IMG/VR virus record: IMGVR_UViG_3300028802_000032 | Coordinates: 1-42,845 of that record | Source: a virus | Reading direction: 5' to 3' (one strand) | DNA: 42,845 nucleotides | Shown here: positions 1 through 42,845 of the stretch, one piece after another | Layout of the letters: each line of letters opens with the position of its first letter | Position numbering within the stretch: the stretch's first letter is position 1 | Program-made: the position numbers and the translations under genes | The notes under the pieces: generated by a model | Told to the model about the DNA's origin: nothing | Database searches by the model: none | Seen by the model: the letters and a program-made list of their open reading frames with translations, nothing else

Positions 1-134
1 CGCAGTTCGGTAAGCTGCTCTCCGCGATGGAGAACCCGCAGGATCACGGCGTCACCATCGGCAACGGCGACCTGACCTACGACCGCGCCGCTGACCCGAA
101 CGCGCTCGGCAACGCCGACCTCGGAGGACTGTGA
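1..134 (+). CDS. 3' end of ERF annealing protein (same gene as 41936-42841)
   Basis: The first 134 bases encode the last 43 residues of the ERF-family protein that is complete at the far end of the window, ending in ADLGGL and a TGA. The only difference from the other copy in the coding part is T for C at position 11, a silent change in a Gly codon. This is not a second gene: it is the assembly overlap or terminal redundancy of a circular genome. The TGA overlaps the next gene's ATG (TGATG). Confidence 0.9.
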   Translation, partial: QFGKLLSAMENPQDHGVTIGNGDLTYDRAADPNALGNADLGGL

Positions 135-138
135 TGGC
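1..138. repeat. Terminal direct repeat (circular overlap) with 42708-42845
   Basis: Bases 1-138 match 42708-42845 apart from position 11 (T against C) and position 138 (C against T), giving an uninterrupted identity of 126 bases. The repeat lies inside a coding region and shows no special structure. A short-read assembly overlap of a circular or circularly permuted genome explains it best. The two mismatches would be sequencing or strain variation. A true short terminal repeat is possible but less likely. Confidence 0.85.
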
Positions 139-385
139 GAAGGCCCGTCCGACCGGCGCGGGGCCGAAGGTCTACGCCAAGGCGCTGCTCATCGAAGTGC
201 CCAAGGCGATGCTGCAGGAAGCCGCGCAGCAGGGCTGGGACGACCTCGTCGCGATGGCGAAGGCCGCTGGCTGGCGCACGCGCGACACCGACGACTACCT
301 CTGGTGCAGCAAGGACATGGCCCTGCTGCGCGAGGGGCACGACGAGATGCGCGGCATCCCGGTGCTGCTCTTTCAAAACTGGTGA
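134..385 (+). CDS. Small hypothetical protein in recombination module
   Basis: This 83-residue protein is not recognised. Its basic N-terminus (MAKARPTGAG) is followed by an alternating charged and hydrophobic segment and a Trp-rich C-terminal half. I chose the ATG at 134, which overlaps the TGA of the ERF gene; a GTG three bases earlier is possible but less likely. The stop overlaps the next ATG. It is wedged between the annealing protein and the exonuclease, so a role in recombination is a reasonable guess from position only. Confidence 0.7.
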   Translation: MAKARPTGAGPKVYAKALLIEVPKAMLQEAAQQGWDDLVAMAKAAGWRTRDTDDYLWCSKDMALLREGHDEMRGIPVLLFQNW

Positions 386-969
386 TGGCCGCGCTGCACT
401 TCGACCATGAGACGCACACCTTCTGGCGTGACGGGCAGCGCGTGCTGTCCGTCACGCAGGTCTTGGAGCGGTGCCGTCTGACCTCGCCCTACTGGACGCC
501 GGAGGCCCGCAACCGGGGCACGCGCGTCCACAAGGCGCTGTTCGTCCTGCAGACCCTGAGCGACCGCGAGGCCCGCGAGGGGCTGCAGCCGACCGACGTG
601 CCGTTCTACGAGGCCGGGCGGCGGGCGCTGGACACGTTCGGCATCGAGGTGCTCGGGGCCGAGGAACTGGTGGACGGCGGGGCGTATGCGGGCTGGCTCG
701 ACCTGCGGTGCCGTCTGCGCGGGCGCGACCTGCCGATGGTCATCGACTTCAAGACGGGCAAGGCCGCGCCGTGGACGCCGCTCCAGCTTGCGGCCTATGC
801 TGCCCCGCAGCCGACGCCGCACGACCGGGCGTTCATCGAACTGCTCCCGTCGGGAGCGCCGAAGCTGACGGTCTGCCGCGAGCATCGCGGTGACCTGCGG
901 CACTTCAACGCCTGCGTCGCCGTGGCGCAGTTGCAACTGTCACTGGAGATCCCCGATGCCGAAGCCTGA
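385..969 (+). CDS. RecB/Cas4-like PD-(D/E)XK exonuclease
   Basis: This 194-residue protein carries the motifs of the phage RecB-like branch of the PD-(D/E)XK nucleases. They are G-x-x-V-H with His49, GWLDL with Asp106, VIDFKTGK with Asp121 and Lys123, and QLAAY at 134-138. In this family the two acidic residues and the Lys bind metal and catalyse cleavage, and the QxxxY motif is typical of RecB/AddB/Cas4 types. The gene is two genes from the ERF annealing protein. The pair fits a Red-like system: the nuclease resects DNA ends and ERF anneals the strands. The ATG at 385 overlaps the preceding stop and lies just before the conserved N-terminal beta strands. Polarity and strand preference cannot be read from sequence. 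Confidence 0.82.
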   Translation: MAALHFDHETHTFWRDGQRVLSVTQVLERCRLTSPYWTPEARNRGTRVHKALFVLQTLSDREAREGLQPTDVPFYEAGRRALDTFGIEVLGAEELVDGGAYAGWLDLRCRLRGRDLPMVIDFKTGKAAPWTPLQLAAYAAPQPTPHDRAFIELLPSGAPKLTVCREHRGDLRHFNACVAVAQLQLSLEIPDAEA

Positions 970-1657
970 GACGCTCGTCGTGTTTGAACCCGCCACGCAC
1001 ATCGACCTCGCCGAGGTGGCGACGTGGGTCGTGGACGGGCCGGAGACGGCGGAACTGGCCGTCGAGTATCGCGAGGGCGTCAAGGCGCTCATCCGCGAGA
1101 TCGAGGCGGGCTACAAGCCGCACGTCGCCCGCGCCCACGCCGCGCACAAGGCGCTCTGCGACGAACTGAAGATGCGCCTGCTGCCCTGTACGATCGCGCT
1201 CGACGCGCTGAACCGCGCCATCGGCAGCTACGAGGTGCAGCGCCTGCGGGCCGAGGAGAAGGCCCGGCGCGACGCCGAGGTCGCCGCCATCGAGCAGGCG
1301 ACCCGCGACCGCGCCGCCGACGCCGAGGCGCAGCGGGCCAAGGGGAACGAGGCGCTCGCGGCCAGCATCGCGGCGTCGCCGGTCGAGGAGTTCATGCAGC
1401 CGGTGGTCGTGCCGACGACGAAGAAGACCTCGGGCGTCGCGGTGACGGTCACCTACGAGCCGCAGGTCGAGGACTTCGACGCGCTGCTGCAGTTCGCGGC
1501 GGCGAGCGACAGCGCGATGCGTCCGCTGCTGGTGCAGGCGAACCTCAAGGGGCTGCAGGCGCTGGTCGATCAGATGGGCGAGGGGTTCAACGTGCCCGGC
1601 GTCACGCGCGTGATGCGGACCCCCACCGTTCGTAGCACGCGGACGGGGCGTTCGTAG
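956..1657 (+). CDS. Coiled-coil protein of the recombination module, function unknown
   Basis: This 233-residue protein begins MPKPET at an ATG preceded by CACTGGAGA, the extended ribosome-binding motif used by many genes here. Residues about 40-140 are strongly helical and charged (EYREGVKALIREIE, then an Arg/Glu/Ala-rich stretch), which looks like a long coiled coil. The C-terminal third contains a beta-rich segment and ends in a basic tail. It overlaps the 3' end of the exonuclease gene by 14 bases. Similar coiled-coil proteins often sit beside phage annealase/exonuclease pairs, but I recognise no specific family. A structural or modulating role in recombination is inference from position. 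Confidence 0.75.
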   Translation: MPKPETLVVFEPATHIDLAEVATWVVDGPETAELAVEYREGVKALIREIEAGYKPHVARAHAAHKALCDELKMRLLPCTIALDALNRAIGSYEVQRLRAEEKARRDAEVAAIEQATRDRAADAEAQRAKGNEALAASIAASPVEEFMQPVVVPTTKKTSGVAVTVTYEPQVEDFDALLQFAAASDSAMRPLLVQANLKGLQALVDQMGEGFNVPGVTRVMRTPTVRSTRTGRS

Positions 1658-1763
1658 ATTTTGTGGGGTACGCCGGGCGGTGCTCGGCGAGTAGACTTGC
1701 GCCCGGCGTCCCGAGTGGCATCAGGACGCCGGGTCTTTCCGCTGCCACCGTGAATGGAGCACG
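1658..1763 (+). promoter_or_regulatory. Attenuator-like leader with two mutually exclusive hairpins
   Basis: This gap holds three copies of one GC-rich element that can pair in two ways. Bases 1670-1679 (ACGCCGGGCG) pair perfectly with 1700-1709. Bases 1702-1711 (CCCGGCGTCC) pair perfectly with 1724-1733 (GGACGCCGGG) across a 12-base loop, followed by TCTTTCC. The two stems share 1702-1709 and cannot form together, which is the geometry of an anti-terminator and terminator switch. The trailing T-run is weak. The downstream gene starts at 1764, so readthrough would control the replication genes. Confidence 0.5.
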
Positions 1764-1979
1764 ATGACGACCAGCCCATCCTACCCGAACCCGCGTGAAC
1801 TGGCGAGGGAACACCTCGCGCTTTCTGAGCACGCCTTGGCCGAGGAGGTCGCCCGCTATCGCGAGGCGCTCTACCGCAGCCTCGACGTGCTGCACGTCAC
1901 GCTCCAGTCGCTGGACGCGTTGCAGGCCCGCTACGAGCGGTTGCAGGCGCACGTCCGCGCCATCGAGCGGGCGTCGTGA
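1764..1979 (+). CDS. Small helical protein upstream of the replication ATPase
   Basis: This 71-residue protein is almost entirely predicted helix with Leu/Ala heptads (AREHLALSEHALAEEV onwards), so it is a probable short coiled coil. It starts at an ATG after a GAATGGAG sequence and overlaps the GTG of the ATPase gene by four bases (GTGA), implying translational coupling. It could be a partner or loader subunit for that ATPase, but this rests only on coupling. I recognise no family. Confidence 0.7.
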   Translation: MTTSPSYPNPRELAREHLALSEHALAEEVARYREALYRSLDVLHVTLQSLDALQARYERLQAHVRAIERAS

Positions 1980-3295
1980 GCGACAGTCGGTTCCACCACG
2001 CCGACGGCGTCTACATCCTCGACCAGCCCGACCGGCAGGTCACCTTGACCCTCAACCGGGTCGAGCGCACGCGGGACGGCCTGACCGGCTTCCTGAGCGT
2101 CTCGACCTCGCTGACGTTCGTGCGGGCGACGCACGGGGTCGTGCGGCACGGGAAGATCAACCTGCACGCGCCGACGACGGTGGCCCAGTGGGCCAAGCAG
2201 TTGGCCGACGCGTTCAACACGGACGTGGACGACCTGACGCTCCCGTGGGCGACATGGCTGCACGAACTGAGCGTGCGGGTGACCAAGGCGCTGGCCGCTG
2301 GCCCGCCGCCCGTCAACCTGAGCGAGGGCGCACCCCCGCCGCCCGTGTCGGTGACGGTGCTGCCCGCCGGGGTGGTCGTGCTGAACCGTCTGCCGATGCT
2401 CATCGCGGCGGATGGGGAGGTGGGCAAGAGCACGCTGGCGCTCTGGATGGCCGGGCACCTGACCGCGCACGGGCACCGGGTGCTCTACGCCGACTGGGAG
2501 CAGGACGAGGACATCGCCAAACAGACGCTCTGGCGGCTGTTCGCGCCCGAGGTGCCGCCGGTCCACTACTACGCGGCCAAGCCCTACGGGGCCATCTGGG
2601 ACCAGCAGGAGGGGCTGCAGGCGCAGATCAAGACGCTGGGCATCACCTACCTCATCTGCGACTCGGTCGTCCCGGCCACGCAGGGCGGGGACGGCCCCGA
2701 GAGCGCCGGGCTGGCCGCACGCTACTACGGCACGGTCGCCAGCCTCGGGCCGCTCGGGTCGCTCCACCTCGCGCACGTCACGAAGGCGTCCCGCGAGGAC
2801 GACAAGAAAGCCGCCCGCGCGACGGCGTTCGGGTCCGCGTTCTGGCAGAACCTCGCCCGCATCGCCTACTTCGCCGACAGCGACGACGAGGGGCTGACCT
2901 CGACGCGCACCGTGGCGCTCTACCGGACCAAGGGCGGCACGCTCGCCAAGGCGCGGGTCCACGACACCGCGCTCGACTTCGCCTACGACGACACGGTCGC
3001 CGACGGCACCGGGCGCATCGACGTGACGCCGGGCAACCTGCTCGACAACCCCGTGCTGGCCCAGCGGGTCGGCTTCGCCCGCCGCGTGACCGCCTTCCTG
3101 CACCGCAGCACCGCCACGACCCCAGAGATCGCCGAGCACCTCTATGGCGACGCCGAGGAAGCCCAACTGGGGAAGGCACGCGGGGTGCTCGCCAAACTCG
3201 TCAAGCAGGGCCGGGTCGTCAACATCGACGCCGGAACCGGGCGCGGCCACACCGGACGCTGGGCGCTCACCACAAACCGTAACGCGGAAGCGTAA
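1976..3295 (+). CDS. RepA-like AAA ATPase / replicative helicase with C-terminal winged helix
   Basis: This 439-residue protein has a RecA-fold core of the RepA/AAA_25 type. The Walker A loop is ADGEVGKST at residues 145-153 (Lys151, Ser152) and a Walker B strand ends in Asp229 (ITYLICDS). The first 120 residues form a separate beta-rich domain. A Pro-rich linker (about 107-122) precedes the ATPase core. Residues about 365-435 read as a winged helix, with helices around TPEIAEHLYGDAEE and basic strands. Such proteins act as replicative helicases or loaders. The GTG start lies inside the previous stop. A seven-copy 9-mer array begins within its last codons, as seen for initiators next to their origin. 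Whether it is helicase or initiator is unresolved. Confidence 0.75.
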   Translation: MSDSRFHHADGVYILDQPDRQVTLTLNRVERTRDGLTGFLSVSTSLTFVRATHGVVRHGKINLHAPTTVAQWAKQLADAFNTDVDDLTLPWATWLHELSVRVTKALAAGPPPVNLSEGAPPPPVSVTVLPAGVVVLNRLPMLIAADGEVGKSTLALWMAGHLTAHGHRVLYADWEQDEDIAKQTLWRLFAPEVPPVHYYAAKPYGAIWDQQEGLQAQIKTLGITYLICDSVVPATQGGDGPESAGLAARYYGTVASLGPLGSLHLAHVTKASREDDKKAARATAFGSAFWQNLARIAYFADSDDEGLTSTRTVALYRTKGGTLAKARVHDTALDFAYDDTVADGTGRIDVTPGNLLDNPVLAQRVGFARRVTAFLHRSTATTPEIAEHLYGDAEEAQLGKARGVLAKLVKQGRVVNIDAGTGRGHTGRWALTTNRNAEA

Positions 3296-3440
3296 CTAAC
3301 CGTAACCGGGCAAAACACTCAGGAAAACCACGCGGAAAAGCGTAACTCAGGTCGCTGGGACCGAAAGCGTAACCAGAAAGCGCAACTGCGAAAAAGATGA
3401 CCAAAAACATTGAGCAAAAACGCACGTCAGAAACCGTAAC
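3275..3440 (+). repeat. Iteron-like array of seven AA(C/G)CG(T/C)AAC 9-mers, candidate replication origin
   Basis: Seven direct copies of a 9-mer start at 3275, 3288, 3298, 3338, 3365, 3378 and 3432. Six read AACCGTAAC or AAGCGTAAC and the copy at 3378 has one change (CGCAAC). All are in the same orientation. The tract between them is unusually A-rich for this genome, so it could melt easily. It begins in the last codons of the RepA-like gene and runs into the start of the next gene. Direct repeats beside an initiator and an AT-rich stretch are the usual layout of an iteron origin; the assignment as origin is inference. Confidence 0.6.
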
Positions 3441-3768
3441 TCCTATAAGAGAAAACCAAGTACTGGAAAACGAGGGGCCAGTGGTTGAGGCGCACCCATC
3501 GCCTGCGCCCTCAGGGGCTACGGCTCCGGGGTGCTCGACGCCAGAGCCGCCAGACCGCCCAAGCTGCAGCGGCTGCGCCTATGCCGAAACCGACCTGCCC
3601 CCCAGTCAAGGCCCGTTCCTTGAGTGCCGACGCCATGCCCCCGCCACCGACGGGGATCACCTCTGGCCGCGCGTGCCCGAGGACGCGTGGTGCGGCGAGT
3701 TCAAACCGTGGGGCGACACCGAACGCGAGGACGGCTCCCCCGTCTACGACCTGCCGTGGCTCCGGTGA
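3397..3768 (+). CDS. Small Cys-rich zinc-binding-like protein
   Basis: This 123-residue protein has a low-complexity, hydrophilic first half and a compact C-terminal half. The C-terminal half carries C-x-x-C (CSGC), CRRHAP and DAWCGEF with a WPRV strand between them. This order of CxxC, CRRxxP, WPxV and WCGEF is a pattern I recognise from small conserved phage and bacterial proteins of unknown function, probably binding one zinc. The ATG at 3397 has no clear Shine-Dalgarno, and the first codons lie inside the iteron array, so the true start may be further downstream. The stop overlaps the next GTG. Confidence 0.7.
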   Translation: MTKNIEQKRTSETVTPIRENQVLENEGPVVEAHPSPAPSGATAPGCSTPEPPDRPSCSGCAYAETDLPPSQGPFLECRRHAPATDGDHLWPRVPEDAWCGEFKPWGDTEREDGSPVYDLPWLR

Positions 3769-3959
3769 GCTTCAAACGCGGCGACCCGGTCTGCCTCTGG
3801 TGGAAGCGCGAAGTCGTCCCCAGTCGCGTCCTGCAGGTCTGCAGGCGCACGCTCGTCGTCGCCGGGCCGACCGGGCCGGTCAAGGTGCCTCGTCAACGCG
3901 TCTGGCGTCCCTCGGAGCGCCCAGAGCTTCACCCCGGAAAACCGGGGCCGCGCCCGTGA
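3765..3959 (+). CDS. Small basic protein, SH3/KOW-like
   Basis: This 64-residue protein starts at a GTG within the preceding stop (GTGA). It is basic and beta-rich (KRGDPVCLWWKREVV, then RTLVVAGPTGPVKVP), resembling a small SH3- or KOW-like barrel with a Pro-rich basic tail. That resemblance is only by eye. It is the last gene before a terminator-like hairpin at 4004-4030, so it probably closes the replication operon. Confidence 0.6.
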   Translation: MSFKRGDPVCLWWKREVVPSRVLQVCRRTLVVAGPTGPVKVPRQRVWRPSERPELHPGKPGPRP

Positions 3960-4003
3960 TGCGACAATCGAGCTTCCCCTCCGGGGGGAACGGGGGGGTC
4001 CGA

Positions 4004-4030
4004 GGGGGCTGTCGGTGCTCCGACACCCCC
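4004..4030 (+). terminator. Terminator-like hairpin after the replication operon
   Basis: GGGGG and TGTCGG pair with CCGACA and CCCCC around a TGCT loop, broken only by one bulged C at 4009. This makes an 11-bp GC-rich stem. The following bases ACTTTCGCTT are only partly T-rich, so termination may be incomplete. It lies 45 bases after the stop of the last gene in the operon. Confidence 0.55.
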
Positions 4031-4123
4031 ACTTTCGCTTCAGGGGGCGAAAACCCCGTGGTGACGAGATCTCGGGTGGGGTGGCACCTACCCCCGTCTG
4101 GACGACCTCGCGCCTCACCAGCG

Positions 4124-4143
4124 GAAACCTAGAGCTTTCTAGG
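4124..4143. promoter_or_regulatory. Operator-like site (GAAACCTAGA copy within a palindrome)
   Basis: GAAACCTAGA at 4124-4133 is the same 10-mer that lies between -35 and -10 of the two minus-strand promoters near 38170 and 40985. Here it forms half of a perfect inverted repeat, CCTAGA (4128-4133) and TCTAGG (4138-4143), separated by GCTT. It probably binds the same DNA-binding protein as the other two, perhaps the HTH protein encoded at 41093. Confidence 0.5.
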
Positions 4144-4302
4144 GCCATGTCCGTTCGTGGGATTATCAACAACTTACGGGTGGTGAGAATCTTTTCACAG
4201 TGTGCCATTCTGAGACACGCGTGGCACACTTCATGTTAGGTGCTGGAAGTTGTTGCGAACGCGCCACTTCGCGGTAAGGGTCAAGTGCCCTAACGTCCAA
4301 AT

Positions 4303-4689
4303 ATGCGAATATGCCAGTGTTTCGTGCCCGGTCGCCCGGTCGGTCAGGGGTCGATGCGGCACCTCGGGCGGGGGCGGATGACGCACGACAACGCGAAGCT
4401 GCGGGCGTGGCGGCTGGCGGTGGGCTGGGCGGTCAGGGCCGCGCTGCCCGGCGAGCCGACCGACGCCGAGGTCTGGATGAAGCTACACTTCGTCGTCCAA
4501 CCCCGGCGGCAGGGCGATGCGCCCGACCTCGACAAGCTGGTGCGCGCGGTGCTCGACGCCCTAACGGGCATCGCGTATCTGGACGATAAGCAGGTCGTCG
4601 CCATCAACGCCCGGCGCACGCTGCTCGGGCCTGACGCGCTCGCCAGCGACCGCGAGGGCGTCACCATCGAACTGGAGCCAACGGCATGA
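4303..4689 (+). CDS. rusA: RusA-family Holliday junction resolvase
   Basis: This 128-residue protein matches RusA in length and motifs. An N-terminal FVPGRPVGQG strand-turn is followed by the catalytic block P-D75-L-D77-K-L-V-R, then ALTGIAYLDDKQVV with Asp94 and Asp95. In RusA three aspartates bind magnesium and cut four-way junctions as a dimer. In a phage this resolves recombination or replication branches before packaging. It starts the operon after the 343-base regulatory region. The ATG at 4303 has no good ribosome site but keeps the conserved first strand. It overlaps the next gene by four bases (ATGA). Confidence 0.88.
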   Translation: MRICQCFVPGRPVGQGSMRHLGRGRMTHDNAKLRAWRLAVGWAVRAALPGEPTDAEVWMKLHFVVQPRRQGDAPDLDKLVRAVLDALTGIAYLDDKQVVAINARRTLLGPDALASDREGVTIELEPTA

Positions 4690-5141
4690 GTGTCCTGCGT
4701 CCTGAAACCTCCGACGACCGCCAGCGCCAGCGTGAACTGGTCGAGCGGGTCGCGGCCTTCTACGGCGGCACCGCGCAGCACATGCGCCGGTTCTCGCCCT
4801 TCGACGCCTACCTGCTCAGTCGCGACGGCGAGCACTACCTCGGGGTCATCGAGGTGAAGCACCGCCGCGTGCGCCACGACCGCTACCCGACGATCCCCAT
4901 CGAGGTCGCGAAGGTGACCGCGCTGACGCTGGCCGCTGCGCCGTTCGCCGACCCGCACTGGCAGCGCGTGCTCGGCGTGCAGTGGGACGACGGCGTCGCG
5001 GGCGTCATCGACGCGGACCACGTCGAGGCGTGCCAGAAGCGCCTGCTGACGCTGTCGGAGCCGCGCGACGACAACGACCGGGGCGACCTCTGCTACGAGG
5101 TGCCCATCGCGCGCTTCGTGAAGCTGTCGAGGGCGACGTGA
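4686..5141 (+). CDS. PD-(D/E)XK-like protein, putative nuclease
   Basis: This 151-residue protein has a nuclease-like core: Asp40 in SPFDAYLL, then a beta strand ending in IEVK with Glu56 and Lys58, then KVTALTLAAA as the following helix. The D-x(n)-E-x-K arrangement is that of the PD-(D/E)XK fold, and similar small proteins are common in phages. Whether it cuts DNA is not known. It is preceded by ACTGGAG and overlaps rusA by four bases, which suggests coordinated work on branched DNA. An alternative is a non-catalytic relative. Confidence 0.6.
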   Translation: MSVLRPETSDDRQRQRELVERVAAFYGGTAQHMRRFSPFDAYLLSRDGEHYLGVIEVKHRRVRHDRYPTIPIEVAKVTALTLAAAPFADPHWQRVLGVQWDDGVAGVIDADHVEACQKRLLTLSEPRDDNDRGDLCYEVPIARFVKLSRAT

Positions 5142-5656
5142 GCAGCACCGAACCGTTCGACCTCGTCAGCCACCCCGACGCGCACTCCAACCTGCTGCGC
5201 GAGCGGCTGCTGCAGTTGTCGCTGGCGGCGTCGCTGGCCGGGCCGCTGGAGCGCGTGGTGGTCCGCGCCCGCGACCTGCACGACGTGACGACGCAGGCGC
5301 TCGACCTGCTGCACGAACTGCTGATGCTGCGGCGCTGCCTGATCGTGTTCATGCGCTCGTCGCACGTCGAGGCGCTCGCGCTGCCGTTCGCGGAGACGGT
5401 GCTGGCCTCGACGGTGCCGCTGCGGGTGAAGCACGACCCGCAGGCGCTGCCCGACCTGCTGCAGTTGCTGCTCGACGGCGAGGGCTTCGTGACGGTCAGC
5501 AGCAGCGCCTACGCGTCGCCGCCTGCGCTGTTCGACAGCGAGGGCCAGAGCGAGGCCGCGCGGCTCAGGGCGGCGCTCGTCGAGGCCCGGCAGGCCATCG
5601 TGAATCAGGGCGGCAGCGACACGGTGCTGGCACTGATCGACGTGAGCTTGCGGTAG
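5138..5656 (+). CDS. Hypothetical helical protein
   Basis: This 172-residue protein is not recognised. It starts at a GTG overlapping the previous TGA and is Leu/Ala-rich and largely helical in its first 110 residues (including HELLMLRRCLIVFMRSS, which may be buried). The rest is mixed and ends with a helical ALVEARQAIV segment. There is no signal peptide, no clear membrane segment and no catalytic motif. It is transcribed with rusA. Confidence 0.7.
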   Translation: MSSTEPFDLVSHPDAHSNLLRERLLQLSLAASLAGPLERVVVRARDLHDVTTQALDLLHELLMLRRCLIVFMRSSHVEALALPFAETVLASTVPLRVKHDPQALPDLLQLLLDGEGFVTVSSSAYASPPALFDSEGQSEAARLRAALVEARQAIVNQGGSDTVLALIDVSLR

Positions 5657-5667
5657 GATACGCACCC

Positions 5668-6078
5668 ATGCTGCACCGCCTGCTGCTCGCGCTCCCGCTG
5701 CTGGGCCTGATGGCAGGCTGCACGACGCTCTGCGGCTGCTCGGAGGACAAGGGCGACACGGTCGCGCCGACGCCACTGCCGACGCCGCCAGCGGTCCACA
5801 CCATCGACTTCCGGGTGACGGGGACGGACCCCGGCACGGTGGAGATCGCGCTGACCTCGACGCAGGAAGGGACGAGCACCATCCGCACGAACCTGCCGTG
5901 GTTCTCGTCGTTCCAGACGACGCGCACCTCGATGTTCCTCTCGCTGTCGGCGCAGGACCGCGACTTCTTCAGCGGCACGGTGACGGTGCAGATCTACGTG
6001 GACGGCGTGCTGTTCCGCGAGGCGAGCGTCACGGGGTTCAACCCCGGCGCGTCAATCAATGGGCAGTGGACCGACTGA
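5668..6078 (+). CDS. Phage-encoded lipoprotein
   Basis: This 136-residue protein has a lipoprotein signal: MLHR, a hydrophobic Leu-rich core (5-15), then L-M-A-G-C with the lipid-acceptor Cys18. Two more cysteines follow at once (TTLCGC). A Thr/Pro linker (about 30-43) leads to a beta-rich domain of about 90 residues that ends in GFNPGASINGQW. It should be exported and anchored in the cell envelope. Phage lipoproteins are known in superinfection exclusion and in lysis as outer spanins. Spanins are usually smaller and helical, so exclusion or surface modification is more likely, but unproven. It sits oddly between replication and packaging genes. GGAT precedes the ATG. Confidence 0.75.
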   Translation: MLHRLLLALPLLGLMAGCTTLCGCSEDKGDTVAPTPLPTPPAVHTIDFRVTGTDPGTVEIALTSTQEGTSTIRTNLPWFSSFQTTRTSMFLSLSAQDRDFFSGTVTVQIYVDGVLFREASVTGFNPGASINGQWTD

Positions 6079-6502
6079 GGTCTGCCCGTGCTGCGGTGTG
6101 CCGCGTGACCGGCTGCTCCATGTGCTCGCGTGCGAGGGCGAGGTGAAGCCGCCGCAGACGCTGACGCCCGAGGGGCAGATGGTGTTCTGCGCCCTCGCGC
6201 ATCTGCCTGACCTCGGCGCGGCGTTCGCGCTCAACGGCGAGGGCGAGGCGCTGCTGCGGCTGTCGCTGGACCCGGCCAGCGTCGCGGGCCTGACCGACGT
6301 GCTGCAGGCGCTCCGCAACCGCACGTTCTACGTCGCGCTGGTCGCGTCGCCGAAGGGAGGGCGTCATGCCCGTGAAGACGAAGGTGCCGGATCGGTTCCC
6401 GAATCGGAACCGCAAGCCGCGCAAGCCCCGGAAGCCGAGGGGCCGCGCCCTCGCCGCCGCCGCCGAGTACCTGCTGACAAACCCGACCGCCGCACTCATT
6501 GA
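6059..6502 (+). CDS. Small protein with N-terminal zinc motif
   Basis: This 147-residue frame starts inside the end of the lipoprotein gene. Residues 9-13 are CPCCG, followed by a Cys at about 25, suggesting a zinc knuckle. The middle is Leu/Ala-rich helical and the last 45 residues are Pro/Arg/Glu-rich. Those last residues overlap the next gene by 137 bases. The next gene has an excellent ribosome site, so either this protein really has a disordered tail in the overlap or the frame should end earlier through a sequence error. Function is unknown. Confidence 0.55.
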   Translation: MGSGPTEVCPCCGVPRDRLLHVLACEGEVKPPQTLTPEGQMVFCALAHLPDLGAAFALNGEGEALLRLSLDPASVAGLTDVLQALRNRTFYVALVASPKGGRHAREDEGAGSVPESEPQAAQAPEAEGPRPRRRRRVPADKPDRRTH

Positions 6503-6830
6503 CAAGCACACCGGCAAGCCGGATGGCGAGAAGATCATCGAGGCGCTGAGTGTGCTGGCGACGGGGACGGGCGAGCAGGTCGCGAAGTTCTTCGGCGGCT
6601 ACTACCGGCTGCGGGCACGCGACCGGCAGGCGGCGCTGGAGGTGCTGGAGCAACGGCGCTTCGGGAAGGTGCCGCAGATCGATGAGCAGCCGAACGAGCA
6701 CCGCCCGACGACCATCGTGAACGTGTTCACGACGAGCGAGGAGTTCGCGTTCGTCACCGCGCAGCAGCCGAAGCTGGTGTCGAGCCAGCGCGTGCTTTCC
6801 ACTGGAGAACCTGATGACGGGAAACGGTAA
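6366..6830 (+). CDS. Putative small terminase subunit-like protein
   Basis: This 154-residue protein starts after a strong site (AAGGGAGGGCGTC-ATG). The N-terminus is highly basic (NRNRKPRKPRKPRGR), followed by a helical region with DGEKIIEALSVLA and RDRQAALEVLEQRRFGKVPQ. That last pattern resembles phage small-terminase-like proteins that read roughly R-x-A-A-L-x-x-L-x-x-R-G-x-G-K-P-x-Q. The place, two short genes upstream of the large terminase, agrees. A small terminase recognises the packaging site on phage DNA. Alternatively it is a general DNA-binding protein. The stop overlaps the next gene by 17 bases. Confidence 0.5.
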   Translation: MPVKTKVPDRFPNRNRKPRKPRKPRGRALAAAAEYLLTNPTAALIDKHTGKPDGEKIIEALSVLATGTGEQVAKFFGGYYRLRARDRQAALEVLEQRRFGKVPQIDEQPNEHRPTTIVNVFTTSEEFAFVTAQQPKLVSSQRVLSTGEPDDGKR

Positions 6831-7152
6831 CGGCGTGGACGGGGTCGATCACGACCCGACGATCCTCGCGGCGCGGACGCTGATCGGACGCCTGCGGGCG
6901 AGCACCTACGAGGCGGGCGTGCCGCCGCCGGAGACGCCGCCGCAGTGGTGGAAGTATGACGCCGAGGACGACGCCGCGCTGCGGCTGGTGCTCGACTTCA
7001 CGCTGACGGAGAACACGCGGACGATCCTGCGGCGCAACGAACGCTACGCCCAGTTGCTGCACTGCGCGATGCTGCGGCTCTGCGACCACGGCGAGACGGC
7101 GAACAGCAGCACGCTGGTGCGCGAGATCCGCGACCTGCTCGGAGGCGCGTGA
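6814..7152 (+). CDS. Hypothetical protein of packaging module
   Basis: This 112-residue protein is preceded by CACTGGAGA, the extended ribosome-binding motif of this genome. It has a disordered N-terminus, then PPETPPQWWKYDAEDD and a helical C-terminal half rich in Arg and Leu. It could be a second candidate for the small terminase or an accessory packaging factor; there is no diagnostic motif. Its stop overlaps the GTG of the 26-residue membrane peptide. Confidence 0.65.
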   Translation: MTGNGNGVDGVDHDPTILAARTLIGRLRASTYEAGVPPPETPPQWWKYDAEDDAALRLVLDFTLTENTRTILRRNERYAQLLHCAMLRLCDHGETANSSTLVREIRDLLGGA

Positions 7153-7229
7153 ACACGCGGCGGCTCGTCTGGTGGCTGGCGCTGGTGCTGCTGGTCGTGG
7201 CGTTCTCATGGTGGCTGGACCGACGCTGA
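7149..7229 (+). CDS. 26-residue single-span membrane peptide coupled to terL
   Basis: This frame starts at a GTG inside the previous stop (GTGA) with GGAGG upstream, and ends in a TGA that contains the terminase ATG (TGATG). The product is MNTRRL, a continuous hydrophobic span of about 17 residues rich in Val/Leu/Trp, then DRR. Basic residues flank both sides, as in a real transmembrane helix. Perfect junctions on both sides argue it is translated. It may only be a coupling leader for the terminase, or a small membrane effector such as a holin-like peptide. Confidence 0.5.
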   Translation: MNTRRLVWWLALVLLVVAFSWWLDRR

Positions 7230-8740
7230 TGCCCGAGGTCAAAGACTTCTGGAACCCGGTACAGAGCGCGTTCCTGCTCGCCGACGCGGCGAAGTGGCCC
7301 TACGTGGACTTGGAGGGAGCCGTCCGAGCCGGGAAGACGACGCCGCTGGTGGCGAAGAGCGCGGCGTACTGCGTGGACTACCACGGCATCCACGGGGCGC
7401 TGTGCCGGTGGACGCAGGACGCGCTCGACGCGCAGTTGAAGCCGCGCTGGCGCGACTGGTGCGCGACGCACGGCATCCGCCTGCAGTGGCACGGCGACGA
7501 GGAGTACGACGAGATCCTCGGGACCGGCTCGCGCGTCTACCTGCGGGCGCTGAAGAGCGCCGAGGAGACGAGCCGCTACGGCAAGCTGGCGGGGCTGACG
7601 CTGGCGTTCCTCGGCATCGACCAGCCCGAGGAGGTGCCCGAGGACGTGTATCGGCACTACGTGCCCGCGCGGCTGTCGCAGCCGGGCTACCCGCATCAGG
7701 TGCTGCTCACGCCGAACCCGCCGGGGCTGACGCACTGGATCGCGCAGGACTTCCCCGAGCGCAACGGCAAGGACGGCTACCTCTACCTGCGGACGAGCGT
7801 CTACGACAACCGGCACAACCTCGGCGACGACTACATCGCGAAGCTGGAGGAGGCGTATCCCGAGGGGCACGCGCTGCGGCGGCGCTTCATCGAGGGCAAG
7901 CGCGGCCTGAGCATCGTGGGCAAGCCGGTGTATGCGGGCTGCTTCAACGCGCGGATCCACACCCAGAAGCTGCGCCTGAACGCGAACGTGCCGCTGCTGG
8001 AGGGCTGGGACTTCGGGCACTCGCACCCGGCGGTGGTGTGGGCGCAAGTGCTGCCGTGGGGCGAACTGCGGGTGCTCGGCGGCATCCTCGGCACGGACCA
8101 GTTCATCGAGGACTTCGCGCCGATGGCGGTGGCGCAGCGGGCGCTCTGGTTCGGCGGGACGCCCGACGTGGACGGCGAGCGCAAGCTCCCGTGCGAGGTG
8201 TGGAGCACGGGCGACCCGGCGGGCGACCAGAACAATTCGCAGGGCACGCGCGTGAGCGCCGCCGACGTGCTGCGCGAGTATGGCGTGATGCTCTACACCA
8301 TCGGCGGGGCGAACCATCCCGATGCGCGGGACCGCTGCATCCAGCACCTCGCGGGCTACATGAAGCGGCTGACGCGGCAGGGCGCGGCGTTCACGGTGGA
8401 CCCCGACCGCTGGCTCGTCGTCGCGCCCGAGGGCGTCATCGCGAGCACGCACTTCATCGACGCGCTGGAGGCGGGCTACATCTGGGACGCGCGGAAGATC
8501 GCGCACTCGGTGTCGCCGAACACGCGCCGCGCGTTCAAGGACGGGTTCTACGACCACGCGATGAACGCGGTCGAGTACATCGTGCTGGCCTACGGCCCGG
8601 CGCAGCCGACCAAGGTGGACGCCGACAAGGAGCAGCAGCGGGCGCAGCGGCAGATGCAGCAGGACCGCGATCCGGCGGACGTGAAGGTCGCCCATCGCGT
8701 CGGGGGCCGATGGGGCGGCAGTAACAGCCGCCGCCGCTGA
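7229..8740 (+). CDS. terL: Terminase large subunit (packaging ATPase-nuclease)
   Basis: This 503-residue protein has both terminase domains. The ATPase has Walker A G30-A-V-R-A-G-K36-T37 and a Walker B strand LAFLGID131 followed by QPEE, with Glu134 or Glu135 as likely catalytic carboxylate. The RNase H-like nuclease has LEGWDFG with Asp261, STGDP with Asp329 and DHAMNAVEY with Asp442, the usual metal-binding triad. It translocates DNA into the prohead and cuts the concatemer. The ATG at 7229 is coupled to the upstream 26-residue frame. An in-frame ATG at 7208 would add seven residues but has no ribosome site. The C-terminus is Gln/Arg-rich and basic. Confidence 0.92.
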   Translation: MPEVKDFWNPVQSAFLLADAAKWPYVDLEGAVRAGKTTPLVAKSAAYCVDYHGIHGALCRWTQDALDAQLKPRWRDWCATHGIRLQWHGDEEYDEILGTGSRVYLRALKSAEETSRYGKLAGLTLAFLGIDQPEEVPEDVYRHYVPARLSQPGYPHQVLLTPNPPGLTHWIAQDFPERNGKDGYLYLRTSVYDNRHNLGDDYIAKLEEAYPEGHALRRRFIEGKRGLSIVGKPVYAGCFNARIHTQKLRLNANVPLLEGWDFGHSHPAVVWAQVLPWGELRVLGGILGTDQFIEDFAPMAVAQRALWFGGTPDVDGERKLPCEVWSTGDPAGDQNNSQGTRVSAADVLREYGVMLYTIGGANHPDARDRCIQHLAGYMKRLTRQGAAFTVDPDRWLVVAPEGVIASTHFIDALEAGYIWDARKIAHSVSPNTRRAFKDGFYDHAMNAVEYIVLAYGPAQPTKVDADKEQQRAQRQMQQDRDPADVKVAHRVGGRWGGSNSRRR

Positions 8741-8796
8741 GTCGTGCTATCCTCGGCGGCGCTTGCACTCCCCTTTGTGAACTGGAGCCAGATCCC

Positions 8797-9198
8797 ATGA
8801 ACGCACGTCTCGCGCTGATCACGTTCCTCGACGGCCACGACGGCCATCCCGACCACACGCTGCCGACGCCGCAGCCCCCGGTCGATCCCGGCTACGGCGT
8901 GACGCCGCCCGTGGACCCCGGCTACGGGCGTCCGGTCTGGCCGAACCGTCCCGACAACAGTCTGCCGGGGCAGCGCCCGCCGCACATCTCGACCGGCCCG
9001 GTGTTCCCGCCGGTCGTCCCCGACAACACGCTGCCGCCGACGGCCCCGCCGCCGACCATCTCGCTGCCGATCGTGCTGCCGGGCACCTATCCTGACAACA
9101 CGCTCCCCGAGGGTCAGCAGTTCGAACTGAAGTACAGCTTCCGGTTCGGCTGGGTCATCGTCGCGGTGCCGGGCGATCCGACGGCGGAACCGAAGTAA
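8797..9198 (+). CDS. Pro-rich repeat protein after the terminase
   Basis: This 133-residue protein is preceded by ACTGGAG and starts MNARLALITFLDG. It is then mostly Pro/Asp/Gly repeats: PDHTLP at 18, PDNSLP at 52, PDNTLP at 75 and 99, and VDPGYG at 29 and 39. The last 30 residues form beta strands (FELKYSFRFGWVIVAVPG). There is no signal peptide. Similar P-D-N-x-L-P proteins occur near phage structural genes, but I know no function. It might be a virion decoration or linker. It opens the accessory stretch between terminase and portal. Confidence 0.7.
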   Translation: MNARLALITFLDGHDGHPDHTLPTPQPPVDPGYGVTPPVDPGYGRPVWPNRPDNSLPGQRPPHISTGPVFPPVVPDNTLPPTAPPPTISLPIVLPGTYPDNTLPEGQQFELKYSFRFGWVIVAVPGDPTAEPK

Positions 9199-9199
9199 C

Positions 9200-9376
9200 G
9201 TGCGCGTCTACCACGTCGTTCTCGCCGACGGCACGGAGCGCGACGTGACCGCGCACGAAGTGCTCATCCACAACGGGTCGCTCGTCTTCAGGAATGAGGC
9301 GGGCGACGACATCCTGCTCTACGCCGACACCGCGTGGCTTGCCTGCGAGGTGTCTCGACTCGATGACAAAGGCTAA
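9200..9376 (+). CDS. Small hypothetical protein
   Basis: This 58-residue protein starts at a GTG two bases after the previous stop. It alternates beta strands (MRVYHVVLADGTERDV, then VLIHNGSLVFRN) and has an ILLYADTAWLACEV segment, suggesting a compact beta domain. It is too short to have been listed by length-limited ORF calling, but its third codon positions are G/C like its neighbours. Function is unknown. Confidence 0.65.
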   Translation: MRVYHVVLADGTERDVTAHEVLIHNGSLVFRNEAGDDILLYADTAWLACEVSRLDDKG

Positions 9377-9386
9377 GGTGCTCCCC

Positions 9387-10052
9387 ATGAAGCTGCGTCG
9401 CCTCGTCGGTCTAGTGCTCGCCCTCTCGCTGATCGCGTGCAAGGTGGGCGCGACGACCATCACGTCGTTCGGCAACATCACGCCGAACCAGTTCGTCTCG
9501 ACCGACAACGGCAACGGCACCACGACGCTGTCGGTGACCGCCGACGTGAACATCACGCAGATCTTCATGGGGCCGCTGGACCCCGACGCGCTGCTGACGT
9601 TCACGGCGACGAGCGTGGGCGATGCGACGACGTTCGGGCCGCTGGTGACGCAGAACTTTGTCGGCAGCTTCACGCTGACGAATCAGGCGGGGACGTTCAA
9701 CTACCTGAGCGGCAGCTTCGGTGGGGCGCTGCAGATCGGCACGGTCGGCGGGACTAACTCGCTGTTCACGTCGAACAACGCGCTGCTCGCGCCGCTGACG
9801 CTGTCGAGCGATCTGTCGGCGCTGACCTCGCCGGAGAGCTTCTCGCTGTCGCTGGCGAACTTGTCGCCTGCGTTCAGCGTGGACACCTCGGGCGGGCACA
9901 CGACCATCGGCAGCTTCACGGCGTCGTTCACGGGCGACGCGGACGCGACGATCCCGTCGGCGGTGCCGGAACCGGCGTCGCTGGTGCTGCTGGGCACGGG
10001 CCTCGTCGGCATGGCAGGCGGGCTGCGGCGGAAGCTGTTCCGGCGGGCGTAA
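9387..10052 (+). CDS. Secreted PEP-CTERM protein encoded by the phage
   Basis: This 221-residue protein has an N-terminal signal (MKLRRL plus a hydrophobic core to about residue 20). Next comes a Thr/Ser/Asn/Gly-rich beta-strand body without cysteines. At the C-terminus is a textbook PEP-CTERM tripartite signal: VPEPAS at 193-198, a hydrophobic helix with LLGTGLVG, then a basic tail RRKLFRRA. In bacteria such proteins are exported, then cut and sorted by an exosortase, usually in exopolysaccharide-producing Gram-negatives. No exosortase is in this window, so the host would supply it. LIAC near residue 19 could also serve as a lipobox. It is coupled to the next gene by TAATG. AAGGTG precedes the ATG. 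Confidence 0.85.
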   Translation: MKLRRLVGLVLALSLIACKVGATTITSFGNITPNQFVSTDNGNGTTTLSVTADVNITQIFMGPLDPDALLTFTATSVGDATTFGPLVTQNFVGSFTLTNQAGTFNYLSGSFGGALQIGTVGGTNSLFTSNNALLAPLTLSSDLSALTSPESFSLSLANLSPAFSVDTSGGHTTIGSFTASFTGDADATIPSAVPEPASLVLLGTGLVGMAGGLRRKLFRRA

Positions 10053-10228
10053 TGCTGCGGTGCCCGACGTGCGGGCACTACCTGCCGGTGTGCCGATGCC
10101 CGCCACGCCGCGTGGCGCTGCTGCTGGTGCCGGTGGTGATCACGACCGTGTTCGCGCGTCGCGTGCAGGCGCAGAGCACGGTCAGCGGGTGTGCGGCATC
10201 GTGCGCCCCTTCGACCGGCGCGACCTGA
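10052..10228 (+). CDS. Small Cys-rich membrane protein coupled to the PEP-CTERM gene
   Basis: The ATG shares a base with the PEP-CTERM stop (TAATG). The 58-residue product has CPTCG and CRC near its N-terminus (residues 4-16), which looks like a zinc knuckle. A hydrophobic span follows at about 21-35 (VALLLVPVVITTVFA), then AQAQS, where a signal peptidase could cut, and two more cysteines. Coupling suggests it works with the secreted protein, for example as a membrane partner. No family is recognised. Confidence 0.5.
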   Translation: MLRCPTCGHYLPVCRCPPRRVALLLVPVVITTVFARRVQAQSTVSGCAASCAPSTGAT

Positions 10229-10248
10229 CGCGACCGATCACTGCGCCC

Positions 10249-10464
10249 ATGTCGGACAACCAGACGTGGGCGCAGTGCCGTCGCTGCGGGCACGGCTACC
10301 GGGTGGCGGCGGTGCCCGGCGTGCTGCACGTCTCCGTCGGCGACTGTTACCGCTGCCACAACGTCAAGGAGCGACCCATGCAAACATCCGGCACGTTCCC
10401 CGCGCTCAACCAGCCGCGCAAGCCGAGCCGCAAGCCCAAGGTCACGAAGCCGTCGAAGAAGTAA
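10249..10464 (+). CDS. Small zinc-ribbon protein with basic tail
   Basis: This 71-residue product starts at an ATG 20 bases after the previous stop. It has CRRCG and CYRC spaced 21 residues apart, a treble-clef or zinc-ribbon pattern. It ends in a Lys/Arg/Pro tail (KPSRKPKVTKPSKK) suited to nucleic-acid binding. There is no ribosome site before this ATG. A strong one (AAGGAG) lies before an in-frame ATG at 10378, so a second product of 28 residues containing only the basic tail is plausible. Function is unknown. Confidence 0.6.
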   Translation: MSDNQTWAQCRRCGHGYRVAAVPGVLHVSVGDCYRCHNVKERPMQTSGTFPALNQPRKPSRKPKVTKPSKK

Positions 10465-10468
10465 GCCC

Positions 10469-12727
10469 GTGCCTGCCCCGCCGCCCACCGTCTACCCGCG
10501 TCCGAACCGCCGCAAGCTGACGCCGCCGAAGTTGGGCACGTCGCCGTTCGACGTAAAGCTCACCGCCGAGCAGAAGACCGAACTGGTGCAGATGCTCGCC
10601 GAGGAGATCGACCGGGCGCTCGCCGCGCGAGGGCCGATCATCAACCCCGGCGGCGACCTCGACTACTGGCACTGGCTCTACAAGCAGGGCAAGCGGAACG
10701 TGAAAGACCTGCCGTTCCCCGGCGCTGCCGACCTCTCGACGTGGATCATCGCGGAGAAGGTCGATGCGATGCGGGCGCGGTTCTGCAAGACGATCTTTGT
10801 CGAGCCGGTGTGGGTCGTGGACGGCTGGGGCGCAGCCGCGCCGCGAGCGTCGCTGGTCGAAGAGTTCCACCAGTGGAAGCAGGAAGAGGAGCGGCTGCAG
10901 GGGTGGCTGCAGCGCACGCTGCAGTTGGCGCTGATCGAGGGCACCGGGGTGCTGGAGTGCTCCGAGAAGGCCGACATGATCAAGCGCCGCAAGGTCCGCA
11001 CGCTGCTGCCCGAGACGACACCGGGCGCGAACGAGGGCGACCCGAACCTGATCGTGGCCGACGACCGAGGCGTCGTCGCGCCCGCGCTCGACGCGCAGGG
11101 CGCGGTGATGGACGCGGAGAACCCCGACGAGACGGGCGCGGTCACTGCGCCCGTGGACGAGTTCGTGCCGGTGCGGCGCGGCCCGAGCTACCGCAACGTG
11201 TCGCTCAGGGACTTCCTGATCCTCCCGGCGCACGCGCAGGACGACAGCGAGGTGTGGTGCTACGCGAAGCGGTTCTGGCGGCGGCTGAAGGAACTGAAGA
11301 GCCGCGCGAAGAGCGGCCTCTACGACAAGGACGCCGTCGAGGGGCTGAGTGCCACCAGCGATCGTACGCGGGCCGAACTGCCGCAGAGCGTGCAGGCCGC
11401 AGGCATCGACGTGGCCGCGCAGTCGAGCGAGACGACCATCGAAAAGGAACTGTGGGAACTGCACGTCCTGCTCGACCTCGACAACGACGGCAGCGAGGAG
11501 TGGTACATCATCACGCTCTCGGCGATCCACCGGCAGATCCTGCGCGTGCAACTGGACGACCTCGGGATGCCGCGCTACCTGCTCTTCCGCCCCGCGCCCA
11601 ACCCGCTGAACGTCTACGGCGACAGCCACGTCGATAAGCTCGCGTCCATCGGCGAAGAGCACATGGGCACGCGCAACGCCATCGCCGACCGCAGCAACCT
11701 CGTCAACAACGCGCCGATCAAGCGCCTGCGGAACAGCGGCTGGGACATGGACGAGGAGCCGTGGGGCGTCGGCGCGGTCATCACCGTGCAGGATATGCAG
11801 GACGTGCAGCCGGTGACGTTGCCCGACGTGCCCGGCTCGATGGCGGGGCGCGAGCAGGCGGTCATCGACGCCGCCGAGCGGCTGTCGGGGCTGAACGATG
11901 TGACGCTCGGCAGCGCCCCGCAGGAGAGCCGCACGCTCGGCGAAGTGCAGATGGTCACCGAGCAGAGCTTCGTCCGCATCGAAGAGCAGGTCCGCAACCT
12001 GCAGGAGACGATGGAGGACTTGTTCAAGATCCGCCACGAACTGTGGCGGCGTGCCGCCGACGAGTCGCCGCTGGAACCGAGCGAGCGGTTCATGCAGGCG
12101 CTGCAGTTCCGGCAGATCGACATGGCCGAGGGCGGCATCGACGGGCAGGCGCTGTCGGGGACGTTCCACGGCAAGCCGCACGGCAGCGTCGAGAGCGCGG
12201 ACAAGTCGAAGCAGCGGTCCAACTACAACGGGTTCATGCAGGTCATGGGCGGGTTCGCGCAAATGAACCCGACGCTGCAGCAGGTCTTCGCGTCGCCCGA
12301 CGTGATCATCCCGCTGTTTGAGCAGGCGCTCTCGCTCTACGATTCGCCGAACAAGGGCCAGATGATGCGCTCGCTGCGGCAGTGGCAAGTGCAGACCGAG
12401 CAGCAGGCGCAGATGGCCGCGCAGCAGCCGCCGCCGGGACCGCCCGGCGCACAGCCCGGCGCTCCACCGCCTCCCGGCGGGCCTCCAGCGGGCGCTGGGG
12501 CACCCCCACCGCCGGGAGGGCCGGGTGCCCCGCCGCCGGGACCGCCGCCGCAAGGCGGGCCTCCTGCGCCGCCGCAGGGGCCACCGCCGCCGATGATGGG
12601 CGGGATGCCGCCGCCGCCACCGGACCAGCCCGACGTGGTGCCGGGGATGGGCCAGATGCCGCAAGTGCCGCCTGATCTGCTGGCGCAGATGTCGCTGGCG
12701 ATGTCCGCGCCGGGCGGGGTGCAGTAG
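10469..12727 (+). CDS. Portal protein (P22/podovirus-like) with Pro-rich tail
   Basis: This 752-residue protein lies just after the terminase region and has the length and pattern of podovirus portals. There is an N-terminal helical region ending PFPGAADLS, a wing with LIEGTGVLEC, a long alternating beta region (LLDLDNDGSEEWYIITL) and long C-terminal helices (RIEEQVRNLQETMEDLFKIR). Residues about 645-735 are Pro/Gly/Gln low-complexity. Twelve copies would form the ring through which DNA enters and leaves the capsid. The start is a GTG four bases after the preceding stop. Portals often have disordered C-termini, but such a Pro-rich tract is unusual. Confidence 0.85.
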   Translation: MPAPPPTVYPRPNRRKLTPPKLGTSPFDVKLTAEQKTELVQMLAEEIDRALAARGPIINPGGDLDYWHWLYKQGKRNVKDLPFPGAADLSTWIIAEKVDAMRARFCKTIFVEPVWVVDGWGAAAPRASLVEEFHQWKQEEERLQGWLQRTLQLALIEGTGVLECSEKADMIKRRKVRTLLPETTPGANEGDPNLIVADDRGVVAPALDAQGAVMDAENPDETGAVTAPVDEFVPVRRGPSYRNVSLRDFLILPAHAQDDSEVWCYAKRFWRRLKELKSRAKSGLYDKDAVEGLSATSDRTRAELPQSVQAAGIDVAAQSSETTIEKELWELHVLLDLDNDGSEEWYIITLSAIHRQILRVQLDDLGMPRYLLFRPAPNPLNVYGDSHVDKLASIGEEHMGTRNAIADRSNLVNNAPIKRLRNSGWDMDEEPWGVGAVITVQDMQDVQPVTLPDVPGSMAGREQAVIDAAERLSGLNDVTLGSAPQESRTLGEVQMVTEQSFVRIEEQVRNLQETMEDLFKIRHELWRRAADESPLEPSERFMQALQFRQIDMAEGGIDGQALSGTFHGKPHGSVESADKSKQRSNYNGFMQVMGGFAQMNPTLQQVFASPDVIIPLFEQALSLYDSPNKGQMMRSLRQWQVQTEQQAQMAAQQPPPGPPGAQPGAPPPPGGPPAGAGAPPPPGGPGAPPPGPPPQGGPPAPPQGPPPPMMGGMPPPPPDQPDVVPGMGQMPQVPPDLLAQMSLAMSAPGGVQ

Positions 12728-13098
12728 TGCCGCGCCGCAAGCCGCCCGCCATCGCCGACCCGGATGCGGTGCAGCAGCGCGTCACCGATCTGGAGGCGCT
12801 GCTCGTCTCGCCGGGCTGGGCGTGGCTCTGTCTGGAGGCCAACAAACGCTACGGGCAGCGCGTGTTCACCGACGGGATCGAGGCGCTGGCGCGGACCTTT
12901 GGCGACGCGCCGGAAGTGCTCGCGGCCCGCACGCTCGCGCTGGCGTCGGCGCGGATGGCCGCAGGCGTGATCATCAACCTGCCGGGCGAGACGCTGGCCG
13001 ACCTGAAGCGCAAGCTCGCGACGCAGCAGGGCGACGCGCCGCCAGCGGGCCTCGGAGCCAACGTCGAGGTGTCCCGTGGGGATGCAGACGCGCACTGA
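12727..13098 (+). CDS. Hypothetical protein after portal
   Basis: This 123-residue, mainly helical protein starts at a GTG sharing a base with the portal stop (TAGTG). It has VTDLEALLVSPGWAWLCLEANKRYG and then an Ala-rich helix. It overlaps the GroES-like gene by 23 bases. Its position suggests a head-completion or assembly factor, but no known family is evident. Confidence 0.7.
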   Translation: MPRRKPPAIADPDAVQQRVTDLEALLVSPGWAWLCLEANKRYGQRVFTDGIEALARTFGDAPEVLAARTLALASARMAAGVIINLPGETLADLKRKLATQQGDAPPAGLGANVEVSRGDADAH

Positions 13099-13384
13099 CC
13101 TCATCCCGAGCGTGTCGATGCCGCTGACGCTGCGGCCCGACCTCGTCCTGCTCGCGCTGCCGCCGCGCCACGCGGAGAGCTTCCGGGGCGGGCTGGTGAT
13201 GTTGCACACCGAGGGCCGCGACCGGCGCGGGCTGGTGTTGAAAACCGGAGATGCGGTGACCGCCGTGCAGTTCTTCGACCACGTCATCTTCGACAGCTTC
13301 GCCGCTGAAGAGGTGACGGTGGACGAGTGGCCGTGCGTGCTGGTGCCGGAGGCGGCGCTCGACGCCGTCGTGGAGAGTGACTGA
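13076..13384 (+). CDS. GroES-like co-chaperonin (Cpn10 fold)
   Basis: This 102-residue protein follows the Cpn10 pattern along its length. It has LTLRPDLVLL at the first strand, a mobile loop ending in R37-G-G-L-V-M42 (GroES has G-G-I-V-L, the tripeptide that binds GroEL), then RRGLVLKTGDAV, DHVIFDSF and a C-terminal VTVDEWPCVLVPEAALDAVVE block. GroES has ATRGEVLAVG, DIVIF and EEVLIMSESDILAIVE at these places. It sits between portal and scaffold/capsid genes. A likely role is to replace or adapt the host co-chaperonin for capsid folding, as T4 gp31 does. A GTG at 13076 has GAGG six bases upstream; an ATG at 13082 is the alternative. Confidence 0.72.
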   Translation: MGMQTRTDLIPSVSMPLTLRPDLVLLALPPRHAESFRGGLVMLHTEGRDRRGLVLKTGDAVTAVQFFDHVIFDSFAAEEVTVDEWPCVLVPEAALDAVVESD

Positions 13385-14343
13385 TGGCCGACGTAGTCCT
13401 TGAAGACGCCGCAGGCGGGATGCCGCCCGCGACCGCACAGACCCTGCCGCAAGCCCCGCAGCCGCCGGTCGAACCGCCGCCGCCTGACCTGACGCAGCCG
13501 CTGGCCGACCCGGAGGACGCCGAAGAGCCGCCGCCGCCCGGCGACGAGGAACTGCCCGAGGGCGAGGAACCCGCGCCGTCAGGACGCCGCAGCGTCGTCG
13601 GCGATCTGGTGCGCGAGCGCGAGCGGCGGCAGACCGTCGAGAACAACCTGCAGCAGTCGCAGGAACTGCTGCGGCAGGTCATGTCGCTGCCGGGCGGGAT
13701 GGAACTGCTGCAGGCCGCGACGACCGGCCAGCCGCCGCCGCGCCGCCCCGGCGAAATGAGCGCCGAAGATCAGGCGCTGGTGCAGGAGGCGCAGGAGGTC
13801 GCGCAAGACCTCGGCCTCTACGACGCCAACGGCCACCCCGACCTGAAGACCGCCGCGCGGATCGTGCTCAGGGACCGCAAGCGCACCGAGACGATGGTGC
13901 GGCAGGCGCTCGGGCCGCTGCAGCAGCAGACGATGTCGCTGGCCGCGCAGCCGGTGATCAACCGCGTGCTCGGCGTCGCGGAGCAGTTCGGTATCGACCG
14001 GAACCTCGTCTGGCAGGGGCTGCAGGCCACGCCCCCCGAGCACCTCAACAACCCGGAAGTGCAGCAGGCGGTGCTGATGATGGCGCTCGGCACGCAGACG
14101 ATGCTGCAGTCGAACCAGTCGCAGGCCACGGGCACGCGCGGGCAGCAGCCGCGCGGGATGCCGCTGCAGCGCATGGGCGCACGGCCCCCGATCTTCACCG
14201 AAGCGCCCGGCGGCAGGCCGAGGGCGACGGCGCAACTGGACGACGTGTTCCGCGAGCGGCTGCGCTCGACGGGCATGAAGGACGAGACGATCAACGCGTC
14301 GCTGGCGAACTTCGTGCCCGGCGCACCGAACCGATTGGAGTAG
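13384..14343 (+). CDS. Scaffold protein candidate
   Basis: This 319-residue protein has an acidic Pro/Glu-rich N-terminus (about 1-65), then a charged coiled coil (RERERRQTVENNLQQSQELL), a Gln-rich helical middle and a basic C-terminal segment. Scaffolds of tailed phages have this character and sit between portal and major capsid genes. They nucleate capsid assembly and then leave or are degraded. No protease gene was seen nearby. The ATG overlaps the TGA of the GroES-like gene. Confidence 0.6.
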   Translation: MADVVLEDAAGGMPPATAQTLPQAPQPPVEPPPPDLTQPLADPEDAEEPPPPGDEELPEGEEPAPSGRRSVVGDLVRERERRQTVENNLQQSQELLRQVMSLPGGMELLQAATTGQPPPRRPGEMSAEDQALVQEAQEVAQDLGLYDANGHPDLKTAARIVLRDRKRTETMVRQALGPLQQQTMSLAAQPVINRVLGVAEQFGIDRNLVWQGLQATPPEHLNNPEVQQAVLMMALGTQTMLQSNQSQATGTRGQQPRGMPLQRMGARPPIFTEAPGGRPRATAQLDDVFRERLRSTGMKDETINASLANFVPGAPNRLE

Positions 14344-14346
14344 TCG

Positions 14347-15015
14347 ATGTCCCGAGTGAAGTCGCGGCTGGAGATCGAAACCGAGAAGCTGCAGAAGGGC
14401 GTGAAGGCGCGGCTGAAGGAAACCGTCGCGTCGCAGCGCAAGGTCGCCGACGAAGATCTGGTCGAGGCGTTCAAGGACTTCGCGAACATCGAAGTCGCCG
14501 GGCGGCGGTTGACGGATCCGAACCTGCCCAACGCGCTGCCGATCCGGCTGAAGGACGAGCCGGAGGAGCACGAAGACCCGCGCGGCATCCGGCGCAAGTG
14601 GTACCTCCGCTGGATCAATCTCGCGATGCCGAACCGGCACCACATCGCGCAGCAGTCGCTCGGCTACGCGCCCGTGCGCTGGGACGAACTGCAGACCGCT
14701 GACGTGATCAGCAACCCGTCGAAGACCGACGAGTTCGTGCGGCGCAGCGAGGGCGGCAAGGAAGCCCTGATGAAGATGCCGATGGCGCTCTACCGGCGCA
14801 TCAAGGCGAAGCAGCATGAGCGGCACGCGCGGACGATGACGGGCCGTGCGTTGAAAGAGTCGGCCATCGCCGCCGCTGTCGCGCGGGGGTTGTCCCCGGA
14901 GGACACCGAGGCCGTCGGAGAGGTGGTCGGCTCGATCAAGGTCGGGCGTGATCGTCTCGTCTCGCCCGACGCCAACCCGCTCGACGCGGCGGCGAACGAA
15001 GACCCCCAGCCCTAG
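14347..15015 (+). CDS. Conserved phage structural-region protein
   Basis: This 222-residue protein begins with a charged coiled coil (VKSRLEIETEKLQKGVKARLKE). It continues with a WYLRWINLAMPN segment and GYAPVRWDEL, and GGKEALMKMPMALYRRIKAKQ near residue 140. Such a W-x-N ... GYxPV ... LMKMP order resembles small conserved proteins encoded next to capsid genes in other phages. Function there is unknown. The ATG at 14347 follows the previous stop by three bases without a clear ribosome site. Confidence 0.65.
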   Translation: MSRVKSRLEIETEKLQKGVKARLKETVASQRKVADEDLVEAFKDFANIEVAGRRLTDPNLPNALPIRLKDEPEEHEDPRGIRRKWYLRWINLAMPNRHHIAQQSLGYAPVRWDELQTADVISNPSKTDEFVRRSEGGKEALMKMPMALYRRIKAKQHERHARTMTGRALKESAIAAAVARGLSPEDTEAVGEVVGSIKVGRDRLVSPDANPLDAAANEDPQP

Positions 15016-15024
15016 GAGGCACCC

Positions 15025-15228
15025 ATGTCGGGCTTCATCTGGCGCGTGATCCTCGCGGTCGTCTGCTTCGTGATCTTCTGGGCGATCTTCCCCGCGTTCG
15101 TGGAGTTGGTGGGGTTCCCCGTCTCTGCGCCGCTGATGACGATCATCCGCGCGTGCATCGCGGGCCTCGCGGTGATCTACGTGCTGTTCGGCAAGTACCC
15201 GCCGCCGCCGTGGGGACCGACCGCTTGA
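15025..15228 (+). CDS. Small membrane protein, two predicted spans
   Basis: This 67-residue protein has a strong ribosome site (TAGGAGG). Its two hydrophobic segments are at about 5-30 (WRVILAVVCFVIFWAIF onwards) and 38-57 (LMTIIRACIAGLAVIYVLF), followed by a Pro-rich tail. The size and topology fit a class II holin, which makes the inner-membrane lesion for lysis. No endolysin is adjacent, so that is only one possibility. Its stop overlaps the -35 of the promoter driving the capsid genes. Confidence 0.7.
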   Translation: MSGFIWRVILAVVCFVIFWAIFPAFVELVGFPVSAPLMTIIRACIAGLAVIYVLFGKYPPPPWGPTA

Positions 15229-15254
15229 CAGTCGAGGCCGCGCAGCCGTAACCT
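15225..15254 (+). promoter_or_regulatory. Sigma70-type promoter for the capsid operon
   Basis: A perfect TTGACA at 15225-15230 overlaps the stop of the membrane protein gene. After an 18-base spacer comes TAACCT (15249-15254), which keeps the three most conserved -10 positions (T, A, final T). The transcript would have a leader of roughly 250 bases before the gene at 15511. The position, just before the most abundantly needed proteins, makes sense. Confidence 0.5.
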
Positions 15255-15510
15255 CATCGCCGACTCGCTGGGGCGGGTTTCAAACCTTCGCGCGGTTACT
15301 CCAGTGGCCGCTGCGAGCGTGTCCGGCCCGTCCCAGCCGTCTTTTCGCCTCCCCGGTATCACGCGTGCCGGGGCACACGGTGTGACCTGCAGCGCGTGCT
15401 GCTGCTCGCTGGCCCGGTTGGCCGCTGGCGACTGCGTCGAGGCCAACCCGCAACCCCGAAGACGTTTCGTTCGCGCTCCCCGCGCGGACTATCAGGGCGA
15501 GGGTTTTCTC
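15255..15510 (+). promoter_or_regulatory. Long structured leader of the capsid operon
   Basis: This 256-base stretch between promoter and start codon has no convincing gene. An in-frame upstream extension from 15304 exists but has odd composition and no ribosome site. It contains CCCCGG (15351-15356) pairing with CCGGGG (15368-15373), followed at once by the palindrome CACACGGTGTG (15374-15384). Together they could make a larger imperfect hairpin. It may stabilise the capsid mRNA or hold a regulatory RNA. Confidence 0.4.
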
Positions 15511-15981
15511 ATGGTGACTTTCACGGTAGGAGCCGGTGACGGCTTCCGCGAACTTCGCACCACGCGGATCATGTATTTCCTTGAGGGCGCGGCGCAGACC
15601 TTCAAGGTCGGCGCGGTGGTGGTGCTCACCGCCGGGAAGGCCGTGAAGGGCGCAACCGCTGCGGTCGCCGCCATCCTCGGCATCGCCGCCGAAGCGGCCA
15701 GCGGCATCACCGACCGCAAGCTCGGCGTGCTCGTCGCCGACGAGAACAGCGAGTTCCAAGGGCGCGTGCAGGACACGGGCGTGCTCGCGCTCGCGCTCGT
15801 CGGAGCGCAGTTCGGCCTCATCCTCGACTCGGTCGGGGGCAAGGACATCTTCCGCGTGAACATCGCGGACACGACCAACAAGGCCGTGATCATCACCGAA
15901 CTGATCGACGCGGTCGGCGACGTGAATGGCCGGGTCGCGTTCAAGTTCATCAACAGCGTGCGGACGCCGCAGGCGTCGTAG
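15511..15981 (+). CDS. Head decoration-like structural protein
   Basis: This 156-residue protein is Ala/Val/Gly-rich and beta-strand dominated (MVTFTVGAG, VGAVVVLTAGKAVKG, KLGVLVADE), with no cysteine. It directly precedes the major capsid gene under its own promoter, the place and character of decoration or cement proteins. These bind the outside of the capsid to stabilise it after expansion. The ATG at 15511 follows GGCGAGGG. The assignment rests on context and composition. Confidence 0.6.
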   Translation: MVTFTVGAGDGFRELRTTRIMYFLEGAAQTFKVGAVVVLTAGKAVKGATAAVAAILGIAAEAASGITDRKLGVLVADENSEFQGRVQDTGVLALALVGAQFGLILDSVGGKDIFRVNIADTTNKAVIITELIDAVGDVNGRVAFKFINSVRTPQAS

Positions 15982-16012
15982 TCCGTCTCATCAGTCCCAC
16001 TAGGAGCCAGCC

Positions 16013-16930
16013 ATGCAAGTACGTGGAACTTTTGCGGCGCTCTACGACAACGTCGATAAGACGGTGTACGCGCTGCTCGGCAAGCAGTTGAAGGAGCTTC
16101 CCCCGATCTGGACCGACATCTACTCGCGCAAGAGTTCCTCGCGCAAGTTTGAGCGGTTCCAGACCGTCACGCCGTTCGGCGACGTGCCCGAGAAGCCCGA
16201 GGGCAGCGTCTACGCCTTCGACCTGATCCGTCCCGGCTACAGCAAGGACGTGACCCCGGTCGAGTTCGGCCTCGGGTTCGAAGTCACCGAGACGGCGATG
16301 GAAGACGACCAGTTCGACGTGCTGCAGCGGCAGGCGTCGTGGCTGGCGTTCAGCGCCCGCGTCGTGCAGGAGAAGTACGCGGCGATCCCGTTCAACCTCG
16401 GGTTCTCGACGCAGCTTGCGCCCGACGGCGTCTCGCTGTTCAACACCGCCCATGTGCTCGCGGGCGGCGGCACGGCCCGCAACCGCCCGGCCACCGACGC
16501 CGACCTGAGCTACGACTCGCTCAATCAGGCGATCATCGATGTGCAGACGGACACGAAGCTGGAGAGCGGCCAGTTGGTGGCTCCGGTGATGAACTGGATC
16601 CTCTACGTGCCGCCCCAGTTGGAGATGCTCGCTGACCGCCTGCTGAACAGCACGCTGCTGCCCGGCTCGGTGGACAACGACATCAACCCGATCAAGCGGC
16701 GTCGGAACATCCGCATCCTGACCAACCCCTACCTCACCGATCAGGACGCGTGGTACCTCGTCGCCGACGCGAAGGAAACGCACGGGCTGGTCTGCGTGGA
16801 CCGCGTCGGCATCACCGCCGCGCCCGCGATGCAGGACGCCCGCACCGGAAATAGGATTTACAAGGTCCGCTTCCGGCAGGCGTGGGACGCTTTTCTATGG
16901 CAGAACATCTACGGGACTGCCGGGGCGTAG
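16013..16930 (+). CDS. Major capsid protein
   Basis: This 305-residue protein is of normal length for an HK97-fold major capsid. It resembles the Mu gpT-like group by pattern: a helical N-arm, EFGLGFEVTETAMEDDQF, GVSLFNTAHVLAGGGTARNRP, a block ending WILYVPPQLEMLADRLL, then NDINPIKRRRNIRILTNPYLTDQDAWYLVAD. It has a good ribosome site (ACTAGGAG) and is followed at once by a strong terminator, as expected for a heavily expressed capsid gene. Several hundred copies would form the shell. Confidence 0.82.
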   Translation: MQVRGTFAALYDNVDKTVYALLGKQLKELPPIWTDIYSRKSSSRKFERFQTVTPFGDVPEKPEGSVYAFDLIRPGYSKDVTPVEFGLGFEVTETAMEDDQFDVLQRQASWLAFSARVVQEKYAAIPFNLGFSTQLAPDGVSLFNTAHVLAGGGTARNRPATDADLSYDSLNQAIIDVQTDTKLESGQLVAPVMNWILYVPPQLEMLADRLLNSTLLPGSVDNDINPIKRRRNIRILTNPYLTDQDAWYLVADAKETHGLVCVDRVGITAAPAMQDARTGNRIYKVRFRQAWDAFLWQNIYGTAGA

Positions 16931-16944
16931 CACCTTGAGTCGTC

Positions 16945-16979
16945 GCGGCGCAATGGTTCCACGGGGAACGTTGCGCCGC
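16945..16979 (+). terminator. Terminator after the capsid gene
   Basis: GCGGCGCAA (16945-16953) pairs with TTGCGCCGC (16971-16979). Inside it GTTCC (16956-16960) pairs with GGAAC (16965-16969) around an ACGG loop. GTTCTTCGTTCTC follows. It is the clearest terminator in the window and probably sets the capsid mRNA level above that of the downstream tail genes. Confidence 0.75.
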
Positions 16980-17014
16980 GTTCTTCGTTCTCGGTTCAGA
17001 ACTAGGAGCGTGCC

Positions 17015-17452
17015 GTGCATCACACTGGCCTCTTCGCGATGGGCCGCAAGATCGTGGACTACGTCTTCCGTCCGCTGGATCAGGCGGGCCTGCCGAGCTA
17101 CAACACTGCTGGCCCCGTCACCTTCCTCGCCAGCGACCTCCTGCAGCGCCTCATCCTGCGCGACTGCAACGGCGCGGCCCGCAACGACACCACGCCGACG
17201 GCGCAGCAGATCATCGACGCGCTGACGGTCATGGGTCGCCCGCCGGTCGCCGGGCACTCGTTTGAGTTCGTCATCCGCAACAGCAGCGCCGCCGCGTTCG
17301 CCTCGACCATCGTCGCGGGCACGGGGGTCACGCTGTCGCCTGCGGCGATCACGGTCACGCAGAACAACGCGCGGGCGTTCATGGCCGTCATCAACAACGC
17401 GGGCGCGACGCCTGCGGTCACGATCTACTCGCTGGCGGGTGGAGCGTTCTAG
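17015..17452 (+). CDS. Hypothetical structural protein after capsid
   Basis: This 145-residue protein starts at a GTG after ACTAGGAG. The N-terminal half is mixed. The C-terminal half is beta-rich and Ala/Thr/Asn-rich (SAAAFASTIVAGTGVTLSP, AAITVTQNNARAFMAVINN), typical of capsid or fibre accessory proteins. No family is named with confidence. Its place between capsid and adaptor suggests a head protein. Confidence 0.65.
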   Translation: MHHTGLFAMGRKIVDYVFRPLDQAGLPSYNTAGPVTFLASDLLQRLILRDCNGAARNDTTPTAQQIIDALTVMGRPPVAGHSFEFVIRNSSAAAFASTIVAGTGVTLSPAAITVTQNNARAFMAVINNAGATPAVTIYSLAGGAF

Positions 17453-17454
17453 TC

Positions 17455-17778
17455 ATGGGCCTCACGGTTCCGCTCATCGACCGTCCGCTGCTGAAGGACG
17501 TGGCGTCGGGCACGTCGCCCGGCGTCGATGTCGCGGGCTGCGCGAACCTCTGCATCTACGCCGTCGGCGGCGTGGGCGTGAGCGCAGGCGCGGTGACCAT
17601 CGAGGAAAGCCACGACATCAACTACCCCGGCGCGTGGACGCCCATCGGCACGGCGGTGACGTTCATCGTCGGCGTCGCGGCCCCGGTGCGTCTGGCGGGC
17701 ACGGCGAAGGCCATCCGCGCTCGCATCACCACGCCGGTCACGGGCGGCACCGCGAGCGTCTACGTCGTCGGGCGGTAG
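17455..17778 (+). CDS. Hypothetical beta-rich head protein
   Basis: This 107-residue protein is Gly/Val/Ala-rich. It has CANLCIYAVGGVGVSAG and TIEESHDINYPGAWTPIGTA, and ends with ARITTPVTGGTASVYVVG. It looks like a single beta-sandwich and could be a decoration or stabilisation protein. The ATG lies two bases after the previous stop. Confidence 0.65.
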   Translation: MGLTVPLIDRPLLKDVASGTSPGVDVAGCANLCIYAVGGVGVSAGAVTIEESHDINYPGAWTPIGTAVTFIVGVAAPVRLAGTAKAIRARITTPVTGGTASVYVVGR

Positions 17779-17781
17779 GCG

Positions 17782-18549
17782 ATGACGTTCGCCGACCTCT
17801 ACGGCGAGGCGCTCAACCACGAACTGGGGTCGTACGACACGACCCAGTTGTTCACGACGGTGCGCCGCAAGGCCGCGATCAACCGGGCCACGAAGGAGTT
17901 CGCGCGGCTCGGGAAGGTGTCGCTGTCGAAAGAGGTCGTCATCCCGGTCGTGTCGGGCACGACCACCTACAACCTCGACACCGCGAGCGCGAACCGCTTC
18001 GTCGCGTTCGGGCGTCCCCCGCTGCGGCTGCGGCAGATCGTGACGGCGACCGGCGCGAAGTCGGTGACCTCGCTCGTCGTGCGCTCGACGGCGTATCTGG
18101 ACGAGGTGTCGCCGGGCTGGCGTGACACGGCCTCGTCGGGCTTCCCGTCGAACATCGCGCACGACCCGGTCGATGGCGTCAACAACCTGCGCTTCACGCC
18201 GATCCCGAATATCCCGGCGAGCGAGACGTGGGAACTGGTCGTGCCCATCGCCGCCAACGCCGCCGACATGGTGCTCGACACCGAGGTACCGTTCGACGGG
18301 CGACCCGACATCGAGCCGTTCCACTGGGCGCTCGCGCACTTCGCCGCCGCGATCTTGGAGCGGCTGCGAAAGGATCCTGACGCCGAGAAGAATCAGGTCA
18401 CGAAGTTCGGTGCGTACGTGGAAGACTGGACGGCGAAGAGCACGCGCCCGCCGGGGGCGCACAAGCGCGTGCTGATGCAGCGCGACTACATCGGCGAGGT
18501 GAGCCGGGCACGCGGCGGCATCACGGTGCAGGACGACCCACGGCGGTGA
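17782..18549 (+). CDS. Head-tail adaptor protein candidate
   Basis: This 255-residue protein starts MTFADLYGEAL and has a helical N-terminus with AAINRATKEFARLG. A beta-rich middle with VVSGTTTYNLDT and a C-terminal helix pair (HWALAHFAAAILERLRKDP) follow. The pattern of an N-terminal helical bundle, a YNLD strand and C-terminal helices is common in podovirus adaptors (P22 gp4-like or tubular-protein-A-like). These form the ring below the portal. The gene order, after head genes and before the nozzle-like gene, agrees. Confidence 0.6.
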   Translation: MTFADLYGEALNHELGSYDTTQLFTTVRRKAAINRATKEFARLGKVSLSKEVVIPVVSGTTTYNLDTASANRFVAFGRPPLRLRQIVTATGAKSVTSLVVRSTAYLDEVSPGWRDTASSGFPSNIAHDPVDGVNNLRFTPIPNIPASETWELVVPIAANAADMVLDTEVPFDGRPDIEPFHWALAHFAAAILERLRKDPDAEKNQVTKFGAYVEDWTAKSTRPPGAHKRVLMQRDYIGEVSRARGGITVQDDPRR

Positions 18550-18734
18550 CCAAGATCACGCTGACGTTCAAGTGCGGGTGTCAGCAGTCGCTGGAGGTCA
18601 GCGAGGCGAGCAGCGCGGAGCCGCACTGCGTCGAGCACGACTGCTGGGTGGTGTCGCGCGTGACCGCGCCGCCGCCGAGGTTCCACGGAGCGCCGGGCGT
18701 GACCGGCCCACTGGTCGAGGAGATCAAGCGATGA
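18546..18734 (+). CDS. Small CGC/HC-motif protein, first of a pair
   Basis: This 62-residue protein starts at a GTG overlapping the adaptor stop. It has CGCQQS near residue 10 and PHCVEHDCWVV near 27-37, a likely single zinc site. The next gene encodes a relative with the same spacing (CGC, then HCxxHD). The function is unknown; these small proteins may be structural or regulatory. It overlaps the next gene by four bases. Confidence 0.65.
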   Translation: MTKITLTFKCGCQQSLEVSEASSAEPHCVEHDCWVVSRVTAPPPRFHGAPGVTGPLVEEIKR

Positions 18735-19015
18735 CCGAACAGCACGCGGCCCCGAAGATCGCGACCGAGCCGAAGGCCGACACGAAGGCGACCTACGAGA
18801 CGCGCGAAGCGATCATGGCGTGCGGGTGCCGCATCATCATGGACGCCGCGACCTACGACGCCGAGGGCGCACACTGCGCGGTCCACGACAACACCGAGGT
18901 CGTGCGCGTGATCAAGGTCGCGCCGGTCGAGGTGCCTGACGTGCCGCCGCCGACGCGCAAGATCGAGAACGGCAACGGGAAGAAGGCCGCAGCGGTCGCC
19001 GCCGTCCGCAAGTAG
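18731..19015 (+). CDS. Small CGC/HC-motif protein, second of a pair
   Basis: This 94-residue protein shares with its upstream neighbour the order CGC (in ACGCRII), then HCAVHD about 17 residues later, then a short beta strand. It has extra hydrophilic N- and C-terminal tails (the latter Lys/Ala-rich). This looks like a tandem duplication followed by divergence. A zinc-binding role is inferred; the cellular role is unknown. Confidence 0.6.
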   Translation: MTEQHAAPKIATEPKADTKATYETREAIMACGCRIIMDAATYDAEGAHCAVHDNTEVVRVIKVAPVEVPDVPPPTRKIENGNGKKAAAVAAVRK

Positions 19016-19022
19016 GGTCGCG

Positions 19023-20297
19023 ATGGGCGTGGGCTACTACGACGCGGCGCAGAACTACACGAACCAGCAGCGGCAGGACAACCAGCAGAAGCTGCTCTCG
19101 CCGTACATGACGAACAGTTCGGCGGGCAACCCGTCGAGCAGTTACGGCAGCAGCGGCGGTGCTCAGGCGGGTGCCTACGGCACGCCTGCGCCGACGTACG
19201 GGCAGCAGAAGCAGACGCAGGGGCAGCAAGTGCAGGGCTACCGTGCGCCGACGGGCTATCCGACCTACAACGCGCCGCAGCAGCAGGGCTACAACTATCC
19301 GCAGCAGACGCAGCAGCAAGCGCCGCCGTCGTTCCGCCTGCCCGGTGGCGGGACCGACCAGCAGGCGATGACGAACTACTACTCGCAGCCGCAGCAGCAG
19401 CAGGGCTACCAGAACCCGAACCCGGCGCAGGGCAGCTACCCGACGCTCACGCCGGGCGTGACCTTCAATGGCGCGGACATCCCTCACACGGAGCGGCAGG
19501 GGGAATGGGACGTGACGAGCGGCGGGTTCTCCGGGTCCATCTCACGCCGGAACATCCGCACGGGCGAGCAGCAGTACTTCGACCCTCGCTCGCAGCAGTG
19601 GGTGACGGGCGGCGGGTACGTGCAGCAGCAGCCGGGGCAGCAGCCGGGCCAGCCGGGGCCGCAGCAGTCGCAGCAGCCGGGCGGCATGGGCGCACCGCCG
19701 CCGAACCACGACACCAACGGCTACCAGTCGCCGCAGGTCGTGCAAGCGCCTGCCTCGCGCTACGCGATGCCCGGCTGGGACAACGGCAAGTGGAACGACC
19801 CGAACAATCAGGATCCGAAGTACGTCGTCGGGCGCATCCTGAGCAACATTCCGGGGCGCACCGATCAGATGGGCGAGGCGGTGCGGCGGATCCAAGCGGC
19901 GTATCCCGGCACGCAGCAGGTCGGCAACGGCGACATCAGCATCCCCGGCGTCGGCGTCATCGACATCCTGATGGGCGCGGGCGCGGGCGGGCGGGGCTGG
20001 TGGTGGGGCGCAGGGCAGGCGGGCGGCGGTGCGCCGCAGGCGAAGGCACCCGCGCAAGGGGCGGGCGGGGATCCCTACGCGCAGTTGATGCAGATGCTGA
20101 TGGGGCCGGGGCCGCAGATGCAGCCGCAAGTGCAGCAGCCCGCGCCGCAGACGACCTTCGACATCACGAAGGATCCGAGGTTCCAAGCGATGCAGGCGCA
20201 ACTGGCGCAACTGCAGACGCAGCAGAAGACCTACCAGACCGAGCAGACCGCCGCCGGTCGTGGCCGCGCCAACAACCCGTCGTTCGCGTACTACTAG
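19023..20297 (+). CDS. Gln/Tyr/Gly-rich low-complexity virion protein candidate
   Basis: This 424-residue protein has a prion-like N-terminal half rich in Gln, Tyr, Asn, Ser and Gly. Residues about 101-111 read APPSFRLPGGGTD. A folded segment of about 70 residues (YVVGRILSNIPGRTDQMGEAV to GVGVIDILMGAGAGG-RGWWWG) is followed by more Gln/Pro-rich sequence and a C-terminal coiled coil, ending YY. The folded part resembles a conserved phage domain of unknown function that I have seen in virion-region proteins. It could be an internal or fibre-associated protein. GC-rich CAG and CCG codons give a repetitive DNA look. Confidence 0.7.
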   Translation: MGVGYYDAAQNYTNQQRQDNQQKLLSPYMTNSSAGNPSSSYGSSGGAQAGAYGTPAPTYGQQKQTQGQQVQGYRAPTGYPTYNAPQQQGYNYPQQTQQQAPPSFRLPGGGTDQQAMTNYYSQPQQQQGYQNPNPAQGSYPTLTPGVTFNGADIPHTERQGEWDVTSGGFSGSISRRNIRTGEQQYFDPRSQQWVTGGGYVQQQPGQQPGQPGPQQSQQPGGMGAPPPNHDTNGYQSPQVVQAPASRYAMPGWDNGKWNDPNNQDPKYVVGRILSNIPGRTDQMGEAVRRIQAAYPGTQQVGNGDISIPGVGVIDILMGAGAGGRGWWWGAGQAGGGAPQAKAPAQGAGGDPYAQLMQMLMGPGPQMQPQVQQPAPQTTFDITKDPRFQAMQAQLAQLQTQQKTYQTEQTAAGRGRANNPSFAYY

Positions 20298-20306
20298 GAG
20301 CCTCCG

Positions 20307-21251
20307 ATGCCTGACCTCGGCCAGTCGTTCTCGCCTGCGGATCAAGCCGCGCAGAGCGCCGACCCCAACCTGCGGCGTCGGCGCACGCCGGTCCAGCAGG
20401 CGCTGCAGACGCTCAACCTGCAGTTGCCCGCGTACTCGGGCGGCAACGCCGTGTCGAGCGACCTGCTGTCGGGGCGCACGGGCGGCGTCGTGCGGCAGGC
20501 GGCGGGCGTGCCGCGCACGCAGGCGCTCCTGAACGCGATGATGTCGGGCGCGTCCACCGGCAAGCAGGGCGAGGGCACCGGGCAGGGCCGCGCCACGCGC
20601 TACGGCGGCGGCTTCGGCGGCGGCGGGTTCGGCGACTCGGGCGGCGCACAGACCGTCAGCGGCGGCGGCGGGAAGCCCCCGATGGCCCCTGCAGGGGGCG
20701 GTGGCGGGCGACCGGGCGGAGGCGGGGCTGCGCCGTGGTTGCCCGGCGGAAAGCTTCCCAGCGGCGGTGGAGGGCTGCAGGGGCTTATTCCCGGCGGCGG
20801 CAAGCCGGGCATGATGCCGAAGCTGCCGGGCGTGCCGAAGTTGCCGCCCGCGCTGGCGTCGAAGATCCCGCCGATCAACCCGAACATCCCCGGCGGCGGG
20901 CACCTCGACTCGCTGCTGCCGCGTCTCCCCGCGCCGCCGCCTGCGCCGCCTCCGGTGAACTTCAACCGGGGCAGCAACGACGTGCGGTTCAATTCGCCCA
21001 TCGCGCAAGTGCCGCAGGCCGCGCCGCCGCCTCCGCTGCCGCAGATGCAGGCCGCGCCGCAGCCGCAGGCACCGCAGGCACCGCCGTCGTTCGCGTTGCC
21101 GAACGGCGGGACGGACTGGCAGGCGCAGTTGAACTGGTACAACGCGCATCAGGGGCAGGCCGCGCCGGGCGGGGGCACCTACAACAATTCCGCGCCGGTC
21201 GCGTCTGGTGGGTCGTATGGCCCGCCGACGCGCAGCGGGCCGTACTACTAG
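20307..21251 (+). CDS. Gly/Pro-rich low-complexity virion protein candidate
   Basis: This 314-residue protein has a helical N-terminal 90 residues and a long Gly-rich and Pro-rich middle. Near the C-terminus APPSFALPNGGTD and the residues after it closely match a module in the preceding protein. It also ends in YY like its neighbour. A ribosome site (TAGGAG) precedes the ATG. The shared module suggests that the two proteins bind the same partner or arose by duplication. No catalytic features are visible. Confidence 0.65.
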   Translation: MPDLGQSFSPADQAAQSADPNLRRRRTPVQQALQTLNLQLPAYSGGNAVSSDLLSGRTGGVVRQAAGVPRTQALLNAMMSGASTGKQGEGTGQGRATRYGGGFGGGGFGDSGGAQTVSGGGGKPPMAPAGGGGGRPGGGGAAPWLPGGKLPSGGGGLQGLIPGGGKPGMMPKLPGVPKLPPALASKIPPINPNIPGGGHLDSLLPRLPAPPPAPPPVNFNRGSNDVRFNSPIAQVPQAAPPPPLPQMQAAPQPQAPQAPPSFALPNGGTDWQAQLNWYNAHQGQAAPGGGTYNNSAPVASGGSYGPPTRSGPYY

Positions 21252-21263
21252 GATCGTGGCTCG

Positions 21264-23156
21264 ATGGCGACGACCGCGCTCGGAGAGAAGCCCTATCAGC
21301 TTGTCCCGATCAACGACCTGACGGCGGGTGTCGATCTCCGGCACTCGCCGACGTTGATCCAGCCGGAGCGTGCCCGCTTCCTCCGCAACGTCTCGCTGCA
21401 AGAACCCGGCGCGTGGCAACCGTTCCCCGGCTGGCAGACGCGCAGCACGACCAACCTCGGGGCGCTGCGTCCGCAGGGCGGGCGGCGCATCTACATGGTC
21501 ACCGGCACGTTCCTGCTCGCCAGCTACAACGGGCAGGTCTTCAAGCCCACCGACGGCGGCGTCTGGGGCGCGGCGGTGCTGGCCGGGCGCTCGACCACCA
21601 ACGAGCACTACTTCGTCTACGACCGCAACCTCGTCGCGCTCTTCGACGGCCTCGGGTCGATGAAGAAGAGCGAGGACGGGACGACGTGGTCGCAGATGGG
21701 GATCACCGCGCCTGCGGCTGCGCCGGGCCTCGCGCTCGTCGCAGGCGGGTCGCTCGTCGCGGGGAACACCTACGAGGTCGCCTACACGTTCGCCGACGCG
21801 GGCCTGAGCTACGAGAGCAGCGGCTCGCCGGTCGCGACCATCGCGCCGACGGCGGGCAACCTCACGATCCGCGTGACGATGGCGGTGAGCGCCGACCCGC
21901 AGGTCGATACGAAGTACGTCTACTGCCGCAACGTGACGGCGGGCGAGTCGGTGCTGCGGAAGGTCGGCACGACCGGCGTGCCCAACGCGACGCTGACGTT
22001 CGACATCACGACGCCCTCGACGTTCTTCCCCGACGGCGTGGAACTGCCGACGAAGAACACGGTGCCCGGCGCGTTCAGCTTCGGCGTCGTCTGGCGCAAC
22101 CGCTGGTGGGCACGCGACGCGGTGATCACGAACCGCATCTGGTTCTCGGAGATCTTCCTGCCGCAGTCGTGGCCGGGCCTCTACTACCTCGACATCCCGT
22201 TCGACCGGGGCGACCGCATCACGGCGCTCATCGCGCTCGGCGACACGCTCATCGTCTTCGGCAACACCGGGGTCTACCTGATCATCGGGCAGACCTCGCT
22301 CGACTTTGAAGTGCGCCCCAGCGCGGGTGCGGTGGCCGGGGCGCTTGGGCCGCGTGCGGTCTACCAGATCGAAGCGGGCGTGCTGCACGGCAGCGACGGC
22401 GGGGTCTACCTCTTCGACGGCGCGAGCGACTCGCTGCTCTCGGACGACATCTGGACGGCGTGGCAGGACATGATGACCCACGTCGCGCCCGCCGACATTC
22501 AGCGGATCGCCATCGTGTATCACCCGCAGCGGAAGGAGGTGCGCGTCTCGGTGCCGCGCCTCTACGACATTTCGGTGCCGGGCGAGTGGGTGCTCGACCT
22601 CTCGCGCACGAAGGCGTCCGAGGGCACGTCGGCGTGGACGAGCACGACGCGCAAGATCGGCGGCTACATCCCGTGGGACGGGCGCGAGGCGGCAGCAGGC
22701 GACGCCGGGCGACTGTGGTCGTGGAAGCTCGACGCGGGGCAGTTGGCGGAAGAGTCGATCCCCGGCGCGGGCGAAGACGGCGGGGACATGACGTGCTACT
22801 ACGAAGGCCCGGCGCTGCTGCCTGCGGCCCGGCGCTGGGCACGCTTCATCGAACTGTTCGGCGAGTACCGCCCGACGAGCGGCACGTTCACCATCGAGGT
22901 CATGGTGGACGACTCGTCCATCGCGGTGCTGCCGATTGATGTCACCGGGTCGGGCGTGTCGCTCTACGGGCTGGGCCTCTACGGGGTTGCCAGCTACAGT
23001 GGGCGGCAGCGGAAGTACTTCACGTCGATGCTGCCGCTGACCGCCGAGGGCAACGCGATCACGCTGCGGGCGACCTACGTCGGCATCGGCCTCTTCAAGT
23101 GGTTCACGTACGCCATCGGCGTGCGGCCTGAGCCGCAGATGCGCGGGTTCAACTGA
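21264..23156 (+). CDS. Tail nozzle / DNA-stabilisation protein candidate (P22 gp10 / T7 gp12-like)
   Basis: This 630-residue beta-rich protein begins with PINDLTAGVDLRHSPTLI and NVSLQEPGAWQPFPGWQT, a pattern common to phage proteins that form the lower tail tube or plug. ALIALGDTLIVFGNTGVYLIIGQ near residues 320-340 is a hallmark beta-propeller blade of this group. Later repeats (LHGSDGGVYLFDGAS) look like further blades. It should attach below the adaptor ring and seal the DNA channel. It ends one base into the fibre gene (TGATGG). Confidence 0.65.
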   Translation: MATTALGEKPYQLVPINDLTAGVDLRHSPTLIQPERARFLRNVSLQEPGAWQPFPGWQTRSTTNLGALRPQGGRRIYMVTGTFLLASYNGQVFKPTDGGVWGAAVLAGRSTTNEHYFVYDRNLVALFDGLGSMKKSEDGTTWSQMGITAPAAAPGLALVAGGSLVAGNTYEVAYTFADAGLSYESSGSPVATIAPTAGNLTIRVTMAVSADPQVDTKYVYCRNVTAGESVLRKVGTTGVPNATLTFDITTPSTFFPDGVELPTKNTVPGAFSFGVVWRNRWWARDAVITNRIWFSEIFLPQSWPGLYYLDIPFDRGDRITALIALGDTLIVFGNTGVYLIIGQTSLDFEVRPSAGAVAGALGPRAVYQIEAGVLHGSDGGVYLFDGASDSLLSDDIWTAWQDMMTHVAPADIQRIAIVYHPQRKEVRVSVPRLYDISVPGEWVLDLSRTKASEGTSAWTSTTRKIGGYIPWDGREAAAGDAGRLWSWKLDAGQLAEESIPGAGEDGGDMTCYYEGPALLPAARRWARFIELFGEYRPTSGTFTIEVMVDDSSIAVLPIDVTGSGVSLYGLGLYGVASYSGRQRKYFTSMLPLTAEGNAITLRATYVGIGLFKWFTYAIGVRPEPQMRGFN

Positions 23157-24055
23157 TGGCGAGCTATCCCAGCACTCCGGTCGTCTTCCCGGCGCGGTCG
23201 GACGGGCAGACCATCTACTCGGCGCACGTCAACGCCCTGCAGGACGAGATCGCCGCGCTGGAGACGGCACTGCTCGCCTCGGGCCTCGCGCACGACCTGA
23301 AGGCGCTGCAGTCGCTCACGCTGCCCGGTATCCTCGCCGCGCCCGCGCTCGCGGTGGACGCGAACGACTACGCGCCGCCGGGCCTCGCCAACGCCTACAC
23401 GCTGCGGCTGTCGAGCAGCGCGGCGGTGAACATCAGCGGCATCGTCGCGCAGCCCAACGGGCGCGTGCTCAACATCGTGAACGTGGGCGGCTTCGCGATC
23501 ACGCTGCTGCAGGGCAGCGGCCTGAGCGCCGCCGCGAACCGGCTGTTCCTGCCCGGCGGCACGCGGGCGCTTGCCACGGGTGACAGCATCACGCTCTGGT
23601 ACGACGCCATCAGCAGCCTCTGGCGCACGCTCGGCGATGCGACGCCGCTCGTCTCTGGGTCAGCGCCGACGGAAGGCACTGCGAACCTGACGCTGGTCGG
23701 TTCAACGAGCGGCGCGGGGACCGCGTCGAGCAACTTCTGCCAGTGGACGCGGATCGGGAACCGGCTCACCATCGACTGCCTGCTGGTCGTGGCGACAGTG
23801 GGGACCATCGCGGGCACGGTGTGTATCGGCGGGTTGCCCCTTCCGTCGAAAAATTCGACGCAGTCCACCTTCGCCGTCTACTACGCGGGGCTGAACACTG
23901 CCGTGGCGGGCCTGATGGCCTTTCTGCCGATCACCGGATCCGCGTTGCAGTTGTCGAAGGTACCAGCGGCGGGCGCGGTAGGCCACACGGCGCTGCTGCC
24001 CGGCGACATCGCGGTGGGCACGGTGTTTCGCGTCAGCGGCAGCTACATGGTCTAG
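23156..24055 (+). CDS. Tail fibre / receptor-binding protein
   Basis: This 299-residue protein has an N-terminal virion-attachment-like segment (YPSTPVVFPARSDGQTI, then HVNALQDEIAALETALL, a short trimer-type coiled coil). A beta-rich shaft follows, then a C-terminal domain starting QWTRIGNRLTIDCLL and ending GTVFRVSGSYMV. This last domain matches the general pattern of phage fibre tips (riG-x-x-v ... lP ... gsY). It is likely to recognise the host surface. It is small for a fibre, so the shaft must be short. Confidence 0.7.
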   Translation: MASYPSTPVVFPARSDGQTIYSAHVNALQDEIAALETALLASGLAHDLKALQSLTLPGILAAPALAVDANDYAPPGLANAYTLRLSSSAAVNISGIVAQPNGRVLNIVNVGGFAITLLQGSGLSAAANRLFLPGGTRALATGDSITLWYDAISSLWRTLGDATPLVSGSAPTEGTANLTLVGSTSGAGTASSNFCQWTRIGNRLTIDCLLVVATVGTIAGTVCIGGLPLPSKNSTQSTFAVYYAGLNTAVAGLMAFLPITGSALQLSKVPAAGAVGHTALLPGDIAVGTVFRVSGSYMV

Positions 24056-24058
24056 GCG

Positions 24059-24424
24059 ATGGCGCAGACCAGCTACGTCAATCAGGTGCTCGCGGGGTTT
24101 CCCGCCGACCAGCGCAAGGCGCTGCAGTTGGCGTTTGAGTACGTGCTCACGAACCTGCGGCTCGGGCGACCGGATCCATCGAGCCGCGCCGAGAACCTGC
24201 AGTTGTACTATTTCGACGGCGTGACGGCGGCGGTCGCGAACACGGAGTTCTCGATGGTGCATGGGCTGGCGGCGGTGCCCTACAACATGATCCAAGTGCT
24301 GCCGGTGCGAATCGTCGGGGCGCAGATCGTGCCGCTGCGCGTGACGCGTGCCGCCGACAACAACCGGATCTACCTCGCGTCGTCGGTCGCGAACGCGCCG
24401 TTCATGGTCGCGCTGGAGGTCTGA
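24059..24424 (+). CDS. Fibre-associated beta-sandwich protein
   Basis: This 121-residue protein has a helical N-terminus (FPADQRKALQLAFEYVLTNL). A beta-sandwich follows with EFSMVHGLAAVPYNMIQVLP, RVTRAADNNRIYLASS and a C-terminal strand FMVALEV. The HGL-x-x-xP and riYL pattern is typical of small phage tail-fibre accessory domains. It shares a base with the next gene's start (TGATG) and probably belongs to the adsorption apparatus. Confidence 0.6.
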   Translation: MAQTSYVNQVLAGFPADQRKALQLAFEYVLTNLRLGRPDPSSRAENLQLYYFDGVTAAVANTEFSMVHGLAAVPYNMIQVLPVRIVGAQIVPLRVTRAADNNRIYLASSVANAPFMVALEV

Positions 24425-25707
24425 TGTCCTACGGCTACAACGCCAACGGCCAGATCGTCTGGGTGGACGACAACGCGACGGTGACGGACCCGCACTCGGG
24501 CCAGTCGCATCCGGCGTCGAGCGGCGGCACGGCGATCATCGCCTACGGGCCGAACCGCAACATCACGCCGGGCGAGGGCTGGGTCGATCCGAAGACGCAA
24601 AACGTCGCGCCGCAGTCGTCCGAGGAACTGGGGGCGATCTACGACCGCTCGCCCAGCGGGACGCCGGAGGGCCGGGCGAAGTTCATCGCCGCGATGCAAG
24701 CGCCCGACACGCGCCGCGCCGCGACCCAAGACACCTCTGGCCCGATCTGGAACATCATCCGGGGCAAGCTCCCGCCGGGGAAGAAGTACGACTCGCAGGG
24801 CAACATCGTCAACACGACCGCGTTTGAAAAGTTCGACACGGGCTTCAACAACGCAGCGGCCTACGGCGGCGCGGGCCTCGGCATCGCCGCTGGTGGCCTC
24901 GCGCTCGGGGCGCTCGCGGCGGGCGCGTATGGTGCGGGCGCGGCGGGTGGCGGTGCGGCAGCAGGCGGTGGCGGCGCGGCGGCAGGGGGCACGGGCGGCA
25001 CGCTCGCCAGCACGTCCCTCGGCGGCTACGCGGCGGTGCCTGCGACGGTAGTCGGGAGCGGGTCAGGGCTGGGCGCAGCAGGCGGCGCTGCGGCGGCGGG
25101 AGGGGGCACGCTGGCCTCGTCGGCGTTTCCGCTCGTCGGCGCGACGCCCGGCACGATCACGGGCAGCGGCGCGGCGCTCGGTCCCGGCTTCGGCGCGGCA
25201 GAGTTTGGCACGGCGACGACGCCCACACTCGCGAGCACGTCGCTCGGCGGCTACGCCTCGACGCCCGCCAACATCACGGGGTCAGGGCCGGTGTCAGGCA
25301 GTGGGAGCACGGGGTCAACCTTGGGGCAGACCGTGGCGAAAAAAGCGGCGAAGCAAGCGGCGAAGCAGGCCGTGAAGGAAGCCCAGAAGAAGGCGCAGGC
25401 GAACAAGACGATGAAGGCGGGCGCGATAGTCGCGCCTGCGGTCGCGGGGTTGTATGCTGCGACGCGTGGTGGTGGTGGAGGCGGATCGATGGACATGAAT
25501 CAGGCGCTCACGGCCCTGCTGCAGCAGCAGCAGGATCAGATGCAGGAAGAGTCGCCGCTGCGGAAGCTGCTGCTCTCGCAGCAGGCCGGGATGCTCCCGA
25601 GCTACATGAAGCGGGATCCGCAGTACCAGCAGTGGCTGCAGAACAGTGCGCCCGCCGCGCAGAGCGCGATGAACGCGGCGGTGCAGCGCCCGCCGTATCT
25701 CACGTAG
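24424..25707 (+). CDS. Internal virion / ejection protein candidate, Gly-Ala-rich
   Basis: This 427-residue protein has a hydrophilic N-terminal 130 residues, then a Gly/Ala-rich hydrophobic stretch (about 139-190). Two copies of TLASTSLGGYA lie about 75 residues apart, each followed by a related P-A-x-x-x-GSG segment. A Lys/Ala amphipathic helix (KKAAKQAAKQAVKEAQKKAQ) and a Gln-rich C-terminus follow. Such sequence is typical of podovirus proteins packed inside the head and ejected through the envelope. The assignment is from composition and gene order. Confidence 0.6.
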   Translation: MSYGYNANGQIVWVDDNATVTDPHSGQSHPASSGGTAIIAYGPNRNITPGEGWVDPKTQNVAPQSSEELGAIYDRSPSGTPEGRAKFIAAMQAPDTRRAATQDTSGPIWNIIRGKLPPGKKYDSQGNIVNTTAFEKFDTGFNNAAAYGGAGLGIAAGGLALGALAAGAYGAGAAGGGAAAGGGGAAAGGTGGTLASTSLGGYAAVPATVVGSGSGLGAAGGAAAAGGGTLASSAFPLVGATPGTITGSGAALGPGFGAAEFGTATTPTLASTSLGGYASTPANITGSGPVSGSGSTGSTLGQTVAKKAAKQAAKQAVKEAQKKAQANKTMKAGAIVAPAVAGLYAATRGGGGGGSMDMNQALTALLQQQQDQMQEESPLRKLLLSQQAGMLPSYMKRDPQYQQWLQNSAPAAQSAMNAAVQRPPYLT

Positions 25708-25716
25708 AGGTCTGCA

Positions 25717-26874
25717 ATGTCGATGGCCCCTTCGCCCTACTACAACCCCGGAGGCCCGCCCGCGCAGTACGGCGGGTCGTCGCCGAGCTACACGCCTCCG
25801 AGCTACAACGCGCCGTCGCCGATGGCGGGGTGGGGTGCGCCGTCAACGAGCAGCGCCAGCGCCCAACCGGACACCAGTCCGTTCGGGAACTTCTTTGACG
25901 ACCCGACCTCGCAGCCGATCAACACCGCGTGGAACCAGCGGATGACGCAGTTGAATCAGGCCGCGCCCAACTACGGTGACATCACCAGCACGCTCGGCAG
26001 CTACCTGCAGCCCGACCCGCGCTTCAACGCGGGCCTCGCGGCGCTCGCGGGCGCGGCGGGCGGCAGCGCCGCGCAAGCGAAGGTGCTCGACAACCCCTAC
26101 ACCGCGCAGTTCGCGACGGCGACGCAGAACCGGATGAAGGAACTGAATCAGGATCCGTTCTCGTCGTCGGACGAGGCGGCGCTGAAGGCGCGGTTCTTCG
26201 ACTCGCTCGCGCTCTCGCGCGATGACGCGTACAAGCAGAACGCGCAGCAGATGGCGTCGCGTGGCCTCGCGCCGTCGAGCGGCGTCGCGCAGGCGCTCGG
26301 CGCGGAGACGAGCGCGGGCTACCAGAAGGCGCGGGCCGGGCAGCAGCAGGCGCTGCTGCAGTACGTGACCGACGAGCGCAACCGGCGGCGCGACGCGGCG
26401 GTCGGGATGTCGGGCAACCTGCAGCAGGCCGGGCTGGCCGACACCTCGGAGAAGCAGAACGCGCTGACGAGCAACGCGTCGCTGGCGAACCAGTGGCAGG
26501 CGACCCGCGCGAGCATCCTCGGCAACGTGCTGCAGGCCATTCAGGGCCAGCAGGGACTGGGCATGAACGCGGCGTCCACGCTGGCGACGCTGCGGCGGCA
26601 GCAGTATCTGGACGACCAGCAGCGCGGCGCGGACCTGCTGCAGACCTCGGCGCTGCCGAACGCGCTGACGCAGGCGCGGATGCAGGCGCTGCAGCAGACG
26701 CTGGCGGGCGGGCCGACGAGTCAGTCGCTCTTCGGCCAGTACAGTTCGATGCAGCAGCAGCAGATCGCGCAGCAGCAGGCCAACGCGGCACGCAACGCGG
26801 CGATCTGGGGCGCGGCGGGCAACATCGGCGCGGGCGTCGCGAACAACGTGGACTGGGGATCGGTGTTCTCGTAG
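25717..26874 (+). CDS. Internal virion / ejection protein candidate, Gln-Ala-rich helical
   Basis: This 385-residue protein has a disordered Pro/Ser/Tyr-rich N-terminus (about 1-55). It is then almost wholly helical and rich in Ala, Gln, Leu and Arg (RDDAYKQNAQQMASRGLAP, YQKARAGQQQALLQYVTDER), and ends NVDWGSVFS. Long helical Gln-Ala proteins next to giant virion proteins form the trans-envelope conduit in T7-like and P22-like phages. No enzyme motif is visible. Confidence 0.6.
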   Translation: MSMAPSPYYNPGGPPAQYGGSSPSYTPPSYNAPSPMAGWGAPSTSSASAQPDTSPFGNFFDDPTSQPINTAWNQRMTQLNQAAPNYGDITSTLGSYLQPDPRFNAGLAALAGAAGGSAAQAKVLDNPYTAQFATATQNRMKELNQDPFSSSDEAALKARFFDSLALSRDDAYKQNAQQMASRGLAPSSGVAQALGAETSAGYQKARAGQQQALLQYVTDERNRRRDAAVGMSGNLQQAGLADTSEKQNALTSNASLANQWQATRASILGNVLQAIQGQQGLGMNAASTLATLRRQQYLDDQQRGADLLQTSALPNALTQARMQALQQTLAGGPTSQSLFGQYSSMQQQQIAQQQANAARNAAIWGAAGNIGAGVANNVDWGSVFS

Positions 26875-26883
26875 GCGTGACCG

Positions 26884-28950
26884 ATGGACAACTTCCAGCA
26901 ACTGCTCGGCAACCCGAACCCGCTGCAGGCGCTCCTGCAGCCGCAGTCGCCGTACGCGATGCCCGGCATGGCCCCGATGGAACCGACCGCGATGCCGGAT
27001 CTGTCGGCGCTCGCCGGGCCGGGCGCGTCCAGTCCGCTCGCCGCCATCGCGTCGGCGATCAGCGCGGGCGGGGCGGGCGGCTCGCAGCCGATGGACGAGG
27101 AGCCGAACTACGACGGCCCCAACGCGGGGTCGGCGGTGGCGGGCCTCGGGCCTGACGCGCAGCAGGCGCTCGGGCTGGGCGCAGGGCCGTCCGCGATGAC
27201 GGGCAGCGGCGACGCGGACGCGGGGCAGTACACGCTGGGCGTGACGCCGGTCAGCACCGGCTACACGCCGCCGCCGCGTCCCCCGGATCCGCTCGATGAA
27301 CGCACGCTGCACCCGAGCGGCACGCGCAACATCATGCAGGGCGTCATGCCCGGCATCGCCGCGCTGATCGCCGGGCTGACCGGCGGCAAGGAGTCGGCAG
27401 CGGCGGTGCTGCAGGGCGCGAACGCGGGGAACCAAGCCTACAACGCGGACCTGAAGGAGCGCGGCCTGCGGAAGTATCAGCAGGCGCAGCAGAGCTACGC
27501 GCGGGACCACCAGTTGTGGCAGGACGAGCAGCAGCGGCTGGAGCACAACACGGCGATCATCGCGTCGCTCGCCGAGAAGGCGAAGTCGTTCGCGAACCCG
27601 GCTGACGGCCTCGCGTGGCTGAAGTCGCAGCAGGCGATCTACGCCAAGCAGGGCGTCAACGTGATGGACGCGTGGAAGGGCGTCGAGGTCGGCGCGGACA
27701 CGCGGCGGAAGGACTACCTCGCGGGCAAGCTGAAGACCGTGATCGACACCATGCGCCAGCAGGCCAAGGACAGCGGGCGGGTGTTCGATGAATCGAAGCT
27801 CGATGACAACATGGCGATCCGCATCGACGGCGAGACGAAGCCGCTGTCGGTCTGGCGCGAACTGGCCGACGCGCTGCCGCCGTCTGCCGGGCGCGGCGCA
27901 ACGACCTCGGCCATCGAGCAGAAGGTCGAGAGCGAGGTGCAGGATCAGATGGCGATCATCCGCGCGAGGACCGGGCGCGAGCCGGGGACCGCCGAGGTGC
28001 TGCAGATCCGCAAGGACAAGTGGAACGAGGTCGCCACCGAGCAGGATCAGTCGGAGGAGATGAAGAAGCTCGCGCTGGAGCACGCACGCAAGGCGAACCG
28101 CTACCTCGACGCGACGACCGCAGAGGCGCTGGCGAAGGCGCACGCGGGCGGCGGCATCACCTCGCAGCAGGACATCTTCGCGCGGAGCCGCATGGCCGAA
28201 CTGTCGCGCAACAAGGTCTTCGTGCAGGCGCAGGCGCAGGGGAGCCTCTACGACCAGTTCCTGCAGACGATGAACGACCCGCACCCGAACGGCATCACCG
28301 ACCAGACGCTGATCGCGGAGTTTATCCGCGCGAAGCATCCCGGCTCGGCGCGGGTCGGCGATCAGGAAAGTATGCGGATCGAACTGGCGCGGGCGGGCGT
28401 GTCGAACCCGCAGGCAATGGCCGCGCAACTGTTCAGTGGGACGGCGCTGCTGCCGAAGCAGCGGCAGGAAATGGCCGACGTGCTCAAGCGGTCCTACGAG
28501 GCGTCGCGGGCGGGGGCCGAGATGTTGATGGACGGCTACCAGTCGCAACTGGAAGCGCGGCAGATCCCGCCGCAGCCCTATCTGCTGCCGGGGGTCGGGT
28601 CCACCCACGATCCGATTCGCCCGAAGTGGCAGCGCGACCTCGACGCGAAAGACGCCGCCGAGGAGGCCGCGCAGAAGCAGTCGCAGATGTTCCGCCCCGG
28701 CAGCGTGCAGGCGTTTGAAGGCGGGGCCGCTGCGCCTGCGGGCACGCCCGCGCAGATTCGCGCGAGCGGCGGGCGTCCGTTGATCCCCGGCGCGCAGGCC
28801 GCGCAGGGGAAGGCACCCGCGCAGGCCGGGTCGAGCGTGGTCACGGACCCCGAGGGCAAGGGGATGGTCATCACCGATCCCAACGACGGCAAGCGATACC
28901 AGATCCTCGGGAAGAACGCGGCGGGCCAGTACGTGAAGAAGGAACTGTAG
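26884..28950 (+). CDS. Large internal virion protein candidate
   Basis: This 688-residue protein has a disordered Pro/Met/Gly-rich N-terminal 140 residues. A short hydrophobic segment (MQGVMPGIAALIAGLTGG) lies near 150-170, followed by some 400 residues of charged helices including coiled coils. The Pro/Ala-rich C-terminus ends with a small beta domain, GKGMVITDPNDGKRYQILGK. Its place directly before the 1829-residue gene, which begins at the next base after its stop, suggests both enter the cell with the DNA. No catalytic motif was recognised. Confidence 0.65.
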   Translation: MDNFQQLLGNPNPLQALLQPQSPYAMPGMAPMEPTAMPDLSALAGPGASSPLAAIASAISAGGAGGSQPMDEEPNYDGPNAGSAVAGLGPDAQQALGLGAGPSAMTGSGDADAGQYTLGVTPVSTGYTPPPRPPDPLDERTLHPSGTRNIMQGVMPGIAALIAGLTGGKESAAAVLQGANAGNQAYNADLKERGLRKYQQAQQSYARDHQLWQDEQQRLEHNTAIIASLAEKAKSFANPADGLAWLKSQQAIYAKQGVNVMDAWKGVEVGADTRRKDYLAGKLKTVIDTMRQQAKDSGRVFDESKLDDNMAIRIDGETKPLSVWRELADALPPSAGRGATTSAIEQKVESEVQDQMAIIRARTGREPGTAEVLQIRKDKWNEVATEQDQSEEMKKLALEHARKANRYLDATTAEALAKAHAGGGITSQQDIFARSRMAELSRNKVFVQAQAQGSLYDQFLQTMNDPHPNGITDQTLIAEFIRAKHPGSARVGDQESMRIELARAGVSNPQAMAAQLFSGTALLPKQRQEMADVLKRSYEASRAGAEMLMDGYQSQLEARQIPPQPYLLPGVGSTHDPIRPKWQRDLDAKDAAEEAAQKQSQMFRPGSVQAFEGGAAAPAGTPAQIRASGGRPLIPGAQAAQGKAPAQAGSSVVTDPEGKGMVITDPNDGKRYQILGKNAAGQYVKKEL

Positions 28951-31900
28951 ATGGCGAAGGGCGATATCAGCGTCGGCTTCGGCGGCATGGGGCCGTCGGA
29001 CGTGCGGGCCAGCGGGATCCCGTCGATGGCCGACTCGGTCACCGTGCCTGCGGACGACACCAGTGCGTCGTGGCTCGACCGGCTGCTGGAGTCGGTGGCC
29101 GGGCCGAAGATGACCGAGGATCCGAACTACGGCCCCGACAGCACGATGGCGCAGTTGTACGACAAGTACGCGCGTCCGATGAACCCGCTGAACCTGCTCG
29201 TCGGCGCGGCGAAGGAAGTGCCCGCGCTCGCCGCGAAGGTGCCGCTCAACGCCGCGCGGTTCGCGTCGCGCTTCTCGCCGGATCCGAACGCCGAGCAGTA
29301 TCTCAGCGGCGACGACCCCGAGAGCATCGGCGCGAAGATCGACGCGCTCACGACGACCGGGGCGCTCGGCTCGCGCGACTTCGGCCAGTCGGTCGGCGCG
29401 GCGGGCACCGACATCATGGCGATGGTCGCGGGCGACGAGGCGCTGGCGCTGCCTGCGCTCTCCGAGGCGCTGCCGTCGGCGCTCACGAAGCTCCCCGGCC
29501 TGAGCACGGCGGTGGACTGGGCGGGTACCAACATCGGCAAGGGCGGGCTGTACGGGCAACTGCTCGACAACGATGCGGAGACGGGCGCGGTCTACGGCGG
29601 CATCGGCGGCGCGGCGGTCGGCTCCGGCGAGGCGATCTTGTCGCGGGCTGCGCCATTTCTGGAGAGCGCCGCCGAGAAGAGCCTCGGGCGCGTCATCGCG
29701 CCGGGCAAGGAGGCGTGGAAGAAGTTCGTCGGCAGGAACGCGCAGGACATCATCCGCGACGTGCCGCTGTCGGCGGCTGCGCCGTGGCGCGAGGGCGGCG
29801 GGCTGCAGGGCATCGTGGACTACGCGCAGCAGCAGGCCGACAACATCGGCGTCTCGCTTGACGCCGCGTACGCGCAGCGGCTGCAGCCCGACATCGCGCC
29901 GAAGCTGAAGGGCATCCGCGATCAGATCCGTTCGACCGCCGACAACCTGCTGCAGGCGCACGGCATGGCCGTCGTGAACCTCGCGCCCGAGTCGAAGCAG
30001 GCACTGGAGGAGATCCGCGCGTCGCTCGCCACCGGGCGCGGCGCGTTGAACCCGAAGGACACGAACATCTCGGTGCTGCAGGATGCGGCCAGCCGTCTGC
30101 AGGACGTGGTCAGCGGCCTCGGGCCGGAGATGCAGCGTGTCGGCATGGCAAGCCCGCTGTCGTTCCAAGGCCAGACGATCCAGCGCGGGATCGCGCGTGG
30201 GGCGCAGAGCACCGCCGAGCAGGGCATCGCGCGAGCGATGGGCGACATCGACAACGTGATCAACACCGACCTCGTCGGCACGCGGATGGCGACCGAGCCG
30301 CTCGCGCGACGGATCGACAAGCTGCGGATGAACTTCGGCGACATGAACGCGGCGGGCGAGTTCGTCTCGACCGACCCGGCGTTCAGCAACAGCATCGAGA
30401 AGCTCGCCGCGACGGTGCGATCGTACGGGCCGGAGATGAACGCGCAGCAGTTGCGGAACCTCGCGCAGGACTGGGGCAAGATCGTCTCGGGCGCGAACGG
30501 GCGCGGGTTCCTCTCGCCGATGGCCGACGAGTCGATGAAGGGCGCGATGCGGGCCGCGCGTGGCGAGGTCGAGACGACGCGCGACGCGCTGATGGGCGAC
30601 ACGGTGCGCGACCAGAGCAACGAGTTTGCGTTCTGGAAGCGGCTCTCCGAGGCGGCGGAGAGCACCGCCGAGCGCCGCGTCGGCCACACGGGCGGCGGGC
30701 TGTTCGGCGCGATGGCGACGCTGGCCGGGGTGGGCGGCGGCGAGTATGCCGCGCACGCGGCAGGGCACGGGGTGGCCGGGGCGCTCGGCCTCGGCGCGGG
30801 CGGCGCAGCGGCGGCAGCGGTGACGGTGCGCGTGATGCGCTCGCCGATCTACAACCTGCTGTCGGCGAAGACGAAGCTCGCGATGGCGAGCGCCCTGCGG
30901 AAGGGCACCAACGCGGCGCTGGGGACCGCGATGCGCCGGGCGCTACTGGAACTGTCGCTGCTCAACCACGGCGGGTTGTCCGCGCTCGGGCACACCGACC
31001 TGACCGCCACCGAGGCCGACGCCGAGCACCACAACATCCTCAACGGGCGCGACGTGACGCCGGGCGTGCTGGAGTCGGCCAACCCCGACACCGTCTACGG
31101 CGCGGGCGGCAGCGTGGACCCCGGCATCGAGCACAACCAGCGCCTGCTGCAGCAGCAGGATCAGATCGACCAGAGCATCGAGGAGGCCGCGCCGCTCGAC
31201 CCGCAGACCGAGAGCCGCGTCTACGACAAGCTCGCGAACACGCAGGTCGCGTCGGCGGGCCTGAGCCGCCTGCCGGAGTGGCTGCAGACGCAACTGATCA
31301 ACGCGCCCGACCTCGGGCCGACGCACCCGCATCTGCAGAAGCTGGCGAACCTCATCGCCGAGCAGACCTCGCCGCTCAACGTGGCGTTCCTCGGCGAAGA
31401 GGCGCTGCGCCCGCTGGCGGCGGGCACGCGGCTGGTCAAGCCCGTCGAGATGATCGGGAAGGGGTTGTCGGCGGCGATGGCCGCTGCGGGCCTCCAGACG
31501 GGCCTTGAGGGCGTGCAGGAGGGCCGTCCCGGCAAAGTTATCTCCGGGGGCGTGCAGACGGGCCTCGGGGCGCTGGGGCTGCGTGGCGGGGGCGTGGCGC
31601 GGGCGGCAGGGGAAGCGGGCGAGGCGGTCGGCGCGTTCGGCACCCGGCTGGGGCAGGGGCTGGCGAACGCAGGCAAGCAGGCGCTGATCGGCCCGGCCAT
31701 CGGGCTGTCGTCGCAGGCGCTCGCGAACACCGACCTCGCCAAGAGCCTGATCCCCGACGACGAGATGCGGCAGGCGGTCTTTGAAGCGGCGGGCGTCGGC
31801 GCGGGCGTGACGGGCCTCGGGATGGCGGCGCGGCGCGGGATGCGCGAGATCCCCGGCGTCGGCGAGGTCACGGTCAAGAAGGGACCGGACTTCGCGATGG

Positions 31901-34440
31901 ACGGCGCGTGGCACGTCACGCTGCCCGACGGGCGCACGTACTCGATCTTCAAGGACAGCGGCGGCTCCCCGCTGCCGTGGCACGTTCACGGGCTGCTCGA
32001 CCACCCGATCAACGCCGAGACGATGCCGGAGATGATCCAGCAACTGCAGACGCTGGACGAGTCGAGGCCGGTGCTCAACAAGTACACCGGGCGGCGCGAG
32101 AACCAGACGATCAAGCAGGCGCTCGACAAGGAGCGCAGCGCGGCGGGCCTCTACGCGACGGACGACCTGCAGGCACCGGGCGCACTGGGCGACACGACCG
32201 CGCCGATGAAGCTCTCCGCGACGAGCGGCTTCAAGGGCAACGTCGGCACCGAGGAGCCGGTGGTGCCGACGCGCAGCGCGAAGAAGGACCGCGTGCCCGC
32301 GAAGGGCGAGAACTATCCGCCGAGCTTCGACTTTGAGTCGCAGGTCGGCCAGTACCCGGCGACGGGCGAGCCGGGCGTCAGCTACTTCAAGGGCGACCTC
32401 GGCGCGAAGAACAGCAAGGGCGAGCCGATGCACGCCGACACGCTGCTCTATCGCGACGACAACGGGAAGGTCATCGGGATCCTGAACCACTACCCGATGG
32501 ACATCACGACGCGGGCGCAGGGCGGCGTCTATCGCGGGATGACGATGCTGATCGAGAAGGCGGGCAACGTCAACCTGATGGTGGACCCCGGCGAGCAGCA
32601 GCGCGGCGTCGGCTCGGCGCTGCTGAAGGACGCGATCAAGCGGTGGGATGTTGATCTCAGCAAGCAGGACTACACGCAGGAGGGCCGCGCGTTCGCGCGG
32701 CGCTTCACGACGAAGCAGAAGGTGCAGGGCGCGAAGGACGCGTTTGCCGACCTGCTGCGCGGGCGCGTCGGGCGTGAGCCGTCCGACACGTCGATGGACA
32801 AGTCACCCGAGGTCGGGCCTGCGGGCGAAGGGTCCGCGCTGGAGAGCGCGGCACCGACGGTGCAGAACCGCGTGCAGGGGATGCCGACGACCGCGTCGCT
32901 GGTGAAGACGCTGAAGAAGGGCGGCGGGTTCACGGTCGATACGAAGACCGGCGTCGTGCCCGACACCGGCACGATGGTCGGCCTCTACCCCAACGGCGAC
33001 AAGCGCGTGCTCGTCGTGCCGGTGCGGCGGCTGACGACGCAGTTGGTGGACGACTACCTCACGAAGATGGCCCCGCAACTGGCGGGCAAAGAGCGGTATC
33101 TCGGGGGCTGGGTCAGCGGCAAGAACGCCTACCTCGACGTGCCGCTGCGCGTCGTGAAGGAAGAGCCGCAGCGCGTCTCCAAGAGCGGGAAGCCGATCAT
33201 CGAGTCGGTCGCGCAGCGGGCCGGGCGCATCGAGAAGCAGGAGCGGGCCGCTATCGCTCGCGCGGGCGGGACGACGCAGTGGGAACCGGACGCGGGCGTG
33301 CGCGAGCGCGGGCGGCAGATCGCGACGTGGACGAACGACGCGCCGGAGATCCGCCCCGACATCGCGGCCTTCCGACGCGCCAACGGGGGCCGCGCTCCGA
33401 GCGCGAAGGAACTGGAGACGATCAAGAAGGTCGCGTGGGATCGCGCGTTCCAGACGGGCGCGAACGAGCGCATGGTCGGCGACCCGCGCGGGTTCCTTGA
33501 GTCGCCGACGTTTGAGCGTCGCGCCATCGAGCAGGCCGACGCCGGGCTGCGGTTCCTGCAGGAGAAGGGCGTCACGAACCCGGAGTGGTGGAAGCTGCGC
33601 GGCACGATCTGGGAGCGCCTCTACGCCGACCGGCCCGACGGCACGATGACCGACGCCCGCATGAAGCGCGTGGCCGGGTTCCTCGCCGCGACCGCGCCCA
33701 ACGCCGGGACCACCGACAACGTGCGGCAGGCGACGGAGTACCTGCGCCGGATGCTGAAGAAGGAGCCGATCATTCAGCCCGACTGGCGGGCGATCCCCGG
33801 CGTCAACGTCACGCACATGGAAGCGGGCAAGATGATGCCGATGGAGACGGTGCGGGCGAACAACTTGGAACTGGCGATGCGGAAGCGCGGCGACCTGATG
33901 AACGAGGACAAGGTCCGCGAGGAGTTTAAGGCGCTGACCGGCGACCCGAACGCGCAAGTGCTCGACACGCAGTTGGCGAAGATCGGCGAGGTGCCCGAGA
34001 GCGGCGTCTACCTCAACGCCACCGCCGGGCGCATCGAGGGGAAGGCGTATCCGGTGATGGCGAACCGGCTGCGCGAGATCGCGGTGAAGCTGGGCCGCGT
34101 CCCGCGCGACTTCACCGCCGAGGTCTGGACCGGCATCCGCGAGACGATCCGCAAGACCGGCGAACTGTACGGACGCAAGCACAAGCGCCCGGTGGGCGAG
34201 TCGTACGGCTACGACCAGATCCTTGAGCGCGAGGTCGCGTTCACCGCGAAGAAGCTCGGGATCACTCCATCGGAAGTGGAGCGCCGGATAAGGGCGGGGC
34301 ACATGAGTACGCTGGCCGCGCTGCTCGCGACCGGCGCGACGGCGCACGCGGCGGCGCAGCAGTGGCTGGCGGCGCAGCAGTCGGACGAAGCGCCAGATGA
34401 CGCAGGGCAAAGCACCAGCGATGCCCACATCGGCGGATGA
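28951..34440 (+). CDS. Giant 1829-residue multidomain virion protein with GNAT-like domain
   Basis: The longest gene. Gly/Ala-rich hydrophobic stretches lie near residues 580-630, 850-930 and 940-960. They are separated by charged helices and could insert in membranes. Around 1140-1250 is a GNAT-like acetyltransferase fold: strands DTLLYRDDNGKVIGILNHYP and then the acetyl-CoA loop VDPGEQQRGVGSALL (1211-1225). Residues about 1300-1420 form a further alpha/beta domain. The C-terminal 350 residues (from about NERMVGDPRGFLES) are compact and resemble a domain found in other giant phage proteins. The collection of domains resembles polyvalent virion proteins injected at infection. The 3' end overlaps the minus-strand gene at 34262 by 179 bases. 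Confidence 0.75.
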   Translation: MAKGDISVGFGGMGPSDVRASGIPSMADSVTVPADDTSASWLDRLLESVAGPKMTEDPNYGPDSTMAQLYDKYARPMNPLNLLVGAAKEVPALAAKVPLNAARFASRFSPDPNAEQYLSGDDPESIGAKIDALTTTGALGSRDFGQSVGAAGTDIMAMVAGDEALALPALSEALPSALTKLPGLSTAVDWAGTNIGKGGLYGQLLDNDAETGAVYGGIGGAAVGSGEAILSRAAPFLESAAEKSLGRVIAPGKEAWKKFVGRNAQDIIRDVPLSAAAPWREGGGLQGIVDYAQQQADNIGVSLDAAYAQRLQPDIAPKLKGIRDQIRSTADNLLQAHGMAVVNLAPESKQALEEIRASLATGRGALNPKDTNISVLQDAASRLQDVVSGLGPEMQRVGMASPLSFQGQTIQRGIARGAQSTAEQGIARAMGDIDNVINTDLVGTRMATEPLARRIDKLRMNFGDMNAAGEFVSTDPAFSNSIEKLAATVRSYGPEMNAQQLRNLAQDWGKIVSGANGRGFLSPMADESMKGAMRAARGEVETTRDALMGDTVRDQSNEFAFWKRLSEAAESTAERRVGHTGGGLFGAMATLAGVGGGEYAAHAAGHGVAGALGLGAGGAAAAAVTVRVMRSPIYNLLSAKTKLAMASALRKGTNAALGTAMRRALLELSLLNHGGLSALGHTDLTATEADAEHHNILNGRDVTPGVLESANPDTVYGAGGSVDPGIEHNQRLLQQQDQIDQSIEEAAPLDPQTESRVYDKLANTQVASAGLSRLPEWLQTQLINAPDLGPTHPHLQKLANLIAEQTSPLNVAFLGEEALRPLAAGTRLVKPVEMIGKGLSAAMAAAGLQTGLEGVQEGRPGKVISGGVQTGLGALGLRGGGVARAAGEAGEAVGAFGTRLGQGLANAGKQALIGPAIGLSSQALANTDLAKSLIPDDEMRQAVFEAAGVGAGVTGLGMAARRGMREIPGVGEVTVKKGPDFAMDGAWHVTLPDGRTYSIFKDSGGSPLPWHVHGLLDHPINAETMPEMIQQLQTLDESRPVLNKYTGRRENQTIKQALDKERSAAGLYATDDLQAPGALGDTTAPMKLSATSGFKGNVGTEEPVVPTRSAKKDRVPAKGENYPPSFDFESQVGQYPATGEPGVSYFKGDLGAKNSKGEPMHADTLLYRDDNGKVIGILNHYPMDITTRAQGGVYRGMTMLIEKAGNVNLMVDPGEQQRGVGSALLKDAIKRWDVDLSKQDYTQEGRAFARRFTTKQKVQGAKDAFADLLRGRVGREPSDTSMDKSPEVGPAGEGSALESAAPTVQNRVQGMPTTASLVKTLKKGGGFTVDTKTGVVPDTGTMVGLYPNGDKRVLVVPVRRLTTQLVDDYLTKMAPQLAGKERYLGGWVSGKNAYLDVPLRVVKEEPQRVSKSGKPIIESVAQRAGRIEKQERAAIARAGGTTQWEPDAGVRERGRQIATWTNDAPEIRPDIAAFRRANGGRAPSAKELETIKKVAWDRAFQTGANERMVGDPRGFLESPTFERRAIEQADAGLRFLQEKGVTNPEWWKLRGTIWERLYADRPDGTMTDARMKRVAGFLAATAPNAGTTDNVRQATEYLRRMLKKEPIIQPDWRAIPGVNVTHMEAGKMMPMETVRANNLELAMRKRGDLMNEDKVREEFKALTGDPNAQVLDTQLAKIGEVPESGVYLNATAGRIEGKAYPVMANRLREIAVKLGRVPRDFTAEVWTGIRETIRKTGELYGRKHKRPVGESYGYDQILEREVAFTAKKLGITPSEVERRIRAGHMSTLAALLATGATAHAAAQQWLAAQQSDEAPDDAGQSTSDAHIGG

Positions 34441-34645
34441 CCGACGTGCCCTCGGGGATCGGCCCGATGCACCACTGGTAGAGCAGGCGATGCAGCGCGT
34501 GACGGCGGAGCTGCCACCGCACGCGGGCATCCTTCCGCCCCGTCCACCGCGCGTGGCCGTGCGCCTCGGGCACGATCTGATCGAGGACGCGGATCCGATA
34601 CGCGTGATCCGCGACGCGGGCCTTCGCCGCCCAGTCCCAGTTCAT
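34262..34645 (-). CDS. Degenerate HNH-like zinc protein, last gene of the minus-strand cluster
   Basis: This 127-residue frame starts with an ATG overlapping the upstream stop (ATGA). Residues about 55-80 read LYQWCIGPIPEGTSVIRRCG, then HRWCFALRHLAL. This matches the phage HNH pattern G-P-I-P-E-G-x-x-V-x-H-x-C-x(4)-C-x(4)-H-L, but the general-base His is Arg and the Asn position is Leu. So it probably binds zinc and perhaps DNA without cutting. The last 60 residues are Pro/Ala/Arg-rich and overlap the giant plus-strand gene, so the tail may be an accident of composition. Confidence 0.5.
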   Translation of the reverse strand: MNWDWAAKARVADHAYRIRVLDQIVPEAHGHARWTGRKDARVRWQLRRHALHRLLYQWCIGPIPEGTSVIRRCGHRWCFALRHLALRPTAAPPATAAPPRAPSRRSRAARPAYSCAPPLSGAPLPME

Positions 34646-35109
34646 GGCGTCACCTCCGGCAACTGCTGCAGCTTCGCGTCGCGGTCGGCCAGCGTGACCT
34701 CCATCACCCGCCGCGCGGCCTCCGTGCTGCGCGTCGCCATGTAGACGATGTCGGCCAGCGTCCCCTTGTCGAGCGCCATCAGCGCCGTGAGCAGCGGCTC
34801 GCGGCAGAGCAGCGCCTCGCTGCGCGGGCGTCCCTTCGACAGCGTGCCGTTGTGCGCCGACGCCGCCGCTCGCGCGGGCGACGTGCGCGAGCCGCGCACC
34901 ACCGCCGGGTTCTCGTCGTCCCAGCAGACGGCGTAGCCTGCCTCGCGCAGCGTGCGAGCGAGCTTGCGCCGGTCGCCGACGGCCTCGGCGGTGCGCGTCG
35001 AATCTTTCGGGTTGTAGCGGACCTGATGCACCTCCGGGGGCAGGCGCACGGTCAGCGCCTGCTCCCGGTAGTCGGTGCCGTTGGTCTGGATCGTCACGTC
35101 GAGTGTCAT
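34642..35109 (-). CDS. Hypothetical protein
   Basis: This 155-residue protein starts with MTLDVTIQTN at an ATG preceded by CAGGAGA. It has a beta-rich first 35 residues, a KLARTLREAGYAVCWDDEN segment and a helical C-terminal half. It is not recognised. It overlaps both neighbours by four bases, so it is translated as part of the operon. Confidence 0.7.
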   Translation of the reverse strand: MTLDVTIQTNGTDYREQALTVRLPPEVHQVRYNPKDSTRTAEAVGDRRKLARTLREAGYAVCWDDENPAVVRGSRTSPARAAASAHNGTLSKGRPRSEALLCREPLLTALMALDKGTLADIVYMATRSTEAARRVMEVTLADRDAKLQQLPEVTP

Positions 35110-35390
35110 GTCGCGTTCTCCTGCTTCTGCACCCAGCCGCTGCCGAGCGCGTGTCGCTCGGGCGCACCGACGGGGCCGACGATGGTGAAGGTCACGCCGC
35201 GCACGGGCGGGTCGCCCAGCAGCGTCAGCGTGCGGTCGTGGCGCATGGCGCTCGTCGTCGGCATCGACAGCGAGTGCGCCTCCTGACAGACCTGCTGGCA
35301 GAACATCGCGGTGCGCGTCTCCCAGTCGAGGTGATACTCCTGCGCGTAGCTGTAGCCGCTCACGCGAGCGATGCTCTTGGGGTCGCGCAT
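35106..35390 (-). CDS. Hypothetical protein
   Basis: This 94-residue protein has a good ribosome site (GGGAGGGAACTGATC-ATG). It contains VSGYSYAQEYHLDWETRTAMFCQ and a C-terminal beta segment with VRGVTFTIVGP. No known family is evident. It is preceded by a 23-residue membrane peptide gene whose stop lies two bases upstream of its start codon. Confidence 0.65.
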   Translation of the reverse strand: MRDPKSIARVSGYSYAQEYHLDWETRTAMFCQQVCQEAHSLSMPTTSAMRHDRTLTLLGDPPVRGVTFTIVGPVGAPERHALGSGWVQKQENAT

Positions 35391-35392
35391 GA

Positions 35393-35464
35393 TCAGTTCC
35401 CTCCCGCGCAGCAGAGGCCGCAGAGGATGCCGAAGCCGATGACGAAGAGGATGGTGGCGATCAC
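35393..35464 (-). CDS. 23-residue Cys-rich membrane peptide
   Basis: A GTG inside the upstream stop (GTGA) opens a frame for a 23-residue peptide: a hydrophobic span (MIATILFVIGFGILCGL), then CCAGGN. Exact GTGA coupling upstream and close spacing to the next ATG argue for translation. It resembles the 26-residue peptide before the terminase in size and coupling. It could be a small membrane effector or only a coupling leader. Confidence 0.45.
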   Translation of the reverse strand: MIATILFVIGFGILCGLCCAGGN

Positions 35465-36099
35465 TTGCCACCGCCCTTCGCCGCCGCCAGCGCGTTGAGC
35501 ACCAGTTCGACCTCGGCGTCCTTCAGTGACAGCGTCAGCTTGTAGCGGTCGCCTGCCGGGGCCGGGGCCATGTCGAGACAGTAGGGGCGTGCGGCCTCGC
35601 CGAGGTCGGCCTTCCACGCGAGCACGAAGTTCCGCACGGGCAGCGTGCGCTCGGCCTCGGCCTTTCGATGCGCCTCGGCCTCGGCGTCGATCTGCTTCCG
35701 CCGTGCGACGGCGGCGACCTGCGTGGCGACGATGCCGCGCAGCCGCGCCGCGAACTTGATCGGGAAGCCCACGTCGTCCAGCTTCGTGTAGGTCAGCGTC
35801 TTGCGGCGCGAGCCGCGCCAGTGGTGGCCCGGTCGCGGTTCCTCGTAGCAGACGGCGATGCGGTCGGGCGCGGTGCCCCAGTGCGAGTAGCCGTAGGTCG
35901 GGCCAACGTCGTAGAACACGCGCACGCCGCCCGGCAGCTTGAAGCCCTTCGGCTCGGGCTGGGGGTCGAGGTCGGCCAGCGCCCGGCTCGTCTCGGCGAG
36001 CAGTGCGGTCAGTTCGGCGGTCTTGCGCTCGACGGTCTGTTCGTGCCGGGCCTTGGCCTCGGCGCGTTCCTGCTCGCGGGTCTTCTGTTCAGTCGTCAT
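35461..36099 (-). CDS. Hypothetical protein with N-terminal coiled coil
   Basis: This 212-residue protein begins with a charged coiled coil (KTREQERAEAKARHEQTVER). A beta-rich middle has GVRVFYDVGPTYGYSHWGTAP and VCYEEPRPGHHWRGSRRKTL. A second helix (RRKQIDAEAEAHRKAEAER) precedes a C-terminal domain. The ATG follows CACTGGAGA. It is not recognised. The Trp/Tyr/His-rich middle suggests ligand binding, which is only a guess. Confidence 0.7.
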   Translation of the reverse strand: MTTEQKTREQERAEAKARHEQTVERKTAELTALLAETSRALADLDPQPEPKGFKLPGGVRVFYDVGPTYGYSHWGTAPDRIAVCYEEPRPGHHWRGSRRKTLTYTKLDDVGFPIKFAARLRGIVATQVAAVARRKQIDAEAEAHRKAEAERTLPVRNFVLAWKADLGEAARPYCLDMAPAPAGDRYKLTLSLKDAEVELVLNALAAAKGGGK

Positions 36100-36117
36100 G
36101 GTCGTGTCTCCAGTGAA

Positions 36118-36141
36118 GGGCGGGGGCCGAAGCCCCCACCC
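36118..36141 (-). terminator. UUCG-loop hairpin between minus-strand genes
   Basis: Read on the minus strand, GGGTGGGGGC and GCCCCCGCCC form a 10-bp stem with one G-T pair around a TTCG loop, the extra-stable C(UUCG)G arrangement. It lies just after a stop and a few bases before the ribosome motif of the next gene. A nearly identical cassette occurs at 39889-39910. There is no T-run, so an mRNA-stabilising or processing role fits as well as termination. Confidence 0.5.
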
Positions 36142-36148
36142 GGATGAA

Positions 36149-36589
36149 CTACTTACTGCGGGCCTCGCGCCGAGCGCGGCGCTTCGCGGCCTTCAGCTTG
36201 CGTGCGGCCAGCGCCTTGGCGCGGACCTTCGGGTCGAGCAGCGGGTTCGGCCTCGCGGGCGCGTCCTGCTGCGTCTCGGCCAGCCGCTGGCCCTGCTTGC
36301 GCTTCGCGAGGTAGGCCACGGCGTCGCGCTGCCGGGCGATGACCTCGGTGACGTGCGGCGGGAACACGATCCGCGTCGTGCGGTTCTTCGCGACGTGCTC
36401 CACGAAGAGGTAGTCGCCCTTGTCGAACCGCACGGTCTGGATGATGAACGTCTCGCTCGACACGATGTCGGTCGAGCGCACGGTGGCCGGGCGCGTCTGC
36501 GCGGCCTCCGGCAGCTTGTGCAGTTGCCCAAGCTGGTGGTCGAAGTTGTCTTGCCCTGAGTCGCTCGCCGGTCGGAGTGCTTTGGTCAT
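36149..36589 (-). CDS. Hypothetical basic protein
   Basis: This 146-residue protein starts MTKALRPAS after CACTGGAGA. The core holds RSTDIVSSETFIIQTVRFDKGDYLFVEHV (beta-rich), PPHVTEVIARQRDAVAYLAKRK, and a strongly basic C-terminus (ARKLKAAKRRARREARSK). The basic tail suggests nucleic-acid binding. A UUCG hairpin follows its stop. No family is recognised. Confidence 0.7.
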   Translation of the reverse strand: MTKALRPASDSGQDNFDHQLGQLHKLPEAAQTRPATVRSTDIVSSETFIIQTVRFDKGDYLFVEHVAKNRTTRIVFPPHVTEVIARQRDAVAYLAKRKQGQRLAETQQDAPARPNPLLDPKVRAKALAARKLKAAKRRARREARSK

Positions 36590-36612
36590 CGGTCGTCTCC
36601 AGTGTGGTCGGG

Positions 36613-36732
36613 TTAGAAGCTCTGCAGCCACGCGATCAGCGCGGCGGCGTGCGGCCTCGCCTGCTCGGGCTTGCCGCAGGCGAGGAAGGCGAACACCTTC
36701 GCGAGGTGTGTGGAGGCGGTCTGGCGGGTCAC
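36613..36732 (-). CDS. 39-residue hypothetical protein
   Basis: A GTG with GGGAGGG four bases upstream opens a 39-residue frame that overlaps the upstream stop (GTGA). The product is helical (HLAKVFAFLACGKPEQARPH, then AALIAWLQSF) and soluble-looking with one Cys. The strong ribosome site and coupled start support translation. The function is unknown. Confidence 0.55.
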   Translation of the reverse strand: MTRQTASTHLAKVFAFLACGKPEQARPHAAALIAWLQSF

Positions 36733-36971
36733 TGGACCCTCCCGTTCGCCCGCAAGTGGCGCACAAGCTGCCGGGTCAGCCGGGCGGCGTCCACGTCGCG
36801 CCCAAGCTGGATGCAGTCGGCGAGGTTGAACCGCAGTCCCTCGGCCCCGGCCTCGGTGGCGTCGCCTGCGAGGCAGAGCGCCGCCTGCCCGGCGTGCAGG
36901 GCGGCGGCGGTGCGGTAGCGGTTCAGCGCCCAGTCGGTGCGGCGCTGGGCGGTCAGGTTGTAGAGCTTCAC
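36729..36971 (-). CDS. Hypothetical helical protein
   Basis: This 80-residue protein starts at a GTG within the preceding stop, with GGGAGGC upstream. It is helical (RTDWALNRYRTAAALHAGQA, then LRFNLADCIQLGRDVDAARL) and ends in a basic tail (RQLVRHLRANGRVQ). Such small acidic-basic helical proteins are common in phage early regions. No known family is evident. Confidence 0.6.
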   Translation of the reverse strand: MKLYNLTAQRRTDWALNRYRTAAALHAGQAALCLAGDATEAGAEGLRFNLADCIQLGRDVDAARLTRQLVRHLRANGRVQ

Positions 36972-37318
36972 GCCCGCCTCCCGCTCAGGACGCCGACGGC
37001 CTCGGAGGCCGCGCGTTCGATGACCAGCGCGACGTAGCCGCGTCGCTCGGCGCACGCCCGCTCCGTCTCGCGGCGCAGGGCGTCGGCCTTGTCGCTGGCG
37101 GTGTCGGTGATGACCTTCGCGGCCACAGTGGCGTCGGCGACGATCTGCGCGGCCCGGCGATACGCCGTGCTCGGCAGCATCGGCGACGGCAGGATGTCGG
37201 TCGCGATGTCGCGGACGATGGCGTCGCGCTGGTCGGCCAGCCACGGGCCGAGGTAGGTGTGCGGGCCGAGCTTCGCGATGAACGCGTCGAGGGCGGCGAC
37301 TTCGTCGGTCTTGTTCAT
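36968..37318 (-). CDS. Hypothetical protein
   Basis: This 116-residue protein starts MNKTDEVAALDAF after CACTGGAGA. GPHTYLGPWLADQRDAIVRD near residues 18-37 resembles the first helices of small phage proteins that I have seen with the pattern SYLGPWLxxxRxxVExDI. Their function is unknown. The rest is Ala-rich helix. The stop overlaps the next GTG. Confidence 0.7.
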   Translation of the reverse strand: MNKTDEVAALDAFIAKLGPHTYLGPWLADQRDAIVRDIATDILPSPMLPSTAYRRAAQIVADATVAAKVITDTASDKADALRRETERACAERRGYVALVIERAASEAVGVLSGRRA

Positions 37319-37343
37319 GGTCGTGTCTCCAGTGGTCGAGGGG

Positions 37344-37751
37344 TTAGAAACCGTTGCCGACGGGGAACCCGTGGTGCGCGACGAGCGCCGGGATCCGGTG
37401 GCTCTCCGAGGTCGCGCCGATCACCGCGCCATCGCGGATGAGCACGCAGACGTTCGTCTCCAGTTGGCGCTCGCCCATGTAGGTCGAGGTGACGTAGAGG
37501 TCGAGCGAGGCGCAGCCGGGCGCGGCGTCGTGCGCGTCGATGGTCTTCAGGTCGCGCAGCGCGACGAAGTCGCCGAGGTCGCTGTCGTCGGTCCAGTTCA
37601 GCGCGTTCGGCAGGTTCGCGCCGTCGCCGAGCGGCGTGCAGTCGCGCAGGCCGACCTCCGCGCAGGGCGCGAAGCCGCTGGTGTTCGCGCGGACGGCGGC
37701 GTTGATCGCCTTCCGCAGGGCCGGGGTGACGGGGATGGTCGCGGTGGTCAT
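37344..37751 (-). CDS. Hypothetical protein
   Basis: This 135-residue protein starts MTTATIPVTP after CACTGGAG. It is a mixed alpha/beta protein with DSDLGDFVALRDLKTID and a C-terminal hairpin VCVLIRDGAVIGATSES. It has four cysteines. No family is recognised. Confidence 0.7.
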   Translation of the reverse strand: MTTATIPVTPALRKAINAAVRANTSGFAPCAEVGLRDCTPLGDGANLPNALNWTDDSDLGDFVALRDLKTIDAHDAAPGCASLDLYVTSTYMGERQLETNVCVLIRDGAVIGATSESHRIPALVAHHGFPVGNGF

Positions 37752-37773
37752 CGTCGTGCTCCAGTGGGCCGTG

Positions 37774-38109
37774 TTAGATGGCGAGGAAGCGACGCGTGCC
37801 GCGTGCGTGCTGCTCGGCGGCGAGCGCGGCAGCGGCCTTCACGAAGAACCCGCCCTCCACGAACTTGTCGCCTTGGTAGATGGCGTACTGGCGGATGCCG
37901 CCGATGGCCGCGCCGGGGCGCACGACGAACGCCTGCAGGTCGTGGTCCGCGAGGAAGAGGCGCGTGCTCCACGACTCGGTCTGGCCGGTCGTGAGGTTCC
38001 GCGCTTCGACGCGCTCGTTGACGCGCCCGGCGCTGCGGTCGAGGGAGACGGGGCGCACGAAGTGGCCCGTCTCACGGTTGCGGTAGTTGCTGTTCAGCTT
38101 GATGGTCAT
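37774..38109 (-). CDS. Hypothetical protein, first gene after promoter P1
   Basis: This 111-residue beta-rich protein starts MTIKLNSNYRNRETGHFVRP after CACTGGAGA. It contains RLFLADHDLQAFVVRPGAAI and an Ala-rich helical C-terminus. It is the first gene downstream of the minus-strand promoter at 38159-38188. Its function is unknown. Confidence 0.7.
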   Translation of the reverse strand: MTIKLNSNYRNRETGHFVRPVSLDRSAGRVNERVEARNLTTGQTESWSTRLFLADHDLQAFVVRPGAAIGGIRQYAIYQGDKFVEGGFFVKAAAALAAEQHARGTRRFLAI

Positions 38110-38158
38110 CGTCGTCTCCAGTGGGCGGGGCCGGTCACCACGACCGACCCACCCAACA

Positions 38159-38188
38159 AGTATGTGCCGAAACCTAGACGGCTGTCAA
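38159..38188 (-). promoter_or_regulatory. Minus-strand promoter P1 with GAAACCTAGA operator
   Basis: On the minus strand TTGACA (38188-38183) and CATACT (38164-38159) are separated by 18 bases. Within the spacer lies TCTAGGTTTC (plus strand GAAACCTAGA at 38169-38178), identical to the element in promoter P2 and at 4124. A protein bound there would block RNA polymerase. The promoter drives the genes from 38109 downward. Confidence 0.65.
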
Positions 38189-38193
38189 ACCCC

Positions 38194-39141
38194 CTATATT
38201 CCCTCGAAAAGTGCGTTGACCTTGTCGCGCAGCGCCTGACGGCTGGACCGCAGGGCGGCGTTCTGGCTGCTCAGGCCGACCAGTTGCTCGCGGGCCAGCC
38301 CGAGGACCGCCACGGCGTCGTCCAGCATCCGCAGCAGTTCGGTGAGCGCGGTGTCCACCGTGACCTCGGTCGTCGCCCCAGCGGCCACCAGTGCGGCCAC
38401 AGAGGGCGTCTGGGCCGGAGCCGTCGGCAGCGACGCCGCGATGCGCTCCAGTTCGACCCGTGCCCCGGCGCTGACGGTCAGGTGCGCCACCTTCCCCGCG
38501 TCGAGCGGCTTGGACAGCAGGTCGGGCACGTCGGGCGGCACCGGGGTGTGCTTCAGGCGCTCGTCTTCCAGCGCCCGCTCGATGCCCCGGTGGACGACGC
38601 TGACGGTGCTCTGGACCGACGGCAGCGTCGTGGTGAAGCCGTGCGTGTAGGCCGACCGCAGCAGGCGCTCGGCCTCGGCCTTCTGGTGGCCGTGGCCGCT
38701 GCCGTGCTGGTAGTGGTGCTCGATGAAGCTGAACAGCGACCCCTGCCACTTCTCGCTCGGGGCGTCGGGGTGCCGGGGCGTCTCCAGTGTCTTTGGTTGC
38801 AGCGCCGCGAGCAGTTCGCGGACGCGCCCGGTGCCGAGCAGCGCCGGGTGGACGAACACCGACGTGCCCTTCGCGAGGTTGACGATGCGCTGGTGCTGGC
38901 GGTGGCCGATCCACTTGAAGAACAACACCACGCCGACGCCGGTCGGGAAGCTCGCCGCCTTCTCCATTTCCGGCCCCTCCGAGGCCCACTGGAGAATCTG
39001 CGGGTGGGTGGACATCCACTGCGGCAGGTTGCCGCTCTTGGTGCCCACGATCAGGACGCGGCGCTGCTGGGTCAGGCAGGCGCTCACGGCGTTGGCGAGT
39101 AGCTCGTCGGGGTGCAGCAGGTCACGAAGTGGCGTGGACAT
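38194..39141 (-). CDS. Hypothetical protein with C-terminal coiled coil
   Basis: This 315-residue protein starts MSTPLRDLLHPDELL after GACTGGAGA. The first 120 residues form an alpha/beta domain (RRVLIVGTKSGNLPQWM, VGVVLFFKWIGHRQHQRIVNL) that looks Rossmann-like and is followed by HPALLGTGRVRELL. The middle is His- and Glu-rich and the last 60 residues are a coiled coil (LGLAREQLVGLSSQNAALRS). No catalytic signature was recognised. P1 begins six bases after its stop. Confidence 0.7.
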   Translation of the reverse strand: MSTPLRDLLHPDELLANAVSACLTQQRRVLIVGTKSGNLPQWMSTHPQILQWASEGPEMEKAASFPTGVGVVLFFKWIGHRQHQRIVNLAKGTSVFVHPALLGTGRVRELLAALQPKTLETPRHPDAPSEKWQGSLFSFIEHHYQHGSGHGHQKAEAERLLRSAYTHGFTTTLPSVQSTVSVVHRGIERALEDERLKHTPVPPDVPDLLSKPLDAGKVAHLTVSAGARVELERIAASLPTAPAQTPSVAALVAAGATTEVTVDTALTELLRMLDDAVAVLGLAREQLVGLSSQNAALRSSRQALRDKVNALFEGI

Positions 39142-39379
39142 CGGTGTCTCCAGTCACGGTGCAGGGGGTGAAGTCGCCCGCCGTCAGGAACTGATCCTTC
39201 GGGCAGGGGCGAACCTTGACGACAGCGAGGTCGCCGCCATACCGCTGGTCGAGCGGGTGGAAGGCGACGTGGTGCGCGTGGTCGAGCGCGAGGCTTTTGT
39301 TGAGGGCGTAGAAGTCGAGGCGCACGTAGCGCCCCGCCCCCGTGCGGAAGATCCCGGTGTAGGTGCGGTCGGCTCTCAC
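39122..39379 (-). CDS. Hypothetical protein
   Basis: This 85-residue protein starts at a GTG overlapping the upstream stop, with AAGGAGA upstream. The beginning YTGIFRTGAGRYVRLDFYAL is beta-rich and the rest has RPCPKDQFLTAGDF. It overlaps the next gene by 20 bases. Its function is unknown. Confidence 0.65.
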   Translation of the reverse strand: MRADRTYTGIFRTGAGRYVRLDFYALNKSLALDHAHHVAFHPLDQRYGGDLAVVKVRPCPKDQFLTAGDFTPCTVTGDTDVHATS

Positions 39380-39870
39380 AGTGCGTCTCCTTCCGGCAGG
39401 GCGTTGGCGTTCGTCATGCCCCGGTGCAGCGCCAGCCGCGCTGCCTGCAGCCGGGCGTCGATGGTGGCGCGGTCTGGCAGCGGGGTCCCCGAGACGACGC
39501 TCACGGCGGCGCTGGGGGGCGTAGGACGGGTCGGGGGCACCGGGCGGGCCACCTTGTCGCCGCCGGGCAGGTTCGTGCTCTGGCGGGCCGCAGGAGCCGC
39601 CGCAGGGGCCGTCTGGGCGACGACCGGCTGCGCGAGGGCGACCGCCAACTGGTGGCGCACGGCGTGCCAGCGGGCGCGGACGGCGTCGGCCACGTCGGGC
39701 GCGGTCACCGCGACGAGGCTGAAGTGGAGCGCCGACGCCTGCTGCTCGCGGTCGAGCAGGCCGACGGGGACGCCCTCGGTGACGAGGTAGCAGAAGGCGC
39801 GGAGGCCGAACGCCTCGGCGGTTTCGCCGGGCTGCTGGCGGGCGAGGACGGGGATGCGCGGGAAGGTCAT
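39376..39870 (-). CDS. Hypothetical protein with Pro/Ala linker
   Basis: This 164-residue protein starts MTFPRIPVLA after CACTGGAGA. Residues about 15-75 are a helical domain (AEAFGLRAFCYLVTEGVPVG), then an Ala/Pro-rich linker of about 40 residues, then a helical tail (ATIDARLQAARLALHRGM). It is not recognised. It follows the DUF932 gene after a UUCG hairpin. Confidence 0.65.
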   Translation of the reverse strand: MTFPRIPVLARQQPGETAEAFGLRAFCYLVTEGVPVGLLDREQQASALHFSLVAVTAPDVADAVRARWHAVRHQLAVALAQPVVAQTAPAAAPAARQSTNLPGGDKVARPVPPTRPTPPSAAVSVVSGTPLPDRATIDARLQAARLALHRGMTNANALPEGDAL

Positions 39871-39888
39871 GGTCGTCTCCAGTGAAGG

Positions 39889-39910
39889 GCCGGGGGCCGA
39901 AGCCCCCGGC
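39889..39910 (-). terminator. UUCG-loop hairpin after the DUF932 gene
   Basis: GCCGGGGGC and GCCCCCGGC form a perfect 9-bp stem around TTCG on the minus strand. The surroundings (ribosome motif, AGTGAAGGG, stem) match the 36118-36141 cassette almost base for base. It may reduce readthrough or protect the 3' end of the DUF932 message. Confidence 0.55.
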
Positions 39911-39922
39911 GGGTGAGGGGTG

Positions 39923-40921
39923 TTACGCGGCCACCAACTGGCGGGCCTTGACGAGCGCGAGCGCCTTCACGTCGGCGTTGCCGCCGAAGAGGGCCGACAC
40001 GTTCGCGTTGTCGCGCCCGGCGACCGAGGACGCCTCGGCAGGACGGACGTGGTCGAAGTACTCGGTGACCGCGTTGTAGACGCTCCACGCGTTCGGGTCG
40101 CCGCCCGTCAGCGCCGTCGCCTTGTCCACGCCGACGCCCGAGAAGACCAGCTTGCTGACCGTCGCGCGGCGCGACTTCAGCGTGTCGCTGACGACGCCCT
40201 TGTCGCTCGGGAAGACCGACTCGATGTAGGCGATGATCTGCTTCTCGTTCAGGCGCTTCGCGGCCAACTGCGCGAAGGTGTCGCCCGTGGCGATCAGCGT
40301 CTTCGTGAGGTTCGTGAAGAGGCCACGCGCCTGCTTCACGCGGTCGTTCGCCGACGCGGTGTGGCGGATCTTCGCGAAGGTCGCCTTGTCGCTCGACGCC
40401 GCCAGCGCCAGCGTGTTCTGGCAGACGACGCGGATGGCCGTCGCCGAGCCGTTGACGCCCGTCGAGCCGTCGTGGCCCCACTTCAGGAGCGCGTAGCCGT
40501 TGACGGTGTCGCCCGCGCCGGTCACGTCCGTGTCGCCGCCCTGCAGCCGCGCGAGCGCCCAGCAGACCTCGCCGTCGCCCAGTGCGCCCGCGACCTCGAT
40601 GGACGCGCCGTACTCGCTGATGGCGATGTCGAAGATCGACGCGGCGTCGCGGTTCTGGACGGCGGTGTAGGCGGGGCCGACGATGGCAAGCTCGCGGTTG
40701 TCGGTGACGCGGCGCACGACTTGGCCCTTGTGCAGGCGCGAGCCGTCCGCGTTGAAGATCGGCTCGACGGCGACGTCCCAGTCGAGGTGGGCGGCGGCGA
40801 GGAACTGCTCGACCGAGTAGCGCACGTCGCCGCGCAGGCGCGTGCCGAGGCCGTGCCACGGGGTGGACCCGATGTAAGCGATGGCGTTCTGACCGTTGAC
40901 GGAAGCGATGTTGTGAGCCAT
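39923..40921 (-). CDS. DUF932 family (TIGR03299-like) phage/plasmid protein
   Basis: This 332-residue protein begins MAHNIASVNG and has ST-PWHGLGT near residue 24. This N-terminal PWHGLGT signature and the overall length identify the DUF932/TIGR03299 group of phage and plasmid proteins. Later motifs agree: GYALLKWGHDGSTG, an ATAIRVVCQNTLALA strand-helix, and RHTASANDRVKQAR. The biochemical role of this family is not known. It is the first gene of the minus-strand operon under promoter P2, so it is probably among the earliest proteins made. The ATG follows CACTGGAGA. Confidence 0.82.
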   Translation of the reverse strand: MAHNIASVNGQNAIAYIGSTPWHGLGTRLRGDVRYSVEQFLAAAHLDWDVAVEPIFNADGSRLHKGQVVRRVTDNRELAIVGPAYTAVQNRDAASIFDIAISEYGASIEVAGALGDGEVCWALARLQGGDTDVTGAGDTVNGYALLKWGHDGSTGVNGSATAIRVVCQNTLALAASSDKATFAKIRHTASANDRVKQARGLFTNLTKTLIATGDTFAQLAAKRLNEKQIIAYIESVFPSDKGVVSDTLKSRRATVSKLVFSGVGVDKATALTGGDPNAWSVYNAVTEYFDHVRPAEASSVAGRDNANVSALFGGNADVKALALVKARQLVAA

Positions 40922-40971
40922 GTGCGTTCTCTCCAGTGATGGGGTCGGCTTGCGTGCCGCCCGACCAGAAG

Positions 40972-41002
40972 AGTATACGTCGAAACCTAGACAAGCTGTC
41001 AA
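40972..41002 (-). promoter_or_regulatory. Minus-strand promoter P2 with GAAACCTAGA operator
   Basis: On the minus strand TTGACA (41002-40997) is followed, after 19 bases, by TATACT (40977-40972); reading GTATAC gives 18. The spacer holds TCTAGGTTTC (plus strand GAAACCTAGA at 40982-40991), as in P1. It drives the DUF932 gene and probably the whole cluster. A short inverted repeat GCACT (41028-41032) and AGTGC (41039-41043) lies upstream, towards the divergent HTH gene. Confidence 0.65.
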
Positions 41003-41092
41003 CCCCCCTGAAACACTGGGCTTTCGAGCACTTTCCTGAGTGCCCGGTCGATACTTGGTGCAGCCCAGCCGAGACGTGCGATCCTGAGCGGC

Positions 41093-41362
41093 ATGACGAG
41101 AGACGACCTCATCGCGGCGCTGGCGGCAGCGCCCAAGCGGCGGCGGCTGTCGCTGCTGCTCAAGTTGGTCCCCCAGCCTGCGGCGCTCATCGCGAAGCGG
41201 GCGGGCATCAGCCGGGCGACGCTCTACCGCGAGACGACGGTGTCGCTCGTCACGAAGCTGCGGATCGCGCGGGCTGTCCGCGTGCCCGCGTCGGTGATCT
41301 GGCCGGAACTGCAGACCCTCGCGTGGGAACTGCTCTACGGCTTTCGAGGAGACAAGCGATGA
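41093..41362 (+). CDS. Small HTH transcriptional regulator (Cro/XRE-like)
   Basis: This 89-residue protein has a helix-turn-helix at about 30-60: PAALIAKRAGISRATLYR, then KLRIARAVRVPASVIWPE. The A-x-x-A-G-I-S-x-x-T-x-Y/W-R core with a following hydrophobic helix ending in VPASVIWPE is typical of small Cro/XRE phage regulators. It diverges from the P2-driven operon across 170 bases. It is a natural candidate to bind the GAAACCTAGA sites. No integrase is present, so it may control lytic timing rather than lysogeny. The ribosome site is weak. Confidence 0.72.
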   Translation: MTRDDLIAALAAAPKRRRLSLLLKLVPQPAALIAKRAGISRATLYRETTVSLVTKLRIARAVRVPASVIWPELQTLAWELLYGFRGDKR

Positions 41363-41670
41363 CGAAGAAGACCGAGACGAAGAACGAGAACCTCACACTG
41401 GAGCGCCAGCGGGTCGTGAACGCCCTGATCAGCGCCGCGCAGTTGCGGCTGGACGAGGTGCCGGGCGACTTCGCGGTGCGGACGTTCGACACGGTGCGCT
41501 ACGCGCAGGCCGACAAGGTCAGCGAGGACGTGGTCGTGGCGCTGGGCATCAGCGCCGAGATCGTGCGGCTGGCGCTGGAGAGCGCGGTGCAGCAGGGGCT
41601 GCTGGAGGTGCCGGTGTCGCTGCCGGTCAGCGAGCACCCGATCACGTTCGTCAGGCCGGGGACGCTGTGA
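41359..41670 (+). CDS. Hypothetical protein, possible winged-helix
   Basis: This 103-residue protein has a strong ribosome site (GAGGAGACAAGCG-ATG) and overlaps the HTH gene by four bases. A Lys/Glu/Thr-rich N-terminus is followed by helices (VVNALISAAQLRLDEVP) and a segment DVVVALGISAEIVRLALESAVQQGLLEV. That last part looks like helices 2-3 and the wing of a winged-helix domain. It may be a DNA-binding partner of the HTH protein. Confidence 0.6.
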   Translation: MTKKTETKNENLTLERQRVVNALISAAQLRLDEVPGDFAVRTFDTVRYAQADKVSEDVVVALGISAEIVRLALESAVQQGLLEVPVSLPVSEHPITFVRPGTL

Positions 41671-41936
41671 AGGTTCACGTCGTGGTCGAACTGGAGCCGG
41701 GCGGCATCCTCTACGAGCGCACGGGGAAGGCCGCATCGGTGGCGAGCGCGCTGCGGGTGCTGGCCGACAACCTCGACCCGCCGCGCCCTCGGGGCCGGGG
41801 CCGGGGGTCACGGGTGTGGGGGGTCGTGCGCTACATCGGCACGACGCAGATCTGGCTGGACGTGCGCGTGCCCCCCGCGCCGCCTGCCGAGACACCGCTG
41901 TTCGATGCAGCCGAGAACACTGGAGAGGTGAAGTAA
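41667..41936 (+). CDS. Hypothetical beta-rich protein upstream of ERF
   Basis: This 89-residue protein starts at a GTG inside the preceding stop. Two beta segments (MKVHVVVELEPGGILYER and VWGVVRYIGTTQIWLDVRV) flank a basic RPRGRGRGSR loop. It is coupled to the ERF gene by a TAATG junction. An SSB-like or small OB fold would fit the sequence and place, but I see no proof. Confidence 0.6.
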   Translation: MKVHVVVELEPGGILYERTGKAASVASALRVLADNLDPPRPRGRGRGSRVWGVVRYIGTTQIWLDVRVPPAPPAETPLFDAAENTGEVK

Positions 41937-42841
41937 TGGAGCAGACCGAACCGACCCCGTCGCCCGTCGAGGGCGGCACACTACAGTCGTCGCCGACGGT
42001 CGCGAAGATCGCCGACGCGCTCGCGAAGGCGCACCTGAACTACGGGGCGCTGGTGGCCTCGCAGGTCGCCGACGCCGAGAAGTACAAGTACCGCTACGCC
42101 GACCTCGCCGGGGTGCTGGCGGCGGTGCAGCCTGCGCTCGCGAAGAGCGGCATCGCCATCGTGCAGAGCGTGTCGATGACGCGCCCGCCGAACAGCAGCG
42201 GCCTCGTCGTGGCCGTGGAGACGCGGTTCATTCACGCGAGCGGCGAGTGGATCGCGACGACGCTGAAGTTGCCGTCCACGGAGACGGCCCCGCAGAAGGT
42301 CGGGTCGCTGACGACCTACCTGCGGAGGTATGGGTTGCTGGCGCTCTCGGCGTGCGCGTCCGAGGACGACGACGGGGCGCAGGCGCAGGAGGCCGCGACG
42401 CCGAAGCCGCAGCGCACCGCGCCGCCGAAGACCCAGCCGACGACCGCCAAGCCGGTGACCAAGCCGGTGAACGCGACGCCGCCGCCGGAGCAGCGGGCGC
42501 GGGATGCGGCGCACGTCGCCGAGACGCTCGCGCCGACGCGCGAGGTCTACGAGGCCGCTGGCGGGGGCACGGTTGCGCCGATCACGGCGAAGGACCGGGG
42601 CTTGTTGTTTAAGGTGGCGAAGGAGCAGGGGCTGAATGAGACGCAGGTCAAGCAGTTGATCTTCGCGCTCTGGGGCTACACCTCGACCGGCCAGATCCAG
42701 CAGGGGGCGCAGTTCGGCAAGCTGCTCTCCGCGATGGAGAACCCGCAGGATCACGGCGTCACCATCGGCAACGGCGACCTGACCTACGACCGCGCCGCTG
42801 ACCCGAACGCGCTCGGCAACGCCGACCTCGGAGGACTGTGA
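41936..42841 (+). CDS. erf: ERF-family single-strand DNA annealing protein
   Basis: This 301-residue protein has the ERF domain in about residues 18-150: VAKIADALAKAHLNYGALVA, then KYRYADLAGVLAAVQPALAK-SGIAIVQ, FIHASGEWIATTLKLP and VGSLTTYLRRYGLLALSA. The GS-x-x-TYLRRY block with Y/K-YADL are hallmarks of phage ERF proteins. A Pro/Ala/Thr-rich linker leads to a C-terminal helical domain that may bind partner proteins. ERF forms rings that anneal complementary strands in recombination and circularisation. With the PD-(D/E)XK exonuclease at 385 it makes a two-part recombinase. The ATG follows CACTGGAGA. Confidence 0.88.
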   Translation: MEQTEPTPSPVEGGTLQSSPTVAKIADALAKAHLNYGALVASQVADAEKYKYRYADLAGVLAAVQPALAKSGIAIVQSVSMTRPPNSSGLVVAVETRFIHASGEWIATTLKLPSTETAPQKVGSLTTYLRRYGLLALSACASEDDDGAQAQEAATPKPQRTAPPKTQPTTAKPVTKPVNATPPPEQRARDAAHVAETLAPTREVYEAAGGGTVAPITAKDRGLLFKVAKEQGLNETQVKQLIFALWGYTSTGQIQQGAQFGKLLSAMENPQDHGVTIGNGDLTYDRAADPNALGNADLGGL

Positions 42842-42845
42842 TGGT
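42708..42845. repeat. Terminal direct repeat, right copy
   Basis: This is the right-hand copy of the 138-base overlap with 1-138, differing at two positions. The complete reading frame of the ERF protein at this end shows that the junction is real and that the genome continues from here into position 138. Confidence 0.85.

Follow-up and report, generated by a model that had tools for sequence, protein, structure and literature searches.

Organisation of the locus and of the protein

We examined a viral DNA stretch of 42,845 bp (hereafter, the window) in which the gene of a PEP-CTERM protein lies between two phage hallmark genes, those of the terminase large subunit (TerL) and of an SU10-type portal protein (Table 1). 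The whole record contained matches to terminase, SU10-type portal, capsid protein and ERF recombinase, and no tyrosine integrase was found in it; the preliminary description of this phage as lytic-looking is thus a fair one, though it falls short of proof. The PEP-CTERM gene was translated without stops and its GC3 (0.94) was like that of the neighbouring genes. The right arm of the window consisted largely of small minus-strand genes, and a DUF932 protein was found at 39923-41002 (minus strand).

Table 1. Features of the PEP-CTERM locus in the window, and PEP-CTERM loci of the isolate phage Tunturi_5.
Feature	Position	Strand	Evidence or remark
TerL, left neighbour	7172..8740	+	phrog_2, E 2.9e-15
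Partner gene: proline-rich, PDN(T/S/A)LP repeats, GW-rich C-terminus	8797..9198	+	no PHROG/Pfam match
Conserved 58-aa ORF (VRVYHVVLADGTERDVTAHEV...), between partner and PEP-CTERM gene	9200..9376	+	retained by sister phages that lack the PEP-CTERM gene
PEP-CTERM protein gene, 221 aa	9387..10052	+	member of virus-only family
Signal peptide MKLRRLVGLVLALSLIACKVGA, residues 1-22	9387..9452	+	conserved AxA site, A20/A22 (alignment); helix 4-14 (AF2)
Ser/Thr-rich all-beta body, residues 23-192	9453..9962	+	AF2 model of the body alone: pLDDT 90, pTM 0.84
PEP-CTERM tail VPEPASLVLLGTGLVGMAGGLRRKLFRRA: motif, hydrophobic helix, basic end	9963..10049	+	TIGR02595 and PF07589 above cut-off; helix 196-220 (AF2)
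Accessory block, 875 bp, PEP-CTERM gene and coupled ORF	9388..10262	.	missing from sister phage L029
Downstream 58-aa ORF, CPxCG..CxC zinc-ribbon-like start and hydrophobic stretch	10052..10228	+	homologues directly 3' of PEP-CTERM gene
SU10-type portal protein, right neighbour	10469..12727	+	PF23899, E 2.2e-19
Tunturi_5 PEP-CTERM loci (gp179, gp97)	L015:7608-8246; L105:5108-5704	.	Pfam cut-off exceeded

The C-terminus of the protein (AVPEPASLVLLGTGLVGMAGGLRRKLFRRA) scored 23.6 bits with TIGR02595 and 26.0 bits with PF07589, and passed both curated models of the PEP-CTERM sorting domain (cut-offs of 16 bits and 20.7 bits, respectively). The three-part signal reported in the preliminary description, which had staked its reading on that profile, is therefore confirmed as real. 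The N-terminal export signal and Ser/Thr-rich beta body proposed there also agreed with our predictions: the N-terminus showed the n, h and c regions of a Sec signal peptide and an AxA signal-peptidase-I-like site (A20 nearly invariant and A22 invariant in the family alignment), and the full-length AF2 model (35 family members as input; mean pLDDT 85.7) predicted an N-terminal helix at residues 4-14, an all-beta region that spans residues 23-188, and a 25-residue helix at the C-terminus (196-220). A lipobox-like LIAC was also present at residues 15-18 (about window positions 9429-9440); its Cys was not conserved among the relatives, so it is probably incidental.

No NCBIfam model matched the body, and neither the full-length nor the body model matched a PDB fold at E<=0.001; in particular, none of the known adhesins, glycan binders or blockers was matched in the fold comparison. 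The best BFVD match (E 0.006) had low TM-scores and no inference was drawn from it. With the whole protein, the best NCBIfam match was floc-associated PepA (NF033554; Zoogloea, Aquincola), which has a similar layout. We rejected membership of that family: the score of 42.5 bits lies under the 80-bit cut-off and was driven by the tail, since the protein without its tail gave no match.

The gene order in the clade of the window was TerL, PDNxLP-repeat protein, PEP-CTERM protein and portal. The start of the downstream 58-aa ORF overlaps the stop codon of the PEP-CTERM gene (TAATG), and the two are thus probably translationally coupled; its homologues were found in the same place in L001, L002, L008, L009, L023 and other contigs. 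The sister phage L029, whose DNA was ~92% identical on the left side and ~94% on the right, lacked exactly the accessory block of Table 1, so that the PEP-CTERM gene and the coupled ORF were lost together as a clean unit. A second sister, L031, also lacked both genes with end points different from those of L029, which implies more than one change in the presence of the PEP-CTERM gene, or else recombination. Between the window and L001, the PEP-CTERM proteins were 72% identical and the TerL proteins 98.8%. Judging from these comparisons, the PEP-CTERM gene is accessory and fast-changing, which would fit a surface factor.

The association with the partner gene extended beyond this clade: a PDNxLP ORF was found at most 1.5 kb from the PEP-CTERM gene in 24 out of 57 distinct carriers and, when partner loci were found on their own, the PEP-CTERM gene was directly 3' on the same strand in 22 out of 27. 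Members of the PDNxLP family, which have a conserved GW-containing C-terminus and nearly always lie beside a PEP-CTERM gene, also occurred at L135:4213-4722 (minus strand), L190:6405-6893 and L183:684-1133, and the family spans several unrelated, apparently soil phage lineages. Other lineages carried a different small single-TM ORF 3' of the PEP-CTERM gene; proteins of this kind (LPPAFLLxIVLNxxFLG... type) were observed at L135:3216-3419 (minus strand) and in L122, L150, L181 and L190. A lysis or membrane role is possible for these small proteins. None of the companion ORFs, partner or small downstream ORFs, belonged to a PHROG or Pfam family, and we considered a holin or spanin identity of the latter unsupported, since no match was obtained.

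Extent of the family, tail types and selection

We searched IMG/VR in several ways. The scan with the single protein recovered 14 loci with 54-74% identity, and all complete ones ended in a PEP-CTERM tail, while the alignment scan with the tail-less body recovered 19 loci. The tail DNA pattern VPEP..L.LLG.G was present in 113 stretches and the control with a permuted PEP in none; 80 of the 82 matches examined were C-termini of ORFs with a basic tail. These two results exclude chance as the source of the tail. By single-linkage BLAST, 48 of those 80 ORFs (some of them sharing contigs) had the window-type body and the rest had several other bodies. The body profile (A5) recovered members left out of its construction. 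In total, the family spanned dozens of IMG/VR contigs with contig GC from 43 to 70%.

TerL was present in 25 out of 50 carrier records. When we grouped 20 of these TerL sequences together with those of the window and L040 at 50% identity, seven groups were obtained: the window-type body was present in six, and other PEP-CTERM bodies in the seventh (L118/L163). The body family thus spans six TerL lineages or more. The synteny TerL-partner-PEP-portal was conserved across independent contigs. In G044, G055, G064 and G083 the TerL profile matches crossed in-frame stops (TGA, TAG).

Two PEP-CTERM genes each were found in G002, G005, G006 and G013. Second genes, with other bodies, were observed directly 3' of the first (L002:10799-11536, L014:6442-7158 and L005:10804-11589), and some of the second proteins had long proline linkers before the tail. 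Other viral PEP-CTERM bodies formed one cluster with L118, L142, L159 and others (cluster 1) and another with L116, L163 and L191 (cluster 2); the L116- and L118-type clusters are unrelated to the window body, and the same tag is thus found on several different bodies among phages.

All 61 complete distinct members that we collected had the PEP-CTERM tail. Many of them had been found through the tail itself, and we therefore restricted the count to those complete members to which the body, the capsid or the partner had led us: the tail was present in 26 out of 26, which argues, at the level of sequence, that the sorting signal is used. V-P-E-P was invariant in the alignment of 35 sequences, with one APEP variant seen elsewhere. 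Two tail types occurred on one body, L.LLG[ST]GL..AG..RR and LALLGVGLLGLGLVRQRRA, as would be expected if the tail were fitted to different host enzymes.

Values of dN/dS for the window protein against its homologues and for close pairs were 0.1-0.9, mostly 0.1-0.6 (0.27-0.86 for the window against its relatives and 0.12-0.48 for other close pairs). L002, which belongs to the clade of the window, and L005, an unrelated phage, carried a near-identical protein (dN 0.10, dS 1.0), which indicates spread between phages under purifying selection. By these comparisons, the PEP-CTERM gene is selected and mobile between unrelated phages. The substrate reading of the preliminary description is thus partly supported overall: what stands is a real, selected gene, on a genuine tailed-phage genome, that keeps its tail.

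Cellular genomes, exosortase and an isolate phage

No relatives of the body turned up when 84,980 genomes were scanned with a pattern, nor in the profile scans of 395 genomes of a single phylum (a sample that leaves room for distant cellular homologues elsewhere), nor in plasmids. The same body profile matched seven viral records as a control. Of the two profile scans of cellular genomes, the second adds little, as both used the same genome set apart from the centre genome. In GenBank phages, the window-type body was absent and the tail peptide gave no tblastn match, although the low-complexity filter may hide matches in that search.

Exosortase (PF09721) was found neither in the record of the window phage nor in any of the 72 distinct viral records, which include the isolate Tunturi_5, a result that one would expect of phages. 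Several of these records are fragments, in which a single absence proves little, but the result was the same throughout. The earlier claim of a phage that carries the substrate and no exosortase holds in all these records, and any processing must therefore be carried out by the host. Exosortase was present in five out of seven cellular MAGs with the first tail type, in agreement with a dependence of such tails on the host enzyme. We could not assign a host through the GenBank relatives of the capsid and terminase (identity <60%, mixed hosts), and the window phage contained no tRNA genes as a host clue.

Jumbo phage Tunturi_5 (PP885688), which infects Tunturiibacter psychrotolerans X4BP1, was the only GenBank phage found with PEP-CTERM proteins. 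These are gp179 (XOB77622) and gp97 (XOB77540), both annotated as hypothetical, with PF07589 scores of 24.3 and 26.4 bits, respectively, and with bodies unrelated to that of the window. The main text of the Tunturi_5 paper never mentions PEP-CTERM or exosortase (PMC11924767). Tunturi_5 and its cultured Acidobacteriota host are both available as isolates, and the use of a host exosortase could be directly tested with them.

In the literature that we covered on PEP-CTERM with phage, virus or prophage (including a Microcystis paper, and few subscription journals or preprints), no phage-encoded substrate was described; within that coverage, the statement that no such phage system had been described stands, and it suggests that phage exploitation of the PEP-CTERM/exosortase pathway has yet to be reported. 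Searches on exosortase in Acidobacteria or Granulicella returned nothing usable.

Possible roles in infection

Bacterial PEP-CTERM proteins are exported by Sec, retained by their tail and processed by exosortase, and they stabilise the link between exopolysaccharide and the cell surface (PMC12188702; PMC9850573). The window protein resembles the substrates of this Gram-negative system (TIGR02595, PF07589; exosortase PF09721) in its signal peptide, its variable Ser/Thr-rich body and its PEP motif followed by a hydrophobic helix and a basic end, and differs from them in being encoded by a tailed phage without an exosortase and in having a body absent from the cellular genomes searched. To our knowledge, most PEP-CTERM proteins have no established function. 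Several phage or prophage products reach the host envelope through host export, such as lambda Lom and Bor, T5 Llp and N15 Cor, and some of them block adsorption; these are outer-membrane barrels or lipoproteins that use Sec, Bam or Lol. The likeness to the window protein lies in the delivery of a phage product to the host envelope, whereas its own route would be the exosortase, and we claim no sequence link.

In the reading that we prefer, with a probability of roughly 0.6 as a whole, the phage would encode a substrate of the host exosortase. Late in infection, the PEP-CTERM protein would be exported by Sec, and its PEP-CTERM helix would hold it in the inner membrane; the host exosortase would then cut at the PEP motif, and the protein would reach the outer surface or the exopolysaccharide of the infected cell. 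There, the Ser/Thr-rich beta domain would most likely coat the surface and hinder the adsorption of phages, either excluding competitors or keeping progeny from becoming attached to the dying cell and its matrix. The sorting step is the firmer part: delivery to the envelope or matrix by a host exosortase, with the processing that it entails, is likely and the best explanation of the data. It is also fairly probable that we are dealing with a virus-only family of exosortase substrates, exchanged among unrelated tailed phages and often accompanied by the PDNxLP partner, with which the host exosortase would decorate the surface or matrix of infected cells. Adsorption interference is a tentative assignment, with masking against superinfection or re-adsorption as our best guess. 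No fold match to an adhesin, glycan binder or blocker was obtained, so this role is drawn from the genomic pattern: exclusion or masking factors are typically encoded by accessory, fast-changing genes. The late position, as judged from the genome map, is however atypical of early superinfection-exclusion genes. If the preferred reading is correct, viruses that have kept the tag but not the enzyme would show exosortase systems to be targets in phage-host conflict or in the ecology of soil-biofilm phages, and a PEP-CTERM tag in a phage would be a practical sign of an exosortase in its host.

The late position, together with the known roles in exopolysaccharide, may leave room for a matrix or release role. 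In that case the sorted protein would act on the exopolysaccharide: it would loosen flocs or biofilm, or bind EPS, and so let progeny escape or spread. We regard this as rather unlikely. It is consistent with the promotion of flocs by bacterial PEP-CTERM proteins that tie exopolysaccharide to the cell (PMC9850573; PMC12188702), with a gene in the late region that adjoins the head genes and with the origin of the carriers, all of which are metagenome contigs of IMG/VR and many of which apparently come from soil. The body, however, contains no enzyme-like domain and is not itself homologous to PepA, as the floc_PepA match disappears without the tail.

It is unlikely that the tail is a C-terminal membrane anchor only. 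The protein would then need no exosortase and would have its place of action in the inner membrane or periplasm, where it might take part in lysis or set its timing. The small single-TM ORFs 3' of the PEP-CTERM gene in several lineages are what such a role would lead one to expect, and the host exosortase is itself putative, but a plain anchor needs no invariant V-P-E-P, and the neighbouring small ORFs resembled neither holins nor spanins.

We consider it quite improbable that the protein is a decoy, highly expressed late in infection, that would saturate the host exosortase and leave host surface proteins immature, with the beta body as a carrier only. Such a decoy could explain a conserved tail on widely varying bodies (several unrelated families) and the pairs of PEP-CTERM genes in some phages; the body, however, is well folded, and dN/dS values of 0.1-0.2 in several pairs place it under purifying selection; neither property would be required of a mere carrier. 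Finally, it is very improbable that the gene has no function for the virus and was recently captured from a host or introduced by misassembly. Apart from these phages, PEP-CTERM tails are known from bacteria, but the genome and plasmid searches recovered no relatives of the body, and this result, the synteny in independent contigs and the purifying selection already contradict such an origin.

Follow-up and report, generated by a model that had tools for sequence, protein, structure and literature searches.

We found a common operator-like site in the predicted promoters of an uncultivated phage and its relatives, lying in the spacer between the -35 and -10 boxes, and the comparison of these sites makes it well supported that they form one regulon with a common operator. 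The phage is represented by a virus record (G000) of 42,845 bases with a G+C content of 69.8%, and this entire record is the stretch of DNA analysed here, which we call the window. It encodes a tailed phage, with terminase, portal and head proteins; further genes encode ERF, RusA and exonuclease-like proteins, the ERF gene ending four bases short of the window end. The terminase is ~26% identical at best to those of named phages, the small HTH protein gave no match to named phages at E 0.1 or better, and a host search with the HTH and portal alignments against genome contigs (two short patterns each, of low sensitivity) returned no match. The whole explanation that we propose, a spacer operator regulon with the HTH protein as its Cro/CI-type repressor, has in our estimate a probability of about one half.

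Table 1. Features of the promoter regions, operator sites and candidate regulator genes in the window.
Feature	Position	Strand	Description
Promoter P2	40972..41002	-	TTGACA (41002-40997), 19-bp spacer, TATACT (40977-40972); ahead of DUF932 gene; kept in relatives
Promoter P1	38159..38188	-	TTGACA (38188-38183), 18-bp spacer, CATACT (38164-38159); same location in relatives
Operator arm TCTAGGTTTCG in P2 spacer	40981..40991	-	Exact-copy scan, relatives
Operator arm TCTAGGTTTCG in P1 spacer	38168..38178	-	Exact-copy scan, relatives
Third operator arm TCTAGGTTTC	4124..4133	-	179 bp upstream of rusA; outside any sigma70-like promoter
Upstream element O2 (GAAAGCCCAGTGTTTC)	41010..41025	-	Operator-like; between P2 and HTH gene
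Leader hairpin, P2 transcript start	40943..40966	-	Predicted
Leader hairpin, P1 transcript start	38123..38154	-	Predicted
DUF932 gene	39923..40921	-	First gene behind P2
Remaining P2 operon	38194..39870	-	Genes 39376-39870, 39122-39379, 38194-39141
Genes behind P1	34642..38109	-	37774-38109 onward, small proteins
RusA-like Holliday junction resolvase gene	4303..4689	+	Downstream of third site
Small HTH protein, 89 aa, candidate regulator	41093..41362	+	Predicted XRE/lambda-CI/Cro-like fold; divergent from P2
Second candidate regulator, 103 aa	41359..41670	+	Predicted winged-helix-like fold, weak matches

Judged by their boxes, P1 and P2 are putative strong promoters of the sigma70 type, and they are the only sites of the window that reach at least 10/12 in a promoter scan; P1 lies immediately after the stop of the 38194-39141 gene. 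As the original prediction had it, both promoters join TTGACA to a TATACT-like -10 box across a shared spacer block, TCTAGGTTTCG being present in both spacers, and a small HTH gene (ORF 41093-41362) does diverge from P2. Its description of P1 and P2 as near-identical is apt for the common site but not for the spacer length (18 against 19 bp) or the -10 box. Allowing at most one mismatch, GAAACCTAGA matched four places in the window, three of them exactly, compared with a mean of 0.41 in shuffled windows, none of which (0/100) reached four matches; the inexact match, at 14377, differs by one mismatch and falls within a long ORF. The exact 10-mer occurs three times where 0.007 copies were expected (first-order Markov, two strands together). 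The whole-genome scan with one mismatch that had been suggested as a check pointed to the same three places, the record being identical to the window. Expressed as a search pattern, the operator is AAACCYAGCGCTRGGTTT. All three window sites start with TCTAGG and those of close relatives with GCTAGG, which explains the low scores of the two promoters with a PWM built without them: P1 scored 8.5, level with background, and P2 was absent among the nine best matches listed.

Relatives were collected from viral contigs in four ways: an HTH scan gave 12 loci and a DUF932 scan 25, an alignment of ERF led to 205 loci of which 80 were kept, and one of the portal protein led to 37. Many of these loci are overlapping pieces of one and the same record. 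Where P1 and P2 keep their placement, the DUF932 proteins are 52-88% identical. P2 stands ahead of DUF932, either directly or with one inserted gene in between, and it diverges from the HTH gene wherever the latter is present; P1 follows the homologue of the 38194-39141 gene in the 8 loci shown, and starts at most 65 bp from the end of this homologue in all 7 loci with a full-length match. Altogether, 29 promoters in 11 records carry the operator element in the spacer (window 2, G002 2, G012 3, G013 2, G009 2, G020 1, G011 3, G014 3, G016 5, G015 5 and G017 1), a count that leaves out P3 of G013, which resembles P3 of G012. The element is carried by 21 of the 24 strong promoters in the window, G002, G011, G012, G013, G014, G015 and G016, and by 23 of the 30 listed for all 14 records scanned. 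One of the three element-free strong promoters is that of a ribbon-helix-helix-like ORF in G013. When each genome in turn was left out of the model, many of the top matches were promoters; matches to the element were also found outside promoters, and in G015 and G017 such matches outscored the promoters.

Computation established the presence of the operator, its conservation, its free position and orientation, and its likeness within a genome. The underlying site is, in our reading, a dyad with the arms AAACCYAGC and GCTRGGTTT meeting at the axis, which falls 4-13 bp past the -35 hexamer in the 29 promoters. The strong arm points toward the -10 box in 9/29 (axis at 4-6) and toward the -35 box in another 9/29 (axis at 10-13), while both arms are good in 10/29 (axis at 6-10; e.g. 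ACCCAGCGCTGGGT and CACACCCAGCGCTGGGTGTG); the remaining site, in G017, is weak in both arms. P1 of G002 exemplifies the inverted arm and P5 of G016 the palindrome. Given that the spacers of element-bearing promoters measure 17-19 bp, the -35 or -10 hexamer partly overwrites one arm, which is therefore often weak; it is the arm that would run into the hexamer, and this explains the half-site seen in the window. The arms of P2 are more similar to other arms of their own genome (0.937) than to those of other genomes (0.826), with p=0.00045 in 20,000 shuffles over 9 genomes and an exact p=0.017 on five lineages only, the test including two arms in the wrong register (G014_P3 and G016_P2). This likeness suggests that each phage, or each host, has a single trans-acting protein that reads the sites. 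The same operator thus stands at several promoters of a genome, and its copies match each other as if they had one reader.

The original prediction had also placed the minus-strand operon and the replication/resolvase region in a single regulon, and had read the 10-mer at 4124 as half of a perfect palindrome. The copy of the 10-mer stood up, and with the PWM built without the window's two promoters, position 4123 is the top match of the window (14.3, the next being 9.2). The palindrome, CCTAGA-N4-TCTAGG, was rejected as a functional unit: the window contains 38 inverted repeats with 6-bp arms and a 4-nt gap, and relatives do not conserve the second arm, so that the information at this place is carried by the half-site. 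The site adjoins a non-coding block conserved among the window, the G012 group, G002 and G018. Its distance from rusA is the same in G012 as in the window and ~200 bp in G002, and in G018 a site in the opposite orientation lies 235 bp before the gene. Compared with random 400-mers drawn from the same genome, the best pre-rusA site of each of these four genomes falls in the top 2-4%; by this comparison it is marginal in G011 (8-12%) and G014 (7%) and was not found in G009, G015, G016 and G017. The relatives strongly bear out the sharing of the operator by P1 and P2. The link to rusA is supported in four records and was not seen in four others; the rusA site is retained in a subclade only.

Two further features recur around these promoters. 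An operator-like element is found ~24 to 7 bases ahead of the -35 box, and its recurrence is suggestive: set against random 45-mers of the window, 14 of the 29 upstream regions lie above the 95th percentile, nearly all at one place, although only 8/29 do so by within-sequence shuffles. Additionally, a short hairpin rich in G+C opens most leaders (z averaging -1.86 over the 29, below -1 in 20 of them; control z 0.09, sd 0.99), and a purine-rich ribosome-binding stretch, judged by eye, follows the hairpin.

We propose that P1 and P2 drive the minus-strand gene block, which is probably early, and that CTAGGTTTC may serve as an operator within the -35/-10 spacer of both. A bound regulator would occupy the DNA of RNA polymerase and might in this way close both promoters at once, and in the subclade of the window the third copy, before rusA, would bring the replication/recombination region under this regulator as well. 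The regulator would act in trans, and the divergent XRE-like HTH protein could be this Cro/CI-type repressor. As a binder, the product of 41093 is our leading candidate on account of its position and predicted fold, and a plausible one, with chances close to even. Its gene diverges from P2 in 8 of the 10 genomes having the P2 region. The model has a pLDDT of 84, and the top Foldseek matches are C.AhdI, SinR, lambda CI and 434 Cro, with a probability of ~1, yet a best E of 0.018. The window's protein reaches the gathering score of no listed Pfam model (PF02796, 20.6 against 23.8), and XRE-type models match one or two of the nine HTH members (best E 0.00025 for HTH_31 and 0.0017 for HTH_3).

Other observations weigh against the HTH protein. 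No covariation of its recognition region with the operator was found, which counts against it as the binder: between G009 and G002, G012 or the window, the recognition region is 29-35% identical and the remainder of the protein 73-76%, and despite this divergence the operator arms are 0-1 base apart; conversely, G015 and G017 have different operators and recognition regions that are 71% identical. The HTH gene is missing from G013 and G014, two of the ten genomes keeping the sites, and their promoters retain the element; in G013 (locus L067) its place is taken by the ribbon-helix-helix-like ORF and an HNH-like ORF. No other shared DNA-binding gene was evident from the sequence starts when the ORFs of G013 and G014 were compared with the other genomes. 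Moreover, a tyrosine integrase (PF00589) was found in 0/8 and a serine recombinase (PF00239) in 0/9 of the records tested, which may be incomplete or belong to plasmid-type prophages. We counted this absence against the repressor explanation; the integrase of a lambda-like temperate switch was seen neither in the window nor in the relatives tested.

Several other readings keep the operators and change their reader. The operators persist while the neighbouring regulator is swapped (HTH, ribbon-helix-helix-like ORF or none) and its recognition helix changes, which would suggest a reader other than the neighbouring HTH protein; early promoters might then share a common "listening" site, read by a host regulator or by the repressor of a co-resident relative, and we regard this as possible, though not likely. 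That the binder is specifically a host regulator, the phages putting a host-read site into their promoters and so sensing the state of the host, is doubtful. It would account for the fact that no candidate occurs in every element-bearing genome (HTH missing in two, 41359 in one), and we also counted in its favour the central CG of the dyad (AGC meeting GCT), which we take to resemble LacI-family operators. However, G014 and G015, which have the same metagenome number in their record names, use different variants (GCTGGGT and GTTGGGT), each uniform within its genome, as one would expect if the phage encodes the binder, unless the two have different hosts. Rather unlikely, in our view, is a regulon read by the product of 41359-41670, alone or with the HTH protein. 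Of the 10 genomes that have the P2 region, 9 contain this gene, G013 and G014 among them; in G014 it is the first divergent gene. The model of its product has winged-helix-like matches to CRP, MarR, IclR and Zur, but these matches are weak (best E 0.059) and interspersed with non-DNA-binding proteins, the protein is highly variable (22-67% identity to that of the window), and the gene is missing from G011, which retains three operator promoters.

The remaining readings fare worse. Given that most strong promoters of these phages contain the element, it could be a part of the promoter contacted by RNA polymerase or by a phage sigma factor. Yet its orientation flips, its position slides over 9 bp in spacers of 17-19 bp, palindromic forms exist, and the copy at 4124 lies outside a promoter; this sliding and flipping excludes a fixed polymerase-contact element and fits an operator, so that we consider a promoter part very improbable. 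The 19-bp spacer of P2 in the window, G002, G012 and G013 would suit MerR-type activation, in which the spacer is too long and a protein bound there brings the -35 and -10 boxes back into line. Such promoters combine a spacer of 19-20 bp with a centred operator, whereas here the same element slides, off-centre, in spacers that can also be 17 or 18 bp, and the scanned part of the window's gene set showed no MerR domain; this kind of activation is rejected and has hardly any probability left. Least of all do we credit functionless chance repeats. A pattern of TTGACA-N2..6-TCTAGGTTTC did retrieve 44 chance-like stretches from viral contigs, nearly all of another base composition and devoid of a -10 box, but the shuffles, the Markov expectation and the recurrence of the element in relatives, at the positions of P1 and P2 and in 29 promoters in total, reject chance.

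The operator regulon set out above offers a testable cis-regulatory code for a group of uncultivated phages. The natural variation of its sites in position, orientation and sequence distinguishes a regulator site from a part of the promoter without experiment, and the HTH-less records make it possible to test directly if operators persist once their repressor is lost.

Several phages offer points of comparison. Paper searches on early-promoter inverted repeats, DUF932/ERF phages, phi29/Spo0A and phiC31 listed nothing pertinent. The operator region of lambda has CI and Cro with divergent promoters; similarly, in the window a putative strong promoter with a dyad operator in its spacer faces away from a predicted CI/Cro-like HTH gene, and a second operator-like element lies between the two divergent genes. 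Unlike in lambda, the operator here also occurs in further promoters (1-5 per record) and before rusA, and an integrase was not found in the records tested. In phiC31, one inverted repeat stands at each of several early promoters, and both repeats and repressor are characterised; the likeness drawn here is one of arrangement, a common repeat at several promoters. P22 Arc, a ribbon-helix-helix protein, binds an operator in the -35/-10 spacer of Pant, as the operator here lies in the spacer and G013 has a ribbon-helix-helix-like ORF in the place of the HTH gene; Arc serves one promoter region, whereas the operator here stands in several promoters. The papers on mycobacteriophages L5 and D29 describe a repressor with many sites per genome, an operator together with stoperators, which differ between phages and match within one (PMC5712189, PMC6550527, PMC9283540). 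In D29 the repressor gene is reported to be partly deleted while L5-like sites are kept (PMC5712189), a precedent for G013 and G014 keeping sites without the HTH gene. As described there, L5 stoperators lack symmetry, lie for the most part outside promoters and tend to share one orientation; the present sites do not share this combination, being located mainly in spacers and in both orientations or as palindromes, and the candidate HTH protein of 89 aa is far smaller than the L5/D29 repressor. Phage operator regulons are a known kind of system, and what is new lies in the details of this one.

At the P2 loci L067, L109, L110 and L113, which represent the related virus G013 and its look-alikes, a 57-aa ribbon-helix-helix (RHH)-like ORF with a strong promoter of its own takes the place of HTH, the small XRE-like candidate regulator, and is accompanied by an HNH-like ORF. 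Despite this replacement, the operator, a putative regulator site in the promoter spacer, is retained in their P2. In the window, the predicted P1 and P2 transcripts each begin with a short hairpin; counterparts lie downstream of most operator promoters of the relatives, and GTTGG or GCTGG is a frequent loop of these leader hairpins.

Features of the leaders, the P2 locus and the rusA upstream region
Feature	Record	Position	Strand	Remark
Short hairpin, P1 transcript start	window	38123-38154	-	
Short hairpin, P2 transcript start	window	40943-40966	-	
RHH-like ORF replacing HTH	L067	5462-5632 and upstream		likewise L109, L110, L113
Non-coding block	window	4144-4270		upstream of rusA; conserved among relatives

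Among the minus-strand genes 37774-40921, CACTGGAGA or a near copy stands 5' of several start codons as a repeated translation-start leader. Elsewhere in this phage genome, the product of the gene at 9294-10052 (+) carries a PEP-CTERM sorting motif (PF07589) at its C-terminus, and the portal protein (10469-12727, +) ends in a long proline/glycine-rich tail.

By sequence comparison, the block 5' of rusA, the RusA-like resolvase gene, is near-identical between the window and G003, G004, G005 and G012, and partially so in G002 and G018. Possibly an origin or a late promoter, it contains an inverted repeat (GTGTGCCA...TGGCACAC) and TTATCAACA, which differs by one base from a DnaA-box consensus.
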